Source: Cereibacter azotoformans
Lineage (GTDB): Bacteria; Pseudomonadota; Alphaproteobacteria; Rhodobacterales; Rhodobacteraceae
NCBI GenBank assembly: GCA_017599285.1
Contig: JAGFXX010000001.1
Location: forward strand, 2,632,501 to 2,696,500
Reading direction: 5' to 3'
Length of the DNA: 64,000 nucleotides
The translations under genes and the position numbers were made by a program. The notes under the pieces were generated by a model. That model had not been told where the DNA came from, searched no databases, and saw only the letters and a program-made list of their open reading frames with translations. Positions within the stretch are counted from its first letter, which is position 1; the number at the start of each line of letters is the position of its first letter. Shown here piece by piece: positions 1 to 64,000 of this stretch.

Positions 1-1385
<1,385 letters not shown>

Positions 1386-1486
1386 GAACCGGTAACAGCA
1401 AGGCTCAAAAAGCCTCCGCTCTACCCCAGATCAGAAGCAGCACGACCTGGAACAAGCATAAGCCTGGTGTTGTCGTTTCTTCTCCG

Positions 1487-1601
1487 GTCTGGTGGCCATA
1501 GCACGAGCAAAACACCCGATCCCATCCCGAACTCGGCCGTTAAGTGCCGTCGCGCCAATGGTACTGCGTCTCAAGACGTGGGAGAGTAGGTCGCCGCCAG
1601 A
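1487..1601 (+). rRNA. rrf: 5S ribosomal RNA
   Basis: About 115 nt, starting GTCTGGTGGCCAT and ending CGCCGCCAGACC, so the ends pair to form helix I. The internal conserved segments CCCGATCCCATCCCGAACTCGG and GGGAGAGTAGGTCGCCGCCA are typical of bacterial 5S rRNA. It lies about 100 bp after the 23S gene. Exact ends are uncertain by 1-3 bases. Confidence 0.96.
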
Positions 1602-1672
1602 CCTGATAAGAAACGAAAATCTCCAGAACGATCAAAATCAACCGCGTCAAAATACAAACGACGCAAAACGGC

Positions 1673-1749
<77 letters not shown>

Positions 1750-1764
1750 AAAAATTGCAGCATT

Positions 1765-1803
1765 AACAGCACATTACACGGCACTCCTCGGGGTGCTGTT
1801 TTG
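1765..1803 (+). terminator. Terminator of the rRNA/tRNA operon
   Basis: An 8-bp outer inverted repeat AACAGCAC (1765-1772)/GTGCTGTT (1793-1800) competes with an inner GC-rich hairpin (about 1779-1798), followed by TTTTGC. It lies 16 bp after the tRNA, where the rRNA operon should end. Confidence 0.7.
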
Positions 1804-1830
1804 CATTGCGGCAAGCGAACTAGCGCGCAA

Positions 1831-2277
1831 CTAGCCGCCCGCAGGCACCGACTGCGGCGGGTCCAGCACCAGCCGGTGCCATGCCTCACGAAACTCGTCC
1901 CGGTCATATGCCCGCGGTTCAAGCCACCAGCGACCGCCATTCCGGTCCTGGGTCGCAAGGGCACGAACATCCTCGAGCCGCAGAACATAGCAGGCAGGGG
2001 TATCGCTGTTCGCATGAACGGTAATGATCCACCAATCAGACCGCAGACTGCGAAGGTCGGTGCCTAAGGGCACGGCGTGTCGCTTGCTCAGCGCCTTGGA
2101 CTGGACCCCGAAGAAATGCGTCTCGTCCGCATCGGTGACGATTAGATCGGACCCCCTCGCATTCCGTATCGTCGGCATGATGCGCCAGCCCCGGCGTGAG
2201 AGCTGCCACGCGGCATAGTTCAGCCCGGAATTGCCCGTCATCTGGTGCCGTATCGGCGGATCGTTCTGCTCAGACAT
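1831..2277 (-). CDS. Hypothetical protein, PD-(D/E)XK-nuclease-like fold
   Basis: 148 aa with no family I can name firmly. The central part reads GSDLIVTD, then a beta-strand pair ending FFGVQSKALSK, a layout like the D-(x)n-(E/Q)xK core of small PD-(D/E)XK nucleases, with Q-S-K in place of E-x-K. The N-terminus (LNYAAWQLSRRGW) resembles the helix that opens many such folds. It is transcribed toward the rRNA operon. The ATG sits only 4 bp from a 9-bp-stem hairpin (2281-2307), so translation may depend on that structure. A genuine short orphan gene is likely; nuclease activity is only a structural guess. Confidence 0.6.
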   Translation of the reverse strand: MSEQNDPPIRHQMTGNSGLNYAAWQLSRRGWRIMPTIRNARGSDLIVTDADETHFFGVQSKALSKRHAVPLGTDLRSLRSDWWIITVHANSDTPACYVLRLEDVRALATQDRNGGRWWLEPRAYDRDEFREAWHRLVLDPPQSVPAGG

Positions 2278-2280
2278 AGC

Positions 2281-2437
2281 GCAGCCTCTAACTCAGTGAG
2301 AGGCTGCCCGGATCAAAGCCGGGTGTTGGAATCCTCGTGCGTAGCCCGAGGCACCGCTGCCTTTAGCGAGTGCTTGGACATACGCAACGGTCACCCGGCC
2401 GAAAATTCGACCGAGCTACGCATCAAGGGGATTCCAC
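2281..2437. repeat. Nested inverted repeats in the leader of the 1831-2277 gene
   Basis: Several inverted repeats are packed into 157 bp. A perfect hairpin GCAGCCTCT/AGAGGCTGC spans 2281-2307. GCCGGGTG (2319-2326) pairs with CACCCGGC (2392-2399). A long-range pair joins TTGGAATCCTCGTGCGTAGC (2327-2346 region) with GCTACGCATCAAGGGGATTCC (2415-2436 region). A small AGGCA/TGCCT hairpin lies inside (about 2349-2361). The nesting suggests a folded leader RNA or DNA element rather than coding sequence, and I see no convincing gene between 2278 and 2515. Confidence 0.5.
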
Positions 2438-2515
2438 GCCCCACGGGCAGAATTGGCTGCGCCGCCCGCTATCTCTGCCATGTTAGGCGCATTCATTCAA
2501 CGAGATAGGGTAGGT

Positions 2516-2553
2516 GATAAAAGCGCCCCCGCACCGATTGGCGCGAGGGCGCT
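2516..2553 (-). terminator. Rho-independent terminator of the phage-like operon
   Basis: On the minus strand a 14-bp stem (2540-2553 with 2522-2535, two G-T pairs) closes a 4-nt loop and is followed by TTTTATC. It lies about 70 bp after the last gene of the leftward operon. This is one of the strongest intrinsic terminators in the window. Confidence 0.85.
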
Positions 2554-2622
2554 CCGTCACCAGCGTCATGGGCTCCGCTGGCGCCGTAACCCCGAGCCAC
2601 CCCTAGCCCGAGGAATCGTATA

Positions 2623-2874
2623 TCATGCGCGGTTCCATACTCCGTTGCCGACCGTGTGGCGCACGCCATAGTCTCCGTCGCGGTGCCACCGCCGGAGGCA
2701 TTCGATGACCACAGGCATGTCAACCGGACACAGCTTGCCCGCCTCAACCCCGGCCATGCACTCAGCCGCGAACGCATCAACCGACCCGTAGATGGCTTCG
2801 ATGGGCGATGGCTTCGAGGTGCGAGCAGCCTCCAGCTTAGCAACCCGCTGCAACATGCCGCGCACACCCGCCAT
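2623..2874 (-). CDS. Hypothetical phage-like protein (83 aa)
   Basis: Last gene of the leftward accessory operon. The ATG overlaps the stop of the upstream gene as TGATG (2876-2872), which fixes the start and suggests translational coupling. The N-terminal MLQRVAKLEAARTSKP is a probable short coiled coil. The middle (VDAFAAECMAGVEAG) and the C-terminal VVIECLRRWHRDGDYG are helical and charged. I do not recognise the family. Size, overlap and context resemble small accessory genes of phage morphogenesis modules. Confidence 0.65.
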   Translation of the reverse strand: MAGVRGMLQRVAKLEAARTSKPSPIEAIYGSVDAFAAECMAGVEAGKLCPVDMPVVIECLRRWHRDGDYGVRHTVGNGVWNRA

Positions 2875-3059
2875 CAGGCACGCCCCTCGCCCTTGAGCCA
2901 ACGGGGGCGCAGGGCCTTGATGGTGCGCTGCATCTGCACCAGAAGCCGCGCCTCTGCCTCGCGCTGCTCCTGTGCCGCGAACACGCGGTCCACGGCACGC
3001 GCCACCTGCTTGACGCTGGGCTGCGGCTTGCTGTGGTCACCCTTAGCCACGGCCTTCAC
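2874..3059 (-). CDS. Hypothetical phage-like protein (61 aa)
   Basis: Small basic, helical protein (VKQVARAVDRVFAAQEQREAEARLLVQ) with a GTG start at 3059 that overlaps the end of the upstream gene by 17 bp. The next gene starts at its stop (TGATG). The KR-rich C-terminus (RPRWLKGEG) suggests nucleic-acid or protein contact, but no family is recognised. Support comes mainly from the gapless operon arrangement. Confidence 0.55.
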   Translation of the reverse strand: MKAVAKGDHSKPQPSVKQVARAVDRVFAAQEQREAEARLLVQMQRTIKALRPRWLKGEGRA

Positions 3060-3255
3060 CTTTCAGCTTCTCGAACGCTGCCACCAGCGACGGGGCTGCA
3101 CCGAGGCACCGGGCAAACTCCATCTCGCCGCGCACCTCGGACACCAGCGCATCTTCCTCACGGCGCTTCTGGATGGCGTCCAGTGCGTCGCGTTGCGCTT
3201 CGTTCTCGCGGTTGCGCTTCGCTTGGCCGCGCAGATCGTCTTCATCAGCTTTCAT
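3043..3255 (-). CDS. Hypothetical phage-like protein (70 aa)
   Basis: Begins with ATG one base after the preceding stop (TGAC ATG), so it belongs to the same transcript. The sequence is very rich in charged residues (MKADEDDLRGQAKRNREN, then IQKRREEDAL) and is predicted to be helical. The C-terminal half ends LVAAFEKLKGEGRG. No known domain is visible. Lengths and close packing are typical of phage or satellite operons. Confidence 0.6.
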   Translation of the reverse strand: MKADEDDLRGQAKRNRENEAQRDALDAIQKRREEDALVSEVRGEMEFARCLGAAPSLVAAFEKLKGEGRG

Positions 3256-3256
3256 G

Positions 3257-3646
3257 TCAGATCACCTTCATTGTCTTGAGGACGTTCATTGCGTCGGCCC
3301 GCACCTCGGGGTCCGGGCAGTCGCGCATCACTTCCAGCATCGCGGCGACAGCTTCACGGCGCAGCCTGCCCCGTTGCTGGTCGTCCAGTTGCGCCAGCCA
3401 GCTTTCCATCCGCTCACTGTTCGCCGCAGCGTATTCGGCAAAGGTGATGGGCACGAGGACGAGGGGGTGCGCCATCTGGTCGGCAATCCCCACAGCCCAA
3501 TCCACCGCCGCCTGATAGGCGTCGATGCCCCGCGTGCTGAGCAGGTGCCGTTCGGTCGGGCCGCGCAGGTAGGTCAGCACAAAGCTGTCCTCGGGCAACG
3601 GCTCGTAGGCATAGACATGGTTCCGCTCGGTCTTGATGACTGACAT
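3257..3646 (-). CDS. Hypothetical phage-like protein (129 aa)
   Basis: The ATG at 3646 follows the upstream stop directly (TGA ATG), with a strong ribosome site GGAGGTG lying inside the upstream gene's end. The N-terminus looks like beta strands (HVYAYEPLPEDSFVLTYLRG); the rest is helical and ends DPEVRADAMNVLKTMKVI, HEAT-like in spacing. Family not recognised. It is the third gene of the leftward operon and sits right after the DUF5681-like gene. Confidence 0.7.
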   Translation of the reverse strand: MSVIKTERNHVYAYEPLPEDSFVLTYLRGPTERHLLSTRGIDAYQAAVDWAVGIADQMAHPLVLVPITFAEYAAANSERMESWLAQLDDQQRGRLRREAVAAMLEVMRDCPDPEVRADAMNVLKTMKVI

Positions 3647-4117
3647 TCAGTTCACCTCCTTCGCTTCAAGCTGGATGATGCGCTGTTCCAGTTCTTCGTT
3701 CTTGCGGACGTTGCTCAGCGTGCCGATCATTGCGATGATCTGCTGCCCCACATCGGGCGGCACCTCGCCAGCCGCTACCGCGCCAAGCACGGCCTCGATC
3801 TGCTTGCCGATAGGCAGTTCGGGGTCGAGGCTGAACTGGACGGGTTCGGACTGCGCCTTGACGGGCGGCATGAGGCGGGACAACACCAGCCCAGCGGCGG
3901 TCATGTCACCCTCAAGCGCCCTGTCGATGACCACACGCACCACGTCCGGGCCGTCATCGTTCAATGCCCGCGCGATGCGTTCACGCTTGCTGGCAGCGGC
4001 ACCCTTTGGCCTGCCCGCGGGGTTGCCGCTCACACCCTTCTTCCAGTTCGGGTTGCCGGGGTTCTTACCCGGCACGAACCCTTCCATCCAAGCAGGCTGC
4101 TGAACTACTTCATTCAT
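3647..4117 (-). CDS. DUF5681-type phage protein
   Basis: 156 aa from ATG 4117; a TTG seven codons upstream is a weaker start. The signature GNPNWKKGVSGNPAGRPKGA near residues 22-41 is the hallmark of the DUF5681 domain, a short basic segment usually encoded next to phage terminase genes. The following region is helical (RERIARALNDDGPDVVRVVIDRALEGD), and the C-terminus NEELEQRIIQLEAKEV is a probable coiled coil. This is the clearest link between the operon and phages. Exact function of the family is unknown; DNA or terminase contact is an inference. Confidence 0.8.
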   Translation of the reverse strand: MNEVVQQPAWMEGFVPGKNPGNPNWKKGVSGNPAGRPKGAAASKRERIARALNDDGPDVVRVVIDRALEGDMTAAGLVLSRLMPPVKAQSEPVQFSLDPELPIGKQIEAVLGAVAAGEVPPDVGQQIIAMIGTLSNVRKNEELEQRIIQLEAKEVN

Positions 4118-4148
4118 CCGAAGACCCTTGCTTATCAAATCCCGAGGT

Positions 4149-4901
4149 TCAGATGCCCCCGAGGGCCTTCTCAGCGGCGTTGTGCTTGTCGCGGAGCATC
4201 TTGGCGTAGGCGGGCGACTTGCCGACGACCCGCTCCATTTCCTTGTGGATCAGCGGCGCACGGTCTTGGATCAGGTCCATCGCGGCACGCATGGCCCGCA
4301 GACGCTTGCTGGCGGTGGGGTTGGCCTTCTCGTTCCACAGGCGGCGCAGCACGGCCTGCATTTCGTCGGTCAAGCCTGACAAATATGCCGGGGCTCCCAA
4401 AACGGCGGAAACTGTAAGCTCGTCACCCTTCTGGATGGCAGCTTGCACGAACCCAAGGGCGCTTTGGCCGGGGCGCTTGTCTGCCGTGCTGGTGCCCTGC
4501 CGCTCTGCCAGACCCTTCACATGGTCGCGGATCTGCGTGCTGATGGTGTGTGCGGCGCGCGCTTCCATTGGGGCGGAGAGCTGCTTTTCAATCAACTCAG
4601 CCCCGGCCCGCATGTTGTGGTAAACCTTGTCGAGCTGCGGCGCGAACTTGGCGAACGCACGATCCGCCATCTCCTGGACCTTGATCGTCCGCATGTCCTC
4701 GTTCCACGCGGTGTTGCCAGCAGCAACGTCGCGCACGTCCAGCACCTTGCCGATACCCTCATAGACCGAAGTGAACGCCTGCACGACCTGTTGCAGTTCA
4801 CCTTCCGTTTCGGAATCATATTCGTCCAGCGACGCAACGCTTTGCGGGTGGAGCGAAGCGGTGATCCGCGTGTCCACACCCATTCCAAGATCGACTGCCA
4901 T
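4149..4901 (-). CDS. Hypothetical helical phage-like protein (250 aa)
   Basis: First gene of the leftward accessory operon. The start ATG 4901 is preceded by AGGGTGGATCAGAGAAA. It has no signal peptide or membrane segment. The sequence is almost wholly helical with heptad-like stretches, and its C-terminus is strongly basic (NPTASKRLRAMRAAMDLIQD...KMLRDKHNAAEKALGG). The composition would suit a scaffolding or DNA-packaging accessory protein, but I recognise no family and do not assign one. An inverted repeat ACTGATC/GATCAGT lies 47-80 bp upstream. Confidence 0.7.
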   Translation of the reverse strand: MAVDLGMGVDTRITASLHPQSVASLDEYDSETEGELQQVVQAFTSVYEGIGKVLDVRDVAAGNTAWNEDMRTIKVQEMADRAFAKFAPQLDKVYHNMRAGAELIEKQLSAPMEARAAHTISTQIRDHVKGLAERQGTSTADKRPGQSALGFVQAAIQKGDELTVSAVLGAPAYLSGLTDEMQAVLRRLWNEKANPTASKRLRAMRAAMDLIQDRAPLIHKEMERVVGKSPAYAKMLRDKHNAAEKALGGI

Positions 4902-5156
4902 TTTCTCTGATCCACCCTGATAAGGCTTGCTATGTGCTGCAAGGGTAACTGATCCCTGCGAAAGTCCGCAATGCGATCAGTAACTTAGCTGCCGCGCGCC
5001 CCATATTCTGGGTCTGAAGGTCGGTCCCGAGCTGCGAGCCAACTCTCACAAACGCCTGCTCGCCCCATAGGGGGCAACCGCCCGCAGCGCTCGGCTAGAT
5101 CGGCATTGCGGCCGGGCGGGGTGTTACTCTGCCCCGCGTTCTGAGCGGAACCATGC
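4902..5156. other. Intergenic, left part of a divergent control region split by the IS
   Basis: No gene seen. It contains TAACTGATC (4946-4954) facing GATCAGTAA (4975-4983), a possible operator for the leftward operon. Before the IS21-family element inserted, this stretch was continuous with 7822-7907, giving one roughly 350-bp divergent promoter region between the leftward and rightward accessory operons. Confidence 0.5.
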
Positions 5157-5209
5157 GCGAGCTGATGAGCGACAACCAAGTTGGCCGAAACCGTCAGGCA
5201 AGTTGGCCG

Positions 5210-5259
5210 CTGGGTTCAGCCGGAGGACGGGCGTAGCCCGTCCCGGAGGCTGAACCCAG
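5210..5259. repeat. Long nested hairpin near the IS21 left end
   Basis: CTGGGTTCAGCC (5210-5221) pairs perfectly with GGCTGAACCCAG (5248-5259), and inside it GGACGGGC (5225-5232) pairs with GCCCGTCC (5236-5243). It lies upstream of istA, within the left end of the element. Such structures often shield transposase genes from outside transcription; that role is an inference here. Confidence 0.7.
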
Positions 5260-5350
5260 CGGCTGGCCCTCGTTTCGGGGGAGAAGGGTAGGTGCTGGCC
5301 GCTGCGGGCCGGTAGGGTCGAGGTCTCTGCTACCAAACGGAGATCCGACC

Positions 5351-6883
5351 GTGCCGGGCAAACCCGTCACCGACCAGCAAGTGAGAGTCTACATGACCGA
5401 CCGTCTCCAGCACAGCCAGCGTGTCGCCGCCGCCCGCGCCGGCTTCAGCGAACGCACCGCCCGCCGCATCGATGCCGATCCGCGCCTTCCATCGCAACGT
5501 CCGGCCCCCCGGGGCCGCACCGTGCCCGACCCGCTCGAGGCGGTGTGGGAACCGGTGCTGCTGCCGATCCTCGCGCGTGATCCAGCCGTTCAGGCCGTCA
5601 CCCTGTTGCGGCACCTTCAGACGAGCGATCCGGAGGCCTTCCCCGACGACCGCGTGCGCCGGACGCTCGAGCGGCGCGTCCGCGACTGGCGTGCCCTGAA
5701 CGGACCCGAGCGCGACGTGATCTTCCGCCAGACGCCGGAACCCGGCCGGATGGCGCTGTCGGACTTCACCGATGCGAACGAACTCTGCGTGACGATCACG
5801 GGGCAGCCGCTTGAGCAGCGCCTCTACCACTTCGTCCTGGCCTACAGCGGCTGGGAACATGCCGCCGTGGTGCTGGGCGGCGAGAGCTTCCCGGCGCTGG
5901 CCGAGAACCTCCAGAACGCGCTCTGGACCCTTGGCGGAGTGCCTGGCGAGCATCGCACCGACAGCCTGTCCGCAGCTTATCGGAACCTCGATGCCGAGGC
6001 CGCGGCGGACGTCACCAAGCGCTATGACGCCTTCTGCGCCCACTACGGCATGCTCGCCAGCCGCAACAATCCGGGCGAGGCGCACGAGAATGGATCTGTC
6101 GAGGCCCACAACAACCACCTGAAGGTCGCCCTTGATCAGGCCCTGATCCTGCGCGGCTCCCGCGACTTCGCCGATCTCGCCAGCTGGCGCCGCTTCGTCG
6201 ATGAACTGGTTGCTCGACGCAACCGCCGGCGCGAGTCCGCGGTGCGCATTGAGATGGCGGCGCTCAGGCCGCTGCCGGCCCGGCGCACCACCGACTTCAC
6301 CGAGGTGGTCGCGCGGGTCACGAAGACCGGGGGCTTCCTGGTCCACCAGGTCTTCTACTCGGCGCCCTCCCAACTGATCGGCAAGCGGTCGAACCGGAGG
6401 TTCGCCTCCGGCGAAACGGGTCCATGTCTACGACGACCGGATCGAGGCCTTTCTCGGAGCGACCCCTGTCGTCACGCACCCCGCCGTCGCGGCCGCGATG
6501 ACGGCACCCGCGTCCACTGCGTCAACTATCGCCATGTCATCCACGCCCTGCGCCGCAAGCCGCAGGCGCTGGCCGGTTCCGTTTACCGCGACGGCCTGTT
6601 CCCGCGATCGGAATACGCCGAGGCCTGGGTCGCGTTGTCCGCCGCCTTGCCGCGTCGCGACGCCTGCCGTCGCATGGTCGATCTGCTGTGGCTCGCCCAT
6701 GAGGAGGGCTGTGAGGCTGAACTGGCCGCGCTGATTGCCCAGACCCTCGGTCATGGCGAATTGCCCGAAGCCCATGCGCTAAGGAGTAAGCTGGAGCCGC
6801 GCCGGCGCGAGCTGCCCGACGACACGCCCGTCAACCTCACCGATCTCGCCCGCTTCGACGAACTGCTGGAGGCGCGCGCATGA
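5351..6883 (+). CDS. istA: IS21-family transposase IstA (with a locally frame-scrambled segment)
   Basis: 510 aa, GTG start after GGAG. The DDE integrase of the IS21 transposition complex, working with IstB. The N-terminal HTH (RVAAARAGFSERTARRI) and the core are seen: ALSDFTDANELC, then LYHFVLAYSGW, EHRTDSLSAAY and NPGEAHENGSVEAHNNHLK, giving the D-D-E set. Around residues 346-378 the frame is abnormal. A 31-bp palindromic segment (6389-6419) follows IGKR; the typical IstA sequence VHVYDDRIEAFLGATPVVTH is readable in another frame (6420-6479); the annotated frame resumes typical sequence at RRRGRDDGTRVHCVNYRHV. The two changes cancel, so the frame stays open. Activity may be impaired. Confidence 0.88.
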   Translation: MPGKPVTDQQVRVYMTDRLQHSQRVAAARAGFSERTARRIDADPRLPSQRPAPRGRTVPDPLEAVWEPVLLPILARDPAVQAVTLLRHLQTSDPEAFPDDRVRRTLERRVRDWRALNGPERDVIFRQTPEPGRMALSDFTDANELCVTITGQPLEQRLYHFVLAYSGWEHAAVVLGGESFPALAENLQNALWTLGGVPGEHRTDSLSAAYRNLDAEAAADVTKRYDAFCAHYGMLASRNNPGEAHENGSVEAHNNHLKVALDQALILRGSRDFADLASWRRFVDELVARRNRRRESAVRIEMAALRPLPARRTTDFTEVVARVTKTGGFLVHQVFYSAPSQLIGKRSNRRFASGETGPCLRRPDRGLSRSDPCRHAPRRRGRDDGTRVHCVNYRHVIHALRRKPQALAGSVYRDGLFPRSEYAEAWVALSAALPRRDACRRMVDLLWLAHEEGCEAELAALIAQTLGHGELPEAHALRSKLEPRRRELPDDTPVNLTDLARFDELLEARA

Positions 6884-7743
6884 CCGCCGCTGCCCCGCGC
6901 CCCGTCGATGTGCATGCGTTGCCCGCCATGCTCACGGCTCTCCGCCTGCCCAGCATCCAGCGCCACTGGACGATGCTCGCAGACCGCGCCGACGCCGAGG
7001 GCTGGCCCGCGTCGCGCTTCCTCGCAGCTTTGGCCGAGGTCGAGCTCGCCGATCGCGATGCCCGCCGCATCCAGCGCCATCTGCAGCAGTCCGAACTCCC
7101 CGGCGGCAAGACGCTGGCAACGCTCGACTTCAAGGCACTGCCCGGCGTGACCCGGGCCCGCATCGAGGCGCTGGCCGCCGGGGATTGGGTTGAGACCGGC
7201 GCCAATCTCATCGCCATCGGCAACTCGGGCGCCGGCAAGAGCCACGTTCTCTGTGCCATCGGCCATGCTCTCGTCGAGGCCGGCAAGCGCGTCCTCTACA
7301 CCCCCACCACCGACATCGTGCAGAGGCTGCAGGCCGCCCGCCGCGATCTGGTCCTCGAGGCCGCACTCGCGAAGCTCGACAAGTTCGACCTGATCATTCT
7401 CGACGACATCACCTACGCCCAGAAGGACCAGGCCGAGAGCTCGGTGCTCTTCGAGCTCATCGCCCGGCGCTACGAGACGCGAAGCCTCGCCATCGCCGCC
7501 AACCAGCCGTTCAGCGCCTGGAACCGCGTCTTCCCCGATCAGGCCATGACCGTCGCCGCCATCGACCGGCTGGTTCACCACGCCACCATCCTCGAGATGA
7601 ACGGCGAGAGCTTCCGCCGCCGCGCCGCCGCACGACGCCGATCCTCCGAGCCTGTCGCTGCGCCGACAGCCTCCAGCGACAACATCGGCGTCGAAGCCAC
7701 CGACAACATCAACGACAAGCTTAGGGAGATCAGCGCCGAGTAA
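6880..7743 (+). CDS. istB: IS21-family transposition helper ATPase IstB
   Basis: 287 aa AAA+ ATPase that selects targets and activates IstA. Its ATG overlaps the istA stop (ATGA at 6880-6883). Walker A is GNSGAGKS (residues 114-121), Walker B is LIILDD (171-176) and the sensor region is LAIAANQPFSAWN. The usual IstB proline in Walker A (GPSGxGK) is Asn here. The C-terminus carries a basic segment RRRAAARRRSS and an acidic tail. Length is slightly above the family norm of about 250 aa. It is intact and ends 72 bp before the right end of the element. Confidence 0.93.
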   Translation: MTAAAPRPVDVHALPAMLTALRLPSIQRHWTMLADRADAEGWPASRFLAALAEVELADRDARRIQRHLQQSELPGGKTLATLDFKALPGVTRARIEALAAGDWVETGANLIAIGNSGAGKSHVLCAIGHALVEAGKRVLYTPTTDIVQRLQAARRDLVLEAALAKLDKFDLIILDDITYAQKDQAESSVLFELIARRYETRSLAIAANQPFSAWNRVFPDQAMTVAAIDRLVHHATILEMNGESFRRRAAARRRSSEPVAAPTASSDNIGVEATDNINDKLREISAE

Positions 7744-7857
7744 CACCAACGACCGCAGCGGTCAAAACCGGCCATCCTGGTTGTCGGTCACGGCCAAGAA
7801 GGTTGACGCTCTACAGCGAGCGGTGTCGCGCATTTTTTAATATTTTCGCGCATAGTA

Positions 7858-7895
7858 TTGACATATCATGCGTGTGATCTATGTATGATGCGTGT
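7858..7895 (+). promoter_or_regulatory. Promoter with two direct repeats, rightward accessory operon
   Basis: A consensus -35 TTGACA (7858-7863) is followed after 16 bp by TATGTA (7880-7885). ATGCGTGT occurs twice, at 7868-7875 and 7888-7895, exactly 20 bp apart, on the same face of the helix and bracketing the -10. This looks like a repressor site. It also argues that the ATG at 7881, which falls in the -10, is not the start codon of the next gene. Confidence 0.6.
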
Positions 7896-7907
7896 CGGCG
7901 GAAAATC

Positions 7908-8594
7908 ATGGAGGGCGATGTGGCATTCAGGGCTGATGAGGCTGCGAATAACGGCTACGAGCGAGCTAGGAACTACCTGATCCCTAGAACATTCGATCCG
8001 GCGCATCGCCAGAAGGCGGAAGCTGCTCTCTTGGATATTGTTGACCAGTTGGGCCCAGTTGTTGAAGGGTATCCCACGTGGCACCCATTGGTTGCCAATC
8101 ACGATGGTCGCAATCCAGAAACGACGCCGAACACGCGAAGCGGATACGAGGGATTGGACCACACCGTCTATTTCGCGCACGGATTCATCACCTGCCCGTA
8201 TCAAGGCAGCGGCAAAGCAAGCAAGGTGATCGAGTCCGTTTCAAAGCTGCCGTATCATCACTGCGCCAGCATTACTGCCGAAGAGCTAGAGATCGAGTTC
8301 TACAATTCTGGAACTACTGCAACCCTTGTCAAATGTGAGTGGCACGACGGTCTGGACCTTGGGCATCTGATACCAAAGCGTCTGGCGGTTCCGCTGATGC
8401 TAGAGCAAGAGTTGCCATGCTGGCGCTGGTCGGAGCGGGCTGAGACTTGGGAGACTATGCGCCCCTATTTGCTGGGCGAACCGCATGGGGGCCGGTCGTC
8501 TTTGTTCGTCGGCCAAGAGACGGCTCTCGCGATGAAGCATGTGTATATGGCGATGGTTCAATCTGGGATGTTTGGTCCGCTCAAGATGGGTTGA
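7908..8594 (+). CDS. Hypothetical accessory protein (228 aa)
   Basis: The start at ATG 7908 is chosen because an upstream in-frame ATG (7881) lies in the promoter's -10. No signal peptide or membrane span. The sequence mixes aromatic and charged residues (GYPTWHPLVANHDGRNPE, then DHTVYFAHGFITCPYQG, VKCEWHDGLDLGHLIPKR), with a conserved-looking His/Cys set (H, C, H-H, C-x-W-H). I recognise no family. Codon use is less GC-biased than in the chromosomal genes nearby, which fits foreign origin. It is the first gene of a two-gene operon with the ParB-like gene. Confidence 0.7.
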   Translation: MEGDVAFRADEAANNGYERARNYLIPRTFDPAHRQKAEAALLDIVDQLGPVVEGYPTWHPLVANHDGRNPETTPNTRSGYEGLDHTVYFAHGFITCPYQGSGKASKVIESVSKLPYHHCASITAEELEIEFYNSGTTATLVKCEWHDGLDLGHLIPKRLAVPLMLEQELPCWRWSERAETWETMRPYLLGEPHGGRSSLFVGQETALAMKHVYMAMVQSGMFGPLKMG

Positions 8595-8603
8595 GGTGAG
8601 GCA

Positions 8604-9074
8604 ATGAACCGACAGGAGCGACGCAAGGCGAACAGGGGCAAGCCGAAGGTGCTGGCGACGATCCGCCGGGAGATTTTCACGACGACTAATCTGGGAGACA
8701 AAGAGGTCCACCTTGATGTTGGGCGAATGCGTGAATGGGCTGAGAAGCACATCGAGCCGCAGAAGATGCAGATTGTCGCTGAGCATGTGAAATGGCTGGT
8801 GGAGGGCGGCACGGTCACGCAAGACAGGGTGATGGGCTACACCATCAATCAAATCCCGAAGCCGATCCTTGTGTGCGAGCACCCCGAGGGGCTAGGCGAC
8901 GAGATCGTTGACGGGAACCATACCTATGTCGCCATGGCCCTTAGCTGGGCGCAGGCCGTTCAAGTAGGCTTGGCAGCACCATCGGACACCCCTTTCGTCG
9001 TAGGTTATGGCCTCACGCCTGAACAGTGGCGACCGTTCGTTGTGCCAGCCTCGCAATTGCGGAAGCGAGGCTAA
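8604..9074 (+). CDS. Hypothetical protein with ParB/Srx-like core
   Basis: 156 aa, starting 9 bp after the previous gene with GAGGTGAGGCA as ribosome site. The N-terminus MNRQERRKANRGKPK is very basic. The segment EIVDGNHTYVAMALSWAQA resembles the xVDGxHRxxAA motif of ParB/Srx-type domains, preceded by YTINQIPKPILVCEHPEG in the place of the usual beta strands. The match is partial: N-H-T replaces N/G-H-R. It may bind nucleotide or DNA, but this is a structural guess. It is co-transcribed with the 7908-8594 gene. Confidence 0.65.
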   Translation: MNRQERRKANRGKPKVLATIRREIFTTTNLGDKEVHLDVGRMREWAEKHIEPQKMQIVAEHVKWLVEGGTVTQDRVMGYTINQIPKPILVCEHPEGLGDEIVDGNHTYVAMALSWAQAVQVGLAAPSDTPFVVGYGLTPEQWRPFVVPASQLRKRG

Positions 9075-9488
9075 GGCTAGGACAGGGCTAGGCGCGGGGT
9101 ATGACCACACGGCAAATGCGATGCCATTCAAGGGCTTGCCCCTCGGTGGCTGGCATATGCACCCTTTGACGTTCGACCTTTTGGACCGAGAAAGGCACCC
9201 TGCGGTTGCCCTTTTCGGGGCTGGACAACCCCAAGCCGGGGAATCGTAGCAGATCGTAGCCGCGTTAACACAGCGATTTGCTACAATCGTAGCCGCGTTT
9301 TTTGCAGCAAAAACAGTGCGTTATGGGTGATCGTGGCAATCGTAGCCGTAGCAGCCGGGGTGCGCGCGGCTACCGTAGCAATCGTCGCGTAGCCCCATTA
9401 CGCAAGAGATTAGATATGTATGTATCTATCGACCTTTTGTCGCTACCCCGAAAACAGATGTTTACCGAGTTCAGCCTGAACAACGCGA
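9075..9488. other. Intergenic, no convincing gene
   Basis: 414 bp from the ParB-like gene to the IS5-type transposase. The first 165 bp show short open frames only. The second part contains the ATCGTAGC repeat cluster (separate entry) and an AT-richer stretch (9400-9470) that may be the old flank of the IS5-type insertion. Confidence 0.6.
9242..9393. repeat. ATCGTAGC repeat cluster (iteron-like)
   Basis: ATCGTAGC occurs exactly at 9243-9250, 9253-9260, 9286-9293 and 9339-9346. Near copies lie at 9330-9337 (ATCGTGGC), 9373-9379 and 9380-9393. A 14-mer ATCGTAGCCGCGTT is repeated at 9253-9266 and 9286-9299, 33 bp apart (three helical turns). GCTAC-AATC-GTAGC (9280-9293) is a small palindrome. 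The spacing is irregular, so it is not a CRISPR. It could be a replication or partition site, or an operator array for the ParB-like neighbour. Confidence 0.6.
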
Positions 9489-10858
9489 TCAGGCGGCCGC
9501 GTGACTGTAGCCGCGAGCGCGCTCCTGCCGGATCATCGCCAGAACGAGGGTAATGACGGCGGCAAGAAGCTTCCTCAGATGGGCGAGGATCTTGCGGATG
9601 TTGTGACCGCATCCGCAGAGGACGGCGAAGAGGGCGTCACCAATGACGCCTTTGAGGAAGCAGCGCGACAGCCTTCCGTCGGTCTTCATGTGGCCGATCT
9701 CGGGTTCGATGCTGCTGCGCCGACGCAGCGCCTTTGCCAGCGCCGGGGCCAGCCCGCGGCGGGTGCCGCTGATCAGCACCTGGGTGTGCTGGACGCCGTG
9801 GCCCTTGTATCCGCGGTCGACGACAGCGCGTTTGGCCGGGTGGCCGGTGAGGATCGCCACCTGCTCCAGCGCCTCGCCGAGAGTGTGGCCGTCGTAAGGA
9901 TTGCCCGGCAGCGAGCGCGCGCCCACCACGAAGCCGCCCTTCAGCGTGGTGGCGATGCTGACCTTGGTGCCGAACTCGTAGCGGACGCGGGCCTTGCCCT
10001 TCGAGATGCAGTCGACCTCGGGCTCATGGAGCGAATAGATCTTGCCCGGGTCCTTCGGCCGCTGGTGGAGCAGCCGCGAGACCAGCACGAGCTTGTCCAG
10101 AACCCGCTCGCGCAGCGGCCCCTCGGGGATCTCGTCGAGCTGCCGCCGGATGTCCCGCATCACGCGGCCGGTATAGCCCTTGAGCGTTCTCAATGCCTTG
10201 CGCATGCGCCGGAACTGCTTCGCATGAGCATAGCGGCCGACCTGCGCCGCCAGCCGCGGCGCCAGGCGCGCGTAGCTCTGGCGCAACTCGATGCCGGCCT
10301 CCTGCGCCAGATCCACCAGCTGTGCCCGCGCCCGGTCGTAGAGCCGGGAGTCGGTCGGGTGCGCGATGTTCTTTTCCATGACGGTGGTGTCGACGGCGAT
10401 CTCGTCGAGGCTCGTGTCATCGACGGCGCCGGACTTGCGACCAGCCTCGATGGTCTTTGTCAGCAGCCACTCCACGCCTTCCTCACCGATCCGCTTCCGC
10501 CACCGAATGAGCGAGGTCGGGTCGATCGGCGGGCGATGCTGAAAGAAGGTCTCGCCGGTGAAATGCTGAAAGTAGGGGTTCTCGACCCAGCGGGCGACCA
10601 CGGCTTCGTCCGAGAGCCGGAACGCGTGCTGCAGGTAGAGCAGCCCCGCGACCAGCCGCGGCGAGGTCGCCGGCCGTCCGGTCGTGGACGGGAAGAACCC
10701 GGCCCATTCGCGCTCGAAGAACTCCCAGTCGATCAGCCCCGCCAGCGTGACCAACTCGTGACGTATGTCGATCATGTCGACGAGGCGCGGCCGGAAGAGG
10801 TCGTTCTGCTCGGGAGGACGGGGACGATGCTTCATGCGACGGGCCAAAATTGCAGGGT
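9470..10858 (-). mobile_element. IS5-superfamily insertion sequence (ends approximate)
   Basis: Carries one transposase gene on the minus strand. The right end must lie between about 10847 and 10861, because the next transposase reading frame is already readable from about 10860. The left end is set near 9470 from a weak match between AGCCTGAACAA and the inward-read right end AACCCTGCAATTTT. I could not define terminal repeats or a target duplication with confidence. Confidence 0.65.
9489..10835 (-). CDS. IS5-superfamily DDE transposase
   Basis: 448 aa from ATG 10835; a TTG four codons upstream is the alternative. The N-terminal DUF772-like region (TTGRPATSPRLVAGLLYLQHAFRLSDE...ENPYFQHFTGE) is followed by the DDE core: D in AVDTTVMEKNIAHPTD, D in VVDRGYKG and E in SIEPEIGHMKTDGRL. 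These are the catalytic D, D and E of the DDE_Tnp_1 fold. Full length and no frame damage, so probably active. It inserted next to, or into, an older IS1634-like transposase whose 5' part is missing. Confidence 0.92.
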   Translation of the reverse strand: MKHRPRPPEQNDLFRPRLVDMIDIRHELVTLAGLIDWEFFEREWAGFFPSTTGRPATSPRLVAGLLYLQHAFRLSDEAVVARWVENPYFQHFTGETFFQHRPPIDPTSLIRWRKRIGEEGVEWLLTKTIEAGRKSGAVDDTSLDEIAVDTTVMEKNIAHPTDSRLYDRARAQLVDLAQEAGIELRQSYARLAPRLAAQVGRYAHAKQFRRMRKALRTLKGYTGRVMRDIRRQLDEIPEGPLRERVLDKLVLVSRLLHQRPKDPGKIYSLHEPEVDCISKGKARVRYEFGTKVSIATTLKGGFVVGARSLPGNPYDGHTLGEALEQVAILTGHPAKRAVVDRGYKGHGVQHTQVLISGTRRGLAPALAKALRRRSSIEPEIGHMKTDGRLSRCFLKGVIGDALFAVLCGCGHNIRKILAHLRKLLAAVITLVLAMIRQERARGYSHAAA

Positions 10859-10859
10859 T

Positions 10860-11705
10860 CCGCGCCGAATCCTATGAAATCCTGCAGGCCATGGCCACCA
10901 AAACCTCGGGTTTATCGCCTTGGATCCAGGCCGTCCCCGCCCGCCGCTACGGCGAGCTGGTCGAGACCTTCCGGGGCCTCGCGTTCGACGAGGCGGGCCT
11001 GGCCGAGGCCGGCTTCGCGGGCCACCGCCTGATCGTGGCGCACGATCCGCTGCGCGCGGCCGAGCAGCCGAGAAACGCCGCGCCCACATCGCCGAACTGG
11101 AGGTCATGGCCGAGCGCATGACTGGCAAGCGGGATGCGCAGGAGTTCGGACCGGACCGCGCAGCGGCGGATCCTCCAGTGGAGGATCCGGGGCCGGACGG
11201 GGCGACCGACCGAGGCCGCCGGGCCTCCGACCGCGGTGCCTGCAGCCGGTTCACCCGCGCGGTCGCCGAGGCCGAACTGACGCGCTTCCTCAAGGCCGAC
11301 TTCACCGCCGACCGCTTCAGCTGGTCGCTGGACGGGGCCGCCATTGCGGAAGCGGAACTCTTCGACGGCAAGCTCGCGCTGCTGACCAATGCGCTGGCCG
11401 ACATCGAGCGCGGCTTCCGGGTGCTGAAGTCCGATATCGAGATCGCCCCGGTCCACCACCGGCTGCCCGAGCGCATCCGCGCCCACGCGCTGATCTGCTT
11501 CCTGGCGCTCGTCCTCTACCGCGTCATGCGCATGCGGCTGAAGGCGAAGGGCCATGCGGCGAGCCCCCGCACCGCGCTCGATCTCCTCGCCCGCATCCAG
11601 AAGCACACCGCCCACGCCGGCAAGCGCAGCTTCCACGGCCTGAGCAAAACCACCCCGGAGCAACTCGACCTCTTTCACGCCCTGAGCCTGCCAAAACCGG
11701 CCTGA
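10860..11705 (+). pseudogene. IS1634-like transposase remnant, 5'-truncated and frameshifted
   Basis: Sequence typical of IS1634 transposases is readable but broken. The first part runs in one frame (LSPWIQAVPARRYGEL ... HRLIVAHDPLRAAEQ, to about 11070). A one-base loss near 11070 then moves it to a second frame (AEKRRAHIAELEVMAERM ... ADIERGFRVLKSDIEIAPVHHRLPERIRAHALICFLALVLYRVM) to the stop at 11705. The N-terminal half is absent; the frame begins at the edge of the IS5-type element. The element cannot move on its own. Confidence 0.8.
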
Positions 11706-11966
11706 CACCGCTCGTGTTGTCACATTTTCGGCGAATCGGCCTGAACGATGTCAAATGCTTAGCGACTTTGCTGATGAACTTGGGCGGGCCAGCACCACTG
11801 CCGCCGATCCATTCCCGGCGGGCCTTGCGGATGCGCGAGCCCGCGAATGGGACGGCGGTCTGGCAAGGGGCTCTGGAACAGGGTGCAGGTTACCCCGTCG
11901 GAGGACCAGGACCTTGGGGAAGGGGACGCGCCGCATCCCCGGCGGAACCAGCGGGAGCGGAAGATC
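11706..11966. other. Intergenic between IS remnant and LysM gene
   Basis: No gene I can support. It contains the presumed right end of the IS1634 remnant and, at 11875-11899, GGAAC-N16-CGTC, which resembles an EcfG-type general-stress promoter (GGAAC-N16/17-CGTT) for the LysM gene. Confidence 0.4.
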
Positions 11967-12611
11967 ATGATCCAACGTATTGCAACTGTCCTCTGGCTTT
12001 GTGCCTGTCCTGGCGGAGCGTCCATGGCGCAGGAGTGCCCGGCCGCCGTGCCCTTCGCGACAGCGGACAGTCTTGACGATCTGGCCGCGCGCTGCGGCGT
12101 GACAGCGGACGCGATCCTGCGGGCGAATGGCGCAAGCAGCGAGGCGGAGCTGCACGATGCGGGCGCGGTCGCCATTCCCGGTCGCAATGACGATACCGAA
12201 GGCAGCCTTCTGGTGCAGGCGGGTGAGGTTCTGGAAGACACCGCGCGCGAGGCCGGTGCCGTCGCAGCCGAGGCTGGCGATGCTGCCGCGGATCATCTTG
12301 CCGGGACGGAGTTCGGCCAGAGCCTCAGGTACGCCATAGACCAGCCGTCGGCGCACGGCGCGACCATGCTTGTCACGCGGACGTCCCCAGGCCGGTTCCA
12401 GATCGAGGTTTCGGGGCTGCGGGCAGGCCAGGAGGTCACCGTCACCGCCTTCAGGCGCGGCGAGTTGCTCGCGCTGGATGCGGCCGTCGCCGATGGCGCC
12501 CTGACCGCGCATCTCATGCTGCCGGGGCTCGACGAGGAGGAACAGGCGGCCTTTGTGCTCGAGGCGCGCGAGGAGGATCTTCGGCTGACCGCCACATCGC
12601 CGGACGGGTGA
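11967..12611 (+). CDS. Secreted LysM-domain protein
   Basis: 214 aa from ATG 11967, chosen because GGGAGCGGAAG precedes it and a signal peptide follows (MIQRIATVLWLCACPGGASMA, probable cleavage at SMA-Q). The segment after it (DSLDDLAARCGVTADAILRANGA ... AGAVAIPG, about residues 28-70) is a LysM repeat, which binds peptidoglycan. The C-terminal domain is beta-rich (MLVTRTSPGRFQIEVSGLRAGQEVTVTAFRRGE). Likely periplasmic and cell-wall associated. A possible EcfG-like promoter lies about 70 bp upstream. Catalytic activity is not indicated. Confidence 0.78.
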   Translation: MIQRIATVLWLCACPGGASMAQECPAAVPFATADSLDDLAARCGVTADAILRANGASSEAELHDAGAVAIPGRNDDTEGSLLVQAGEVLEDTAREAGAVAAEAGDAAADHLAGTEFGQSLRYAIDQPSAHGATMLVTRTSPGRFQIEVSGLRAGQEVTVTAFRRGELLALDAAVADGALTAHLMLPGLDEEEQAAFVLEAREEDLRLTATSPDG

Positions 12612-12918
12612 CCATCGGCGCGCCCGTGCTCACCCCGGCCGAGGGCGTTCCGGCCCGTGGCTGCAGGACGGCGGCTGAGGCCGCCGCGGGTTCAGGGGCT
12701 TGCGTCCCGCCACCCTGCCCCTGAGACATTGAGCCGGCGCTTCCGCGCCCGGATCTTGTGCAGGAACCTCATGCCCGGCCTGCCGTTGACATGGCAGGAA
12801 CCTTCGGAGCAGCCCATGGCGACGCGCAGTGATTGGACCCTCCCGCTCGTGAAGGGTCGGCTCCGGCAAGGCCCCCGGATCAACCGGGTCACCGCACCGC
12901 GAGCGACCGACGCTGATC
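12612..12918. promoter_or_regulatory. Intergenic with EcfG-like promoter motif before the DUF2254 gene
   Basis: 307 bp without a convincing gene. GGAAC (12763-12767), a 16-bp spacer and CGTT (12784-12787) match the alphaproteobacterial EcfG promoter pattern exactly. It lies about 130 bp upstream of the DUF2254 start. The motif is short, so chance occurrence is possible, and the group's use of EcfG is uncertain. Confidence 0.4.
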
Positions 12919-14199
12919 ATGGGTAAGGCCGCCTTCCTGAGCCGCGCCGCAGGCCTCTTTGCCCAGGCGCGTCAGTCGCTGTGGTTCACGCCGGCCCTCT
13001 ATGCCATTGTCGCCGTCACGGTCCTGCTGCTGGCTCCGGTCATCGCGCCGTTCATTCCGCCCGAGCTTGTGGAGCTCATCGGCCTCGACGGGGTCTATGA
13101 TCTTCTCGACGCCCTGGCCAACACGCTTCTGGCGGTGGCGATCTTCTCGCTCGGGATCATGGCCTCGTCGATGCAGGCGGCCGCCGGCGCGGCCACGCCG
13201 CGGGCCCGGCCCCTGCTCATGAAGGACCGGACGGCGCAGAACGCGATCTCGACCTTCATCGGAGGCTTCATCTTTGCGATCGTGGGCCTCGTCGGCCTCT
13301 CGACCGAATATTACAACGACGCTTCGCGGGTGGTTCTGTTCCTCGCCTCCTGCGTCGTGATCCTGGCGGTCATCCTCGCCCTGATCCGCTGGATCGGCCG
13401 GCTGACCGGTCTCGGCGACGTCTCGGAGGTGACGGACCTGCTGGAAGAGACGGTGAAGGAGGCGCTGGCTGCGCATGCCCGCGATCCCTTCTTCGGCGGC
13501 GTTCGCAAGGACAGTGCGGATCGCGGCGGCTTCGACCTCTTCCCGCGCGGCTTTGGTCATGTGCAGGCCATCGATGGCGAACGGCTCGCAGCTCTCGTCG
13601 AGGACCGGCGCCTGTCCCTGCACCTTCTGGTGCGGCCGGGCGCCTATGTCGATCCGAAGCGGCCGGTGCTTCGCGCCGCCGAACCGTTCGACGAAGAGAC
13701 AGCCGACGCGCTTCTGGCTACCCTCACGATCGGCCCGGAGCGGAGGTTCGAGACCGATCCGCGCTACGGGCTGATCGCCCTGTCGGAGATCGCGTCTCGC
13801 GCGCTCTCGCCGGGGGTCAATGATCCGGGCACCGCGATCGGCGTCATCGGCACGGCCGTGCGCGTGCTGGCCTACTGGAGTGACAAATTGCAGGCAACTC
13901 CCGAGGTGCGTCACCCGCGTCTGCATGTCGTGCCGCTGGCGGCTGCGGATGTGATGGAGGACGCCTTCCGCTGGATCGCGCGCGACGGAGCCGGCCAGCT
14001 GGAGGTGCAGATCCGGCTGCAGAAAGCCCTGGCCACGCTGGCCGCGCACGATCCCCGCCTGTTTGGTGCCGCCGCCCGGCTTCTGTCGCGGGAATCGCTG
14101 GCTCGCGCGGCACAGGCGATGAAGATGCATCAGGACCTGGACCGGCTCAGGCTTGAGGTGGCCCAACTGGCTGCTCTCGGCGAGCACCCCGAGCGGTAG
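12919..14199 (+). CDS. DUF2254 family integral membrane protein
   Basis: 426 aa. The N-terminal half has four membrane segments: ALYAIVAVTVLLLAPVIAPF, LANTLLAVAIFSLGIMAS, ISTFIGGFIFAIVGLVGL and VVLFLASCVVILAVILALI. It begins with the QSLWFTPALYA motif seen in DUF2254 proteins. The soluble C-terminal half includes the family-like blocks DTDPRYGLIALSEIASRALSPGVNDPGTA and is cytoplasmic or periplasmic. Function unknown; members often sit among stress or envelope genes, as here between the LysM and DUF421 genes. Start taken at ATG 12919. Confidence 0.85.
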   Translation: MGKAAFLSRAAGLFAQARQSLWFTPALYAIVAVTVLLLAPVIAPFIPPELVELIGLDGVYDLLDALANTLLAVAIFSLGIMASSMQAAAGAATPRARPLLMKDRTAQNAISTFIGGFIFAIVGLVGLSTEYYNDASRVVLFLASCVVILAVILALIRWIGRLTGLGDVSEVTDLLEETVKEALAAHARDPFFGGVRKDSADRGGFDLFPRGFGHVQAIDGERLAALVEDRRLSLHLLVRPGAYVDPKRPVLRAAEPFDEETADALLATLTIGPERRFETDPRYGLIALSEIASRALSPGVNDPGTAIGVIGTAVRVLAYWSDKLQATPEVRHPRLHVVPLAAADVMEDAFRWIARDGAGQLEVQIRLQKALATLAAHDPRLFGAAARLLSRESLARAAQAMKMHQDLDRLRLEVAQLAALGEHPER

Positions 14200-14349
14200 C
14201 CCCCGCGTTCGCGCAGGGTCAGACCGAGCCGCCCATGTCCGAGGATCAGGTGGCAAATCGAGGAGTGTCGGCTTGTGGTGCGGGACTACCGTGAACAGCA
14301 GGGCGGTGTTCCCCGGGACGAAGCGGCCCGGATCGTGGAGACGAACCAG

Positions 14350-14808
14350 CCCGAGCGCCCGCCGTCGGCCCGTCCTCCAGAGCGAAGATGAGGTCGGCGG
14401 TGCCGCGCCAGCCTGCCTCGTCGCCGAGCAGGCGCAGGGTCATCGTCACACCGGGCGCGGCGTAGGTGGCGGTCCCGGTCTCCTGCGGCCTCTTATCGAG
14501 CGCAATGAGGATGCCGTTGAGCTTCATCGCCGCCCGGCTCTCCGGGCTCGCCCAGAGGATCGAGTCATCCTCTTCGCTGCGAGCAAACGCGCGCGCGCGA
14601 GGATCGCCAGGTTCGCGGTGCGGTTGCGGTACATCCCCGACATGAAGCCCAGCATGATGACCGCCATCGTGGCGCCCATGAGCAACGCCATCCAGGCGCG
14701 GGTCTCCGAGAAGAAGACATGCTCCCAGGCATAGGTGTTCAGATACATCAGCCCGAACATCACGACGGTCGAGGTCAGGATCATCAGGGCGAAGCGCAGG
14801 TACGACAT
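14350..14808 (-). pseudogene. Broken fusion: N-terminus of a DUF305-type membrane protein joined to another gene's C-terminus
   Basis: From ATG 14808 the frame reads MSYLRFALMILTSTVVMFGL then LMYLNTYAWEHVFFSETRAWMALLMGATM and GMYRNRTANLAI, which is the two-span membrane N-terminus of DUF305-type proteins. After about 14590 the frame loses sense. In another minus frame, a different protein's C-terminus is readable: SPESRAAMKLNGILIALD, then TYAAPGVTMTLRLL and ADLIFALEDGPT (about 14580-14370). The expected His-rich DUF305 domain is absent. A deletion joining two neighbouring genes out of frame explains the pattern. Confidence 0.6.
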
Positions 14809-15087
14809 TGAAGGGCCCTTTCGTCTCGCGCCCTCCGCCCGGCCCGAGGGCCGCTGCGCAGGAGGGCTGGCGCCCCGTTCCGGGGGAACAACGGCCGGGT
14901 CTGCCACAAGGTTTCCGGTCGCTGCCTTTCACCCCGGTGGCACGGCCATCCTGATGCGCCCCGTTCCCATCGGTGCTCCACATCCCCGCGGCCACCGTGG
15001 CCCGGCAGACGGCGGCCGCACCGGAGCCGTCGGGATCATTGCCCGCAGAAGCGGGTTGTTCTTGCGGTGAACAGCGGGAGTGCAAGG

Positions 15088-15564
15088 ATGAACGAACCGA
15101 TCTTCTTCGACAGCTGGGCGGGGCTTGCGCGGACCGTTGTGGTCGGAATTGCCGCCTACGGCTTGCTCATCGCGATGCTGCGGGCCTCCGGCAAGCGCAC
15201 CCTGAGCAAGATGAACGCGTTCGATTTCGTCGTGACGGTCGCGCTTGGCTCCACTCTGGCGACGGTTCTGCTCAACCGGTCGGTGCCGCTGGCCGAAGGG
15301 GTCGCGGCGCTGGCGCTGCTGATCTGCCTGCAATACGCCATAACCTGGCTCGCCGTCCGGGTTCCGGCCGTGCAGGCGCTGGTCAAGAGCGAGCCGACGC
15401 TGCTGCTGCACGACGGCTGCTTCCTGGACCAGGCCCTGAAGCGCCAGCGCGTGACCCGCGACGAGGTGCTTGCGGCGCTGCGGCAGAGCGGCATGGACGA
15501 TCCGGCTGGCGCGCGCTCCGTCGTGCTCGAGACCGATGGCAGCCTGAGCGTCATCCCCCGCTAG
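15088..15564 (+). CDS. DUF421 (YetF-type) membrane protein
   Basis: 158 aa from ATG 15088, preceded by GGGAGTGCAAGG; a GTG seven codons upstream is possible. Three N-terminal membrane segments (LARTVVVGIAAYGLLIAML, FDFVVTVALGSTLATVLL, GVAALALLICLQYAITWL) are followed by the small DUF421 domain with LRASGKRTLSKMNAFDFV, EPTLLLHDGCFLDQALKRQRVTRDEVLAALRQSG and a final DGSLSVIP. These blocks are diagnostic of the YetF/DUF421 family. Function unknown; often found with stress genes. Confidence 0.88.
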   Translation: MNEPIFFDSWAGLARTVVVGIAAYGLLIAMLRASGKRTLSKMNAFDFVVTVALGSTLATVLLNRSVPLAEGVAALALLICLQYAITWLAVRVPAVQALVKSEPTLLLHDGCFLDQALKRQRVTRDEVLAALRQSGMDDPAGARSVVLETDGSLSVIPR

Positions 15565-15916
15565 CACGTCGATCATCCAGTCGCGTTCCGCACCGTCTGC
15601 CGCCAGAGCGGCGGTGCCGGAGCGGGTGGGGACAAAGCGCCGCCGTCAGGTCGCCGAAATCTTGCACAGGCGACCTATTGAAGCAGCTTCTGGCAAGCGG
15701 TTGCAGAAGCTGCATGTTTCAATTACGACATCCGTGTCGGTTTCGATCGACCTGCGCGCCCTGCGCGCCGGCTCATCGGCTGCCTTGCGGTCGGTATGGC
15801 ATGTGGCCCTGCGCCTCCCTGGTGCTTTCCCTTCGGGCCCGGACAATCAAACGGATCTCCGGTGACAGCGGCGCGCCGGTCTTCGTCACGAATGCGCCGC
15901 AGACAGGAGAAAGCCC
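15565..15916. other. Intergenic with a perfect 10-bp inverted repeat
   Basis: 352 bp upstream of the betaine-transporter operon, with no gene seen. GCAGCTTCTG (15683-15692) is repeated inverted as CAGAAGCTGC (15704-15713), followed by TGTTTC. It may be a weak terminator for the DUF421 gene or an operator for the transporter operon and its HTH protein. Confidence 0.5.
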
Positions 15917-16918
15917 ATGACGAAGCGCATCGCTTCCGCCTGGCTTGCCGCGTCGCTTGCCGCCCTCGCCGCTCCGGCTTGGGCGCAGGAGACGTGCGGC
16001 CGGATCAGCATCGCCGAGATGAACTGGGCCTCGGCCGGGGTGGCGGCGCAGGTGGACCGGATCATCCTCGAGGAAGCCTTCGGCTGCGACGTGGAGCTGG
16101 TCACCGGCGACACGATGCCGACCTTCACCTCGATGAACGAGAAGGGCGAGCCGGACATGGCGCCCGAGATGTGGGTGAACGCGGTGCGCGCACCGCTCGA
16201 CGCCGCCGTGGAGGAGGGCCGTCTGGTGATCGCGGCGCCCATCCTCGAGGAAGGCGGCATCGAGGGCTGGTGGATCCCGCGCTATCTGGCCGAGGCCCAT
16301 CCCGAGATCGACAGCGTCGAGGCGGCGCTCGCCCGTCCCGAACTGTTTCCCGCGCCCGAGGATCCCTCGGTCGGCGCCGTCCACAACTGCCCGCCCGGCT
16401 GGAACTGCCAGATCTCGACCGAGAACCTCTTCCGGGCGCTCGATGCCGAGAGCCGCGGCTTCACGCTCGTTGATACCGGCTCGTCGGCGGGGCTCGACGG
16501 CTCGATCGCCAATGCGTACGAGCGCAGGGCCGGCTGGTTCGGCTATTACTGGGCGCCGACGGCCATCCTCGGCAAGTATGACATGGTGCGCCTGCCGTTT
16601 TCGGTGCCCCACGACAAGGCCGAATGGGACAGCTGCACCGCGGTGCCCGACTGCGCCGAGCCCAAGGTGAACGCCTATCCGGTGTCCGAGGTCTTTACCG
16701 TCGTCACCCCCGCCTTTGCCGAGAAGGCCGGCGTGGCCATGGACTATGTCGGCGCGCGCCGGTGGAGCAACGGCACCGTGGGCGAGGTGCTGGCCTGGAT
16801 GGACGAGAACCAGGCCACGAACGAGGAGGCGGCGCGTCACTTCCTCGAAACCTACCCCGAGTTGTGGCGTGCCTGGCTTCCGGCCGAGGCCGCCGACCGG
16901 GTCGCCGCGGCGCTCTGA
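15917..16918 (+). CDS. Glycine betaine/proline-type ABC transporter, substrate-binding protein
   Basis: 333 aa with a signal peptide (MTKRIASAWLAASLAALAAP, cleaved near AWAQ-E). The OpuAC-type fold shows ISIAEMNWASAG at the start of the first lobe, TGDTMPTFTSMNEKGEPDMAPEMW, and WFGYYWAPTAILGKYDMVRLPF, with the Trp/Tyr residues that usually cage the quaternary ammonium group. Four Cys lie in the middle (NCPPGWNCQ, DSCTAVPDC), suggesting disulfides in the periplasm. It heads the operon followed by a permease (75 bp later), ATPase and HTH regulator. The precise ligand (betaine, choline, proline or related) cannot be told. Confidence 0.9.
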   Translation: MTKRIASAWLAASLAALAAPAWAQETCGRISIAEMNWASAGVAAQVDRIILEEAFGCDVELVTGDTMPTFTSMNEKGEPDMAPEMWVNAVRAPLDAAVEEGRLVIAAPILEEGGIEGWWIPRYLAEAHPEIDSVEAALARPELFPAPEDPSVGAVHNCPPGWNCQISTENLFRALDAESRGFTLVDTGSSAGLDGSIANAYERRAGWFGYYWAPTAILGKYDMVRLPFSVPHDKAEWDSCTAVPDCAEPKVNAYPVSEVFTVVTPAFAEKAGVAMDYVGARRWSNGTVGEVLAWMDENQATNEEAARHFLETYPELWRAWLPAEAADRVAAAL

Positions 16919-16993
16919 GCCGGGCGATCCGACGGCCGGGCCGCCCCCAAGACCGGCCCGGCCCCCTTCCGATCCGATACGAAAGGAGCCGAG

Positions 16994-17905
16994 ATGGCAT
17001 CCGCCTGCTGGGGCTTGCCCGACGCGTTCTGCCAGTTTCCCGCGATGGACGGCAAGAGCCTCCTCCTGATGCGCAGGACCATCGACGGCACCTTCCGCGA
17101 CATCGTGCGCAGCTGGTCCGGGGCCATCGACGCGGCCACGGCGCCCCTGCAGATCGCGCTGAACGCGCTGGAGCGGGCCTTCACCTCGACGCCCTGGATC
17201 GTGGTGCTGGCCCTCGTGCTGGCCATCGTCTGGGCCGGCTCGCGCAGCTGGCGCATCGTGGCGGGCACGGCCGTGGCGATGCTCGCCATCGGCTGGTTCG
17301 GCCTGTGGCGGGACACGATGGTGACGCTGGCGATGGTGTCGGTCTGCACCGCGATGGCCGTGGTCATCGGCCTGCCGATCGGCATCGCCGCCGCACGCTC
17401 GGACCGGATGCAGCGCGTGATCAACCCGGTGCTCGACGTCATGCAGACGCTGCCGAGCTTCGTCTACTTGATCCCGGTGGTGGTGATCTTCGGCATCGGC
17501 AAGGTGCCCGGCATGATCGCGGTGGTGATCTATGCCGTGCCGCCGATGATCCGGCTGACCAACCTCGGGATCCGGCTTGTCGATGCCCAGGTGCTGGAGG
17601 CGGCCGAGGCCTTCGGATCGTCCGGGCGGCAGAAGCTCTGGAACGTGCAACTGCCGCTTGCGCTGCCGGCGCTGATGACCGGGGTCAACCAGACCATCAT
17701 GATGGCGCTTTCGATGGTCGTCGTGGCCTCGATGGTCGGCGTGGGGGGCCTTGGCAAGAACGTGCTGCAGGCGATCAACAACCAGTTCTTCACCCTCGGC
17801 TTCCTGAACGGCTTCGCGCTCGTCGCCATCGCGATCATCTTCGACCGCACGAGCCAGGCCTTCGGCCAGCGGCTCCAGCAGTATCGGGGGGCGGCGCATG
17901 ACTGA
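16994..17905 (+). CDS. Glycine betaine/proline-type ABC transporter permease (ProW-like)
   Basis: 303 aa inner-membrane permease, preceded by GAAAGGAG. After a soluble N-terminal segment come about six or seven spans (IVVLALVLAIVWAG, GTAVAMLAIGWFGLW, MVSVCTAMAVVIGLPIGIAA, FVYLIPVVVIFGIG, and others). The EAA-type cytoplasmic loop EAAEAFGSSGRQKLWNVQLPLALPAL contacts the ATPase. Its stop lies inside the start of the next gene (8-bp overlap), so the two subunits are translationally coupled. Confidence 0.93.
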   Translation: MASACWGLPDAFCQFPAMDGKSLLLMRRTIDGTFRDIVRSWSGAIDAATAPLQIALNALERAFTSTPWIVVLALVLAIVWAGSRSWRIVAGTAVAMLAIGWFGLWRDTMVTLAMVSVCTAMAVVIGLPIGIAAARSDRMQRVINPVLDVMQTLPSFVYLIPVVVIFGIGKVPGMIAVVIYAVPPMIRLTNLGIRLVDAQVLEAAEAFGSSGRQKLWNVQLPLALPALMTGVNQTIMMALSMVVVASMVGVGGLGKNVLQAINNQFFTLGFLNGFALVAIAIIFDRTSQAFGQRLQQYRGAAHD

Positions 17906-19019
17906 CCAGTCGGTTCCGACCCTCGAGGACGAGGACGAGGTCGCCACCCGCCCGGGTCTGGAGATCCGCGGCCTCTACAAGATTTTTGGCCCCAGCCCGT
18001 CGCGCTGGATCGGCGCGGTGAAGGCCGGGATGACCAAGACCGACCTCAACCGCCGCCACGGCCATGTGCTGGGCCTGACCGACATCTCGCTGTCGATCCC
18101 GCCGGGGCGGATCACCGTCATCATGGGCCTGTCCGGGTCGGGCAAGTCCACGCTGATCCGCCACATCAACGGGCTGATCGCCCCCACGGCGGGCGAGATC
18201 CTGTTTGACGGCACCGATGTCTGCCGCATGAGCGCGGCCGAGCTGCGCGGCTTCCGCCGCAGCCGCACCGCGATGGTGTTCCAGAAGTTCGCGCTCCTGC
18301 CGCATCGCACGGTGCTGGAGAACACGCGCTACGGGCTCGACATCCGCGGCGTTCCGCGCGCCGAGGCCGAGAGGGCAGCGCGGCGCTGGATCGCGCGCGT
18401 TGGCCTCGGTGGCTACGAGAACAGCTATCCGTCGCAGCTTTCGGGCGGGATGCAGCAGCGCGTGGGGCTGGCGCGGGCGCTGGCCACCGACGCCGAGATC
18501 CTGCTGATGGACGAAGCCTTTTCCGCGCTCGATCCGCTGATCCGGCTGGACATGCAGAGGATCCTGCTGGAGCTGCAGGAGGAGCTGCACCGCACCATCG
18601 TCTTCATCACCCACGACCTCGACGAGGCGCTGCGGCTGGGCGACCGGATCGCGATCCTGCGCGATGGTCGGCTGGAGCAGGTGGGCACCGGGCAGGACAT
18701 CGTGCTGCGGCCCGCGAACGACTACATTGCCGCCTTCGTCCATGAGGTGAACCGCGCCCGCGTGATCCGCCTCTCCGCCGTGGCGACGCCGCTGGCCGAG
18801 ACGGAGGAGGCGCCGCGCCTGGCCCTGCCCGACCGCCTCGTGCTCGAGGAGGCCGCGCGCGAGATGCTGGCCGCCGGGGCCGAGCGCGCCCTTGTGGTCG
18901 GCCCGCGCCGCAGGCCGCTGGGGATCGTGCGGATCGGCGACCTGCTGGCGGGCATGGTCCGCCCGTCCGGCCGTCCCCCGACGGATCAAGCGCCGACCGG
19001 ACCCAGGGGGAAGCCATGA
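17898..19019 (+). CDS. Glycine betaine/proline-type ABC transporter ATP-binding protein (ProV-like)
   Basis: 373 aa. Walker A GLSGSGKS (about residue 75), Q-loop VFQKFALLPHRTV, signature LSGGMQQRVGLARAL, Walker B ILLMDEAFSALDP and H-loop FITHDLDEA are all present. The N-terminal extension with a small helical segment (MTKTDLNRRHGHVLGLTDIS) is characteristic of ProV/OpuAA. The C-terminal tail is shorter than a full pair of CBS domains; a partial CBS-like stretch (ALVVGPRRRPLGIVRIGDLLAGM) remains. Start overlaps the permease; the stop overlaps the HTH gene by ATGA. Confidence 0.93.
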   Translation: MTDQSVPTLEDEDEVATRPGLEIRGLYKIFGPSPSRWIGAVKAGMTKTDLNRRHGHVLGLTDISLSIPPGRITVIMGLSGSGKSTLIRHINGLIAPTAGEILFDGTDVCRMSAAELRGFRRSRTAMVFQKFALLPHRTVLENTRYGLDIRGVPRAEAERAARRWIARVGLGGYENSYPSQLSGGMQQRVGLARALATDAEILLMDEAFSALDPLIRLDMQRILLELQEELHRTIVFITHDLDEALRLGDRIAILRDGRLEQVGTGQDIVLRPANDYIAAFVHEVNRARVIRLSAVATPLAETEEAPRLALPDRLVLEEAAREMLAAGAERALVVGPRRRPLGIVRIGDLLAGMVRPSGRPPTDQAPTGPRGKP

Positions 19020-19390
19020 ACGCGGAAGATCCCGAACTGTGGTTCAGCGATGCGATCGCCACCTTCGGTGACCGCCTGGCTGCGGCGCGCGAGGCGGCGG
19101 GTCTGACCGAGGCGGCGGCCGCGGCCGCGCTGGGCGTCGCGCCCGCGACCTACGACGGCTGGGAGAAGGACGCGGCGATGCCTCGCGCCAACCAGGTCCA
19201 CATCCTTTCCGGCATCCTCGGCGTGTCTCTGACCTGGCTGCTGACCGGAGAGGGGCCAGGACTGTCCGGCCCCGACGATGCGCACGCAGAGGCGGCGATC
19301 GCACGGCTGACCGAAGACCTTGCCGAAACGCAGGCCAGGATGCAGCTGCTGGAGGCCCGCGTCCGGCAGATGATGATGCGCCTCGAATAG
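19016..19390 (+). CDS. Small XRE-type HTH regulator of the betaine-transporter operon
   Basis: 124 aa, ATG overlapping the ATPase stop (ATGA, 19016-19019). A helix-turn-helix of XRE type is seen at residues about 20-70 (RLAAAREAAGLTEAAAAAALGVAPATYDGWEKD, then NQVHILSGILGVSLTWLLTGEG). The C-terminus is a coiled coil (AIARLTEDLAETQARMQLLEARVRQMMMRL), probably for oligomerisation. Co-translation with the transporter suggests it controls this operon or coordinates osmotic response. The inverted repeat at 15683-15713 is a candidate site. Confidence 0.8.
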   Translation: MNAEDPELWFSDAIATFGDRLAAAREAAGLTEAAAAAALGVAPATYDGWEKDAAMPRANQVHILSGILGVSLTWLLTGEGPGLSGPDDAHAEAAIARLTEDLAETQARMQLLEARVRQMMMRLE

Positions 19391-19496
19391 CCCGACGGGG
19401 CGATCCACCGGCGCGCCATCCCGGGCCTGCCCCGCGAGGCGGCCGAAGACAGCCCCGCGGCCGCGATGTTCAGTGGAACAACCTTCCGCCTGCCGG

Positions 19497-20987
19497 TCAG
19501 GCGTTGCTGTCCGAGAGCGCGTGATCTTCGAGATCCATGACATCCTCGGACGACTTGTCCCAGCCGGCCCGTTCGTCATCGGTCGCCCGCGGAGAAAAGA
19601 AGCCGGTGAAGGCGTAGAAGACACCGATCAGCGGCGCCGTCCAGCAGGCGAAGGCGAGCGGGATGTAGAGCAGGTTCTGGATGTCGCCCGACATGATCCC
19701 GAGCCCCAGCGCCGAGATCACGAAGGCGCCGCCGGCGTTCCACGGGATCAGCGGGCTCATCAGCGTCCCACCCTCTTCGACCGCGCGGCTGAGGTTCAGG
19801 GTGGAATAGCCCATCCCGCGGTAAAGCGGCGAATACATCCGCCCCGGCAGAGCGATGGAAATATAGGGGTCTCCGGCCACCAGATTGGTGGCGAAGGCGG
19901 TGGCGATGGCCGAGCTTTGCACCGCCGCGAAGGTCTTCACGCGCGCGATGATCGCCGTGATGATCGCCTCGAGGCAGCCGGTGCGCTCCAGCGCGCCCCC
20001 GAAGCCGAGCGCGATCAGCATCAGCGAGATGGTCCACATCATCGACTGGATGCCACCCGAGTTCAGCAGCGAGTCTATTTCGGCCACCCCGGTGTCGATG
20101 GCATAGCCTGACTGGGCGTAGGTGAAGACGTCATGCACGCCCGCGCCCTGCTGGAAGATCGCGATCAGCGCCCCCACCAGCACCCCTGCGAACAACGACG
20201 GCAGCGGCGGCTTGCGCATCAGCGCCAGAACCACGACCACGAGCGCCGGCAAGAGCGGCACGAGACCGATCTCGAACCTCGCGTCAAGTTCCCGGGTGAT
20301 CCTGTCGATGGCGCCGAATGAGGCCTCGTCCGATCCGATGAGCGCGTAGCCGGCGGCCAGATAGGCCACCAGCGCGATCAGCATCGCGGGCACCGTCGTC
20401 GGCAGCATGTTGCGGATATGATCGAAGATGTTCACTCCGGTGACTGCGGGGGCGAGGTTGGTCGTGTCGGACAGCGGCGAGATCTTGTCGCCGAAGAACG
20501 CGCCCGAGACGACGGCGCCCGCCGTCCAGTAGGCCGGAATGCCGAAGCCTGCACCGATACCCATCAGCGCAAGGCCCACCGTGCCCACCGTGCCCCAGCT
20601 GGTGCCCAGCGAGAGCGAGACGACCGAACAGAGGATCATCGCCGCGGCGAGGAAGATCGACGGGTTCAGGATGGTCAGCCCGTAGTAGATCAGCGTCGGC
20701 ACCGTTCCCGAGGCGATCCAGACCCCGATGATCATGCCCACCACGATCAGCACCGAGAGCGAGGGCATCGAGACATGGATGACGTGGAAGACCCCCTCGC
20801 GGATGTCCAGCCATTCCTGCCCGCGCAGCACGCCGACAAGCCCGGTGATCGCCAGTCCGATGACCAGAGGAATATGCGGGGTGAAGTCGCCGAAATAGAA
20901 CAACTGAACGGCCAGGAGTCCGAGTGTCAGCAGGACCGGCACAAGGGCGAGTAGCAGGGGCGGCGGGTCGGGCCTCGGCTTTTCCAT
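19497..20987 (-). CDS. NhaC-family Na+/H+ antiporter
   Basis: 496 aa from ATG 20987, just after the operon-free upstream region; an in-frame start 31 codons upstream has no support. About 11-12 membrane spans. NhaC-type motifs are visible: SLSLGTSWGTVGTVGLALMG, GAFFGDKISPLSDTTNLAPAV, and FATNLVAGDPYISIALPGRM with GTLMSPLIPWNAGGAF. It exchanges Na+ (or an organic cation) for H+ across the inner membrane. Some relatives exchange other solutes, so the substrate is open. The C-terminus is an acidic cytoplasmic tail. Monocistronic, convergent with the betaine operon. Confidence 0.88.
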   Translation of the reverse strand: MEKPRPDPPPLLLALVPVLLTLGLLAVQLFYFGDFTPHIPLVIGLAITGLVGVLRGQEWLDIREGVFHVIHVSMPSLSVLIVVGMIIGVWIASGTVPTLIYYGLTILNPSIFLAAAMILCSVVSLSLGTSWGTVGTVGLALMGIGAGFGIPAYWTAGAVVSGAFFGDKISPLSDTTNLAPAVTGVNIFDHIRNMLPTTVPAMLIALVAYLAAGYALIGSDEASFGAIDRITRELDARFEIGLVPLLPALVVVVLALMRKPPLPSLFAGVLVGALIAIFQQGAGVHDVFTYAQSGYAIDTGVAEIDSLLNSGGIQSMMWTISLMLIALGFGGALERTGCLEAIITAIIARVKTFAAVQSSAIATAFATNLVAGDPYISIALPGRMYSPLYRGMGYSTLNLSRAVEEGGTLMSPLIPWNAGGAFVISALGLGIMSGDIQNLLYIPLAFACWTAPLIGVFYAFTGFFSPRATDDERAGWDKSSEDVMDLEDHALSDSNA

Positions 20988-21100
20988 GTCTGCCTCACGA
21001 ATGACTGTGACTGGAGGGAAAGCACGGGAACCGCCTCTCAGGTTCCGCAGGCGCTTGCCTCCGTGTGTCCGCCAGCGCAATCGACCCAGGAGTTCAGGCC

Positions 21101-21223
21101 ATGGATTTTCGGGGTCTTGATGTGTCGCTCGACGAGACGCACATCTGCGTCGTCACCGAAAGCGGTCGCGCCGCGGCGCGGATCTGGGGACAAGGCGACA
21201 GAGGGGCTCCGTTGCGCCCATGA
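21101..21223 (+). pseudogene. IS110-family transposase N-terminal remnant
   Basis: From ATG 21101 the frame reads MDFRGLDVSLDETHICVVTE then SGRAAARIWGQGDRG and a stop at 21221-21223. The GLDVSLDETHICVV block is the N-terminal DEDD-domain start of IS110 transposases, with the first catalytic Asp. Only about 40 of some 340 residues remain, and the frame is lost after RIW. It lies in the 263-bp gap between the antiporter and thiolase genes, at the border of the catabolic island. Confidence 0.7.
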
Positions 21224-21250
21224 AGCGGGACGGTTCTTCTGCAACCGCGG

Positions 21251-22450
21251 TCACACCCGCTCGAGGGCCACCGCAATGCCCTGACCCACGCCGACGCACA
21301 TGGTCGAGAGCGACCGGCGCCCGCCGGAGAGCTGGAGCTGGAGCGCGGCGGTTCCGGTGAGACGCGCGCCCGACATGCCCAGAGGATGACCGAGCGCGAT
21401 GGCGCCCCCGTTCGGGTTCACCCGCGCATCGTCCTCGGAAATGCCTAGGTGCCGGAGCGTCGCAACAGCCTGTGCGGCGAAGGCCTCGTTCAGTTCGATC
21501 ACGTCGAACTCCGCCTCCGTCAGCCCGAGCCGGGCCATCAGCTTCCGCGCGGCGGGCACGGGGCCCATGCCCATGATCCGCGGCGGGACGCCGGCCGTGG
21601 CCCCTCCCAGCACGCGCGCGATGGGCGTGAGCCCGTGGCGCCGGGCCGCGTCCTCGCTCGCGAGGATCAGCGCCGCCGCGCCGTCGTTGACGCCGCTGGA
21701 ATTGCCCGCCGTGACCGATCCGCCCGGAAAGAGCGGCTTGAGCCTTGCCAGCGCCTCGAGCGTCGTTGCCCGCGGATGCTCGTCGCGCTCGACCGGGATC
21801 GGCTCGCCCTTGGGCTGCGGAACGAGGACCGGCGTGATCTCCTGCGCAAGCCGCCCGCTCGCCTGCGCCGCCGCGGCCTTCACCTGCGAGGCGAGGGCCA
21901 TCGCATCCTGCGCCTCTCGGCCGATGCCGAAATCGCCGGCGACATTCTGCCCGGTCTGCGGCATGGACTCGACGCCGTGGGCCGCCTCCATCGCCGGATT
22001 GACGAAGCGCCAGCCGATGGTGGTGTCGTGGATCTCGGCCGTGCGCGAGAAGGCGGTCCCGGCCTTGGCAAGCACGAAGGGCGCGCGCGACATGCTCTCG
22101 ACGCCGCCCGCGATCACGAGTTCCGCCTCGCCCGCCGCGAGCTGGCGGGCGGCGATCAGCACGGCGTCCATGCCCGAGCCGCAGAGCCGGTTGATCGTCG
22201 TGCCGCTGACGCCGACCGGCAGCCCAGCCAGCAGCGCCGACATGCGCGCCACGTTGCGGTTGTCGTCGCCCGCCTGATTGGCGCAGCCGAAGATCACGTC
22301 GTCCACCGCCTCCCAGTCCACGGCGCCGTTGCGGGCCATCAGGGCCTTCAGCGGCACCGCCCCCAGATCGTCCGCGCGGACGGAGGAGAGCACCCCGCCG
22401 TAGCGGCCGATGGGGGTGCGGATATAGTCGCAGATGAAGACCTCTGTCAT
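21251..22450 (-). CDS. Acetyl-CoA acyltransferase, beta-ketoadipyl-CoA thiolase-like
   Basis: 399 aa. Thiolase catalytic residues are Cys90 (NRLCGSGMDA), His in GGAIALGHPLGMSGAR and Cys in TMCVGVGQG. The stretch GGVESMSRAPFVLAKAGTAFSRTAEIHDTTIGW is typical of PcaF/PaaJ-type thiolases that split 3-oxoadipyl-CoA into succinyl-CoA and acetyl-CoA. Its ATG overlaps the stop of the upstream FadJ-like gene (ATGA, 22450-22447), so the two beta-oxidation enzymes are made together. Closely related thiolases act on other 3-oxoacyl-CoAs, so the substrate is inferred. Confidence 0.9.
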   Translation of the reverse strand: MTEVFICDYIRTPIGRYGGVLSSVRADDLGAVPLKALMARNGAVDWEAVDDVIFGCANQAGDDNRNVARMSALLAGLPVGVSGTTINRLCGSGMDAVLIAARQLAAGEAELVIAGGVESMSRAPFVLAKAGTAFSRTAEIHDTTIGWRFVNPAMEAAHGVESMPQTGQNVAGDFGIGREAQDAMALASQVKAAAAQASGRLAQEITPVLVPQPKGEPIPVERDEHPRATTLEALARLKPLFPGGSVTAGNSSGVNDGAAALILASEDAARRHGLTPIARVLGGATAGVPPRIMGMGPVPAARKLMARLGLTEAEFDVIELNEAFAAQAVATLRHLGISEDDARVNPNGGAIALGHPLGMSGARLTGTAALQLQLSGGRRSLSTMCVGVGQGIAVALERV

Positions 22451-24468
22451 GTCGGTGCGGCTCCTCCCTTGCGTGGATCGGCGTTGGTCGGGCCGGGGCA
22501 CGCCGGCCCTCCCGCACGGGTCGGACCCTTGCGGGCGGTGTGGAACATCGGGCCGCCCTTGTGGCGCGGGAACCCGTAGCCATGGACCTCGACCAGATCG
22601 ATGTCCGCCGGGCCTTGCGCGAGGCCCTCGTCGCAGATCCTCTGGCCTTCCTCGGCCATCGCGCCGATGAGCCGCTCCGCGATCTCCATGGCGCTCGGCC
22701 GGGGGCGCGGGGTCACCAGAGGGGCGATGAGCGCGGCCACCTCGGCCGACGGATGGGGCTGGCGGCTCTCGGGGGCGTAATCGTACCAGCCGCCGCCCGA
22801 CTTCCGGCCGAGGCGGCCGGCGCGCACCAGCCGGTCGCCCGGCCCCTCGGGCAGGTCCTGCCCCTGTGCGCGCGCCGCCTCGCGGGCACGGAAGGCGATG
22901 TCGAGCCCGGCCATGTCCTGCATCTCGAACGGGCCCATCCCGAAGCCGAAGGCGCGCATCGCCTGATCGACCTCGGCGGGGCTGGCGCCCGCGAACAGAA
23001 GGGCCTCGGCTTCGGCGCGGTAGCGCTTGAGGATGCGGTTGCCGATGAAGCCCTCGCCGTTGCCCGCCTGCACCGGGATCTTGCCCAGCCGCGCGGCGAG
23101 CGCGAAGCCCGTCGCGAGCGTCCGGGACGTGGTAGCGGCCAGGGGCACGATCTCCAGGAGCTTCATCACCTGCGCCGGGCTGAAGAAATGCAGCGCGATG
23201 AAGCGGTCGGGGTTGGGCAGGCCCGCCACGATCCGCTCGGGGTCGAGGTAGGACGTGTTTGTGGCGAGGATCGCGTCCGGTCGGCAGAGGCGGGTGAGGT
23301 CTTCGAAGACCCGCCGCTTGACGGCGAGATCCTCAAAGACCGCCTCGATCACCAGATCGCAGACCGCGAGAGGGCCGAGGCCGACCGTGCCGCTGACGCG
23401 GGCCAGCCGGTCCGCCGCGCCCGCCCGATCCGTCAGCCCCCGCGTCACCTGCGCCTCGAAGATGGCCCTGACCCGCGTGAGGCCCGCCTCGAGCGCATCG
23501 GACCCGGTTTCGGCGAGCGTTACCTCGAGCCCCGCCGCGGCAATGGCGGCCGCGATGCCGCTGCCCATCGTGCCGCCGCCGATCACGCCGATGCGGGCCA
23601 TGGGCGCGGGCTCGATGCCGCGGAGAGCGGCCGGGCGCACTGCGGCACGCTCGGCGAAGAAGAGATGGCGCAGGGCCGCGGCCTCGTCCGAGCCGCGCAG
23701 CCTCAGGAAAGTCTCGCGCTCGGCGCGCAGGCCGGCGGCGAAGCCCTCTGCCACGCCCACGTGGATCGCCTCGAGCGCCGCGACGGGTGCGGGGTTGCCC
23801 CGGGCCGCTTTGGCGATGCGCGCGCGGGCCTCCTCCCAGAAGGCGGGCCCGGGATCGGCGAGCGAAGCCGCGCCGGCCGGCTGGGGCAGGGGACCGTCGA
23901 GGGTGCGGGCGAAGGCCTGCGCCTCGGCGATCAGATCGCCCGCCGCGATCCGGTCCGCGAGGCCCGCGTCCTGCGCCTCATTGGCCGAAAGGGTGCGACC
24001 CGCGGTGATGACCTCGATGGCGGGGGCGAGGCCGATCCGCCGCGGCAGGCGCTGCGTGCCGCCTGCGCCGGGGATGAGGCCCAATGCAGTCTCGGGCAAG
24101 CCGAGCCGGGCCTCTTTCGCGAAGATCCGGTAATGGCAGCCGAGCGCCAGCTCGGCCCCGCCGCCGAGGGCGGCGCCGTTCAGCGCGGCGACCCAGGGCT
24201 TCCGCGCCGCCTCGATGGCCGCGATCACGTCGGGCAGATGCGGCTCCTCGGGCGGGCGGTCGAACTCGCCGATGTCCGCGCCGCCGACGAAGACCCGGCC
24301 TTCGCCTGTCAGCACCACGGCGCGCACGCTGTCGTCGGCCTCCAGCTCGGACGCCAGGGCGGCGAGTTTCTGGCGGACGGCGCGGCCGAGCGCGTTGACC
24401 GGAGGGTTGGCAAGGGTCAGGAGCGCGATCTGGTCGATGTCCCTGCGCCGGATGAGGTCGGTGGTCAT
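22447..24468 (-). CDS. Bifunctional enoyl-CoA hydratase / 3-hydroxyacyl-CoA dehydrogenase (FadJ-like)
   Basis: 673 aa from ATG 24468. The N-terminal crotonase domain (residues 1 to about 190) has the oxyanion loops AALNGAALGGGAELALGC and the two acidic positions in ARLGLPETALGLIPGAGGTQRLPR. The NAD-binding domain starts IGVIGGGTMGSGIAAAIAAAG (near residue 290), with catalytic-type HFFSPAQVMKLLEIV and NGEGFIGNRI. Two C-terminal HAD domains follow (GFGMGPFEMQDMAGLD; GYGFPRHKGGPM). Together they perform hydration and oxidation in beta-oxidation. It is first in a two-gene operon with the thiolase, transcribed from the operator-bearing region at 24469-24704. Confidence 0.92.
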   Translation of the reverse strand: MTTDLIRRRDIDQIALLTLANPPVNALGRAVRQKLAALASELEADDSVRAVVLTGEGRVFVGGADIGEFDRPPEEPHLPDVIAAIEAARKPWVAALNGAALGGGAELALGCHYRIFAKEARLGLPETALGLIPGAGGTQRLPRRIGLAPAIEVITAGRTLSANEAQDAGLADRIAAGDLIAEAQAFARTLDGPLPQPAGAASLADPGPAFWEEARARIAKAARGNPAPVAALEAIHVGVAEGFAAGLRAERETFLRLRGSDEAAALRHLFFAERAAVRPAALRGIEPAPMARIGVIGGGTMGSGIAAAIAAAGLEVTLAETGSDALEAGLTRVRAIFEAQVTRGLTDRAGAADRLARVSGTVGLGPLAVCDLVIEAVFEDLAVKRRVFEDLTRLCRPDAILATNTSYLDPERIVAGLPNPDRFIALHFFSPAQVMKLLEIVPLAATTSRTLATGFALAARLGKIPVQAGNGEGFIGNRILKRYRAEAEALLFAGASPAEVDQAMRAFGFGMGPFEMQDMAGLDIAFRAREAARAQGQDLPEGPGDRLVRAGRLGRKSGGGWYDYAPESRQPHPSAEVAALIAPLVTPRPRPSAMEIAERLIGAMAEEGQRICDEGLAQGPADIDLVEVHGYGFPRHKGGPMFHTARKGPTRAGGPACPGPTNADPRKGGAAPT

Positions 24469-24573
24469 GGTGCCTTGGGCCTTTCGATGATCTTGCCACA
24501 GAGGATGCCAGATCCCGGCCGACCCGGGGGCGGCCACGGCCAGATTAACCATGGCAGAAAGGGGCGCGCAAGA

Positions 24574-24607
24574 TTTTTGATTGATTGGGCAATCAAAAAT
24601 GTTGACT
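24574..24607. promoter_or_regulatory. Palindromic operator and -35 in the divergent FadJ/aminotransferase region
   Basis: TTGATTG-GG-CAATCAA (24581-24596) lies within the longer palindrome TTTTTGATTG...CAATCAAAAA (24574-24599), immediately before TTGACT (24602-24607). The same arrangement recurs at 35110-35135. It is a likely binding site for the TetR protein at 31906-32556, controlling both directions. No clear -10 is visible on the plus strand. Confidence 0.75.
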
Positions 24608-24704
24608 TGTCCAGCCAGAGGGACCACAACTGACGGCGGAGGCGGTGCCCGGTTGCACGGGGCCGTCGGAGAATGACGCAAGGTGCGGATGACGGGGGGC
24701 GGCG

Positions 24705-26108
24705 ATGGCGCTGAATGACGCGGCGAAAGCGGTCGGTGCGGTGGGCGCGGCGATGCGGGATCACGTTCTCCTGCCGGCGCAGGAGATGGCGAAGCTCGGG
24801 AAGGCGGCGCAGCCGGTGCTGACCCATGCCGAGGGCATCTATGTCTATGCCGAGGACGGCCGCCGCCTGATCGACGGGCCGGCGGGCATGTGGTGCGCGC
24901 AGGTGGGCTACGGCCGGCGCGAGATCGTCGATGCCATGGCGCATCAGGCGATGGTTCTGCCCTACGCCTCGCCCTGGTACATGGCATCGAGCCCCGCGGC
25001 GCGGCTGGCCCAGAAGATCGCCACGCTGACGCCGGGCGATCTCAACCGGATCTTCTTCACCACCGGCGGCTCGACCGCGGTGGACAGCGCGCTGCGCTTC
25101 TCGGAATTCTACAACAACGTGCTGGGCCGGCCGCAGAAGAAGCGCATCATCGTGCGCTACGACGGCTATCACGGCTCGACCGCGCTCACCGCCGCCTGCA
25201 CGGGGCGCACCGGCAACTGGCCGAACTTCGACATCGAGCAGGACCGGATCTCTTTCCTGTCGAGCCCGAACCCCCGCCACGCGGGCAACCGCAGCCAGGA
25301 GGCCTTCCTCGACGATCTGGTGCAGGAGTTCGAGGACCGGATCGAAAGCCTCGGCCCCGACACGATCGCGGCCTTCCTGGCCGAGCCGATCCTCGCCTCG
25401 GGCGGCGTCATCATCCCGCCCAAGGGCTATCACGCGCGCTTCAAGGCGATCTGCGAGAAGCACGACATCCTCTATATCTCGGACGAGGTGGTGACGGGCT
25501 TCGGCCGCTGCGGCGAGTGGTTCGCCTCGGAAAAGGTGTTCGGGGTGGTGCCGGACATCATCACCTTCGCCAAGGGCGTGACCTCGGGCTACGTCCCGCT
25601 CGGCGGGCTCGCGATCTCCGAGGCGGTGCTGGCGCGGATCTCGGGCGAGAATGCCAGGGGAAGCTGGTTCACCAACGGCTACACCTACAGCAACCAGCCG
25701 GTGGCCTGCGCCGCGGCGCTCGCCAACATCGAGCTGATGGAGCGCGAGGGCATCGTCGATCAGGCGCGCGAGATGGCGGATCATTTCGCCGCGGCGCTCG
25801 CTTCGCTGCGCGATCTGCCGGGCGTGGCGGAAACCCGGTCGGTGGGCCTCGTGGGTTGCGTGCAATGCCTGCTCGACCCGACCCGTGCGGACGGCACGGC
25901 CGAGGACAAGGCCTTCACGCTGAAGATCGACGAGCGCTGCTTCGAGCTGGGGCTGATCGTGCGCCCGCTGGGCGACCTCTGCGTGATCTCGCCGCCGCTC
26001 ATCATCTCGCGCGCGCAGATCGACGACATGGTGGCGATCATGCGGCAGGCGATCACCGAAGTGGGCGCGGCCCACGGTCTGACCGCGAAAGAACCGGCCG
26101 CCGTCTGA
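24705..26108 (+). CDS. Class III omega-aminotransferase (PLP)
   Basis: 467 aa. Class III fold with [60 protein letters not shown], the PLP-phosphate and ring-binding [18 protein letters not shown], and the Schiff-base Lys in [15 protein letters not shown]. The family moves the terminal amine of putrescine-like diamines or omega-amino acids to pyruvate or 2-oxoglutarate, yielding an aldehyde. The aldehyde dehydrogenase 36 bp downstream fits the next step. First gene of the rightward operon from the shared operator region. The exact amine substrate is unknown. Confidence 0.92.
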
Positions 26109-26144
26109 GGCGGCCGCGACGAAACTCCCTCCGACAGGATCCAG

Positions 26145-27632
26145 ATGCTGCAAGAGATCGACTGGCACGCCCGCGCCAAAGCCGTGGCCCTTCCGAACCG
26201 CCCCTTCATCGACGGCCAGTATGTCGACAGCCTGTCGGGCGAGACCTTCGCCTGCATCTATCCGGGCGACGGGCGCCTGCTGACCGATGTGGCCTCGTGC
26301 AATGCCGCGGATGTGGATGTCGCGGTGCGCTCGGCGCGCAAGGCGTTCGAGTCAGGCGTCTGGTCGCGGATGGCCCCGGCCGACCGGCGGCGCATCCTGC
26401 TGCGCTTCTCCGAGCTGATCCTTGCCCACCGCGAGGAGCTGGCGCTGCTCGAGACGCTCAACGTGGGCAAGCCCATCGCCAACGCCTACAACGGCGACGT
26501 GGTGAGCGCTGCCGCCTGCATCGCCTGGTATGCCGAGGCGATCGACAAGGTCTATGGCGAGGTGGCGGCCACGGCGCATGACATGACGACGCTCGTCATG
26601 CGCGAGCCGCTGGGGATCGTGGCGGCCGTGGTGCCGTGGAACTATCCGATGTCGATGGCCGCCTGGAAGCTCGGGCCTGCGCTCGCCACCGGCAATTCGG
26701 TGATCCTGAAGCCCGCCGAACAATCGCCCTTCACCGCGCTGAAGTTCGGCGAACTCGCCATCGAGGCGGGGATGCCTCCGGGGGTCCTGAACGTGGTGCC
26801 GGGGCTTGGTCATATCGCAGGCAAGGCGCTCGGGCTGCATATGGATGTCGATTGCGTGGGCTTCACCGGCTCGACCGAGGTCGGCAAGTATTTCATGCAG
26901 TATTCCGGTCAGTCCAATATCAAGCGCATCGGGCTCGAGCTTGGGGGCAAGTCGCCTCAGGTGGTGCTGGCGGATTGCGACGATCTGGACGCGGCGGCGG
27001 CCGGGATCGCGGCCGGCATCTTTGCCAACACCGGACAGGTCTGCAACGCGGGCTCGCGCCTCATCGTGGACGAGACGATCCACGACCAGCTCCTCGAGAA
27101 GATCGCGGCTCAGGCCAAGGTCTTTGCGCCCGGCGATCCGCTCGACACCGCCACCCGCATGGGCTCGATGGTGAGCGAAGAGCAGATGGACCGCGTGCTG
27201 GGTTATATCGACGCCGGCCGCGCCGACGGCGCGCGACCCGTGCTCGGCGGCGGCCGGGTGAAGACCGAGACCGGCGGCTTCTACATCGAGCCCACGATCT
27301 TCGAGGGTGTGCGCAACGACATGAAGATCGCGCAGGAAGAGATCTTCGGGCCCGTGCTCTCGGCCATCCCGGTGAAGGGCTTCGATGAGGCGATGGCGGT
27401 GGCCAATGACACCGTCTACGGGCTCGCGGGCGCGGTCTGGACCGGGTCTGTGAAGAACGCCCATCGCGCGGCCAAGGCGCTCCGCGCGGGCGTGGTCTGG
27501 GTCAACTGCTTCGACCGCGGCTCGCTCGCCGTGCCCTTCGGCGGCTTCAAGCAATCGGGCTTCGGCCGGGACAAGTCGCTGCATGCGATGGACAAATACA
27601 CGGACCTCAAGGCGGTCTGGTTCGCTCATTGA
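26145..27632 (+). CDS. Aldehyde dehydrogenase (PuuC/gamma-aminobutyraldehyde type)
   Basis: 495 aa NAD(P)-dependent aldehyde dehydrogenase. Rossmann and catalytic motifs are GFTGSTEVGKYFMQYS, the general-base Glu in LELGGKSPQVVLADCDD and the nucleophile Cys in FANTGQVCNAGSRLIV, with EIFGPVLSAIPVKGFDEAM and the end FGGFKQSGFGRDKSLHAMDKYTDLKAVW. The C-terminus and overall layout resemble PuuC-like enzymes of polyamine catabolism. It oxidises the aldehyde from the preceding aminotransferase to the acid, and is a cytoplasmic enzyme. Downstream lies the CoA ligase, 73 bp later. Confidence 0.92.
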   Translation: MLQEIDWHARAKAVALPNRPFIDGQYVDSLSGETFACIYPGDGRLLTDVASCNAADVDVAVRSARKAFESGVWSRMAPADRRRILLRFSELILAHREELALLETLNVGKPIANAYNGDVVSAAACIAWYAEAIDKVYGEVAATAHDMTTLVMREPLGIVAAVVPWNYPMSMAAWKLGPALATGNSVILKPAEQSPFTALKFGELAIEAGMPPGVLNVVPGLGHIAGKALGLHMDVDCVGFTGSTEVGKYFMQYSGQSNIKRIGLELGGKSPQVVLADCDDLDAAAAGIAAGIFANTGQVCNAGSRLIVDETIHDQLLEKIAAQAKVFAPGDPLDTATRMGSMVSEEQMDRVLGYIDAGRADGARPVLGGGRVKTETGGFYIEPTIFEGVRNDMKIAQEEIFGPVLSAIPVKGFDEAMAVANDTVYGLAGAVWTGSVKNAHRAAKALRAGVVWVNCFDRGSLAVPFGGFKQSGFGRDKSLHAMDKYTDLKAVWFAH

Positions 27633-27705
27633 CCCTCGCGCGCCCCGCCTGCGCTGCGGGCGGGGTGCCTTTCCCTATCGCCACGCCACTGACTGGAGTC
27701 CACCG

Positions 27706-29370
27706 ATGTGGAAGGATGACGTCCTCGCCCAGACCGTCGTGCCCTATGAGGAGCGCCGCCGCCGGATCGAGGCCGAGCCCTTGCCGGAGAATATCGGGGC
27801 GCTCATCGACGCGGCCGCCGCGGAGGCCGGCGACCGGGTGGTGTGGAACTTCTTCGAGAGTGGCGAGACCCTCACATACGCCGAGATGCGCCGCAGGGTG
27901 AACGGGCTGGCCGCGAGCCTCGTGGCCCTCGGGATCGGCAAGGGCACCCATGTGGGGGTGATGCTGCCGAACGTCGAGGCCTTTCCGCTGACCTGGCTCG
28001 CGCTCGGGCGGATCGGAGCGGTGATGCTGCCGATCAATCCCGGCTATACGCCGCGCGAGATCGCCCATGTGATGAAGGTCGCCGAGGCGGAATGGGTGGT
28101 GACCCACGACAGCACGCGGGCCGTGCTCGACGAGGCGGACGCCGCGGGCTTGATCGCGCTGCCCGCGCAACGGCTGATCGTCGTGGGCCGGGCCGAGGGC
28201 GGGGCGCACGACTGGGCCGAGCTTGCATCGACGCCGCAGGACGCCTTCACCCCGCCCGAGCCGGTTGGGCATGACGATCTCCTGAACATCCAGTTCACCT
28301 CCGGCACCTCGGGCTTTCCCAAGGGCTGCATGCTCGGCCAGCGCTACTGGATCTCGGCCGGGAAGGTGAACGCCTTCCGCGACGGCCGGACCTACCGGCG
28401 CATCCTCGCCTCGACCCCTTTCTTCTACATGGATCCGCAGTGGCTCCTGCTGATGACGCTCTATCAGCGCGGCACCCTGTTCGTTGCGGCCCGGCAATCG
28501 ACCAGCCGCTTCTCGGGCTGGCTTGTTGAGCATGAGATCGACTTCTGCCTGCTGCCCTGGGTGCTGCACGGCATGGCGCCGCAGCCGCATGACGCGCACA
28601 ACCGGGTCGTGCGCGCCAACATCTACGGCTGCCCGCGCGACCTGCACCGCGGGCTCGAAGAGCGGTTCGACCTGAACGCCCGCGAGGCTTTCGGCATGAC
28701 CGAGATCGGCCCGGCGATGTTCGCCCCCATCGAGCGCGCGGACAAGGTGGGCTCGGGCTCTTGCGGGCTGCCGTGTCCGTTCCGCGAATGCCGCATCGTG
28801 GGCGAGGACGGCCAGCCCGTCGCGCGGGGCGAGATCGGCGAACTGCAGATCCGCGGCCCGGGCATCATGCTCGGCTATTACAACAATCCCGAGGCCACGG
28901 CCGAGGTGCTGAAGGACGGCTGGTTCTCTTCGGGCGACCTGTTCCGCCAGGATGAGGACGGGTTCTTCCACATCTTGGGCCGCAAGAAGGACATGATCCG
29001 CCGCTCGGCCGAGAACATCGCCGCGCGTGAGGTCGAGACGGTGCTGGCCGCAGCGCCCGGAGTGGCCGAGGTGGCGGTGGTGGGCGTGCCCGATCCGCTG
29101 CGCGGCGAGGAGGTCAAGGCCTGCATCCGCCTGAAGGAGGGTGTAGTCGCCGATGCCGCGATCCTTGAGGGCATCGTGGCCACCGCACAGGCCGGGCTCG
29201 CCCCCTTCAAGGTGCCGCGGTTCTACGCCTTCGTCGAGGATTTCCCTCGCACCGCCTCGCTCAAGATCGCCAAGCCGCGGATCACCGCGGGCGTCGCCGA
29301 CCTGCGCGCGGGCAGCTACGACCGCGCCACCGGGGAATGGATCCCCGCGACCGAGGGAGCCTCCGCATGA
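27706..29370 (+). CDS. Acyl-CoA synthetase / AMP-dependent CoA ligase
   Basis: 554 aa from ATG 27706, with GGAG upstream. ANL-superfamily motifs: the P-loop IQFTSGTSGFPKGCMLG, the A5 motif EAFGMTEIGPAM, A7 WFSSGDLFRQDEDGFFHILGRKKDMI and the hinge and A8 region RRSAENIAAREVE. The usual catalytic Lys of A10 is in SLKIAKPRIT near the end. It activates a carboxylic acid with ATP to acyl-AMP, then acyl-CoA. In context it would feed the FadJ-like and thiolase pair. Its stop overlaps the next start (ATGA). Confidence 0.9.
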   Translation: MWKDDVLAQTVVPYEERRRRIEAEPLPENIGALIDAAAAEAGDRVVWNFFESGETLTYAEMRRRVNGLAASLVALGIGKGTHVGVMLPNVEAFPLTWLALGRIGAVMLPINPGYTPREIAHVMKVAEAEWVVTHDSTRAVLDEADAAGLIALPAQRLIVVGRAEGGAHDWAELASTPQDAFTPPEPVGHDDLLNIQFTSGTSGFPKGCMLGQRYWISAGKVNAFRDGRTYRRILASTPFFYMDPQWLLLMTLYQRGTLFVAARQSTSRFSGWLVEHEIDFCLLPWVLHGMAPQPHDAHNRVVRANIYGCPRDLHRGLEERFDLNAREAFGMTEIGPAMFAPIERADKVGSGSCGLPCPFRECRIVGEDGQPVARGEIGELQIRGPGIMLGYYNNPEATAEVLKDGWFSSGDLFRQDEDGFFHILGRKKDMIRRSAENIAAREVETVLAAAPGVAEVAVVGVPDPLRGEEVKACIRLKEGVVADAAILEGIVATAQAGLAPFKVPRFYAFVEDFPRTASLKIAKPRITAGVADLRAGSYDRATGEWIPATEGASA

Positions 29371-30962
29371 GCCCGCCGTATGATGCGATCATCGTGGGCG
29401 GCGGCCACAACGGGCTGACCTGCGGCGCCTATCTCGCGCGCGCGGGCGTGAAGGTTCTGGTGGTGGAACGTCAGCCCGTTGTCGGCGGCGCGGCGGTGAC
29501 GGGCGAGATCGCGCCCGGCTACCGCAGTTCGCTCGCCTCCTATTATCAGGGGCTTCTGCAGCCGAAGGTCATCCTCGATCTCGAATTGCAGAAATATGGC
29601 TTCGAGGTGATCCCCGCCGCGCCCACCGTCTTCGCGCTCGAGGGCGGGCGCACCTTTACGATGTGGGACGATCCGGAGCGGTTCGCGGCCGAGATCGCGA
29701 AATTCTCGAACATCGACGGCGCGGCCTATGCCGGCTATCGCGCGCACATGCTGAAGATCGCGCCGCACATGAAGCAGCTTCTGTGGGAGGTGCCGGTCGA
29801 TCCCGGCAGCGGCAAGATCCGGGATCTGAAGCGGCTCGCGGGCTTCGTCTGGCGCTTCCGCAAGGTCGGGCCGCAATTCTACGACATCTACAATCTCCTC
29901 ACGATGAGCGCCTGGGACTATCTCTCGCGCTGGTTCACCTCCGACGAGGTGAAGCTGGTCCTGGGCTTCTTCGCCGGCGGGGGCGGGGCCAATTCCAGCC
30001 TGAAGACACCCGGTTCGGCCTATATGCTCGCGCGCGGCATCGTGCGCGACGGCGGCACCGCCGCGGGGCCCGCCGGCTTCATGAAGGGCGGGATGGGCGC
30101 CATTTCCGACGCGATCCGCCGCTCGGGCGAGGCGCATGGCATGGAGGTGCGCACCTCCTGCCCGGTGGAGAGGATCCTTGTCGAGAACGGCCGCGCCACG
30201 GGCGTGCGGCTGGAGGGCGGCGAGGAGATCCGCTCGAAGATCGTGATCGCCAATGCCACCGCCCGGACGACCTTCACCAAGCTTCTCGATCCCGCCGAAC
30301 TCCCCGAGGAATTCAACCGCGACATCCGCAACATCCGCTGCGAGAGCACGGTCTTCCGGGTCAATCTGGCTCTCTCGGCGTTGCCCGAGGCGCCCATCTT
30401 CGGCCAGACCAATCCGCAGGGCGCCACCGTGCCCCAGATGACCATCGCGCCGAACGTGGCCTACATGGAGCGCGCCTGGCATCAGGCGCAGGGCGGCGAG
30501 ATCGCCGAGGCGCCCTTCCTGATCGTCAAGGTCCCCTCGATCGTCGATCCGACGCTCGCGCCCGAGGGCCATCACATCATGAATGTCTTCGGCGGTCATG
30601 CGCCCTACACGCTCGCGCGGGGCGACTGGGACAGCCGCCGCGAGGAGCTGTGGGGCCGGGCGCTGGCCGTGCTGAAGAGCCAGTTCCCGGACATCGAGGA
30701 CAAGATCCTGCATCGACAGATCCTGACGCCGCTGGACCTCGAGCGGATCTTCGATCTGCCGAACGGCCATGTCCATCACGGCGAGATCAGCGCGGACCAG
30801 ATGTTCTTCCGCCGTCCTTCGCCGCAGTTCGCCGACTACCGCAGCCCGGTGGACCGTCTCTATCAGGCCTCGGCCTCGGTCCACCCCGGCGGCGGCGTGA
30901 CCGGCGTTCCGGGCCACAATGCGGCGAAAGTCATCCTCGAAGACCGCCGGAAATGGAGCTGA
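29367..30962 (+). CDS. FAD-dependent oxidoreductase, phytoene-desaturase/amine-oxidase superfamily
   Basis: 531 aa from ATG 29367, overlapping the ligase stop. The FAD Rossmann motif is YDAIIVGGGHNGLTCGAYLARAGVKVLVVER at the N-terminus, and the C-terminal FAD contact is ASASVHPGGGVTGVPGHNAA. Overall layout follows the PYROXD2/phytoene-desaturase-like branch; a GG-rich loop FFAGGGGANSSLKTPGSA lies mid-protein. Members desaturate or oxidise C-C or C-N bonds. In this operon it could introduce the double bond before hydration (no acyl-CoA dehydrogenase is present) or oxidise an amine; neither is proven. Confidence 0.85.
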   Translation: MSPPYDAIIVGGGHNGLTCGAYLARAGVKVLVVERQPVVGGAAVTGEIAPGYRSSLASYYQGLLQPKVILDLELQKYGFEVIPAAPTVFALEGGRTFTMWDDPERFAAEIAKFSNIDGAAYAGYRAHMLKIAPHMKQLLWEVPVDPGSGKIRDLKRLAGFVWRFRKVGPQFYDIYNLLTMSAWDYLSRWFTSDEVKLVLGFFAGGGGANSSLKTPGSAYMLARGIVRDGGTAAGPAGFMKGGMGAISDAIRRSGEAHGMEVRTSCPVERILVENGRATGVRLEGGEEIRSKIVIANATARTTFTKLLDPAELPEEFNRDIRNIRCESTVFRVNLALSALPEAPIFGQTNPQGATVPQMTIAPNVAYMERAWHQAQGGEIAEAPFLIVKVPSIVDPTLAPEGHHIMNVFGGHAPYTLARGDWDSRREELWGRALAVLKSQFPDIEDKILHRQILTPLDLERIFDLPNGHVHHGEISADQMFFRRPSPQFADYRSPVDRLYQASASVHPGGGVTGVPGHNAAKVILEDRRKWS

Positions 30963-30966
30963 CCCG

Positions 30967-31830
30967 ATGCTGATCGATTTTTCCTCGCGTCCGCCGCACC
31001 CGGATTTCTCGCCCGCCGCCCCGCATCTGGAGAATTACCGCCGGGTCTATCAGGCGAGCGAGCGCCGCTCGGCCGCCTCGGATGCGGCGCAGGGGCTCGA
31101 CAGCTGGCTCGAGACCTACGAGCGGCTCGGCGCGCGCCATGTGGTGCTGAAGGCGCGCGATCTCACCACGACCTTCGGTTTCCAGATCTCCAACGAGGCG
31201 GTGGCCGAGTTCATCCGGGCGCACGGCCCGCGCTATGTGGGCTTCGCCGGCGTCGATCCCTGGCAGGCCGATGCGGTGGACCGCTTCGATCACGCGATCC
31301 GCCATCTCGGGCTGCGGGGGCTCAACCTGCAATGTTTCGAGCTGAAGATGCGCCCCGACGACGAGCGGCTCTTTCCGCTCTACGAGAAGGCCATCGACCT
31401 CGGCGTGCCGGTGAACATCCATTGCGGCATCAACTTCTCGACCCACACGCCCATGTCGATCGGCCGCCCAGAATATCTCGACAATGTCATGGTGCGCTTC
31501 CCGGAGTTGCGCGCCGTGGCCTCGCCGCCCGGCTGGCCCTGGGTGCAGGAGCTGATCGGCGTCGCCTGGCGCCATCCCAACCTCTCCATCGGGGTCCTGG
31601 CCGTCCGGCCGAAACTTCTCGCCAAGGCGCATTCGGGCTACGAGCCGCTGCTGCAATACGGCCGCACCCTCCTGAAGGAGAAGATCATCTTCGGATCGGC
31701 TTTTCCAATGATGCCGGTCGAGACAGCTTTGGCCGAACTCGACACGCTGGGGCTCGATGCGGACACGCGCCGGCTCTGGCTCCATGACAATGCGGCGGGG
31801 CTTCTGGGGCTCGAACCTGCCGGAACTTGA
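30967..31830 (+). CDS. Amidohydrolase-2 family metal-dependent hydrolase
   Basis: 287 aa from ATG 30967. It starts MLIDFSSRPPHPDF where many family members have D-x-H-x-H; here the HxH pair is not intact. Other features fit the TIM-barrel amidohydrolase-2 family: RYVGFAGVDPWQADAVDRF, GLNLQCFELKMRPDDERLFPLYEKA, VPVNIHCGINFS and IIFGSAFPMMPVETALAEL. Relatives are decarboxylases or hydrolases. The loss of the first His pair questions metal binding or marks a variant. It is the last enzyme gene before the TetR regulator. Confidence 0.8.
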   Translation: MLIDFSSRPPHPDFSPAAPHLENYRRVYQASERRSAASDAAQGLDSWLETYERLGARHVVLKARDLTTTFGFQISNEAVAEFIRAHGPRYVGFAGVDPWQADAVDRFDHAIRHLGLRGLNLQCFELKMRPDDERLFPLYEKAIDLGVPVNIHCGINFSTHTPMSIGRPEYLDNVMVRFPELRAVASPPGWPWVQELIGVAWRHPNLSIGVLAVRPKLLAKAHSGYEPLLQYGRTLLKEKIIFGSAFPMMPVETALAELDTLGLDADTRRLWLHDNAAGLLGLEPAGT

Positions 31831-31905
31831 CATTGACTTTCCGCCCTTTATTCCCGAGGGGACTGCGCCGCTCCCCGATCCTGCCGCAAAGTGACCAGAG
31901 CTCCC

Positions 31906-32556
31906 ATGACCGAGCCGAAACCGAGAGCGAAACGCAGCGGCACTGCCCCGACGAGGACCCGCGACGATCAGGTCGTGGACCGGCGCCGGTCGCTGTTGAA
32001 GGCGGCGGTGAAGGTGATCTCGAAGCGCGGTCTGACGGGCGTCACCATCAACTCCATCGCCGCCGAGGCGCAATGCTCCTACGGCGTGGTCGCCTTCCAC
32101 TTCCAGTCGAAGGAAGGCATCATCTTTGCCGCGCTGGATCATTCTGCGGCGGAATACGAGGCCTATCTGGCCCAGTTGAACGCCTCGCAGCGCGGTCCGG
32201 CCGAGCGGATCCGGCACATGATCGACACGGACTTCAGCCGCAAGGCGGCCGGTCACGAGTCCATCGCCCTCTGGCTCGCCTTCTGGGCCGAGGCTGCGCG
32301 GGTGCCCAGCTTCCGCAAACGCTGTGCGGCGCTCCGGGTGCAGTATAACGAGGCGGTGGCCGCCGATGTGGCCGAGCTTGCGGCGCTGCGCGGGCGGGCG
32401 GTCGAGGCCGAGCAGGTGGCGCTGACGCTGAACGCCATGATCTCGGGGCTCTGGGTCGAGAACCTGCTCCTGCCCATCACCGTCGCCGAGGGGCAGAAGC
32501 GCGGCCACGACGCTGCCACGGCCTATCTGCGGCTGATCTTCCCCGAGGATTTCTGA
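31906..32556 (+). CDS. TetR/AcrR regulator, BetI-type
   Basis: 216 aa from ATG 31906; a GTG five codons upstream is possible. The N-terminal HTH is KAAVKVISKRGLTGVTINSIAAEAQCSYGVVAFHFQSKEGI, with an extended arginine-rich arm (PRAKRSGTAPTRTRDDQVVDRRR). The C-terminal domain (LAFWAEAARVPSFRKRCAALRVQYNE) resembles BetI ligand domains. It lies in the middle of the catabolic island, so it is the obvious candidate for the TTGATTG-NN-CAATCAA sites at 24581 and 35110. The effector is unknown, perhaps a CoA ester or an amine. Confidence 0.9.
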   Translation: MTEPKPRAKRSGTAPTRTRDDQVVDRRRSLLKAAVKVISKRGLTGVTINSIAAEAQCSYGVVAFHFQSKEGIIFAALDHSAAEYEAYLAQLNASQRGPAERIRHMIDTDFSRKAAGHESIALWLAFWAEAARVPSFRKRCAALRVQYNEAVAADVAELAALRGRAVEAEQVALTLNAMISGLWVENLLLPITVAEGQKRGHDAATAYLRLIFPEDF

Positions 32557-32579
32557 ACCCCGGGGGCGTGGCCCGCGCC

Positions 32580-33614
32580 TCAGCCGCGCGCCGCCTCGAA
32601 GCCTTCCAGCAGGTGGACGACATTCTCGCCGATCGCCTCGATGGCATAGCCGCCCTCCATCGCGAAGAGGGTGGGCAGGCCGAGGGCGGCGATCATCGCG
32701 CCGATCTGCGGATAATCCCCGCTCTCCAGCCGGAAATGCGAGATCGGATCGCCCGCGAACGTGTCCACGCCCAGCGAGACCACCAGCCGGTCGGGGGCGA
32801 ACGCGCGGATCCGCGCCAGTCCCTCGGTCAGCGCGCGGCGGTAGGCCGCGAAATCCGCGCCCCAGGGCAGGGGCAGGTTCAGGTTCGTGCCCTCTCCGTC
32901 ACCCTCGCCGGTCTCGTCCGCAAAGCCGATGTAATAGGGGTATTCCTGCACCGGGTCGCCGTGAACCGAGACGGTCAGCACGTCGCCGCGGTCGTAGAAG
33001 ATGTCCTGCGTCCCGTTGCCGTGGTGATAATCGATGTCGAGCACCGCCACCCGCGCCGCACCGAGGCTGCGGAACTGCTGCGCGGCGATCGCGGCATTGT
33101 TGAGGAAGCAGTAGCCGCCGAAATAGTCGCGCCCGGCATGGTGCCCCGGCGGGCGGCAGAGGGCGAAGGCCGCGGGCTCGCCCGCCTCGATCAGCGCCAC
33201 GCCGGTCAGGCCGCAATCGACGGCCGCCCGCGCCGCCTCCCAGGTGCCGGCGAGGATCGGGCTGCTCATGTCGACGGCATAGCGCCCGAGTTCCGCCCCC
33301 GGCCGGACAGTCGGGATCGACCGCGACCGGCGCGGCGGCCAGAGATTGGGATAGGCCGGGATCGGCCCCATCTCGGCCGTCCAGCTCTCCCAGGCGCCTT
33401 CCAGGAACCGCACGAAGGCCGCGTCATGGACGGCCAGCACGGGCCCGAGGTCGAACGGCTCGGGCGCCATCACCGGCCCGAGGCCCGCGCGGGTGACGGC
33501 GGCCCGCACAAGCTCGGCCCGGCGGGGGATCTCGAAGGCCTCGACCCAGCCGCCGCGGTAGAATTCGCGCTCCACGCTCTGCAACGCGTGCTTTTCGGAG
33601 AAGATCGTTTTCAT
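32580..33614 (-). CDS. Histone-deacetylase-family enzyme, acetylpolyamine-amidohydrolase-like
   Basis: 344 aa from ATG 33614. The arginase/deacetylase fold shows the catalytic His pair RPPGHHAGRDYFGGYCFLNN, the Zn ligands in AVLDIDYHHGNGTQDIFY and VSVHGDP, and the Gly-rich loop SLGVDTFAGDPIS. The start MKTIFSEKHALQSVEREFYRGG and the EYPYYIGFADETGEG loop are like bacterial acetylpolyamine amidohydrolases, which free acetate from N-acetylputrescine and similar amides. It precedes nothing on its strand but follows the amidase by 7 bp, so the two hydrolases form one operon. Confidence 0.9.
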   Translation of the reverse strand: MKTIFSEKHALQSVEREFYRGGWVEAFEIPRRAELVRAAVTRAGLGPVMAPEPFDLGPVLAVHDAAFVRFLEGAWESWTAEMGPIPAYPNLWPPRRSRSIPTVRPGAELGRYAVDMSSPILAGTWEAARAAVDCGLTGVALIEAGEPAAFALCRPPGHHAGRDYFGGYCFLNNAAIAAQQFRSLGAARVAVLDIDYHHGNGTQDIFYDRGDVLTVSVHGDPVQEYPYYIGFADETGEGDGEGTNLNLPLPWGADFAAYRRALTEGLARIRAFAPDRLVVSLGVDTFAGDPISHFRLESGDYPQIGAMIAALGLPTLFAMEGGYAIEAIGENVVHLLEGFEAARG

Positions 33615-33621
33615 GGGGGCC

Positions 33622-35055
33622 TCAGAAGGGCAGGGAGGGGCGGGTGGCGTCGGTGCCATACCAGCCGCCGGTGGCGGCCTCGTAGGCGAGGCCCGCGGTG
33701 AAGACGGTCTGGTCGTCGTAGGTCCGGCCCACCAGCTGAATGCCGGTCGGCACGCCGTTCGGGGCATGGCCCGAGGGCACGGAGAGGACCGGGCAGCGGC
33801 TGAGCATGTTGAAGGGCCAGGCCATGGTCCAGCCGAGATAGGAATCGATCTGCTGCCCGTTGATGACCAGCGGATCGGAGAAATCGAACTCGGCCGGCAC
33901 GGCGGGGATCGCGAGCGTGGGGCAGAGGAACAGGTCGAACCCTTCCATCATCGGGCCGAAATGCGACCAGATCCGCCCCTCGACCTCCATCCCCGCGAGA
34001 TAGTCGCGGGTGGTGGTGGCGAGCGACTCGCGGGCGAAGCGGCGGGCGTAGGAGGTCAGCCGGTCCTCCCGCTCGTCCAGATACTCGGCGAGCCAGGCGC
34101 CGAAGAGCGCCCTGTGATGGGTGGCGGCGGCCCGATAGACCTCCCAGGACCAGGGGAGCGCCACCTCCGTGACCTCGGCGCCGAGCGTGCGGAACACCTC
34201 CAGCGCGGCGAGCGTGTTGGCCCGAACCGCCCTGTCGATCTCCATGAAGCCGAAATCCAGCGAATAGGCGATCTTCCAGCCCTTCACCCCCGACCGGTCG
34301 AGGCGCAGCTCGAGCTTCGGCTTCAGCGAGGCGATGTCTTCGGGATGCGGCCCGGCGAGCACGTTCTGCATCAGCAGGCAATCCTCGACCGTGCGCGCCA
34401 TGGGGCCGGGATGGTTGTAGGGATCGAGGTTGAAGGGCGGCGTGGAGGGCACGCGGCCGTAGGGCGGCTTGAAGCCCACGACCCCCGAGGCCGATGCGGG
34501 GATCCGGATCGAGCCGCCGATGTCCGAGCCCGTGGCCAGCGGTGCGAGGCCCGCCGCCAGCGCCACCCCGGAACCGCCCGAAGAGCCGCCGGGCGTGAAG
34601 GCGGGGTTCCACGGATTGCGGGTCACGCCCCATTGCCGCGAGTGGCAGAAGGGGGCGCAGGAGAATTCCGGCGTGGTGGTGCGGGCATGGATCACCGCGC
34701 CCGCCTCCACCAGCCGCTGCACGACCGGCGCGCTCTTCGCCGCCACATGGTCCGCATAAAGGAGCGAGCCGTAGGTGGTGACCTTGCCCGCCATCATGGT
34801 CTCGTCCTTGAGCGCGGTCGGAACGCCGTCGATCCTGCCCGGTTTCTGCGCGCCCGACATGTAGCGCGCCTCGGACTGCCGCGCGGCCTCCAGCGCCTCC
34901 TCGGCATAGGTGAAGCAGACCGCGTTCAGCGTGGTGGCACTGGCCTCGATCCGCGAGAGCAGCTCGCTCACAACCTCGACCGGCGAGATTTTCCGGGCGG
35001 CGTAAAGAGCTGTCAGTTGCGTGGCGCCGAGATAGGCGAGGGAGGTGTCGGACAT
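33622..35055 (-). CDS. Amidase (amidase-signature family)
   Basis: 477 aa from ATG 35055. The Ser-cisSer-Lys triad is visible: Lys in VPTALKDETMMAGK, the cis-Ser and neighbouring loop in TPGGSSGGSGVALAAG, and the nucleophile Ser in ATGSDIGGSIRIPASASGVVG. It hydrolyses a C-N amide bond. The C-terminus CPVLSVPSGHAPNGVPTGIQLVGR is typical of the family, which includes aryl-acylamidases, indole-acetamide hydrolases and NylA-type 6-aminohexanoate-dimer hydrolases. It is first in a minus-strand operon with the deacetylase-like gene, next to the shared operator at 35110. Confidence 0.92.
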   Translation of the reverse strand: MSDTSLAYLGATQLTALYAARKISPVEVVSELLSRIEASATTLNAVCFTYAEEALEAARQSEARYMSGAQKPGRIDGVPTALKDETMMAGKVTTYGSLLYADHVAAKSAPVVQRLVEAGAVIHARTTTPEFSCAPFCHSRQWGVTRNPWNPAFTPGGSSGGSGVALAAGLAPLATGSDIGGSIRIPASASGVVGFKPPYGRVPSTPPFNLDPYNHPGPMARTVEDCLLMQNVLAGPHPEDIASLKPKLELRLDRSGVKGWKIAYSLDFGFMEIDRAVRANTLAALEVFRTLGAEVTEVALPWSWEVYRAAATHHRALFGAWLAEYLDEREDRLTSYARRFARESLATTTRDYLAGMEVEGRIWSHFGPMMEGFDLFLCPTLAIPAVPAEFDFSDPLVINGQQIDSYLGWTMAWPFNMLSRCPVLSVPSGHAPNGVPTGIQLVGRTYDDQTVFTAGLAYEAATGGWYGTDATRPSLPF

Positions 35056-35109
35056 GCTGGGATGGGCCTCGGGCAGGGGTGCTTGCGAGGCATTCTGGCG
35101 GTTGCTCGA

Positions 35110-35157
35110 TTGATTGGTCAATCAGTTTGTTGACAGGTTCCGATTTCCGCGTATCGT
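35110..35157 (+). promoter_or_regulatory. Palindromic operator with promoter before the peptide-type transporter
   Basis: TTGATTG-GT-CAATCAG (35110-35125) is followed by TTGACA (35130-35135) and, after 16 bp, TATCGT (35152-35157). The operator abuts the -35, as at 24581-24607, and lies between the divergent amidase and binding-protein genes. The same regulator probably controls both operator regions. Confidence 0.75.
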
Positions 35158-35253
35158 CGCTTTGACAAGATCGCCGGCGCGACGGATGGCTGCCCAAGAC
35201 AGCCGCAACCCGGTGGGACTTCCAACGATAACCGAATCTGACAGGGTGAACAC

Positions 35254-36861
35254 ATGAACAAATCGCACCACCTGATGATGGACGATCTGGTCACGCGACT
35301 GCGACGCGGACAGCTGTCGCGCCGCGAGTTTCTGGCCCGCAGTTCGGCGCTGCTGGCGGCCGGGGCCGTGGTCGGCCTGCCGGGTGGATTGCGTGCGCAG
35401 GAGGCCGCGCCCAAGGCCGGGGGCTTCATGCGTCTGGGCCTGCACAATGCCTCTCAGAACGATAATCTCGACCCCGGCAGCTGGTCGACGAGCTGGACCG
35501 GCGCCTCGTTCAACGGCGGTGTCTATAACAACCTTGTCGAGATCCTGCCCGACGGCTCGGTCGCGGGCGATCTCGCCGAGAGCTGGGAGGCCGAGCCCGG
35601 CGCAAAGGTCTGGCGCTTCAAGCTGCGGTCGGGCGTGACCTTCCACAACGGCAAGAGCCTCGACGCCGAAGATGTGCGCCAGTCGCTCGAACACCACATG
35701 AAGCCGGACTCGACCTCCGGGGCGCGCGCCATCGTCGAGCAGATCGAGACGATCGAGGTCGAGGGGTCGGATACGGTCCGCATCACCCTCTCGGAGGGCA
35801 ATGCCGATCTGCCCTATCTGCTGTCCGACTATCACCTGTCGATCTATCCGGCCCTCGACGGCGGCGGGATCGACATGGAGAGCGCCAACGGCACCGGGGC
35901 CTTCACCCTCGAGAGCTTCGAGCCGGGCATCGCCACCCGCCTCAAGCGCAACCCGAACTATCACAAGAACAACAAGCCCTATCTCGACGAGGTGGAGTTC
36001 ATCAACATCACCGACGCCACGGCCCGGCTGAACGCGCTGCTGACGGGCGAGGTCGATTTCATCCAGGATCTCGACATCCGCAACGTGGCGATGGTCGAGC
36101 GCAGCGGCGATTTCTCGGTGCAGCGCATCCCGAGCCTGCGCCATTTCACCTTCGACATGGACACGCGCGTCGCGCCCTTCGACAATCCCGACGTGCGGCT
36201 GGCGCTGAAACATGCGCTCGACCGGGACGACGTGATCGAGAAGGTGTTCCTGGGCGAGGCCACGAAGGGCAACGACAATCCGGTGGCCTCGATCCAGAAG
36301 TTCCACCACGAACTGCCCGCGCGCGACTACAGCGTCGAGAAGGCCAGGGAGCATCTGGCGAAGGCCGGGCTCGATCAGGTCAGCGTTGATCTGTCGGTCG
36401 CCGAGAATGCCTTTGCCGGCGCCATCGAAGCGGCGACGCTCTACCAGCGGCATGCGGCCGAGGCCGGCATCACGATCAATATCGTCCAGGAGGCGGCCGA
36501 CGGCTACTGGGAGAATGTCTGGCGCAAGAAGCCCTTCTGCGCCGTCGATTACTTCGGCCGCGCCACGGTCGACTGGCTCTTCTCGACGAGCTATGTCACC
36601 GGGGCGCCCTGGAACTCGGGCTGGTCGAACGCGCGGTTCGACGAACTGCACCAGATGGCCCGCGCCGAGACCGACGAGGCCAAGCGCATGGCCTGCTACG
36701 CCGAGATGCAGGAGATCCTGCGCGACGACGGCAATGTCATCACGGTGGCCTTCGTGAGCTGGCGCAATGCCGTCTCGAACCGCATCGGCTTCGGCGAGGT
36801 CGGCGGGCTGATGCCGCTCGACAACATGCGGATGTGCGAGCGGTGGTGGGTCAAGGACTGA
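35254..36861 (+). CDS. Family-5 ABC transporter substrate-binding protein (first of a tandem pair)
   Basis: 535 aa with a probable Tat signal (SRREFLARSSALLAAGAVVGL; cleavage near LRAQ-E). The SBP family 5 (peptide/opine) fold is marked by PGSWSTSWTGASFNGGVYNNL, SWEAEPGAKVWRFKLRSGVTF and LTGEVDFIQDLDIRNVAMV, with LSDYHLSIYP in the middle. It binds a peptide or opine-like solute in the periplasm. It is followed by a paralogue of the same length (about 50% identical by eye), then permeases and a fused ATPase. Transcribed from the shared-operator promoter. Confidence 0.9.
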   Translation: MNKSHHLMMDDLVTRLRRGQLSRREFLARSSALLAAGAVVGLPGGLRAQEAAPKAGGFMRLGLHNASQNDNLDPGSWSTSWTGASFNGGVYNNLVEILPDGSVAGDLAESWEAEPGAKVWRFKLRSGVTFHNGKSLDAEDVRQSLEHHMKPDSTSGARAIVEQIETIEVEGSDTVRITLSEGNADLPYLLSDYHLSIYPALDGGGIDMESANGTGAFTLESFEPGIATRLKRNPNYHKNNKPYLDEVEFINITDATARLNALLTGEVDFIQDLDIRNVAMVERSGDFSVQRIPSLRHFTFDMDTRVAPFDNPDVRLALKHALDRDDVIEKVFLGEATKGNDNPVASIQKFHHELPARDYSVEKAREHLAKAGLDQVSVDLSVAENAFAGAIEAATLYQRHAAEAGITINIVQEAADGYWENVWRKKPFCAVDYFGRATVDWLFSTSYVTGAPWNSGWSNARFDELHQMARAETDEAKRMACYAEMQEILRDDGNVITVAFVSWRNAVSNRIGFGEVGGLMPLDNMRMCERWWVKD

Positions 36862-36943
36862 GGCCCGGCCGGTCCGTTCCCGGGAAGCGCGGCGCGCGCC
36901 GGGCTCACGTTCCGACATTATCGTTCAGGGCGGAGGAAACCTG

Positions 36944-38548
36944 ATGCGCTACCCCACGGGCCCCATCGGCGGGCCGATCCCGGTGCGGGCCCTGGGCCTC
37001 GCACCCTCGCGGCGGGCCTTTCTCGGCGGCGCGGCCGTCCTGGCCGGCGCCTTCTGCCTGCCCGCCTCGCTCCGGGCCGAGGAAGGGCCGAAGCGGGGCG
37101 GCCGGCTGCGCTACGGCGTCAATGACGGCTCGCAGCAGGATTCGCTCGAGCCCGGAAGCTGGGCGACGGTGATGTGCGGCGCGGCCTTCAACGGGGCGCT
37201 CTGCAACAACCTCGTCGAGCTTTTGCCGGACGGGTCGCTGGCGGGCGATCTGGCCGAACGCTGGGAGGAGGCGGAGGGGGCGACCCGCTGGACCTTCACG
37301 CTGCGCAAGGGCGTGACCTTCCACGACCGCCGCCCCTTCACGTCCGAGGATGCGCGGCAATCGCTGCTTCACCACATGGGCGAAGACAGCACCTCGGGCG
37401 CGCTCGCCATCGTCAGCCAGATCAAGGAGATCGCGGTCGAGGGCGAGGACCGGCTGATCGTGACACTCACGCAGGGCAATGCCGACTTCCCCTATCTGCT
37501 GTCGGACTATCACCTGTCGATCTTCCCGGCGAAGGAGGGGGGCGGCATCGACTGGGAAAGCGGCATCGGCACCGGCGCCTTCCGGCTGGACAGTTTCGAG
37601 CCCGGCGTCGCGGTCCGGCTGGTCCGCAATCCCCGCTATCACAAGCCGGGCCTGCCGCATTTCGACGAGGTCGAGTTCATCGCGATCCCCGACCGGGCGG
37701 CCCGGCTGAATGCGCTGCTGACCGGCGAGGTCGATGTGATCGAGGATCTCGACATCCGCAACGTCCCCCTCATCGAGCGCAACCCCGATCTGGTGCTGCA
37801 CCGCACGCCGAGCCTGCGGCACCTGACCTTTGACATGAACTGCCAGACGGCGCCCTTCGACCATCCGGCGGTGCGTCAGGCCCTGAAGCTCAGCCTCGAC
37901 CGCGAGGATGTGATCGCCAAGGTCTTCCTCGGCGAGGGCGAGACCGGCAACGACAATCCGGTGGCGCGGATCATGCCCTTCCGGGCCGAGACGCCGCCCG
38001 AGCACCGCTACGACCCCGAGGCCGCGCGGGCGCTTCTGGCCGAGGCCGGGATCGAGGGGCTCACGGTCGATCTCTCGGTCGCGGAGTCGGCCTTCCCCGG
38101 CGCGGTCGAGGCGGGGGTGCTGTTCCGCGAGCATGCGGCGCGCGCCGGCATCACCATCAACCTCGTGCAGGAGGCCGATGACGGCTACTGGGACAATGTC
38201 TGGCTGGTGAAGCCTTTCAACGCCGCGGACTGGTATGGGCGGGTCACGCTCGACTGGCTGTTCGCGACCTCCTACACCTCCGACGCGCCCTGGAACAACA
38301 CGGGCTTCCGCAACTCCCGATTCGACGAGTTGCATGCGGCGGCGCGGTCGGAGACCGATCCGACCACGCGGGGCGCGCATTATGCCGAGATGCAGCAGAT
38401 CCTGCATGACGAGGGCGGCGTGATCACGGTGGCCTTCGTCTCCTGGCTTCTCGCCATGTCCCGTGCCATCGGCCATGGCGAGACCGGAGGGATCCTGCCC
38501 GCCGACAATCACCGCTGCGCCGAGCGATGGTGGCGCACCGACATCTGA
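36944..38548 (+). CDS. Family-5 ABC transporter substrate-binding protein (tandem paralogue)
   Basis: 534 aa, preceded by GGCGGAGGAAACCTG, a strong ribosome site. The Tat-like signal is SRRAFLGGAAVLAGAFCLPAS. It aligns end to end with the preceding gene: PGSWATVMCGAAFNGALCNNL, LSDYHLSIFPAKEGGGIDWES, LTGEVDVIEDLDIRNVPLI and GNDNPVARIMPF. The pair suggests two binding proteins with different ligand preference feeding one membrane complex, in place of one redundant copy. Ligand unknown. Confidence 0.9.
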   Translation: MRYPTGPIGGPIPVRALGLAPSRRAFLGGAAVLAGAFCLPASLRAEEGPKRGGRLRYGVNDGSQQDSLEPGSWATVMCGAAFNGALCNNLVELLPDGSLAGDLAERWEEAEGATRWTFTLRKGVTFHDRRPFTSEDARQSLLHHMGEDSTSGALAIVSQIKEIAVEGEDRLIVTLTQGNADFPYLLSDYHLSIFPAKEGGGIDWESGIGTGAFRLDSFEPGVAVRLVRNPRYHKPGLPHFDEVEFIAIPDRAARLNALLTGEVDVIEDLDIRNVPLIERNPDLVLHRTPSLRHLTFDMNCQTAPFDHPAVRQALKLSLDREDVIAKVFLGEGETGNDNPVARIMPFRAETPPEHRYDPEAARALLAEAGIEGLTVDLSVAESAFPGAVEAGVLFREHAARAGITINLVQEADDGYWDNVWLVKPFNAADWYGRVTLDWLFATSYTSDAPWNNTGFRNSRFDELHAAARSETDPTTRGAHYAEMQQILHDEGGVITVAFVSWLLAMSRAIGHGETGGILPADNHRCAERWWRTDI

Positions 38549-38615
38549 TGCCTTCGGGTGGGCGGACCTGCCCGACCGTGCCCTCTCACCCGATCCCTGC
38601 CGGAGACTGCCGAGT

Positions 38616-39581
38616 ATGAACAGAACTTCCCATCCGATCTTGTCCATGGTGGTCAGTCGGGTCGGTCTGGGGCTTCTCAGCCTCCTTATCGTGTCTCTGG
38701 TGATCTTCTTTTCCGTAAGCCTGCTGCCGGGCAGCTATGCCTCGGCCATCCTCGGGCAGAATGCGACGCCCGAGGCGGTGGCGGCTCTCGAGACGAAGCT
38801 CGGCCTCGACCGGCCGGCGCTCTGGCGCTACCTGAGCTGGCTCGGCGCGGCGGCGACGGGCGAGCTCGGCCAGTCCTTCGCCGGCCGGCCGGTGATGGCG
38901 GTGCTGGGGCCGCGGCTGCTCAACACGATCACGCTGGCCTCGATCACGGCCGCCATCGCCGTGCCGCTCGCGATCACGCTCGGCGTGATCTGCGCGCGGT
39001 TCCGCGGCCGGTTCATCGACCGCTTCCTGTCAACCTCGACGCTCGCCTCGATCTCGCTGCCCGAATTCTTCGTGGCCTATCTCATGATGATGATCTTCGC
39101 CGTGAAGCTGCAGTGGTTTCCCTCGATGGCGGGGATCCGCAACAGCATGGATCTGGGCGAGCAGCTCTACCGCATGGTGCTGCCGATCCTGACGCTTCTC
39201 CTCGTCATCCTCGCGCACATGATCCGCAACACGCGCGCGGCGATCCTGTCGGTGATGTCGAGCCCCTATGTCGAGATGGCGCGGCTGAAGGGCGAGTCCG
39301 AGGGCCGGGTCGTGATGCGTCAGGCGCTGCCCAACGCCATCGGCCCCATCGCGAGCGTGGTGGCGCTGAACCTCGCCTATCTCATCTCCGGCGTCGTCGT
39401 GATCGAGGTGGTCTTCGTCTATCCGGGCGTGGGGCAGGCGATGATCGATGCGGTGCGCAACCGCGACGTGCCGGTGATCCAGGCCTGCGCGCTGATCTTC
39501 GCCACGGCCTACATCGGCTTCAACCTGTTGGCGGACATCGTCTCGATCGTCAGCAATCCGCGCCTGCTGCATCCGCGCTGA
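38616..39581 (+). CDS. Peptide/opine-type ABC permease (DppB-like)
   Basis: 321 aa from ATG 38616. The N-terminal membrane helix RVGLGLLSLLIVSLVIFFSVSLLPGS is followed by the DppB-type periplasmic segment (LGQNATPEAVAALETKLGLDRPALWRYLSWLG). Further spans and the cytoplasmic EAA-like loop EMARLKGESEGRVVMRQALPNAIGPIASV identify the permease, and it ends with VVFVYPGVGQAMIDAVRNRDVPVIQACALI. It forms a pair with the next gene, 12 bp downstream. Confidence 0.9.
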   Translation: MNRTSHPILSMVVSRVGLGLLSLLIVSLVIFFSVSLLPGSYASAILGQNATPEAVAALETKLGLDRPALWRYLSWLGAAATGELGQSFAGRPVMAVLGPRLLNTITLASITAAIAVPLAITLGVICARFRGRFIDRFLSTSTLASISLPEFFVAYLMMMIFAVKLQWFPSMAGIRNSMDLGEQLYRMVLPILTLLLVILAHMIRNTRAAILSVMSSPYVEMARLKGESEGRVVMRQALPNAIGPIASVVALNLAYLISGVVVIEVVFVYPGVGQAMIDAVRNRDVPVIQACALIFATAYIGFNLLADIVSIVSNPRLLHPR

Positions 39582-39593
39582 GAGAGGGGTATC

Positions 39594-40472
39594 ATGGACC
39601 AGAGCATCGACGCCCGCCCCGCCACGCCGTCGCGCCTGACCCGCGCCCGCAGGCTCCTCGCAACCGCGCCCTTCACCGCGCGACTGGGAATGGTCCTCCT
39701 CGCGATCTACGCCTTCGTTGCGATCTTCGCGCCCTGGATCGCGCCCTATGGCGAGGTCGAGGTGGTCTCGCGCATACCCTTCGACGGCTGGAGCGCCGAG
39801 CATCTGCTGGGCACCGACCAGCTCGGCCGGGATTTCCTGTCGCGGCTGATCTTCGGCGCGCGGAACTCGATCTCCATCGCCCTCGTGACCACGCTGATCT
39901 CCTTCGGGATCGGCTGCCTGCTCGGTGTCTTTTCGGCGCTGATCGGCGGCTTCGTCGATCAGGCGATCTCGCGCTTCGTGGATGCGCTGATGTCGGTGCC
40001 GGATCTGATCTTCATCCTGATGATCCTGTCGATCTTCGGCAATTCGATTCCGAACCTCATCCTCATCATCGCCGTGCTGACCTCGACCCGCTTCTTCCGC
40101 ATCTCGCGCGCGGCGGCGCTGAACGTGGCGAGCCTCGATTTCGTCGAGGCGGCCCGGGTGCGCGGTGAAAACCTGCTCTGGATCTCGGTCCACGAGGTGT
40201 TCCCGAACGTGCTGCCGCTGATCCTGTCCGAGCTCGGGATGCGCTTCTGCTTCATCTTCCTGTCCATCGCGGCGCTCTCCTTCCTCGGCGTGGGCATCCA
40301 GCCGCCGATGGCGGAATGGGGCTCGATGGTCCGGGACAATGCGGCCCTCATCAACATGGGCGATATCACGCCGCTGATCCCGGCGGCCTCCATCGCGCTC
40401 CTCGCGATTGCGGTCAATTTCGTGGTCGACTGGCTGCTGAACCGGGTCAGCGGCCTGAACGAGGAGGGCTGA
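39594..40472 (+). CDS. Peptide/opine-type ABC permease (DppC-like)
   Basis: 292 aa with six spans: GMVLLAIYAFVAIFAPWIAP, then EHLLGTDQLGRDFLSRLIFGARNSISIALVTTLIS, typical of the DppC N-terminal region. The EAA loop is EAARVRGENLLWISVHEVFPNVLPLI, and the end is LGVGIQPPMAEWGSMVRDNAA. It is the second permease and pairs with the DppB-like protein. The gene ends three bases before the ATPase start. Confidence 0.92.
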   Translation: MDQSIDARPATPSRLTRARRLLATAPFTARLGMVLLAIYAFVAIFAPWIAPYGEVEVVSRIPFDGWSAEHLLGTDQLGRDFLSRLIFGARNSISIALVTTLISFGIGCLLGVFSALIGGFVDQAISRFVDALMSVPDLIFILMILSIFGNSIPNLILIIAVLTSTRFFRISRAAALNVASLDFVEAARVRGENLLWISVHEVFPNVLPLILSELGMRFCFIFLSIAALSFLGVGIQPPMAEWGSMVRDNAALINMGDITPLIPAASIALLAIAVNFVVDWLLNRVSGLNEEG

Positions 40473-40475
40473 GCC

Positions 40476-42098
40476 ATGGCTTCCGACCAATCCCCCGCCG
40501 TCCTCGAGATCCGCGACCTGAGGATCGAGGCGAAATCCTCGGACCACTGGTCCCAGATCGTCCGGGGAGTGAGCCTGACCCTGCGCAAGGGCGAGGTGCT
40601 GGGGCTTGTGGGGGAATCCGGCGCTGGCAAATCCACGGTGGGGCTCGCGGCCCTCGGCTACCTGCGGCCCGGAGCGCGTGCGAGCGGCGGCTCGGTGCGG
40701 CTGATGGGCACCGAGCTTCTCGCCATCCCCGAGGAACAGCGTCGCCGCCTGCGCGGCACGAAGGTGGCCTATGTGGCGCAGAGCGCGCAGGCGGCCTTCA
40801 ATCCGGTGCATCGCTTGATGGATCAGATCACGTTGGTGGCGGTGGATCGCGGCGGCCTCTCGCGCGCGGAGGCCGAGAAACGGGCGGTGGCCCTCTTCAC
40901 CGCGCTGCAGCTGCCCGACCCGCAGAATTTCGGCGCGCGCTACCCGCATCAGGTGTCGGGCGGCCAGCTGCAGCGGGCGATGGTGGCGATGGCCATGATC
41001 TGCAATCCGGCGCTGATCGTCTTCGACGAGCCGACCACCGCGCTCGATGTGACGACGCAGGTCGAGGTGCTGATCTCGATCCGCAAGGTGATCGCGGAGT
41101 TCGGCGTGGCCGCGATCTATATCACCCACGATCTGGCGGTCGTGGCGCAGATCGCCCATCGCGTGGCGGTCCTGCGCTATGGCGAGGTGGTGGAGGAGGC
41201 GCCGATCGCCGCGATCATGGATCACCCCGAGCATCCCTACACGCAGAGCCTCTGGGCGGTCCACGAGATGCCCGCGAACGACCCGGAAACCCAGGAGACG
41301 CCCCGCGCGCCGCTTCTGTCGGTCGAGGGTCTCGGCGCGCGCTTTGGCACGTTCGAGGTGCTTCAGGACATCGACCTGCGGATCGGGCGCGGCGAGACGG
41401 TGGCGCTGGTGGGCGAATCCGGCTCCGGCAAGTCGACGCTCGGCCGGGTGATCGCGGGGCTGAAGGCGCCCTCGGCGGGGCGGGCCCTCTTCGACGGGGC
41501 GGCGCTGCCCCCAAAGCTGCGGCAGCGCCCGCTCGAGCTGTTGCGCCGCATCCAGATCATCTACCAGTCGGCCGATACGGCGCTGAACCCGCGCCAGACG
41601 GTGCGCGCCATCGTGGGCCGGCCGCTGACCCTCTATCAGGGGTTGCGGGGCGTCGCGCGCGAGAAGCGGCTGATCGAGCTTCTGCGCATGGTCGAGCTTG
41701 ATGCGAGCCATGCCGACCGGCTGCCCGGCCAGCTCTCGGGCGGCCAGAAGCAGCGCGTGGCCATCGCGCGGGCGCTGGCGGCGGAGCCGGAACTCATCAT
41801 CTGCGACGAGATCACCTCGGCGCTCGACAAGGTGGTGCAGGCCGACGTGCTGCGGATGATGATCGGGCTGAAGGAACGTCTGGGCGTGTCCTACCTGTTC
41901 ATCACCCACGACCTCGAGGTGGTGCGCGCCATTGCGGACCGGGTGGTTGTGATGCAGCACGGCCGCATCGTGGAGCAGGGCGAGAAAGGCAGGGTCTTCG
42001 CGCCGCCGCACGAGCCCTACACCGGGCGGCTCCTGGCCTCGGTCCCGGACATGGCGGTGGGCTGGCTCGACCGGATCATCGCGGGCCGCGCGGCCTGA
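40476..42098 (+). CDS. Fused two-domain peptide/opine-type ABC ATPase (DppD-DppF fusion)
   Basis: 540 aa. Two complete ATPase domains sit in one chain. The first has GESGAGKS, VSGGQLQRAMVAMAM, ALIVFDEPTTALDV and YITHDLAVV. The second, from about residue 280, has GESGSGKS, LSGGQKQRVAIARAL, ELIICDEITSALDK and FITHDLEVV. Most peptide transporters use two separate ATPases, so this is the fused form. It drives the two permeases and is the last gene of the transporter operon. Confidence 0.93.
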   Translation: MASDQSPAVLEIRDLRIEAKSSDHWSQIVRGVSLTLRKGEVLGLVGESGAGKSTVGLAALGYLRPGARASGGSVRLMGTELLAIPEEQRRRLRGTKVAYVAQSAQAAFNPVHRLMDQITLVAVDRGGLSRAEAEKRAVALFTALQLPDPQNFGARYPHQVSGGQLQRAMVAMAMICNPALIVFDEPTTALDVTTQVEVLISIRKVIAEFGVAAIYITHDLAVVAQIAHRVAVLRYGEVVEEAPIAAIMDHPEHPYTQSLWAVHEMPANDPETQETPRAPLLSVEGLGARFGTFEVLQDIDLRIGRGETVALVGESGSGKSTLGRVIAGLKAPSAGRALFDGAALPPKLRQRPLELLRRIQIIYQSADTALNPRQTVRAIVGRPLTLYQGLRGVAREKRLIELLRMVELDASHADRLPGQLSGGQKQRVAIARALAAEPELIICDEITSALDKVVQADVLRMMIGLKERLGVSYLFITHDLEVVRAIADRVVVMQHGRIVEQGEKGRVFAPPHEPYTGRLLASVPDMAVGWLDRIIAGRAA

Positions 42099-42238
42099 CC
42101 CGCGGGCCTTGCGGATCCTGCGGCGGTGAACCTCAGGGCCTGTGGTGCGGGTGGCGTGACCCTCAAGTGGGCCATCCCCTTGCCGGAGCCGGCCCGTTGC
42201 GCACATATCGCGTCGCAAAGGCAGAGCGCGAGGACGAG

Positions 42239-43024
42239 ATGACAGTGCGGGAAACGGTAAGAGCGTGGATTGAGGCGCCGGCGGTGCGGCAGGGGATCAT
42301 CGCGGTGATCCTTCTGAATGCGGTCCTGCTGGGGATGGAGACATCGCCCACCCTGATGGCCGCGGCCGGATCGCTGATCCTGACGCTGGACCGGCTGTGC
42401 CTTGCGATCTTCGTGCTGGAGCTGGCCCTGAAGATCTATGCCGAGCGGCTGCGGTTCTTCCGCTCGGGCTGGAATCTCTTCGACTTCGTGATCGTGGGCA
42501 TCAGCCTGTTCCCGGTTGGGCAGGGACTGTCGGTGCTGCGCGCGATGCGCATCCTGCGGGTGCTGCGGGTGATCTCGGTCGCGCCGCGGCTGCGCCGGGT
42601 GGTCGAGGGCTTCATCACCGCGCTGCCCGGCATGGGTTCGGTCTTCCTGCTGATGGCGATCATCTTCTACATCGCGAGCGTCATGGCGACCAAGCTGTTC
42701 GGCACGGCCTTTCCCGAGTGGTTCGGCGACATCGGCCAGTCGGCCTATTCGCTGTTCCAGATCATGACGCTGGAAAGCTGGTCGATGGGCATCGTGCGCC
42801 CGGTGATGGAGCTTTATCCCTATGCCTGGGCCTTCTTCGTGCCCTTCATCATGGTCACGACCTTTGCGGTCGTGAACCTGCTGGTGGGCCTTATCGTCAA
42901 CTCGATGCAGGACGCCCATTCCGCCGAGGATGTCTCGCGGACCGATGCCTACCGCGACGAGGTGCTGACGCGCCTTGCCGCCATCGAGGCGCGGCTGACC
43001 GCGGGCGACGAGACGCGCGGCTGA
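42239..43024 (+). CDS. Bacterial voltage-gated sodium channel (NaChBac/NavBac type)
   Basis: 261 aa from ATG 42239. Six spans (S1-S6) of the single-domain ion channel. S4 carries arginines at residues 101, 104, 107 and 110 (LRAMRILRVLRVI), the voltage-sensor spacing. The pore is SLFQIMTLESWSMGI, with the filter TLESWS at 177-182, characteristic of Na+-selective bacterial channels. S6 is followed by a cytoplasmic coiled coil (DEVLTRLAAIEARLTAGDE) that would tetramerise. Homotetramer in the inner membrane. It stands alone, 140 bp after the transporter operon. Confidence 0.92.
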   Translation: MTVRETVRAWIEAPAVRQGIIAVILLNAVLLGMETSPTLMAAAGSLILTLDRLCLAIFVLELALKIYAERLRFFRSGWNLFDFVIVGISLFPVGQGLSVLRAMRILRVLRVISVAPRLRRVVEGFITALPGMGSVFLLMAIIFYIASVMATKLFGTAFPEWFGDIGQSAYSLFQIMTLESWSMGIVRPVMELYPYAWAFFVPFIMVTTFAVVNLLVGLIVNSMQDAHSAEDVSRTDAYRDEVLTRLAAIEARLTAGDETRG

Positions 43025-43059
43025 CCGCCAACGCCCCCTCCTGGGCGATGAGCGCCGAC

Positions 43060-43200
43060 ACGGTGCAGGTGTGGAGAGCGCCGCTTCGGGATCGAGCCGC
43101 TGGAGGTTCCGGATCTCCCCGCCCGCGTCGAGGATCCGGACGGCGAGGCGGCTTGCGAGGCCCCGGTGTATGCCCATGGCGCCGGCCACCCCCGGACCGG
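43060..43200 (-). pseudogene. Possible remnant of a plasmid/conjugative primase (toprim) domain
   Basis: The minus frame around 43060-43190 reads GIHRGLASRLAVRILDAGGEIRNLQRLDPEAA, which resembles the LAVPIRDADGxLxSLQxIDPDG segment of the toprim region in plasmid-type primases. No start, no other motif and no open frame beyond it is seen, and the rest of the 363-bp gap (43025-43387) shows nothing else. It may be a fragment from an old mobile insertion, or chance similarity. Confidence 0.3.
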
Positions 43201-43387
43201 CGGACATGCCATGCCCAGGAACGATGCAGGGGCCGCTATGACCAACCTTTCCGCCACCCCCTCGGCAGCGCCGCACCGTGCGGTTGGGCGCCGCCGGTCG
43301 GGCGGATTGTGCGTTCGCTTCGGGATGACGCCTTCAATGTCCACCACCTACGGAACACGATCGCCGTCCTCGGAACCGTTGCCGTCA

Positions 43388-44611
43388 TCAGAGCCCATCG
43401 GCGACATGTACCGCTTGTTGCGTGACGGAGATCAACTGCGCCAGCCTCGCGGCCTCGCGGTTGATGTCGTGCCGCTCCAGCACGCGGAGGCGCGCGAGGC
43501 GGCCCATCTCGGCCAGAATATCGAGCGGCGTCTCGGCGAGGCGCTTGATCGCACGGGCGAGCGCCGTCGCATCTCCGGCCGGCACGAGATGACCCGTCTC
43601 CTCGGGCAGAACCAGCTCGGGGATGCCGGCGACCATCGTGCCGATCACCGGACGACCGGCGGCCATCGCCTCCATCACGACCATCGGCAAGCCCTCGGCA
43701 AAGGAGGGCAGGATCAGCGCCTGCGCCGCGGCCAGCTCTTGACGGACCCGGCTCTCGTCGGTCCAGCCGGTGAGGGTGACACGGCGCGCAAGCCCCCGCT
43801 CGGCGATCATCGCCTCGATCCGGCCGCGCAGGGGACCGTCTCCCACCAGCGTGAGATGCAGGTCGGGAAGTTGCGGAGCGGCCAGTGCAATGGCCTCGAT
43901 CAGGAGCGCGAAGCCCTTCTGCTCGGTGATCCGGCCGACCGCGACGAGGCGCGGCCCGGTGGCGGGCAGGGGCAGGCTCTCGGGGAAGGCTTCGGGCTCG
44001 ATCCCGCAATGGACGACATGGATGCGCCGCCAGTCGGCCGGCTCGGCCCACCTGTAGAGCTGGCTGCGCCCATAGGAGCTGATGGCCACCGTGAAGGCCG
44101 CGCGTTGCATCTTGATCGTCAGGTTGAGGGCAACGGGGGAGTCGAACTCGTCGGGACCGTGAACGGTGAAGCTGAAGCGGGGTCCGCCAAGCGCCTCGCA
44201 CAGCATGGCGATGCTGGCGGCGGCGCCGCCGAAATGGGCGTGGACATGGGTGATGCCGAGCATCCGGGCCCGCTGGGCAAGATGGGCCGCGAAAAAGAGA
44301 AACACGGCATACCGGAGCCGGCCGCCCTGCGAGCCGCAGCGCGCTGCCAGCCGCATCCCGCCCCAGCCGTCCCGCGGGTGCCGGACCAGCCAGCCCAGGG
44401 CCGAGAGGAGGAGGCGAAGGGGCGGCTCGCGCAGCAGATGTTCGGTGGCGTCGTCCTCAACGAAATCGGCCGGATCCGCCAAGGCTGTACGTTCGCTGCG
44501 CACGGCGAAGCGGTGGATGCGGTGGCCCGCCCTCTCCAGCGCGCGGATCTCGCGGCGGATGAAGCTGTAGGAGGCGCGGGGATAGGTATTGACGAGATAA
44601 CCAAGGCGCAT
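43388..44611 (-). CDS. Family-4 glycosyltransferase
   Basis: 407 aa from ATG 44611, where the frame starts MRLGYLVNTYPRASYSFIRREIRAL, the usual GT-B N-terminus. The acceptor-domain motif HVHAHFGGAAASIAMLC and the nucleotide-sugar site (RLVAVGRITEQKGFALLIEAI, then FAEGLPMVVMEAMAAGRPVIG) with the E-x7-E pair are clear. It transfers a sugar from a nucleotide sugar to an acceptor, probably an envelope polysaccharide or lipid. No other polysaccharide genes adjoin it, so the acceptor is unknown. Confidence 0.88.
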   Translation of the reverse strand: MRLGYLVNTYPRASYSFIRREIRALERAGHRIHRFAVRSERTALADPADFVEDDATEHLLREPPLRLLLSALGWLVRHPRDGWGGMRLAARCGSQGGRLRYAVFLFFAAHLAQRARMLGITHVHAHFGGAAASIAMLCEALGGPRFSFTVHGPDEFDSPVALNLTIKMQRAAFTVAISSYGRSQLYRWAEPADWRRIHVVHCGIEPEAFPESLPLPATGPRLVAVGRITEQKGFALLIEAIALAAPQLPDLHLTLVGDGPLRGRIEAMIAERGLARRVTLTGWTDESRVRQELAAAQALILPSFAEGLPMVVMEAMAAGRPVIGTMVAGIPELVLPEETGHLVPAGDATALARAIKRLAETPLDILAEMGRLARLRVLERHDINREAARLAQLISVTQQAVHVADGL

Positions 44612-44821
44612 TGCTGGAAAACCGGCGGAAGAATGATCCCTGAATAGGCCGCGCCCAGACCTCTGCCTAGTCCCGCGGCCGAGTGACGCTGCGGGAAGCG
44701 CCGTCTGCCGAATCATCCGAAAGCGGTGCGATTGCCACGATTGCGCCGCAAACCTTCCGCCAATTTGCGCAGATCACCCCTCAGCTTCAGCCATAGGATC
44801 AAAGCAGCAGAGGATTTGCCG

Positions 44822-45028
44822 ATGGCCTTCGGAATCGTCTTCTCCAGCCTCGTCACGGGCCTGAGTCTCGCCGTCTGGGGGCTTTGGCAGGGCTACTCGA
44901 TCCCCGCGGCGTTGCTTCTGCACATGATGGGGGGAACGCTCGGGGCCCTGCTGTTCCTCGGCATCGCCGTGATGCGCCCCACCGCGCGGCAGCCCTACCT
45001 GCGCGCCGAGGGCGGCGCGGCCAACTGA
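44822..45028 (+). CDS. Small two-span membrane protein (68 aa)
   Basis: ATG 44822 with AGAGGA upstream. Two hydrophobic stretches are visible (FSSLVTGLSLAVWGLWQG and LLLHMMGGTLGALLFLGIAVM) with short charged ends (RPTARQPYLRAEGG). Family not recognised. It is divergent from the glycosyltransferase. The longer upstream extension lacks a ribosome site. Confidence 0.6.
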   Translation: MAFGIVFSSLVTGLSLAVWGLWQGYSIPAALLLHMMGGTLGALLFLGIAVMRPTARQPYLRAEGGAAN

Positions 45029-45039
45029 GGCGCCCGGTG

Positions 45040-45261
45040 TCAGACTTCCGCCGGTCGCCGGATCTCCTGCGCGGCCTCGAGCACCAGGGGATGCAGGCCA
45101 GCCCGCCCCTCGTCGATCAGCGCCAGCAATTGCCGGCGCATCCGCGGCTCCCAGAAATCGTTGATGTGGGCCGCGGTGCCTGCGACGGCTTCCGCGCGCG
45201 GCCGGGACGCGAAGAAGGTGGCGATCTGGTTCGCCATGTAGATCAGCTTGTCAGGCGACAT
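45040..45261 (-). CDS. fdsD: Formate dehydrogenase delta subunit
   Basis: 73 aa, last gene of the formate dehydrogenase operon. The start MSPDKLIYMANQIATFFASRP is characteristic of the FdsD family, which has a conserved N-terminal KLxxMANQIA and a C-terminal helix rich in E/R (DFWEPRMRRQLLALIDEGRAGLHPLV). It assists maturation or stability of the soluble NAD-linked molybdenum enzyme. It overlaps fdhD by 11 bp. Confidence 0.88.
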   Translation of the reverse strand: MSPDKLIYMANQIATFFASRPRAEAVAGTAAHINDFWEPRMRRQLLALIDEGRAGLHPLVLEAAQEIRRPAEV

Positions 45262-46066
45262 GGGCGGCCTCGTCGGGGGTGATGCGCTGGGGATGGGTGA
45301 AGACCTCGCAGCGGTCGCCGCGGGCCATGGCCACGAGAGTGAGGCCGGCGTCCTCGGCCATCCGCACCGCGTGCGCCGTCGGGGCCGAGACGGCGATCAG
45401 AACCGGCGCCCCGAGGCGGGCGCATTTCTGCACCATGTCGATCGACACCCGGGACGTCAGGACGACGGCTCCGCGCCCGGCGGCGACGCCCTGCCGAAGC
45501 AGCGCCCCGGCCAGCTTGTCGAGCGCATTGTGCCGGCCCACGTCCTCGCGCACGGCGACCAGCCCTTGTCCGGACATCCAGAACCCCGCCGCGTGAACCG
45601 CGCGCGTCGCGTCATGGAGCGGCTGGTGATCGACAAGCCCGCCCACGGCGGACAGGCAATCCCGCGCGCCGAGGCGGACAGAGCTCGCCACCGGGGGCGG
45701 CGGTCGCAGCGCCTCTTCGAGGCTGTCGATGCCGCAGAGGCCACAGCCGACCGGGCCCGCCATCCGGCGGCGGCGCGCGGCGAGGCGCGCCTCGGCCTCG
45801 GCCGTGAGCCAGATCTGCAGGTCGATCCCCCGCGGCGTCTCGACCGGGGTGAGGCTCTCGATCTCCTCCGGCCGAGCGAAACCTTCGGTCAGTGCGAAGC
45901 CTGTGGCGAAGTCCTCAAGGTCGGCGGGGCTGGCCATCATCACCGCCTGCGTCGTGCCGTTGAAGCTGAGCGCGACCGCCACCTCTTCGGGCAGGCAGCG
46001 GGCGCCCGGCTCGGCCCGCCCCGGCGAAAGGGCGAGCCGCGGCAGGATCTGGCGCGTCGCGGTCAT
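45251..46066 (-). CDS. fdhD: FdhD/FdsC-type sulfurtransferase for formate dehydrogenase
   Basis: 271 aa. The conserved CxxC motif is GCGLCG (around residue 108), the sulfur-transfer site that sulfurates the bis-MGD cofactor before it enters the enzyme. Other family blocks are REDVGRHNALDKLAGALL, LTSRVSIDMVQKCA and IAVSAPTAHAVRMAEDAG. It overlaps fdsA by ATGA (46066-46063). In Rhodobacter capsulatus this gene is called fdsC and is required for active FdsABG; that is family knowledge. Confidence 0.93.
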   Translation of the reverse strand: MTATRQILPRLALSPGRAEPGARCLPEEVAVALSFNGTTQAVMMASPADLEDFATGFALTEGFARPEEIESLTPVETPRGIDLQIWLTAEAEARLAARRRRMAGPVGCGLCGIDSLEEALRPPPPVASSVRLGARDCLSAVGGLVDHQPLHDATRAVHAAGFWMSGQGLVAVREDVGRHNALDKLAGALLRQGVAAGRGAVVLTSRVSIDMVQKCARLGAPVLIAVSAPTAHAVRMAEDAGLTLVAMARGDRCEVFTHPQRITPDEAAHVA

Positions 46067-48945
46067 TCGGCCGCCGGCAGGATGCGGCGGGCCAGTTCGG
46101 ACTGCAGGCGGTAATCCTCCTGCCAGTCCGAGGGACCGTTCGAGGGCGAGACCTGCACCGCCGTCACCTTGTATTCGGGGCAGTTGGTCGCCCAGTCCGA
46201 AAAGTCGGTCGTGATGACGTTGGCCTGCGTCGCGGGGTGGTGGAAGGTCGTATAGACCACGCCCGGAGAGACCCGATCGGTGAGTTTCGCGCGCAGCGTC
46301 GTCTCGCCCGCGCGCGAGGCAAGCCGCACCCAGTCCTCGTCCTTGACCCCCCGCACCTCGGCGTCGTGGGGATGGATCTCCAGCACGTCCTCGGGGTGCC
46401 AGATGCTGTTCGCCGTCCGCCGCGTCTGGGCCCCCACGTTGTATTGCGAGAGGATCCGCCCCGTGGTCAGCAGCAGCGGGAAACGCGGGCCGGTCCGTTC
46501 ATCCGTCGCCACATATTCGGTGCGGATGAACCGTCCGCGCCCGCGCACGAAACCTTCGACATGCATGAGAGGCGTGCCCAGCGGGTGCTCTTCGTCGCAG
46601 GGCCACTGGATCGAGCCCGCCTCTTCCAGCCGCTCGTAGGAGACCCCGGCGAAGGAGGGCGTGGTGGCCGCGATCTCGTCCATGATCTGGCTCGGGTGCG
46701 TGTAGCCCCAGCCCGCGCCGAGCGCGTTGGCCAGCATCTGCGTCACTTCCCAGTCGGCGAAGCCGTTCTTCGGCGCCATGACCTTGCGCACGCGGTTGAT
46801 GCGCCGCTCGGCGTTGGTGAAGGTGCCGTCCTTTTCCAGGAAGGACGAACCCGGCAGGAAGACATGGGCGTAGTTGGCGGTCTCGTTCAGGAAGAGGTCA
46901 TGGACGATCACGCATTCCATCGCCGCAAGGCCCGCCGCGACATGGCGGGTGTCGGGGTCCGATTGCAGGATGTCCTCGCCCTGGCAATAGAGACCCTTGA
47001 AGGTGCCCTCGACCGCGGCATCGAGCATGTTGGGGATGCGCAGGCCCGGCTCGGGGTCGATCTCGACGCCCCAGAGCCGCTCGAACACCTCGCGCGCGGC
47101 GTCGCTCTTCACATGGCGGTAGCCCGGCAGTTCGTGCGGGAACGAGCCCATGTCGCAGGAGCCCTGCACGTTGTTCTGCCCGCGGAGCGGGTTGACGCCC
47201 ACGCCCGGCCGCCCGATGTTGCCGGTGAGCATGGCAAGGTTCGCGATGCCGATGACGGTGGTCGAGCCCTGGCTGTGCTCGGTCACGCCCAGCCCGTAGT
47301 AGATCGCGGCGTTGCCGCCGGTGGCATAGAGGCGGGCGGCGGCGCGCAGCTCGGCCGCGGGCACGCCCGTCAGCGCCTCGACCGCTTCGGGCGAATGGCG
47401 GGGATCGGCGGCGAACTCGGCAAAATCCTGGAACTCGTCCCAGTCGCAGCGTTCGCGGATGAATGTGTCATCCGCCAGCCCCTCGGTCACGATCACATGG
47501 GCGAGCGCCGTGACCACGGCCACGTTGGTGCCCGGTCTCAGCGCGAGGTGATGGGCCGCGGCGGCATGCGGGCTCCTGACGAGATCAATGCGCCGCGGGT
47601 CGATGACGATCAGCTTTGCGCCCTGACGCAGCCGCTTCTTCAGTCGGCTTGCGAAGACCGGGTGGCCGTCGGTCGGGTTTGCCCCGATCACCATCACCAC
47701 ATCCGAGGCCTCGACGGAATCGAAGTCCTGCGTGCCGGCCGAGGTGCCGAAGGTCTGGCCAAGCCCGTAGCCGGTGGGCGAATGGCAGACGCGGGCGCAG
47801 GTGTCGGTGTTGTTGTTGCGGAAGACCGCACGGGTCAGCTTCTGGACGAGGTAGGTCTCCTCGTTCGTGCAGCGCGACGAGGTGATGACGCCGACCGACT
47901 GGCGGCCGTGCTTCTGCTGGATCGCGGTCAGGCGACGCGCGGCAAAGCCCAAGGCCTCGTCCCAGCTCACCTCCTGCCACGGGTCGTGGATCGACTCGCG
48001 CACCATCGGCTTCAGGATCCGGTCCTTGTGCGCCGCATAGCCGTAGGCGAAACGGCCCTTGACGCAGGAGTGGCCGTGGTTGGCCTTGCCGCCCTTGTAG
48101 GGGACCATCCGAACCAGCTCGTCCCCCCGCATCTCGGCCTTGAACGAGCAGCCGACACCGCAATAGGCGCAGGTGGTCACGACCGCGCGCTCGGGCGTGC
48201 CGATCTCGATCACCGACTTCTCCTGCAGGGTGGCGGTCGGGCAGGCCTGCACGCAGGCGCCGCAGCTCACGCAGTCGGAGGTGAGGAAACTGTCGCTCGC
48301 CATGCCGGCCGACACGCGGCTGTCGAAGCCGCGGCCCTCGATCGTCAGCGCGAAGGTGCCCTGCACCTCCTCGCAGGCCCGCACGCAGCGCGAGCAGACG
48401 ATGCATTTCGACGGGTCGTAGGTGAAATAGGGGTTCGACTCGTCCTTGGCCATCCACTGCGGGTTCAGGTCGCCGCCGGCGTTGCGCGGGGTGAAGTGGT
48501 TTTCCACCGCCTCGTAGCGCACGTCGCGCAGACCCACCGCGCCCGCCATGTCCTGCAACTCGCAATCGCCGTTGGCGGCGCAGGTCAGGCAGTCGAGCGG
48601 ATGGTCGGAGATGTAAAGCTCCATCACGCCGCGGCGGAGCTGCTTCAGCTTGGGGGTCTGGGTGCGCACCTTCATGCCCGGCGTGACGGGCGTGGTGCAG
48701 GAGGCGGGCGTGCCCGCGCGGCCCTCGATCTCGACGAGACACAGCCGGCAGGAGCCGAAGGCGTCGAGGCTGTCGGTCGCGCAGAGCTTCGGCACCGAGA
48801 TGCCCGCCTCGGCCGCGGCCCGCATCACCGAGGTGCCCGCAGGCACCGTCACCGGAAAGCCGTCGATCTCGAGCGTCACGGTCTCGGTCGCGCGCGAGGC
48901 GGGTGTGCCGAAGTCACGGTCGTCGGGAAGGATGAAGTCTTTCAT
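46063..48945 (-). CDS. fdsA: NAD-dependent formate dehydrogenase, molybdenum alpha subunit
   Basis: 960 aa from ATG 48945. The N-terminal NuoG-like region has the 2Fe-2S Cys set (SCRLCLVEIEG and flanks), the His-Cys3 cluster HPLDCLTCAANGDCE and two ferredoxin clusters (CIVCSRCVRACEE, CVSCGACVQACPT). The catalytic domain has CAYCGVGCSF for a further 4Fe-4S cluster, and the Mo ligand is Cys in NTDTCARVCHSPTGYG, so a Cys rather than Sec enzyme. It oxidises formate to CO2 at bis-MGD and passes electrons to FdsB and NAD+. Cytoplasmic, no Tat signal. Overlaps fdsB by ATGA. Confidence 0.96.
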   Translation of the reverse strand: MKDFILPDDRDFGTPASRATETVTLEIDGFPVTVPAGTSVMRAAAEAGISVPKLCATDSLDAFGSCRLCLVEIEGRAGTPASCTTPVTPGMKVRTQTPKLKQLRRGVMELYISDHPLDCLTCAANGDCELQDMAGAVGLRDVRYEAVENHFTPRNAGGDLNPQWMAKDESNPYFTYDPSKCIVCSRCVRACEEVQGTFALTIEGRGFDSRVSAGMASDSFLTSDCVSCGACVQACPTATLQEKSVIEIGTPERAVVTTCAYCGVGCSFKAEMRGDELVRMVPYKGGKANHGHSCVKGRFAYGYAAHKDRILKPMVRESIHDPWQEVSWDEALGFAARRLTAIQQKHGRQSVGVITSSRCTNEETYLVQKLTRAVFRNNNTDTCARVCHSPTGYGLGQTFGTSAGTQDFDSVEASDVVMVIGANPTDGHPVFASRLKKRLRQGAKLIVIDPRRIDLVRSPHAAAAHHLALRPGTNVAVVTALAHVIVTEGLADDTFIRERCDWDEFQDFAEFAADPRHSPEAVEALTGVPAAELRAAARLYATGGNAAIYYGLGVTEHSQGSTTVIGIANLAMLTGNIGRPGVGVNPLRGQNNVQGSCDMGSFPHELPGYRHVKSDAAREVFERLWGVEIDPEPGLRIPNMLDAAVEGTFKGLYCQGEDILQSDPDTRHVAAGLAAMECVIVHDLFLNETANYAHVFLPGSSFLEKDGTFTNAERRINRVRKVMAPKNGFADWEVTQMLANALGAGWGYTHPSQIMDEIAATTPSFAGVSYERLEEAGSIQWPCDEEHPLGTPLMHVEGFVRGRGRFIRTEYVATDERTGPRFPLLLTTGRILSQYNVGAQTRRTANSIWHPEDVLEIHPHDAEVRGVKDEDWVRLASRAGETTLRAKLTDRVSPGVVYTTFHHPATQANVITTDFSDWATNCPEYKVTAVQVSPSNGPSDWQEDYRLQSELARRILPAAE

Positions 48946-50471
48946 TCGGCTGCCTCCTTCATCGGGGCGAAATCGTCCGGGAAGTGGGTGAGGGCGCTCA
49001 TGACCGGATAAGGGGTGAAACCGCCCAGGGCGCAAAGCGATCCCGATTTCATCGTGGCGCACAGATCCGTGAGAAGCGGGATCGCCGCCGCGTCGCCGCG
49101 GGCGATCCGGTCCACCGTCTCCATGCCGCGCACCGCGCCGATGCGGCAGGGCGTGCATTTCCCGCAGCTCTCGATGGCGCAGAACTCCATGGCGAAGCGC
49201 GCCTGCTTCAGCATGTCGGCCGTATCGTCGAAGACGACGATGCCGGCGTGCCCCACAAGGCCCTCGGCGCCCGCGAACTCCTCGTAGCAGAAGGGCGTGT
49301 CGAAGAGGGCGCGCGGGAAATAGGCCCCCAGCGGCCCGCCGACCTGCACCGCCTTGACCGGCCGCCCCGAGGCGGTGCCGCCCGCGATGTCATCGACGAT
49401 CTGGCCGAGGCTCATGCCGAAGGCGATCTCGAACAGGCCGCCGCGCTTCACATTGCCCGCGATCTGCAGCGGGATCGTGCCGCGCGACCGGCCGAGGCCG
49501 AAGTCGCGGTAGTAGGCCGCGCCCTTCTGGAAGATCACCGGGATCGAGGCGAGCGAGATCACGTTGTTGACCACCGTCGGCTTGCCGAGGAAGCCCTCGA
49601 GCGCCGGAAGCGGCGGCTTGGCGCGCACCACGCCGCGCTTGCCCTCGAGCGAGTTCAGAAGCGACGTCTCTTCGCCGCAGACATAGGCCCCCGCGCCGAC
49701 GCGGATCTCCATGTCGAAGGCGCGCCCCGAGCCCATGACCGAGGGACCGAGCAGCCCGTGGCCGCGGGCGATGCGGACGGCCTCGATCATCACCTCGACC
49801 GCATCGGGATATTCCGACCGCATGTAGACATAGCCGCGCGTGGCGCCGGTGGCGAGGCCCGCAATGGTCATGCCCTCGATCAGGGTGAAGGGGTCGCCCT
49901 CCATGATCATCCGGTCGGCGAAGGTGCCGCTGTCGCCCTCGTCCGCGTTGCAGACGATGTACTTCTGATCCGCCTGCGCCTCGGAAACGGTCTTCCACTT
50001 GATGCCGGTGGGAAAGCCCGCGCCGCCCCGCCCGCGGAGCCCTGACTCGATCACCTCCTGCAGGATCTCGGCGCGGCTCATGCCGATGGCGCGGTGGAGC
50101 CCCTCGAAGCCGCCGTGCGCCTCATACTCCTCGAGGCAGAGCGGATCGGTGATCCCGCAGCGCGCGAAGGTCAGGCGGGTCTGCATCATCAGCCAGGGCA
50201 GTTCCTCGGTCGGGCCGAGCGCCAGCGGATGCCGTTTCCAGTCCGCATCGAACAGGGCGGGCACGTCCTCCGGGGTGACAGGCCCGAAGGCCATGCGCCC
50301 GGCCTCGGTCTGGATCTCGACCAGTGGCTCGAGCCAGACCATCCCGCGCGACCCGTTGCGCACCAGCGTGAGCGGCAGGCCGCGCCGCCCGGCTTCGGCC
50401 TCGATGGCCGCTGCGACCGCGTCAGCGCCCACCGCCTTTGCCGCCGCATCGCGGGGGACGTAGATCCTCAT
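48942..50471 (-). CDS. fdsB: NAD-dependent formate dehydrogenase, beta subunit (NADH/FMN)
   Basis: 509 aa NuoF-like protein with a thioredoxin-like N-terminal part (MRIYVPRDAAAKAVGADAVA). The flavin and NADH site is GLRGRGGAGFPTGIKW, then CNADEGDSGTFADRMI and GAGAYVCGEETSLLNSLEG. The 4Fe-4S Cys cluster is ESCGKCTPCRIGAVRG, with the last Cys in DLCATMKSGSLCALGG. It delivers electrons from FdsA to NAD+. Overlaps both fdsG and fdsA by ATGA. Confidence 0.96.
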   Translation of the reverse strand: MRIYVPRDAAAKAVGADAVAAAIEAEAGRRGLPLTLVRNGSRGMVWLEPLVEIQTEAGRMAFGPVTPEDVPALFDADWKRHPLALGPTEELPWLMMQTRLTFARCGITDPLCLEEYEAHGGFEGLHRAIGMSRAEILQEVIESGLRGRGGAGFPTGIKWKTVSEAQADQKYIVCNADEGDSGTFADRMIMEGDPFTLIEGMTIAGLATGATRGYVYMRSEYPDAVEVMIEAVRIARGHGLLGPSVMGSGRAFDMEIRVGAGAYVCGEETSLLNSLEGKRGVVRAKPPLPALEGFLGKPTVVNNVISLASIPVIFQKGAAYYRDFGLGRSRGTIPLQIAGNVKRGGLFEIAFGMSLGQIVDDIAGGTASGRPVKAVQVGGPLGAYFPRALFDTPFCYEEFAGAEGLVGHAGIVVFDDTADMLKQARFAMEFCAIESCGKCTPCRIGAVRGMETVDRIARGDAAAIPLLTDLCATMKSGSLCALGGFTPYPVMSALTHFPDDFAPMKEAAE

Positions 50472-50941
50472 GCCCGCACCTCCTCGAGGATCCGGTCGAG
50501 CCGGGCATCATCCACCCGTCCCACGACGCGCCCATCGACCAGCGCGGCCGGTGCGCAGGCGCAGAGGCCGAGGCAGAAGACGGGCTCGAGCGTCACGCCG
50601 CCGTCGGCCGTCGTCTGGTGCCAGCCGATGCCCAGCCGCGTCTGCGTCGCCTCGGCCAGCCGGTCGGCGCCCATGGACTGACACGCCTCGGCCCGGCACA
50701 GCTTGAGGACATGCCGGCCGTGCGGACGGGTGCGAAAATCGTGATAGAAGCTCATCACCCCATGCACTTCCGCGCGCGAGAGGTTCAGCCGCTCGGCAAT
50801 CCGGGGCAGCGATTCGAGCGGGACATGGCCGAACGCCTCCTGCACGGCATGGAGGATCGGCAGGAGCGGACCCTCCAACCCCTCGTGCGCATCGAGAATT
50901 TCATCGACGCGCGCGCAAAACTCCGCTTCGGCCAGACGCAT
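50468..50941 (-). CDS. fdsG: NAD-dependent formate dehydrogenase, gamma subunit (2Fe-2S)
   Basis: 157 aa NuoE-like protein. The four 2Fe-2S ligands lie in KLCRAEACQSMG and FCLGLCACAPAALVDG. N-terminal helices (HVPLESLPRIAERLNLSRAEVHGVMSFY) match the family. First structural gene of the operon, with the strong ribosome site GGGAGGGGAGGGG just upstream. It overlaps fdsB by ATGA. It forms part of the soluble FdsABG complex. Confidence 0.95.
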   Translation of the reverse strand: MRLAEAEFCARVDEILDAHEGLEGPLLPILHAVQEAFGHVPLESLPRIAERLNLSRAEVHGVMSFYHDFRTRPHGRHVLKLCRAEACQSMGADRLAEATQTRLGIGWHQTTADGGVTLEPVFCLGLCACAPAALVDGRVVGRVDDARLDRILEEVRA

Positions 50942-50985
50942 GCGGCCCCTCCCCTCCCTGGATGAGCGACAAAAATACGCAGCCT

Positions 50986-51035
50986 GATAGACACATCAAT
51001 ATCAAGGATCCGTGGATCCATTGATGCCGTCTATC
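50986..51035. promoter_or_regulatory. Imperfect inverted repeat between lysR and fdsG (candidate FdsR site)
   Basis: GATAGAC-x2/3-ATCAAT (50986-51000) faces ATTGAT-x3-GTCTATC (51020-51035), with GGATCC-GT-GGATCC (51007-51020) at the centre. It spans the short gap between the LysR gene and fdsG and reaches its stop. It could be the LysR binding site for fds control, a weak terminator, or both. Confidence 0.55.
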
Positions 51036-51918
51036 AATCCCCGGCCAGTCGGCGGGCGGCGTCGATCAGCGCGGCCAGGATCGGTGTGTGCGGCTCGCGG
51101 TGGGGCGCGATGAGGCCGACCTGATGCTCGACCTCGGGCTGCGCGATGGGCGTGGCCCGCAGCCGCCCGTCGGCGGCGAAGAGGTCGGCCAGCTGTTTCG
51201 GAAGGATGCTGGCCCAGCGGCCGGTCATCACATGAGAGATCAGCGCGAGGGGCGAGTTCGACTCGACCGACGGTGTGGCCGGAGCGCCGGGGCCCGCGAG
51301 ATGCTGGTTCACGATGCGCCGGTTCTGCATGTCGGCGGTCAGCAGGCAGAGCGGCAGGCGCGCGACATCGTCCCAGCCGATGCTGTCGCCCGGAGGCAGC
51401 GGGAAGTCGGGGGTGCAGACGAGGCGGTAGCTCTCGGCATAGAGCGGGATCTGCGTGACCCGGCCGAGCGGCTCATTGTCGAGATAGGTGATGCCCGCAT
51501 CGAACTCGAGGCTCTCGATCCCCGAAAGGATCTCGGACGAGGTGCGCGACAGGATGCGGACATGCACTCCGGGATGGCGCTCGAGGAAGGGCGCGGTGAG
51601 GTCGGCGACCATCGGCACGGCGGTCGGGATCACGCCGATCCGCAGGTTGCCCGACAGGCCCGACCGCACCGCGCGCATCTCGTCGCGCAAGGCCCGCACG
51701 TCCCCCACGATCCGGCGCGCCCAGTCCAGCACCCGCGCCCCTTCGGGCGTCAGGCCCTGAAAGCGCGAGCCGCGAAAGACCAGTTGCACCCCCAGCTGGT
51801 CCTCGAGCTGACGGATCGCCGAGGACAGCGTGGGCTGCGTGACCCGGCAGGCCTCGGCCGCGCGCCCGAAGTGCCGCTCACGCGCGAGGGCGATGAACAT
51901 CTCCAGCTTGTCGATCAC
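51034..51918 (-). CDS. fdsR: LysR-type regulator of the formate dehydrogenase operon
   Basis: 294 aa from GTG 51918 (MIDKLEMFIALARERHFGRAAEACRVTQPTLSSAIRQLEDQLGVQLVFR); the ATG seven residues in is too late for the family. The N-terminal winged HTH is intact, and the C-terminal ligand domain shows the paired alpha/beta lobes (LRIGVIPTAVPMVADL, then FDAGITYLDNEP). It lies just upstream of fdsG in the same direction, an arrangement seen for formate dehydrogenase regulators (name by position only). Confidence 0.85.
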   Translation of the reverse strand: MIDKLEMFIALARERHFGRAAEACRVTQPTLSSAIRQLEDQLGVQLVFRGSRFQGLTPEGARVLDWARRIVGDVRALRDEMRAVRSGLSGNLRIGVIPTAVPMVADLTAPFLERHPGVHVRILSRTSSEILSGIESLEFDAGITYLDNEPLGRVTQIPLYAESYRLVCTPDFPLPPGDSIGWDDVARLPLCLLTADMQNRRIVNQHLAGPGAPATPSVESNSPLALISHVMTGRWASILPKQLADLFAADGRLRATPIAQPEVEHQVGLIAPHREPHTPILAALIDAARRLAGD

Positions 51919-52038
51919 GCGCTCTTCCCCCCGGCCTCGCTCCTCGGATCGCCGTCCGGCCGATCCGCCGGCAAGTTTTGCCGGAAGTGCGGCGGCTCTC
52001 TTCTTGTTCCGCGCCGGGCCTCGGCCTACATCGGGCGG

Positions 52039-52836
52039 ATGAAACAGTATATACCGTTCATCAGGAAGGACCCGGTTGTCCCGGTGATCCGGCTTCAGGG
52101 CGTGATTGCGACCGGCGCGCGCGGCGGCCTGTCCGATCAGGGCCTTGCCTCCTTGATCGAGAAGGCCTTCCGGCGGGGCAAGCCGGCAGGCGTGGCGCTG
52201 GTCATCAACTCGCCCGGCGGCTCGCCGGTGCAGTCGAGCCTCATTGCCGCCCGCATCCGCCGACTGGCCGAAGAGCATGAGGTGCGCGTTCATGCCTTTG
52301 TCGAGGATGTGGCGGCCTCGGGCGGCTACTGGCTGGCCTGTGCGGGCGACGACATCTGGGTGGACGAAAGCTCGATCGTCGGCTCGATCGGGGTGATCTT
52401 CGCCAGCTTCGGCTTCCACGACTTCATGACGCGGAACGGGATCGAGCGGCGCGTGCACACGGCGGGGCGCTCCAAGTCGCTGGCCGATCCGTTCCTGCCC
52501 GAAAAGTCCGAGGATATCGAGCGGCTGAAGGCCCTGCAGGAGCCGATTCACCGCGCCTTCATCGACCATGTGAAGCGCAACCGCGGGGCTCGGCTTGACG
52601 AGTCGGCGGATCTCTTCAACGCCGACATCTGGACGGGCCAGGAGGCGGTGCGGCTGGGTCTGGCCGATGGCGTGGCCCATCTCGTGCCCAAGATGCAGGA
52701 GATTTACGGCGAGAAGGTGCGGCTCGTGCCCTATGGCCAGCGGCGACCGCTGCTGCAGCGGCTGGGGATGAACCTCTTCGGGCATGTCCTGTCCGAGATC
52801 GAGGACCGAAGCCTCTGGGCGCGATACGGTCTCTGA
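52039..52836 (+). CDS. S49 family signal-peptide peptidase/protease IV-like serine protease
   Basis: 265 aa from ATG 52039. The catalytic Ser is in DVAASGGYWLACAGDDIWVDE and the Lys in HTAGRSKSLADPFLPEKSED, as in the S49 Ser-Lys dyad. VALVINSPGGSPVQSSLIAARIRRL and SSIVGSIGVIFASFGFHDFM are typical. No membrane anchor or signal is seen, so it is probably cytoplasmic or peripheral, unlike full-length SppA. It degrades signal-peptide remnants or small proteins by family analogy. Followed by two overlapping genes (TGATG). Confidence 0.9.
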   Translation: MKQYIPFIRKDPVVPVIRLQGVIATGARGGLSDQGLASLIEKAFRRGKPAGVALVINSPGGSPVQSSLIAARIRRLAEEHEVRVHAFVEDVAASGGYWLACAGDDIWVDESSIVGSIGVIFASFGFHDFMTRNGIERRVHTAGRSKSLADPFLPEKSEDIERLKALQEPIHRAFIDHVKRNRGARLDESADLFNADIWTGQEAVRLGLADGVAHLVPKMQEIYGEKVRLVPYGQRRPLLQRLGMNLFGHVLSEIEDRSLWARYGL

Positions 52837-53018
52837 TGCTGGTCAAGATCGTCACCCTCTTCCTGATCGGGATGGCGGCCGTCGCGCTGATCGGCCGCTT
52901 CCGCTTTCCCCGGATCGGCCGGAGGAGCGCCCGTGTCGCGCCGCCCACGATCTGCGGCCATTGCGGGCGCTACATCCTGGGCAAGGCGGAGTGTTCCTGC
53001 CGGAAGGGCCGGGGCTGA
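52836..53018 (+). CDS. Small membrane-anchored zinc-ribbon-like protein (60 aa)
   Basis: ATG overlaps the protease stop (TGATG, 52834-52838), and its own stop overlaps the next ATG the same way. The N-terminal hydrophobic span is VKIVTLFLIGMAAVALIG, then a basic stretch (RFRFPRIGRRSAR). The C-terminus has ICGHCGRYILGKAECSCRKG, four Cys in a C-x2-C...C-x1-C pattern suggesting a metal site. Function not known; the coupled position suggests a link with the protease or the SDR enzyme. Confidence 0.75.
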   Translation: MLVKIVTLFLIGMAAVALIGRFRFPRIGRRSARVAPPTICGHCGRYILGKAECSCRKGRG

Positions 53019-53821
53019 TGCGGGCGCTGGTGACGGGCGCCGCCCGACGGCTCGGGCGCGAGATGGCACTCTGGCTCGCGGCGCGCGGCCATGATGTTGC
53101 GGTGCATTACTCGGGATCGGCCGACGAGGCGGAAGAGGTCGTGCGCGAGATCCGGGCGCAGGGCCGACGGGGGGCCTGCCTGCAGGCCGATCTTCTGGTC
53201 GAGGCCCAGACGGCCAGCCTCGTTCCGCGGGCGGCCGAGGCGCTGGGCGGGCCGCTCGACCTGCTGATCAACAACGCCTCGATCTTCGAGCGCGACACGA
53301 TCGAGGGCGCCACCCGCGAGAGCTGGGACCGGCACATGGAGTCGAACCTGCGGGCGCCCTTCGTGCTGATCCAGCAATTTGCGGCGCAGGCCCCCGATCC
53401 GGTGAGGGATTCTCAAGATGAGCCTCTTTCGCGGGCTCTGGTTGTCAACATGATCGACCAGCGCGTGCTGCATCCGACGCCCGACTTCGCAACCTACACG
53501 CTAGCGAAGGTCGGGCTCTGGACGCTCACCCGCCTTGCCGCGCAGGAGCTGGCGCCCCGTGTTCGGGTCAACGGCATCGGCCCGGGGCCCACGCTTCAGG
53601 GCGCCCACCAGACCGCCGCGGACTTCGCGGCCGAGCGCGCGGGCACCGTTCTCGGGCGGGGGGCGAATCCGTCGGATATTACCGCGGCGCTTGGATTTCT
53701 CATCGATGCCCCTGCCGTGACAGGCCAGATGATCTGCATTGATGCCGGTCAACACCTCGGTCCGAAGGAGGCTTGCGGCCCGGGTGACCAGGCGCTCTCT
53801 TGGAAGTTGTCCACTTTATGA
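53018..53821 (+). CDS. Short-chain dehydrogenase, pteridine-reductase/FolM-like
   Basis: 267 aa from ATG 53018. The Rossmann start RALVTGAARRLGREMALWLAARGHDVAVHY is followed by NNASIFERDTI and the active-site Tyr-x3-Lys in ATYTLAKVGLWTLT, with the Asn in LLINNAS. The TGxxxxxGR loop with Arg (ARRLGR) indicates NADPH preference, as in pteridine reductases (FolM/PTR1). Probable role is reduction of dihydrobiopterin or dihydromonapterin, relevant to the pterin/molybdopterin theme here. Start is set by the TGATG overlap. Confidence 0.85.
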   Translation: MRALVTGAARRLGREMALWLAARGHDVAVHYSGSADEAEEVVREIRAQGRRGACLQADLLVEAQTASLVPRAAEALGGPLDLLINNASIFERDTIEGATRESWDRHMESNLRAPFVLIQQFAAQAPDPVRDSQDEPLSRALVVNMIDQRVLHPTPDFATYTLAKVGLWTLTRLAAQELAPRVRVNGIGPGPTLQGAHQTAADFAAERAGTVLGRGANPSDITAALGFLIDAPAVTGQMICIDAGQHLGPKEACGPGDQALSWKLSTL

Positions 53822-54095
53822 ATTTTCATGTATCGAGCATGTGAAAATCCTTGAGCTTTCATGACTTTGGAATGACGAGATAAAAATTATCGCGTTGTAT
53901 CAGAGTCTTGAGATACCGCACAATTTTTGCGCAAATGGACGAAACTGCCATGAGACAAGGGAAAATACGCGCTCCGCGTAGGTTTCCCTCAGACTTATCC
54001 ACAGAAACGGTGGACAGCTTTTCTCTTGTGGCCGGGTCGCTATCGTTGCAGCGGTCGGCAGGAATCGTGAACGCGTTACAAGGACGGAGTCGGAC
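53822..54095. other. Intergenic upstream of uvrC with a DnaA-box match
   Basis: 274 bp with no gene. It starts AT-rich (53822-53930) with ATTTTCA/TGAAAAT in inverted orientation (about 53822-53848). TTATCCACA (53995-54003) is a perfect consensus DnaA box, but the only one seen here. It may regulate uvrC or be chance. Confidence 0.5.
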
Positions 54096-55967
54096 GTGCA
54101 GGATGACGATACGGAAGGCCGCACCGTGCCGACCGGACATGCGGTGATCCACGGCTACCTGCGGACGCTGGACGGTTCGCCCGGCGTCTACCGGATGCTC
54201 GATGCGCAGAGCCAGGTGCTCTATGTGGGCAAGGCCCGCAACCTTCGGGCGAGAGTGTCGAACTATGCCCGTCCGTCAGGGCATTCGGGCCGGATCGCCC
54301 GGATGATCCGCGAGACCGCGAGCATGATGTTCCTCACAACGAGGACGGAGACCGAGGCGCTCCTCCTCGAGCAGAACCTCATCAAGCAGCTCAAGCCGCG
54401 CTACAACGTGCTGTTGCGCGACGACAAGAGCTTTCCGAACATCCTGATCGCCAAGGACCATGCCTTTCCGATGCTGAAGAAGCACCGGGGCAAGAAGTCC
54501 GAGAAGGGCAGCTACTTCGGCCCGTTCGCAAGCGCCGGGGCCGTCAACCGGACATTGAACCAGCTTCAGCGGGTGTTCCTGCTGCGCACCTGCTCGGACG
54601 CGACCTTCGACAGCCGCACGCGGCCCTGCCTGCTCTACCAGATCAAGCGCTGCTCTGCGCCCTGCGTGGGCCGGATCACGCCCGAGGACTATGCCGGAAT
54701 GATCGGCGACGCCGAACGGTTTCTGCAGGGGCGGACGACGAAGGTGCAGGCCAACCTCGCCGAACAGATGCGCGCGGCCTCCGAGGCGATGGAGTTCGAG
54801 CGGGCGGCGGCGCTGCGCGACCGGATCAAGGCGCTGACCCAGGTGCAGTCCTCGCAGGGGATCAACCCGCGGGGCGTGGCCGAGGCCGACGTGATCGCCG
54901 TTCATCTGGAGGGCGGGCTGGCCTGCGTTCAGGTCTTCTTCATCCGCGCCAACCAGAGCTGGGGCAACCGCGACTTCTACCCCCGCACCGGCGCGGGGGC
55001 GGAAGAGCCCGAGATCCTCGAGGCCTTCCTCGCGCAGTTCTACGACGACAAGGAGCCGCCGCGGATGATCCTGCTGTCGCATCCGGTGGACAACCCCGAC
55101 CTGGTGGCGCAGCTTCTGTCGCAGCGCGCCGGGCGCAAGGTGACGCTGGGCGTGCCGCAGCGGGGCGAGAAGGCCGAACTGGTCGAGAATGCCGCCCGCA
55201 ACGCGCGCGAAAGCCTCGCGCGACGCATGGCCGAGAGCGCCACGCAGAACAAGCTGCTGGCGGGGCTGGCCGAGGCCTTCGATCTCGATGCCCCGCCGTG
55301 CCGGATCGAGGTCTATGACAACTCGCACATCCAGGGCACCCACGCCGTCGGCGGCATGATCGTGGCCGGACCCGAGGGCTTCCTCAAAAGCCAGTATCGC
55401 AAGTTCAACATCCGCGGCGCGGCCGGCGCGCAGGGCGACGACTTCGGCATGATGAAGGAGGTGCTGACCCGCCGGTTCGAACGCCTGCTGAAGGAAGACC
55501 CCGATCGCAAGTCCGACGCCTGGCCCGACCTTCTGCTGATCGACGGCGGCGCGGGGCAGGTCTCGGCCGTGCAGGAGATCCTGCAGGAGCTGGGCGTGGA
55601 TGACATCCCCTTCATCGGCGTGGCCAAGGGCATCGACCGCGACGCCGGCAAGGAAGAGTTCCACCGCCCCGGCGAGCCGCCCTTCGCGTTGCGGATGAAC
55701 GATCCGGTCCTGTATTTCGTCCAGCGCCTGCGCGACGAGGCGCACCGTTGGGCGATCGGCGCCCACCGGGCCAAGCGGGCCAAGGCGGTCAGCGCGACAC
55801 CGCTCGACGAGATCCCCGGCGTGGGCGCGGCGCGGAAACGCGCGCTGCTGGCGCATTTCGGCTCGGCCAAGGCGGTTTCTCGGGCCGGGCTGCCCGATCT
55901 CTGCGCGGTCGAGGGCATCTCGGAGACCCTTGCCCAGACCATCCACGACCATTTTCATGGGGCCTGA
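54096..55967 (+). CDS. uvrC: Excinuclease ABC subunit C
   Basis: 623 aa from GTG 54096 with GGAG upstream. The N-terminal GIY-YIG nuclease region has [24 protein letters not shown]. The Cys segment [20 protein letters not shown] and the UVR motif [17 protein letters not shown] (near residue 225) follow. The C-terminal RNase-H-like domain has [20 protein letters not shown], and the helix-hairpin-helix pair is [18 protein letters not shown]. It makes the two incisions of nucleotide-excision repair with UvrAB. Confidence 0.97.
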
Positions 55968-56048
55968 GGCGCTTTCGGGGACACATGAGGCGGGGCGCCG
56001 CTGCCCAAGCCTCTTCCCCCGGCGGCGGCGAATGGCTAGACCTGCGGC

Positions 56049-56714
56049 ATGAACTGGTCGATCCCGAATATCCTTACCGTTCTGCGCCTGCTGGCCGCGC
56101 CCGGCGTGGCGGTGATGTTCCTCTATTTCCATAGGCCCTGGGCCGACTGGTTCGCGCTGGCCCTCTTCATCCTGGCGGCGGTGACCGATTTCTTCGACGG
56201 CTACCTCGCCCGGCTCTGGAAGCAGGAATCGAAGTTCGGCGCCATGCTCGATCCGATCGCCGACAAGGCGATGGTGGTCATCGCGCTGGTGATCATCACC
56301 GGCTATTCCGGCATGAACCCCTGGCTGATCCTGCCCGTCACCGTGATTCTCTTCCGCGAGGTCTTCGTGTCGGGCCTGCGCGAGTTTCTCGGCGCGAAGG
56401 CGAGCCTTCTCAAGGTGACGAACCTCGCCAAGTGGAAGACGACGGCGCAGATGGTGGCCATCGCGATCCTGTTCCTCGGGACGGGGCTTGAGCATCTCGA
56501 GGGCATCGCCCGCCGCGGCATGACCTGGGAGCAATATGCCCAGGCGGTCAGCGCGGGACTGGCCGATCCGATCCGCAGCTGCGGGATGCACGGCTGCTCG
56601 TCTTACGCGACCTGGGTGGGGCTCGGGCTGATCTGGCTGGCGGCAGCCCTTACTTTTGTCACCGGATGGGACTATTTCAGGAAGGCGCTGCCCTACCTGA
56701 AGGACGAGAAATGA
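56049..56714 (+). CDS. pgsA: CDP-diacylglycerol-glycerol-3-phosphate 3-phosphatidyltransferase
   Basis: 221 aa membrane enzyme. The CDP-alcohol phosphatidyltransferase motif D-G-x2-A-R-x8-G-x3-D-x3-D is present as DGYLARLWKQESKFGAMLDPIAD, and the start MNWSIPNILTVLRLLAAPGVAV is typical of PgsA. An extra segment before the last span (QYAQAVSAGLADPIRSCGMHGCSSYATW) makes it longer than the E. coli protein. It makes phosphatidylglycerol phosphate. It overlaps moaD by ATGA. Confidence 0.95.
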   Translation: MNWSIPNILTVLRLLAAPGVAVMFLYFHRPWADWFALALFILAAVTDFFDGYLARLWKQESKFGAMLDPIADKAMVVIALVIITGYSGMNPWLILPVTVILFREVFVSGLREFLGAKASLLKVTNLAKWKTTAQMVAIAILFLGTGLEHLEGIARRGMTWEQYAQAVSAGLADPIRSCGMHGCSSYATWVGLGLIWLAAALTFVTGWDYFRKALPYLKDEK

Positions 56715-56959
56715 TCGACCTGCTCTATTTCGCCTGGGTCCGCGAGCGGATCGGGCTGCCGCGCGAGCGGCTGGCGACCGAGGCCGCCACCGTGGCCGAT
56801 CTGGTCGAAGAGCTGCGCGCGCGCGAGGACCGCTATGCGCTGGCCTTTGCCGATCTCTCGAGCCTGCGCGTGGCTCTCGATCAGGAGCTTGCGGATTTCG
56901 ACGCCCCCCTGGCCGGGGTGCGTGAGGTGGCCTTCTTCCCGCCCATGACGGGCGGCTGA
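56711..56959 (+). CDS. moaD: Molybdopterin synthase small subunit
   Basis: 82 aa ubiquitin-like protein (MIDLLYFAWVRERIGLPRERL) ending with the Gly-Gly tail PPMTGG, the site of thiocarboxylation. It donates sulfur to precursor Z with MoaE, to make molybdopterin. Start ATG 56711 overlaps the pgsA stop (ATGA). The product supports the molybdenum formate dehydrogenase encoded nearby. Confidence 0.95.
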   Translation: MIDLLYFAWVRERIGLPRERLATEAATVADLVEELRAREDRYALAFADLSSLRVALDQELADFDAPLAGVREVAFFPPMTGG

Positions 56960-56960
56960 G

Positions 56961-57401
56961 GTGCGGGTGCTTGTCCAGGGCGCGCCGTTCGACTTCGGCG
57001 CCGAGGCCGCGGCCTTTTCCGCGGCCGCCGGAGGCGCCGGGGCCGTGGTGACCTTCACGGGCCTCGTGCGCGACCTGTCAGGCCGCTTGCAGGCGATGGA
57101 GATCGAGCATTATCCCGGCATGACCGAGCGGGCGATCGCGGCCATCGCCTCGGAGGCGGTGGAGCGGTGGCGGCTGGTCGATGCCCTGGTGATCCACCGA
57201 TACGGGCGCCTCGGGCCGGGCGAGCCGATCATGATGGTGGCCACGGCCGCGGCCCACCGGGCAGAGGCTTTCGCGGCGGCCGAGTTCCTGATGGATTACC
57301 TCAAGTCGCGTGCCCCCTTCTGGAAGAAGGAAGTGACCGCCGACGGCGCCGACTGGGTGGCGGCGAAGGACGCGGATGAGGCGGCGCTGGGGCGCTGGTA
57401 G
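56961..57401 (+). CDS. moaE: Molybdopterin synthase large subunit
   Basis: 146 aa from GTG 56961, one base after the moaD stop. Family blocks: GAVVTFTGLVRDLS, LEIEHYPGMTERAI-type segment and the active site SRAPFWKKEVTADG, where the Lys residues act in cyclic pyranopterin conversion. With MoaD it forms the heterotetrameric synthase. End of the uvrC-pgsA-moaD-moaE run; convergent with the sixA-like gene. Confidence 0.95.
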   Translation: MRVLVQGAPFDFGAEAAAFSAAAGGAGAVVTFTGLVRDLSGRLQAMEIEHYPGMTERAIAAIASEAVERWRLVDALVIHRYGRLGPGEPIMMVATAAAHRAEAFAAAEFLMDYLKSRAPFWKKEVTADGADWVAAKDADEAALGRW

Positions 57402-57446
57402 AAGAGGTCTCCGGCCGGCTTGGCGGCGCGCCGGTTTCTGGCGTGG

Positions 57447-57511
57447 CTCGGGGGCTGTCTGCCCCCGGCCGCCCCTGCGGGGCGGCTCCCCCGAGGATAT
57501 TTGGACAGAGT
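57447..57511. repeat. GC-rich hairpin element with GAGGATATTTGGACAG tail
   Basis: A long GC-rich hairpin block (GGGGGC...GCCCCC and CCGCCCC...GGGGCGG) is followed by CCCGAGGATATTTGGACAG (57488-57508 region). It lies between the convergent moaE and sixA-like genes and looks like a bidirectional terminator. From memory, closely similar elements recur in Rhodobacteraceae intergenic regions. Confidence 0.7.
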
Positions 57512-57534
57512 GAACGGGCGGGGCGCGCGCGCGC

Positions 57535-58041
57535 TCAGCCTACCAGTTCGCGCGGCACGACGAAATCGGCGGGCTCGGCCATGCCGTAGCCGGCGTCGGC
57601 CCAGGCGATGTCGCCGAAGTCGGCCACGAGCGTGGCGCCGGTCGGATATTTCTGGAACTCGGTGCTGAGAGGCGGATGCTTGACCAGCCGGTGGGCGAAT
57701 TCCGCGATGCCGGGATTGTGGCCGAGTATGCAGACCGTGTCGGCGGTCGCGTGGCGCAGGACGGCGAGCATGACGTCCGAGCCGGCATGGTAGAGCGCGG
57801 GTTTCAGAACCGGCGCGGGAGCGCTCGGCAGGAAGGGGGCGATGCCGTCCCATGTGGCGCGGGTGCGCAGCGCGTCCGAGCAGAGCACCTCGCCCGGCAG
57901 ATAGCCGCGGGAGGCAAGCCACTGGCCGAGGTCGCGCGCCGCGCCCTCGCCCCTGGGATTGAGCGGACGGTCGTGGTCCGGGATCAGTGGATCGTCCCAG
58001 GCCGATTTCGCGTGGCGGATCAGGATCAGGCGCTTGGTCAT
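57535..58041 (-). CDS. SixA-type histidine phosphatase
   Basis: 168 aa from ATG 58041. The phosphohistidine motif is LILIRHAKSAWDD, with the second His in TVCILGHNPGIAEFAHRL. Arg in LNPRGEGAARDLGQWLASRG completes the usual site. Small two-motif proteins of this kind dephosphorylate phosphohistidine in phosphorelay or PTS proteins. ATGA overlap with the upstream iron-sulfur gene. Confidence 0.88.
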   Translation of the reverse strand: MTKRLILIRHAKSAWDDPLIPDHDRPLNPRGEGAARDLGQWLASRGYLPGEVLCSDALRTRATWDGIAPFLPSAPAPVLKPALYHAGSDVMLAVLRHATADTVCILGHNPGIAEFAHRLVKHPPLSTEFQKYPTGATLVADFGDIAWADAGYGMAEPADFVVPRELVG

Positions 58042-58682
58042 CGGTGGAACTGCCTCATGTGGTAGGCGGATTGCGCCTCCATCCTTGCATGGGCTTGCGA
58101 GCGGGGGCAAGCGCGGCGAACCGCGCAGCCGTGCTCGAGGCACGGGGCGCCCTCGGGACGGTCGAGGAAGGCGTGGCAGGCCGGCACGTCGTAGCCCTCG
58201 GCGCCGAGCGCCCCCACGGGGCAGGCCGAAAGGCAGGGCTGGCTGGCGCAACGGGCGCAAGGAGAGATCCCGGCCACGGGCTGCAGCCGTTCACGAAGCG
58301 CGAGCGCACCGCGGCAGGAGAAGAAGAGCCCGGCCTCGTCATGGACGATCAGCCGCACCGGCGAGGCGAAGGCGCGCCCGGTGCGCAGGGCCCAGGCGTA
58401 AAAGGGCCACCAGGGCGGCCCGCCGAAGGGAAAAAGTGCGGTCGCGCCGAACTCGGCGGCCAGGGCGGTGATCGTGCGGGCCGACCAGCGGTCCATCGGG
58501 TCGGGGAGGCCGTCCCGCCACTCGGGCTGTGCGGTCATGTAGCCCCAGAAGCCCGGCTCGCGCGGGCCGAGGAGGATCAGGCTTCCGGTGCCCTCGGGCA
58601 GGCCGTCGCCGGGCTCTGCGGCAAATCCGCCCAGGATCGCGAGGGCATGGTCGGCGGCCCGCGCCTCGATCCGCGCCAGCAT
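58038..58682 (-). CDS. Ferredoxin-like 4Fe-4S protein
   Basis: 214 aa. The Cys-rich part is ISPCARCASQPCLSACPVGAL (a 4Fe-4S motif C-x2-C-x4-C-x3-CP), then VPACHAFLDRPEGAPCLEHGCAVRRACP with further Cys. The N-terminal part has no clear family (LGGFAAEPGDGLPEGTGSLILLGP). Coupled to both neighbours by overlaps (TGATG with argB, ATGA with the sixA-like gene). Electron-transfer partner unknown. Confidence 0.8.
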   Translation of the reverse strand: MLARIEARAADHALAILGGFAAEPGDGLPEGTGSLILLGPREPGFWGYMTAQPEWRDGLPDPMDRWSARTITALAAEFGATALFPFGGPPWWPFYAWALRTGRAFASPVRLIVHDEAGLFFSCRGALALRERLQPVAGISPCARCASQPCLSACPVGALGAEGYDVPACHAFLDRPEGAPCLEHGCAVRRACPRSQAHARMEAQSAYHMRQFHR

Positions 58683-59560
58683 CAGCGGATGCGCGGCTTG
58701 ATCCGCGGCTCGGTCGAGCGGATGATCGTGCCCGCGCCTTCGTCGGTGAAGATCTCGATCAGGCAGGCGTTGGGGATGCGCCCGTCGAGGATCACCACCG
58801 CGCGCACGCCCGCGTCGAGGGCCGCGAGGGCGGTCTCGGTCTTGGGGATCATGCCGCCCGAAATCGTGCCGGTCGCCACCATCTCGCGGACCTGGCTGGG
58901 GGTGAGCTGGCTCAGCACCTGTCCGCTTGCGTCCTTCACGCCGGCCACATCGGTCAGAAGGAGCAGCCGGTCGGCCTGGAGCGCGCCCGCGATGGCGCCC
59001 GCCGCCGTGTCTCCGTTGACGTTGAAGGTCTCGTTGTCGGCCATGCCGGTGGCCACGGGCGCCACCACCGGAATGATCCCGGCATTGTAGAGATCGCGCA
59101 GGACCTGCACGTTCATCTCGACCGGCTTGCCCACGAAGCCCAGCTCGGGGTCGTCGGCCACGCAGACCATCAGATCGTCGTCCTTGCCCGAGATGCCCAC
59201 GGCGCGCCCGCCCTGGTCGTTGATCGCCTGCACGATCCGCTTGTTCACGAGGCCCGAGAGCACCATCTCGACCACCTCGACGGTGGCCTTGTCGGTGACC
59301 CGCTTGCCGCGCACGAACTCCGACTTGATGCCGAGCTTGCCCAGAAGCTCGTTGATCATGGGCCCTCCGCCGTGAACGACGACCGGGTTCACCCCCACCT
59401 GCCGCATCAGCACGATGTCGCGCGCGAACTCGGCCATCGCGGCCTCGTCGCCCATGGCGTTGCCGCCGAACTTCACCACCACGACGGCGCCCGCGTAGCG
59501 TTGCAGATAGGGCAGGGCCTCCGACAGGGTGCGGGCGGTGGCGACAGGGTCTCGCGTCAT
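58682..59560 (-). CDS. argB: Acetylglutamate kinase
   Basis: 292 aa from ATG 59560. The amino-acid-kinase motifs are [12 protein letters not shown] and the glutamate-binding loop [16 protein letters not shown], with the nucleotide site [26 protein letters not shown] and [18 protein letters not shown]. It phosphorylates N-acetyl-L-glutamate, the second step of arginine synthesis. The gene ends by overlap with the ferredoxin-like gene. Confidence 0.96.
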
Positions 59561-59690
59561 GGCGGATGCCTCATCCTCGGGCGGTTGTGGGGATTGCGGA
59601 CGTGGTAACGGCTTTGCGCGACACTGCCAAGCGGCGGCGCCTTGCAAAAGCGCCCCGCTCGCGTAGCTTCGCCGAAAAGGGGACCGGGCG

Positions 59691-60422
59691 ATGGGCGAAC
59701 AGAAGACGATGGTGCTGACCGGCGCCAGCCGAGGCATCGGACATGCGACAGTGAAGCGATTCTCGCGCGAGGGATGGCGTGTGCTGACCTGCTCGCGCCA
59801 GCCGTTCGATCCGCGCTGCCCCTGGCCGGGGGGCGAGGAGAACCATATCCAGGTCGATCTCGCGAGCCCCGAGATGACCATTGCGGCGATCGAGGCGATC
59901 AAGGGCAAGATCGACGGCAAGCTTCATGCGCTGGTGAACAACGCGGGCGTTTCGCCCAAGGGGCCGAAGGGCGAGCGGCTGAGCACGATCACCACCGACC
60001 TGCGCACCTGGGGGCAGGTGTTCCACGTCAACTTCTTCGCCTGTGTCGTGCTCGCGCGTGGGCTGCAGGCCGAGTTGACAGCCGGCAAGGGGTCGATCGT
60101 CAACGTGACCTCGATCGCGGGCAGCCGGGTGCATCCGTTCGCGGGAGCGGCCTACGCCACCTCGAAGGCGGCGCTTGCGGCGCTGACGCGCGAGATGGCG
60201 CATGATTTCGGCCCGCTCGGTGTGCGGGTCAACGCCATCGCACCGGGCGAGGTCGAGACGTCGATCCTTTCGCCCGGAACCGACAAGATCGTCGAGAAGC
60301 TGCCGCTCCAGCGGCTCGGCCAGCCGAGCGAGGTGGCGGACCTGATCTGGTTCCTCTGCTCGGACCAGTCGAGCTACATCTCGGGCGCCGAGATCGAGGT
60401 CAACGGCGCCCAGCACGTCTGA
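59691..60422 (+). CDS. Short-chain dehydrogenase/reductase
   Basis: 243 aa classical SDR. The cofactor motif is TGASRGIG near the N-terminus, NNAGVS follows, and the catalytic Ser (NVTSIAGSR) and Tyr-x3-Lys ([15 protein letters not shown]) are present; it ends [13 protein letters not shown]. Substrate unknown. It is the only plus-strand gene between engB and argB, both minus, so it breaks an otherwise collinear yidC-engB-argB run. Confidence 0.9.
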
Positions 60423-60425
60423 GCA

Positions 60426-61079
60426 TCAGGTCAGCGTGGCGATGATCGTCCGCAGCGTCTCGATCCCGAGGCCCTTTTCGGAACTGGTCATCACCAGCTC
60501 CGGGTAGGCGGCGGGGTGCTTCTTCAGCGCGCCCCGCACCTGCCCGAGCACCGCCTCGCGTTCGGCCTGGCTGACCTTGTCGGCCTTGGTCATCACCACC
60601 TGGAAGGTCACGGCCGAGCGGTCGAGAAGGTTCAGGATCTCTTCATCGACGGATTTGATCCCGTGGCGCGTGTCGATCAGGACGAAGGCGCGACGCAGCG
60701 TCTGGCGGCCGGCGAGGTAGCCCTTGAGCAGCCGCTGCCAGCGTTCGACGATCGGCTTCGGGGCCTCGGCATAGCCGTATCCCGGAAGGTCCACGAGGTA
60801 GCGGCTGGGCCCGAGTGCGAAATAGTTGATCTCCTGCGTCCGGCCCGGCGTGTTGGAGGCGCGCGCCAGCGCCTTGCGTCCGGTCAGAGCGTTGATCAGG
60901 CTCGACTTGCCGACGTTCGAGCGGCCCGCGAAGCAGACCTCGATCCGGTCGGCGGGCGGCAGGGCCTCCATCGTGGTCACGCCCTTGACGAAGTCGCAGG
61001 CGCCCGCGAAGAGCAGCCGGCCCGCCTCGCGGCTCGCCTCGTCGGGCTCGGGGGTGAGGGGGAAAGGCAGGGACGTCAC
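60426..61079 (-). CDS. engB: Ribosome-biogenesis GTPase
   Basis: 217 aa. G1 is GRSNVGKSSLIN, G2 Thr lies in ARASNTPGRTQEINYF, G3 is DLPGYGYAEAPK and G4 is TKADKVSQAE. YihA/EngB acts in large-subunit assembly. It overlaps the MOSC gene by ATGA (61079-61076). Convergent with the SDR gene, 3 bp apart. Confidence 0.96.
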   Translation of the reverse strand: MTSLPFPLTPEPDEASREAGRLLFAGACDFVKGVTTMEALPPADRIEVCFAGRSNVGKSSLINALTGRKALARASNTPGRTQEINYFALGPSRYLVDLPGYGYAEAPKPIVERWQRLLKGYLAGRQTLRRAFVLIDTRHGIKSVDEEILNLLDRSAVTFQVVMTKADKVSQAEREAVLGQVRGALKKHPAAYPELVMTSSEKGLGIETLRTIIATLT

Positions 61080-61819
61080 GATCTCACCTCGTCGCCGATG
61101 GTCAGGGGGCCGCCCTCAAGGACGGTTGCGTAGATGCCGAAGTCGCGGTGGCCGTAGTGGGCCTGAAGCGCGCCGAGCGTGTCGGCATCGACCATGCCGG
61201 TCTCGGGGTCGGCCATGGTGGCGCGGCAGCGGGTGATCCGCTCCTCGATGCGCAGGAGGGCGGCGCCCACGCGGATCTCGCGCCCGATCAGGTCGAACTC
61301 GGTCCAGGGCTTCCATCCCTCGACCCACAGATTGCCGCGCCAGCGATGGATCGACAGGGGCTGGCCCATCCGGGCGGACAGCTCTTCCAGGCTCGAGAGC
61401 GAGAGGATCGAGATCGAGGGAAAGGCGCTGTCGGTCATGCCTCGGTCGGCCGAGACGACACGCGCGGGCCGAGGGCGGCCTTCGGGCATCAGCGGGGCCA
61501 CCCAGTTGAGGAAGCCGGGCGTCTCCTGCGGATCGTCGGGCCGGAAGGCGAAGGGGCCGAGGTCAGGGTGCGAGAGCCGGACGGTGGCCGTGGCCTCATC
61601 CAGCGCGGCGGTGATGGCCATCAGACCGGGCGCCTTCGCGCCGCGGGTGAAGTTCTGGCAGGCCGACCATCCGTCGGACAGCCGCGCCGCCTCGTGCGCG
61701 ACCGCCCAGTGACGGTCCCACGGCAGGCAGGCACCCGGCGAAAGCAGAACGGACGCGAGTTCCTCGCGTCCGTGGGCCTTGATCGGGTGACGGCAGATGT
61801 GGCGAAGCCGCGCCGTCAT
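61076..61819 (-). CDS. MOSC-domain protein
   Basis: 247 aa. It begins with a MOSC N-terminal beta-barrel (MTARLRHICRHPIKAHG) and contains the core RWRGNLWVEGWKPWTEFDLIGREIRVGAALLRIEERITRCRATMADPETG, with the conserved Cys (TRCRAT) of the MOSC sulfur-carrier fold. Likely handles sulfur in the molybdenum-cofactor field or in oxime reductase-type enzymes. Lies between yidC and engB with ATGA overlaps on both sides, an order found in other Rhodobacteraceae. Confidence 0.9.
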   Translation of the reverse strand: MTARLRHICRHPIKAHGREELASVLLSPGACLPWDRHWAVAHEAARLSDGWSACQNFTRGAKAPGLMAITAALDEATATVRLSHPDLGPFAFRPDDPQETPGFLNWVAPLMPEGRPRPARVVSADRGMTDSAFPSISILSLSSLEELSARMGQPLSIHRWRGNLWVEGWKPWTEFDLIGREIRVGAALLRIEERITRCRATMADPETGMVDADTLGALQAHYGHRDFGIYATVLEGGPLTIGDEVRS

Positions 61820-63693
61820 GGTTTCCGCTTCTTCGCCGCAGGCGGACGGCTGTCGTTCGCAGCCTTGCCGGCGCCCTGCGCGGCCGACTTGCGGCTGAAA
61901 CCGGCCTTGATGTTGCCGAACAGGTCCGGGTGGTGGCCGTGGCTGCGCATGATCACATACTGCTGCGAGAAGGTGATCACGTTGTTGACGATCCAGTAGA
62001 GCACCAGGCCCGAGGCGAAGTGGCCGAGCATGAACATGAACACCCAGGGCATCCAGGCGAAGATCATCGCCTGCGCCTTGTCGGTGGGTGCCGGATTTAG
62101 CTTCTGCTGAAGCCACATCGAGATGCCGAGCAGGATCGGCAGGATCCCGATGAAGATCAGCGCCATGGTCGAGCCGGGCGTCGGTGCCGCCCAGGGGGCC
62201 AGTCCGAAGAAGTTGAAGATCGAGGACGGGTCGGGCGCCGAGAGGTCCGTGAGCCAGCCGAAGAAGGGGGCGTGGCGCAGTTCGATCGTGACGAAGATCA
62301 CCTTGTAGAGCGAGAAGAAGATCGGGATCTGGATCAGGATCGGCAGGCAGCCCGCGGCGGGGTTGACCTGCTTTTCCTTGTAGAGCCGCATCATCTCGCG
62401 CTGCATGAGCATCTTGTCCTCGCCCGCGCGCTCGCGGAGCGCCTCGAGCTCGGGCTGCAGCTCCTTCATCCGCGCCATCGAGACGTAGGACTTGTAGGCC
62501 AGCGGCAGGACGAGCGCCTTGAGCAGGAAGGTCAGGGCGATGATGGCCAGACCCATGTTGCCGATCATCTGGTTCAGCCAGTGCAGCACCGCAAAGATCG
62601 GCTTGGTCAGGAAGAAGAACCAGCCCCAGTCGATCGAGTCGATGAAGCCCGGGATCGGCTCGGCGCCCTCGGTCGGCTCGATCGCGCCTTCGTTCTGGTA
62701 GGCGCGGATGGCTTCCCATTCCTTGGCGCCGGCAAAGAGGCGCGAGCTGACTTCCGCCGTGCCGCCGGGTGCCACGGTGACGAGCTGCTCACGGGTCTCG
62801 GCCTGGTAGATGTCTGCGCCCGGGACGTATTTGGTCACGCTGCTGAAGGGCTGGCCCTGCTGCGGGATCAGTGTCGTCATCCAGTACTTGTCGGTGAAGC
62901 CGATCCAGCCGTCCTGCTGCGCCTCGACCACCTCGGCCAGCGCCCCTTCGCGCGCAACCTGCGGCAGCTCGGCGATGTCGTCGTAATTGGTCTCGGTCAG
63001 CTCGCCGTCGGCGCGGCCCACCGCACCCTCGTGCAGCACGAAGAAGTTCTGCAGGTTCAGAGGCTTGCCATGGCGCGCCACGATCCCGTAGGGCGCGAGG
63101 CGGACAGCCTCGCCCGTCCGGTTCTCGACCGTCTGCGAGATGGTGAACATGTAGTGGTCATCGACCGAGATCGTCCGCGTGAAGACGAGGCCCTGGCCAT
63201 TGTCCCATTCCAGCGTGACCGGCTGGTCCACGCCGAGGGTCGCGCCGCCGACCTGGGTCCAGGTCGTGTTGGCGCCGGGCACATCCTCATAGTCGAGCGC
63301 ACCGGCCGGGGTCCAGCCGTAGAGCGCATAGTAGGCATTCGGTTCGCCCACCGGCGAGAGCAGGCGGACGATCTGCGAGCCGGGGTCCAGCGTCTCGTGG
63401 TACGACTTGAGCGAGAGATCGTCGATCCGCCCGCCCAGCATCGAGATCGAGCCCTGCAGCCGGGGCGTGTCGATCGCGACACGCGGCGTCTCGGGCAGTT
63501 CTGCGTCGGGCGGCACCGCGGTCATGGGCGCATCCGGAGTGGCCGAAGGAGCCAGCGCCGTTTCCTGCGTCGCGACAGTGGCGGGCTCGTCCTGCGTCAC
63601 CGCCTCGGGAGGCGGGAACAGGAAGAACCAGACCATGATCACGAGGAAGCTGAGTCCGGTCGCCAGGATGAGGTTCTTGTTCTGATCGTCCAT
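61816..63693 (-). CDS. yidC: Membrane protein insertase YidC
   Basis: 625 aa from ATG 63693 (MDDQNKNLILATGLSFLVIM); a GTG three codons earlier also has a plausible ribosome site. An N-terminal span is followed by a periplasmic P1 domain (about residues 60-380, starting TPRLQGSISMLGGRIDDLSLK). The conserved core membrane helices then begin with FFFLTKPIFAVLHWLNQMIG, include LPILIQIPIFFSLYKVIFVTIEL, and end near WIVNNVITFSQQYVIMRSHG. A basic C-terminal tail (GKAANDSRPPAAKKRKP) is typical. It inserts proteins into the inner membrane with or without Sec. Confidence 0.96.
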   Translation of the reverse strand: MDDQNKNLILATGLSFLVIMVWFFLFPPPEAVTQDEPATVATQETALAPSATPDAPMTAVPPDAELPETPRVAIDTPRLQGSISMLGGRIDDLSLKSYHETLDPGSQIVRLLSPVGEPNAYYALYGWTPAGALDYEDVPGANTTWTQVGGATLGVDQPVTLEWDNGQGLVFTRTISVDDHYMFTISQTVENRTGEAVRLAPYGIVARHGKPLNLQNFFVLHEGAVGRADGELTETNYDDIAELPQVAREGALAEVVEAQQDGWIGFTDKYWMTTLIPQQGQPFSSVTKYVPGADIYQAETREQLVTVAPGGTAEVSSRLFAGAKEWEAIRAYQNEGAIEPTEGAEPIPGFIDSIDWGWFFFLTKPIFAVLHWLNQMIGNMGLAIIALTFLLKALVLPLAYKSYVSMARMKELQPELEALRERAGEDKMLMQREMMRLYKEKQVNPAAGCLPILIQIPIFFSLYKVIFVTIELRHAPFFGWLTDLSAPDPSSIFNFFGLAPWAAPTPGSTMALIFIGILPILLGISMWLQQKLNPAPTDKAQAMIFAWMPWVFMFMLGHFASGLVLYWIVNNVITFSQQYVIMRSHGHHPDLFGNIKAGFSRKSAAQGAGKAANDSRPPAAKKRKP

Positions 63694-63821
63694 GAAAGAC
63701 ACGCGGTTCCTGTTCAGGGGTGCGGTCGTTCAACAGAAGGGGGCTGCAAAGGTCAAGCAGTTTTCCCCTCCCGGCCGCGGTGGATCGCCTCGCCCCGGAG
63801 CGGCTGCGCGCAGCCGAAACC

Positions 63822-64000
63822 TCACGATCCGGCCCGCGCACCGGGACGGAATAGCTCCTTCCGGGCGGCCAGCCAGCCGGTTGCATCCGCGAGGGGCATG
63901 GGCCGCGCGATCCCGTAGCCCTGCAGATGGCCGCAGCCGAGGCGGGTGAGGGTGGCCAGTTCTCCGGGCGTTTCCACACCTTCGGCCAGCGTCTCCAGCC
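63822..64000 (-). CDS. EAL-domain cyclic-di-GMP phosphodiesterase, C-terminus (5' end outside window)
   Basis: The open minus frame, entering at the window edge, reads LETLAEGVETPGELATLTRL then GCGHLQGYGIARPMPLADAT and ends GARAGS with a stop at 63824-63822. GxGxxLQGYGxARPMP is the diagnostic EAL C-terminal motif. Only about 58 residues are in view, so the N-terminal sensor or GGDEF part is unknown. It lies upstream of yidC on the same strand. Confidence 0.88.
   Translation of the reverse strand, partial: LETLAEGVETPGELATLTRLGCGHLQGYGIARPMPLADATGWLAARKELFRPGARAGS

Follow-up and report, generated by a model that had tools for sequence, protein, structure and literature searches.

P4-like satellites are marked by a P4-type alpha primase, sid, psu and delta. 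The PICIs of Gram-negative bacteria, as set out in the main text of PMC6092414, have an integrase at one end of the element, alpA, and replication genes with an origin; they need no virion genes of their own, some carry terS, and they bear phage-resistance genes and other cargo. The term Alphaproteobacteria is absent from that main text. The PICMI satellites of Vibrionaceae are presented, in the part of PMC10803314 concerned with them, as very small elements whose detection model requires integrase, AlpA, a DUF3987-type primase and Fis. In the window (the whole 64-kb stretch of Cereibacter azotoformans DNA that was analysed), we identified a cassette that is what remains of a small integrative element from an undescribed family, most likely one of PICI-type phage satellites. 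No description of this family was found in the open-licence PMC literature, where DUF5681 was met in one paper, and, if the assignment is correct, it adds a satellite family in groups for which the searched literature describes none.

The window genes are real and belong together (Table 1). Six leftward ORFs, which in their called form overlap or are separated by no more than 10 nt, occupy 2623-4901 and encode P250, the DUF5681 protein (PF18932, E = 7.4 × 10−12), P129, two small proteins and P92, in agreement with the original prediction of six gapless leftward genes, one of them DUF5681-type; they match the conserved "late" module of the element family, and all six are open in the window. Alignment with relatives suggests an ATG start 21 nt inside the listed ORF for DUF5681 and a start 27 nt inside it for P92. 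The feature is larger than the predicted 2516-9074, reaching the tRNA-Met on the left and a block of repeats on the right. An rRNA operon adjoins the element. A strong terminator had been predicted; a G+C-rich hairpin is present that aligns in part, below threshold, to RF01670 (E = 0.21). It is absent from the output of the terminator scan; by eye, a short T run follows it and its loop is longer than the scan allows. The predicted divergent two-protein operon is present as two ORFs, p237 and p156, and the ParB-like label of the latter comes from a very weak match to PHROG 723 (E = 0.056). A p156 paralogue (41%) lies at another site of this genome, and the remaining 294 of the 295 genomes searched gave no match; p156 is counted with the element by position only.

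Table 1. Features of the element in the window (positions counted from the first nucleotide of the window).
Feature	Position	Strand	Basis and remarks
tRNA-Met, intact	1673..1749	+	ARAGORN, Rfam; attachment-site tRNA, 3' end towards element
Expected att core	about 1703-1749	within tRNA-Met	by analogy
nuc148, cargo gene	1831..2277	-	nuclease-like by eye
Structured RNA, conserved; candidate nuc148 5' leader	2312..2462	-	covariation and nucleotide identity
G+C-rich hairpin that may terminate the leftward operon	2522..2553 (about)	-	by eye
P92, final gene of the conserved module	2623..2901	-	homologues at same place
P61, small ORF	2874..3059	-	collinear in L031
P70, small ORF	3043..3255	-	collinear in L031
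P129, conserved module gene, function unassigned	3257..3646	-	cluster of related loci
DUF5681 protein, proposed small terminase (TerS)	3647..4138	-	PF18932
P250, all-helical signature protein	4149..4901	-	homology, AlphaFold2
IS21 element inside cassette (istA 5351-6883, istB 6880-7743)	5161..7815 (about)	+	NCBIfam, second copy
p237, cargo gene	7881..8594	+	homologue in L068
p156, weakly ParB-like partner ORF	8604..9074	+	PHROG 723
Clustered short repeats, direct and inverted (ATCGTAGC with variants); candidate origin of replication (iterons)	9239..9399	+	
Transposase-like ORF at truncated end of element	9489..10847	-	IS type by eye
Second transposase-like ORF	10920..11705	+	IS type by eye

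P250 relatives are encoded at 40 genomic loci, with 87% identity in L031 and 28-46% in the other 36 aligned sequences. They are rare: one was found in 5 of 147 relatives and in 4 of 385 genomes of the class (the window's own genome is in both counts, and the matches in G021, G237 and G384 within them are weak and partial, with nothing built on them). No match to P250 was obtained in 50,697 phage records (E 0.01) or in 72,556 plasmid records (E 0.001); scanning viral contigs for close relatives of P250 and p156 confirmed none, and the one viral contig with a P250 relative is itself a tRNA-integrated element. Searches of Pfam, NCBIfam and PHROG found no relative of P250, P129 or P92, nor did a structure search for P250. 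AlphaFold modelling, which the original prediction had proposed, gave a P250 model (AlphaFold2; pLDDT 90.4, pTM 0.81) and no usable structural match, with no Foldseek hit at E < 0.001 in PDB or BFVD for P250 and none at E < 0.001 in PDB for the DUF5681 model. The P129 cluster comprises 28 loci among 43 entries, P92 homologues are 36-51% identical and occupy the same place in the module, and P61 and P70 are collinear in L031 with 75% and 76% identity, respectively.

The original prediction had also proposed a search for co-occurrence in other genomes, and the late-module genes do occur together: P250, DUF5681, P129 and P92 follow one another in the window (4901 to 2623, minus strand) as in L002, L023, L024 and the 43 entries, and the called gene families keep their order in 42 of the 43, the exception being L051, which has a second P92/zinc-protein pair ahead of its integrase. 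The hosts are alpha-, beta- and gammaproteobacteria, with Gemmobacter, Thioclava and Magnetospirillum strains among the carriers of complete members, and the full order is integrase, AlpA-like regulator, replication protein with 3'-end repeats, cargo, P250-DUF5681-P129-...-P92, and an intact tRNA. In 36 of the 42 related loci scanned, the module is followed by a tRNA of the same relative orientation; the six loci with no downstream tRNA (L002, L038, L043, L050, L062 and L063) end close by. Among the loci counted, L071, L002 and L055 look like a single element, to judge from their genes and the lengths of these, and L057 and L064 are the counterparts of L024 and L025. Repeats of the 3' part of the tRNA were identified at the opposite end in 23 of the 36 loci (exact copies of 37-53 bp in 15 loci, repeats of 14-27 bp in 8), lying 170-460 nt ahead of the called integrase in 21 of the 23, with none called in L052 and L066. 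Of these repeat-bounded elements 22 measure 7.8-10.9 kb, 20 of them with an integrase as called by a simple script, which overlooked some true ORFs (e.g., the DUF5681 of L031) as well as P250 in L048 and L066. All 22 are available for induction and sequencing if they are satellites.

Pfam searches of 144 proteins from 15 elements (144 of 183 ORFs of at least 60 aa, after visual removal of 39 that overlapped others or looked doubtful; six further att-bounded elements lay outside the set) identified integrase (15), HTH_17 (14), DUF5681 (13), DUF3987 (7), AAA_25 (7) and PriCT_2 (3). None of the 17 Pfam families found is a virion-structure or conjugation/relaxase family, and none of the 25 PHROG families listed, of 61, is structural. 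Family membership, gene order, the att repeats of the relatives and the lack of a virion family among the scanned proteins are read directly from the sequences.

The repeats at the right side of the window element scored 26, compared to a maximum of 15 in 200 shuffles, and are a candidate replication origin that may be used as such. Repeats also crowd the 3' end of the replication gene in the relatives: in 9 of 20 elements this end lies at most 400 nt from the repeat window of highest density (1.8 expected for random anchors), and in 17 of 20 it lies in the top 5.1% of repeat windows (4.0 expected for random anchors; 18 of 20 in an earlier run with a rough background). For this comparison L066 was dropped and the end of the replication gene was set by hand in L032, L044 and L048; the peak at the replication gene is missing in L061 and L067.

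By profile comparison, DUF5681 is related to a family that occupies the small-terminase position of tailed phages (probability 99.1, E = 1.2 × 10−18, 115 columns). In that family, which includes genes of Salmonella phage STGO-35-1, Vibrio phage 1.091.O, Aeromonas phage pIS4-A and others, the gene stands directly or one ORF before that of the large terminase; DUF5681 relatives were at most one ORF upstream of it in 7 of 7 phage records that name a terminase, these phages having been hand-picked from 40 listed rows among 295 matches. Streptomyces phages SF3 and STP9 and record MT836812, also examined, name no terminase and are outside this count. Two of the phage relatives, scanned directly, fall below the PF18932 threshold, and a DUF5681 relative is present in the structural proteome of STGO-35-1, according to the portion of PMC8954984 that covers it. 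Compared to the phage proteins, those of the satellites add an N-terminal GNPaGRPkG-type motif (seen in the alignments) and, in the scanned elements, have no large terminase accompanying them. We propose that DUF5681 is a small terminase, which, if true, makes it testable as such in phages and satellites alike.

Comparison with the described systems shows that the relatives resemble PICIs, as the main text of PMC6092414 describes them, in the integrase at one end, the alpA-type regulator, the replication module, the cargo and the lack of virion-structure genes (in the 15 elements scanned); the integrase, alpA-type and replication order is present in the relatives that keep that end but not in the window copy. 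They differ from PICIs in the P250-P129-P92 late module, which has no counterpart named in the passages of PMC6092414 consulted, and in a TerS candidate of DUF5681 type. Small size, integrase, AlpA and DUF3987 are shared with PICMIs; PICMIs, however, lie beside fis and, in the part of PMC10803314 concerned with them, had no packaging-redirection genes found, whereas the present elements lie at tRNA genes and have a terS candidate, and no Fis-type Pfam family was identified among the 144 proteins. In the proposed cycle, a tyrosine integrase inserts the complete element into the 3' end of a tRNA gene, the AlpA-like protein would probably switch it on, and the replication protein would copy it, starting from the repeats with which its own gene ends. 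Late action is assigned to the operon P250-DUF5681-P129-...-P92: DUF5681, as a putative small terminase, would steer the large terminase of a helper phage to satellite DNA, and P250 and its neighbors might interfere with or reshape helper assembly. The stretches that separate the modules hold varied cargo.

The window copy keeps the tRNA-Met side, the late operon, cargo (nuc148, p237 and p156) and the candidate origin, and IS elements lie in place of the lost half. As predicted, the cassette is cut by IS elements: IS21 splits it, with IstB identified by a curated NCBIfam match (IS21 helper ATPase) and the boundaries taken from a second, 99.9% identical copy at G000:C1, about 1.979-1.981 Mb, and two transposase-like ORFs close its right side. 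The predicted lack of an integrase likewise held. Integrase, AlpA, the replication gene and the far attachment site are absent from the 64-kb window, in an assembly that is 83.7% complete; we read this absence as truncation, with the integrase missing because that half of the window copy was lost, and the copy should therefore not excise unaided. Three tyrosine integrases elsewhere in the assembly were considered as the lost enzyme and rejected as of a different type, being 24-36% identical to the satellites' own (two at most 28% over more than 290 aa, the third reaching only E = 7 × 10−7). The tRNA-Met 3' end has no second copy in the genome (at most 2 mismatches in 22 nt); in a same-genus genome, pieces of its 3' half of 47-53 bp have five extra occurrences. 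In the same-genus genome G003, about 338 kb of the contig separate the right-flank gene (12919-14199) from the nearest 5S-tRNA match, so that an empty site was not demonstrable.

A helper-reliant satellite, one of the two origins named in the original prediction, best fits compact tRNA-integrated relatives that have an integrase, AlpA, a replication gene and no virion family; the reliance on a helper is the part that we infer. The other, an ordinary prophage remnant whose structural genes were deleted by IS elements, would account for the phage-type genes, the IS elements and the integrase missing from the window, but it is highly improbable because the att-bounded relatives are mostly elements of 8-11 kb, not prophages (the stated size range holds for 22 of 23), with no virion family among the 144 proteins. 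The phage records, moreover, yielded no P250 match, and capsid, portal, terminase and tail genes were not found among the window proteins (Pfam, NCBIfam and PHROG searches).

The same elements could instead move by conjugation in trans, as mobilizable elements, or by integrase alone, with DUF5681 and P250 in non-packaging roles. In favor of this reading, p237 is on 197 of the 72,556 plasmid records, 158 of them typed conjugative, P250, P129 and P92 had no function match, and the packaging role of DUF5681 is putative; we nevertheless consider it unlikely, given that no relaxase family was identified among the 144 proteins of the 15 elements, that DUF5681 relatives adjoin the large terminase in phages and include the protein in the STGO-35-1 structural proteome, and that the Int-AlpA-Rep-late order and the size are satellite-like. 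Domestication of the late module by the host as an anti-phage locus, after loss of the mobility genes, is a somewhat less likely reading still. The six open late ORFs, the missing integrase, AlpA and Rep, and low dN/dS values relative to L031 (0.18 for p250, 0.20 for p70 and 0.26 for p92) are compatible with it; these values, however, reflect selection between two elements, not since the truncation of the window copy, those for DUF5681 (0.43), p129 (0.64) and p61 (0.66) are not low, and the near-identical IS21 copies suggest recent IS activity. The satellite reading remains the preferred one.

The predicted nuclease-like orphan, nuc148, is an ORF with homologues in the same element family (L035, L041, L042, L059 and L068), and its nuclease label was assigned by eye, no Pfam or NCBIfam family being found. 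L068 carries both nuc148 and p237 as cargo, its p237 homologue lying between the replication gene and P250; p237 was found in 3 other genomes (295 searched in the family). A structured RNA that ends 35 nt before the nuc148 start codon is a regulatory-looking candidate leader of this gene. Its nucleotide identity is 90.5% over 137 nt with L035 and 77% over 209 nt with L041, and in 16 of the 26 hits (the top-scoring ones save L137, L141 and L143) 97.1% of cells are paired, with a covariation score of 0.545 vs. 0.261 for shuffled and at most 0.152 for slid alignments. Neither the window RNA nor those of 38 loci with relatives matched an Rfam 15 family at the gathering threshold. The RNA is present in 3 of 43 sources (the window and 42 loci) and is therefore cargo, not family core; the nuc148 loci L042, L059 and L068 lack it. 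Motifs shared in unpaired positions argue against the weaker hits being chance palindromes, as do the covariation and another genome sample, which overlaps the first in part (e.g., G392). Of 398 genomes sampled from the phylum, 43 have relatives of the RNA, often a short distance before a start codon. We lean towards the wider reading that an undescribed satellite family of alpha-, beta- and gammaproteobacteria, defined by a novel all-helical protein and a DUF5681-type small terminase of its own, is accompanied by a new, widespread class of cis-regulatory, riboswitch-like RNA that leads a nuclease-like cargo gene and is common to mobile elements and host genes. As a covarying element common to phage-like and other genes, the RNA is a separate lead that invites a search for its ligand or partner.

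The six tightly packed leftward genes of the original prediction agree with our ORF calls (see the table below), and the gene that it described as DUF5681-type reaches the Pfam cut-off (E = 7.4 × 10−12), as does no other ORF of the cassette; PHROG 9747, which carries no function, matches the same protein (E = 2.8 × 10−13). The nuclease-like ORF (nuc148) and the two rightward ORFs (p237 and p156) that had been described are likewise present, but the ParB label given to p156 is weak (E = 0.056). An IS21 element interrupts the cassette, in line with the earlier reading that it is cut by IS elements. The left flank is a tRNA-Met belonging to the rRNA operon.

Genes of the cassette, in window coordinates
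Gene	Position	Strand	Description
P250	4149-4901	-	Leftward operon ORF
DUF5681	3647-4138	-	Leftward operon ORF; Pfam family
P129	3257-3646	-	Leftward operon ORF
P70	3043-3255	-	Leftward operon ORF
P61	2874-3059	-	Leftward operon ORF
P92	2623-2901	-	Leftward operon ORF
nuc148	1831-2277	-	Nuclease-like ORF
p237	7881-8594	+	Rightward ORF
p156		+	Rightward ORF, weakly ParB-like

A first search identified a viral-collection contig (L002) whose DUF5681 protein is 68% identical to that of the window, and a genome search identified P250 relatives at 32-35% identity. The order P250, DUF5681, P129, P92 is common to the window, L002 and two further loci (L023 and L024), and in L002 and L023 integrase and replication genes adjoin the module. 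Profile scanning of a named genome collection for P250 gave 40 loci. They come from Rhodobacterales, Sphingomonadales, Rhizobium, Magnetospirillum and several beta- and gammaproteobacteria, as well as from metagenome bins, and one carries the label Acidobacteria; the nearest (L031, a Rhodobacterales bin) encodes a P250 protein that is 87% identical.

We compared the architecture of 43 entries (the window, L023, L031-L070 and L071). The gene families follow the order integrase, AlpA-like regulator, replication gene, P250, DUF5681, P129, P97, P92 and zinc-finger-like protein, with varied cargo interspersed, and this order is kept in 42 of the 43 entries. The sole exception, L051, has an extra P92/zinc-protein pair (3345-4025) ahead of the integrase, which perhaps belongs to a neighbouring second element. 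P250 was found in 41 loci, DUF5681 in 36, P129 in 28, the integrase in 27, AlpA in 24 and P92 in 20, counts obtained with a simple gene caller on loci that in many cases run into a contig end. A tRNA (Ser, Asn, Pro, Arg, Lys, Thr, Ala or Met) follows the module in 36 of 42 loci, encoded on the opposite strand and with its 3' end towards the element. A partial repeat of this tRNA occurs at the far end of the element in 23 of these 36 loci, 170-460 nt ahead of the called integrase in 21 of the 23; 22 of the elements so bounded measure 7.8-10.9 kb, and L049 measures 16.4 kb. Among 144 proteins from 15 elements (taken from 183 called ORFs of at least 60 aa), Pfam families comprised integrase (15), HTH_17 (14), DUF5681 (13), DUF3987 (7), AAA_25 (7) and PriCT_2 (3), others including restriction-modification, HEPN and RES proteins (one each), and none was a capsid, portal, large terminase, tail or relaxase family. 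Among the 25 of 87 PADLOC families listed are PD-T7-4, with 2 members, and restriction-modification proteins of type II.

Set against their published descriptions, the family looks to be built like both PICIs and PICMIs. PICIs are described as carrying an integrase, replication genes, a regulator that is alpA in Gram-negatives and, in some cases, terS (PMC6092414). PICMIs adjoin fis, are detected by a model that combines integrase, AlpA and Fis with a DUF3987 primase, and are described as being without packaging-redirection genes (PMC10803314). Both the late module and the att sites set the present family apart. We found no description of the family in open-licence PMC papers.

In tailed phages, DUF5681 relatives lie upstream of the large terminase gene, adjacent or one ORF apart (STGO-35-1, Vibrio 1.091.O, Aeromonas pIS4-A, seszw, IME207, Vibrio 1.276.O and Vibrio 1.061.O); the stretch inspected around the relative in Streptomyces SF3 has no named terminase, and the STP9 record is without annotation. 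The satellite and phage alignments match each other over 115 columns (probability 99.1, E = 1.2 × 10−18), and two phage members scanned singly fall short of PF18932. The STGO-35-1 study reports a DUF5681 protein in the structural proteome (PMC8954984). Together, gene position, profile match and proteome make a putative small terminase our best guess for DUF5681. Its AlphaFold model has a low-confidence N-terminus followed by four helices, that of P250 is confident and all-helical (pLDDT 90.4, pTM 0.81), and structure searches gave no match for either (against the PDB for DUF5681).

The window copy is truncated: it retains the late module and the end at the tRNA, and integrase, AlpA and replication gene are all missing. 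Its assembly has a single copy of the tRNA-Met 3' end, and integrases found elsewhere there are distant from the element type. The right part of the copy holds p237 and a repeat cluster (9239-9399; score 26 vs. a maximum of 15 in 200 shuffles). In L068, a p237 homologue lies between the replication gene and P250, adjoining a nuc148 homologue. For 9 of 20 att-bounded elements, the 3' end of the replication gene is no more than 400 nt from the densest repeat window (1.8 expected from random anchors), and this 3' end falls within the top 5.1% of repeat windows in 17 of 20 (4.0 expected), with L061 and L067 as exceptions to the peak. Given this density in relatives, the window repeats are probably the origin, and the break would lie directly ahead of the replication gene. 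In G002, a genome of the same genus, we identified five extra copies of the tRNA-Met 3' half (47-53 bp pieces; contigs C14, C28 and C59), which make tRNA-Met a probable att site in use; three of them are on one contig, suggesting that elements lie in a tandem array at this tRNA.

Homologues of p237 occur in 197 of 72,556 plasmid records (158 typed conjugative), hypothetical or unannotated among the 15 matches listed; p237 is cargo common to plasmids and satellites. A p156 paralogue (41% identical; L126, G000:C1:1586993-1587430) lies close to phage-like genes in the window's genome. The same genome has a prophage-like region (L131, G000:C1:1952000-1969000, and L118) in which we recognized by eye a large terminase, a small terminase of another type, HNH, and capsid- and portal-like ORFs, followed by an integrase and a second IS21 copy; it is a possible helper.

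Ahead of nuc148, a structured RNA (2312-2462, minus strand) is 90.5% identical over 137 nt to a sequence in Sphingomonas colocasiae (L035) and 77% identical over 209 nt to one in Magnetospirillum aberrantis (L041), in both cases upstream of a nuc148 homologue, with a 70-aa ORF intervening in L035. On both strands the fold is better than that of shuffled sequences (z = −3.7 on the nuc148 strand and −4.8 on the opposite strand). Counting the window's own genome, a first model had hits in 16 of the 385 class genomes and a second in 43 of the 398 phylum genomes, with two or three copies in several of the 43; no Rfam 15 family matches the RNA. In an alignment of 16 sequences, 97.1% of cells are paired and 16 of 28 pairs have both-sided changes, and all five covariation measures are higher than in any of 500 shuffles or any slid version; the structure was derived from this same alignment, which biases the comparison with slid versions in its favour. 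Across 42 loci (L132-L173, window included), a same-strand called ORF starts −40 to +80 nt from the RNA 3' end in 24, and in 8 more a same-strand ORF whose called start is within or ahead of the RNA runs on (vs. 3 and 2 in the mirror-image control on the 5' side); ten have neither arrangement. An earlier hand count of 34 of these loci had given 21, 6 and 3. This position just ahead of ORF starts, rare in the control, points to a likely cis-acting leader, riboswitch-like in form and a candidate for a new cis-regulatory class. Four copies (L133, L134, L148 and L152; genomes G098 and G232) precede one family of ~100-aa proteins, and a Type II hammerhead ribozyme (L172:2894-2958, minus strand; 66.4 bits, gathering threshold 37) lies ~1.2 kb from another copy.
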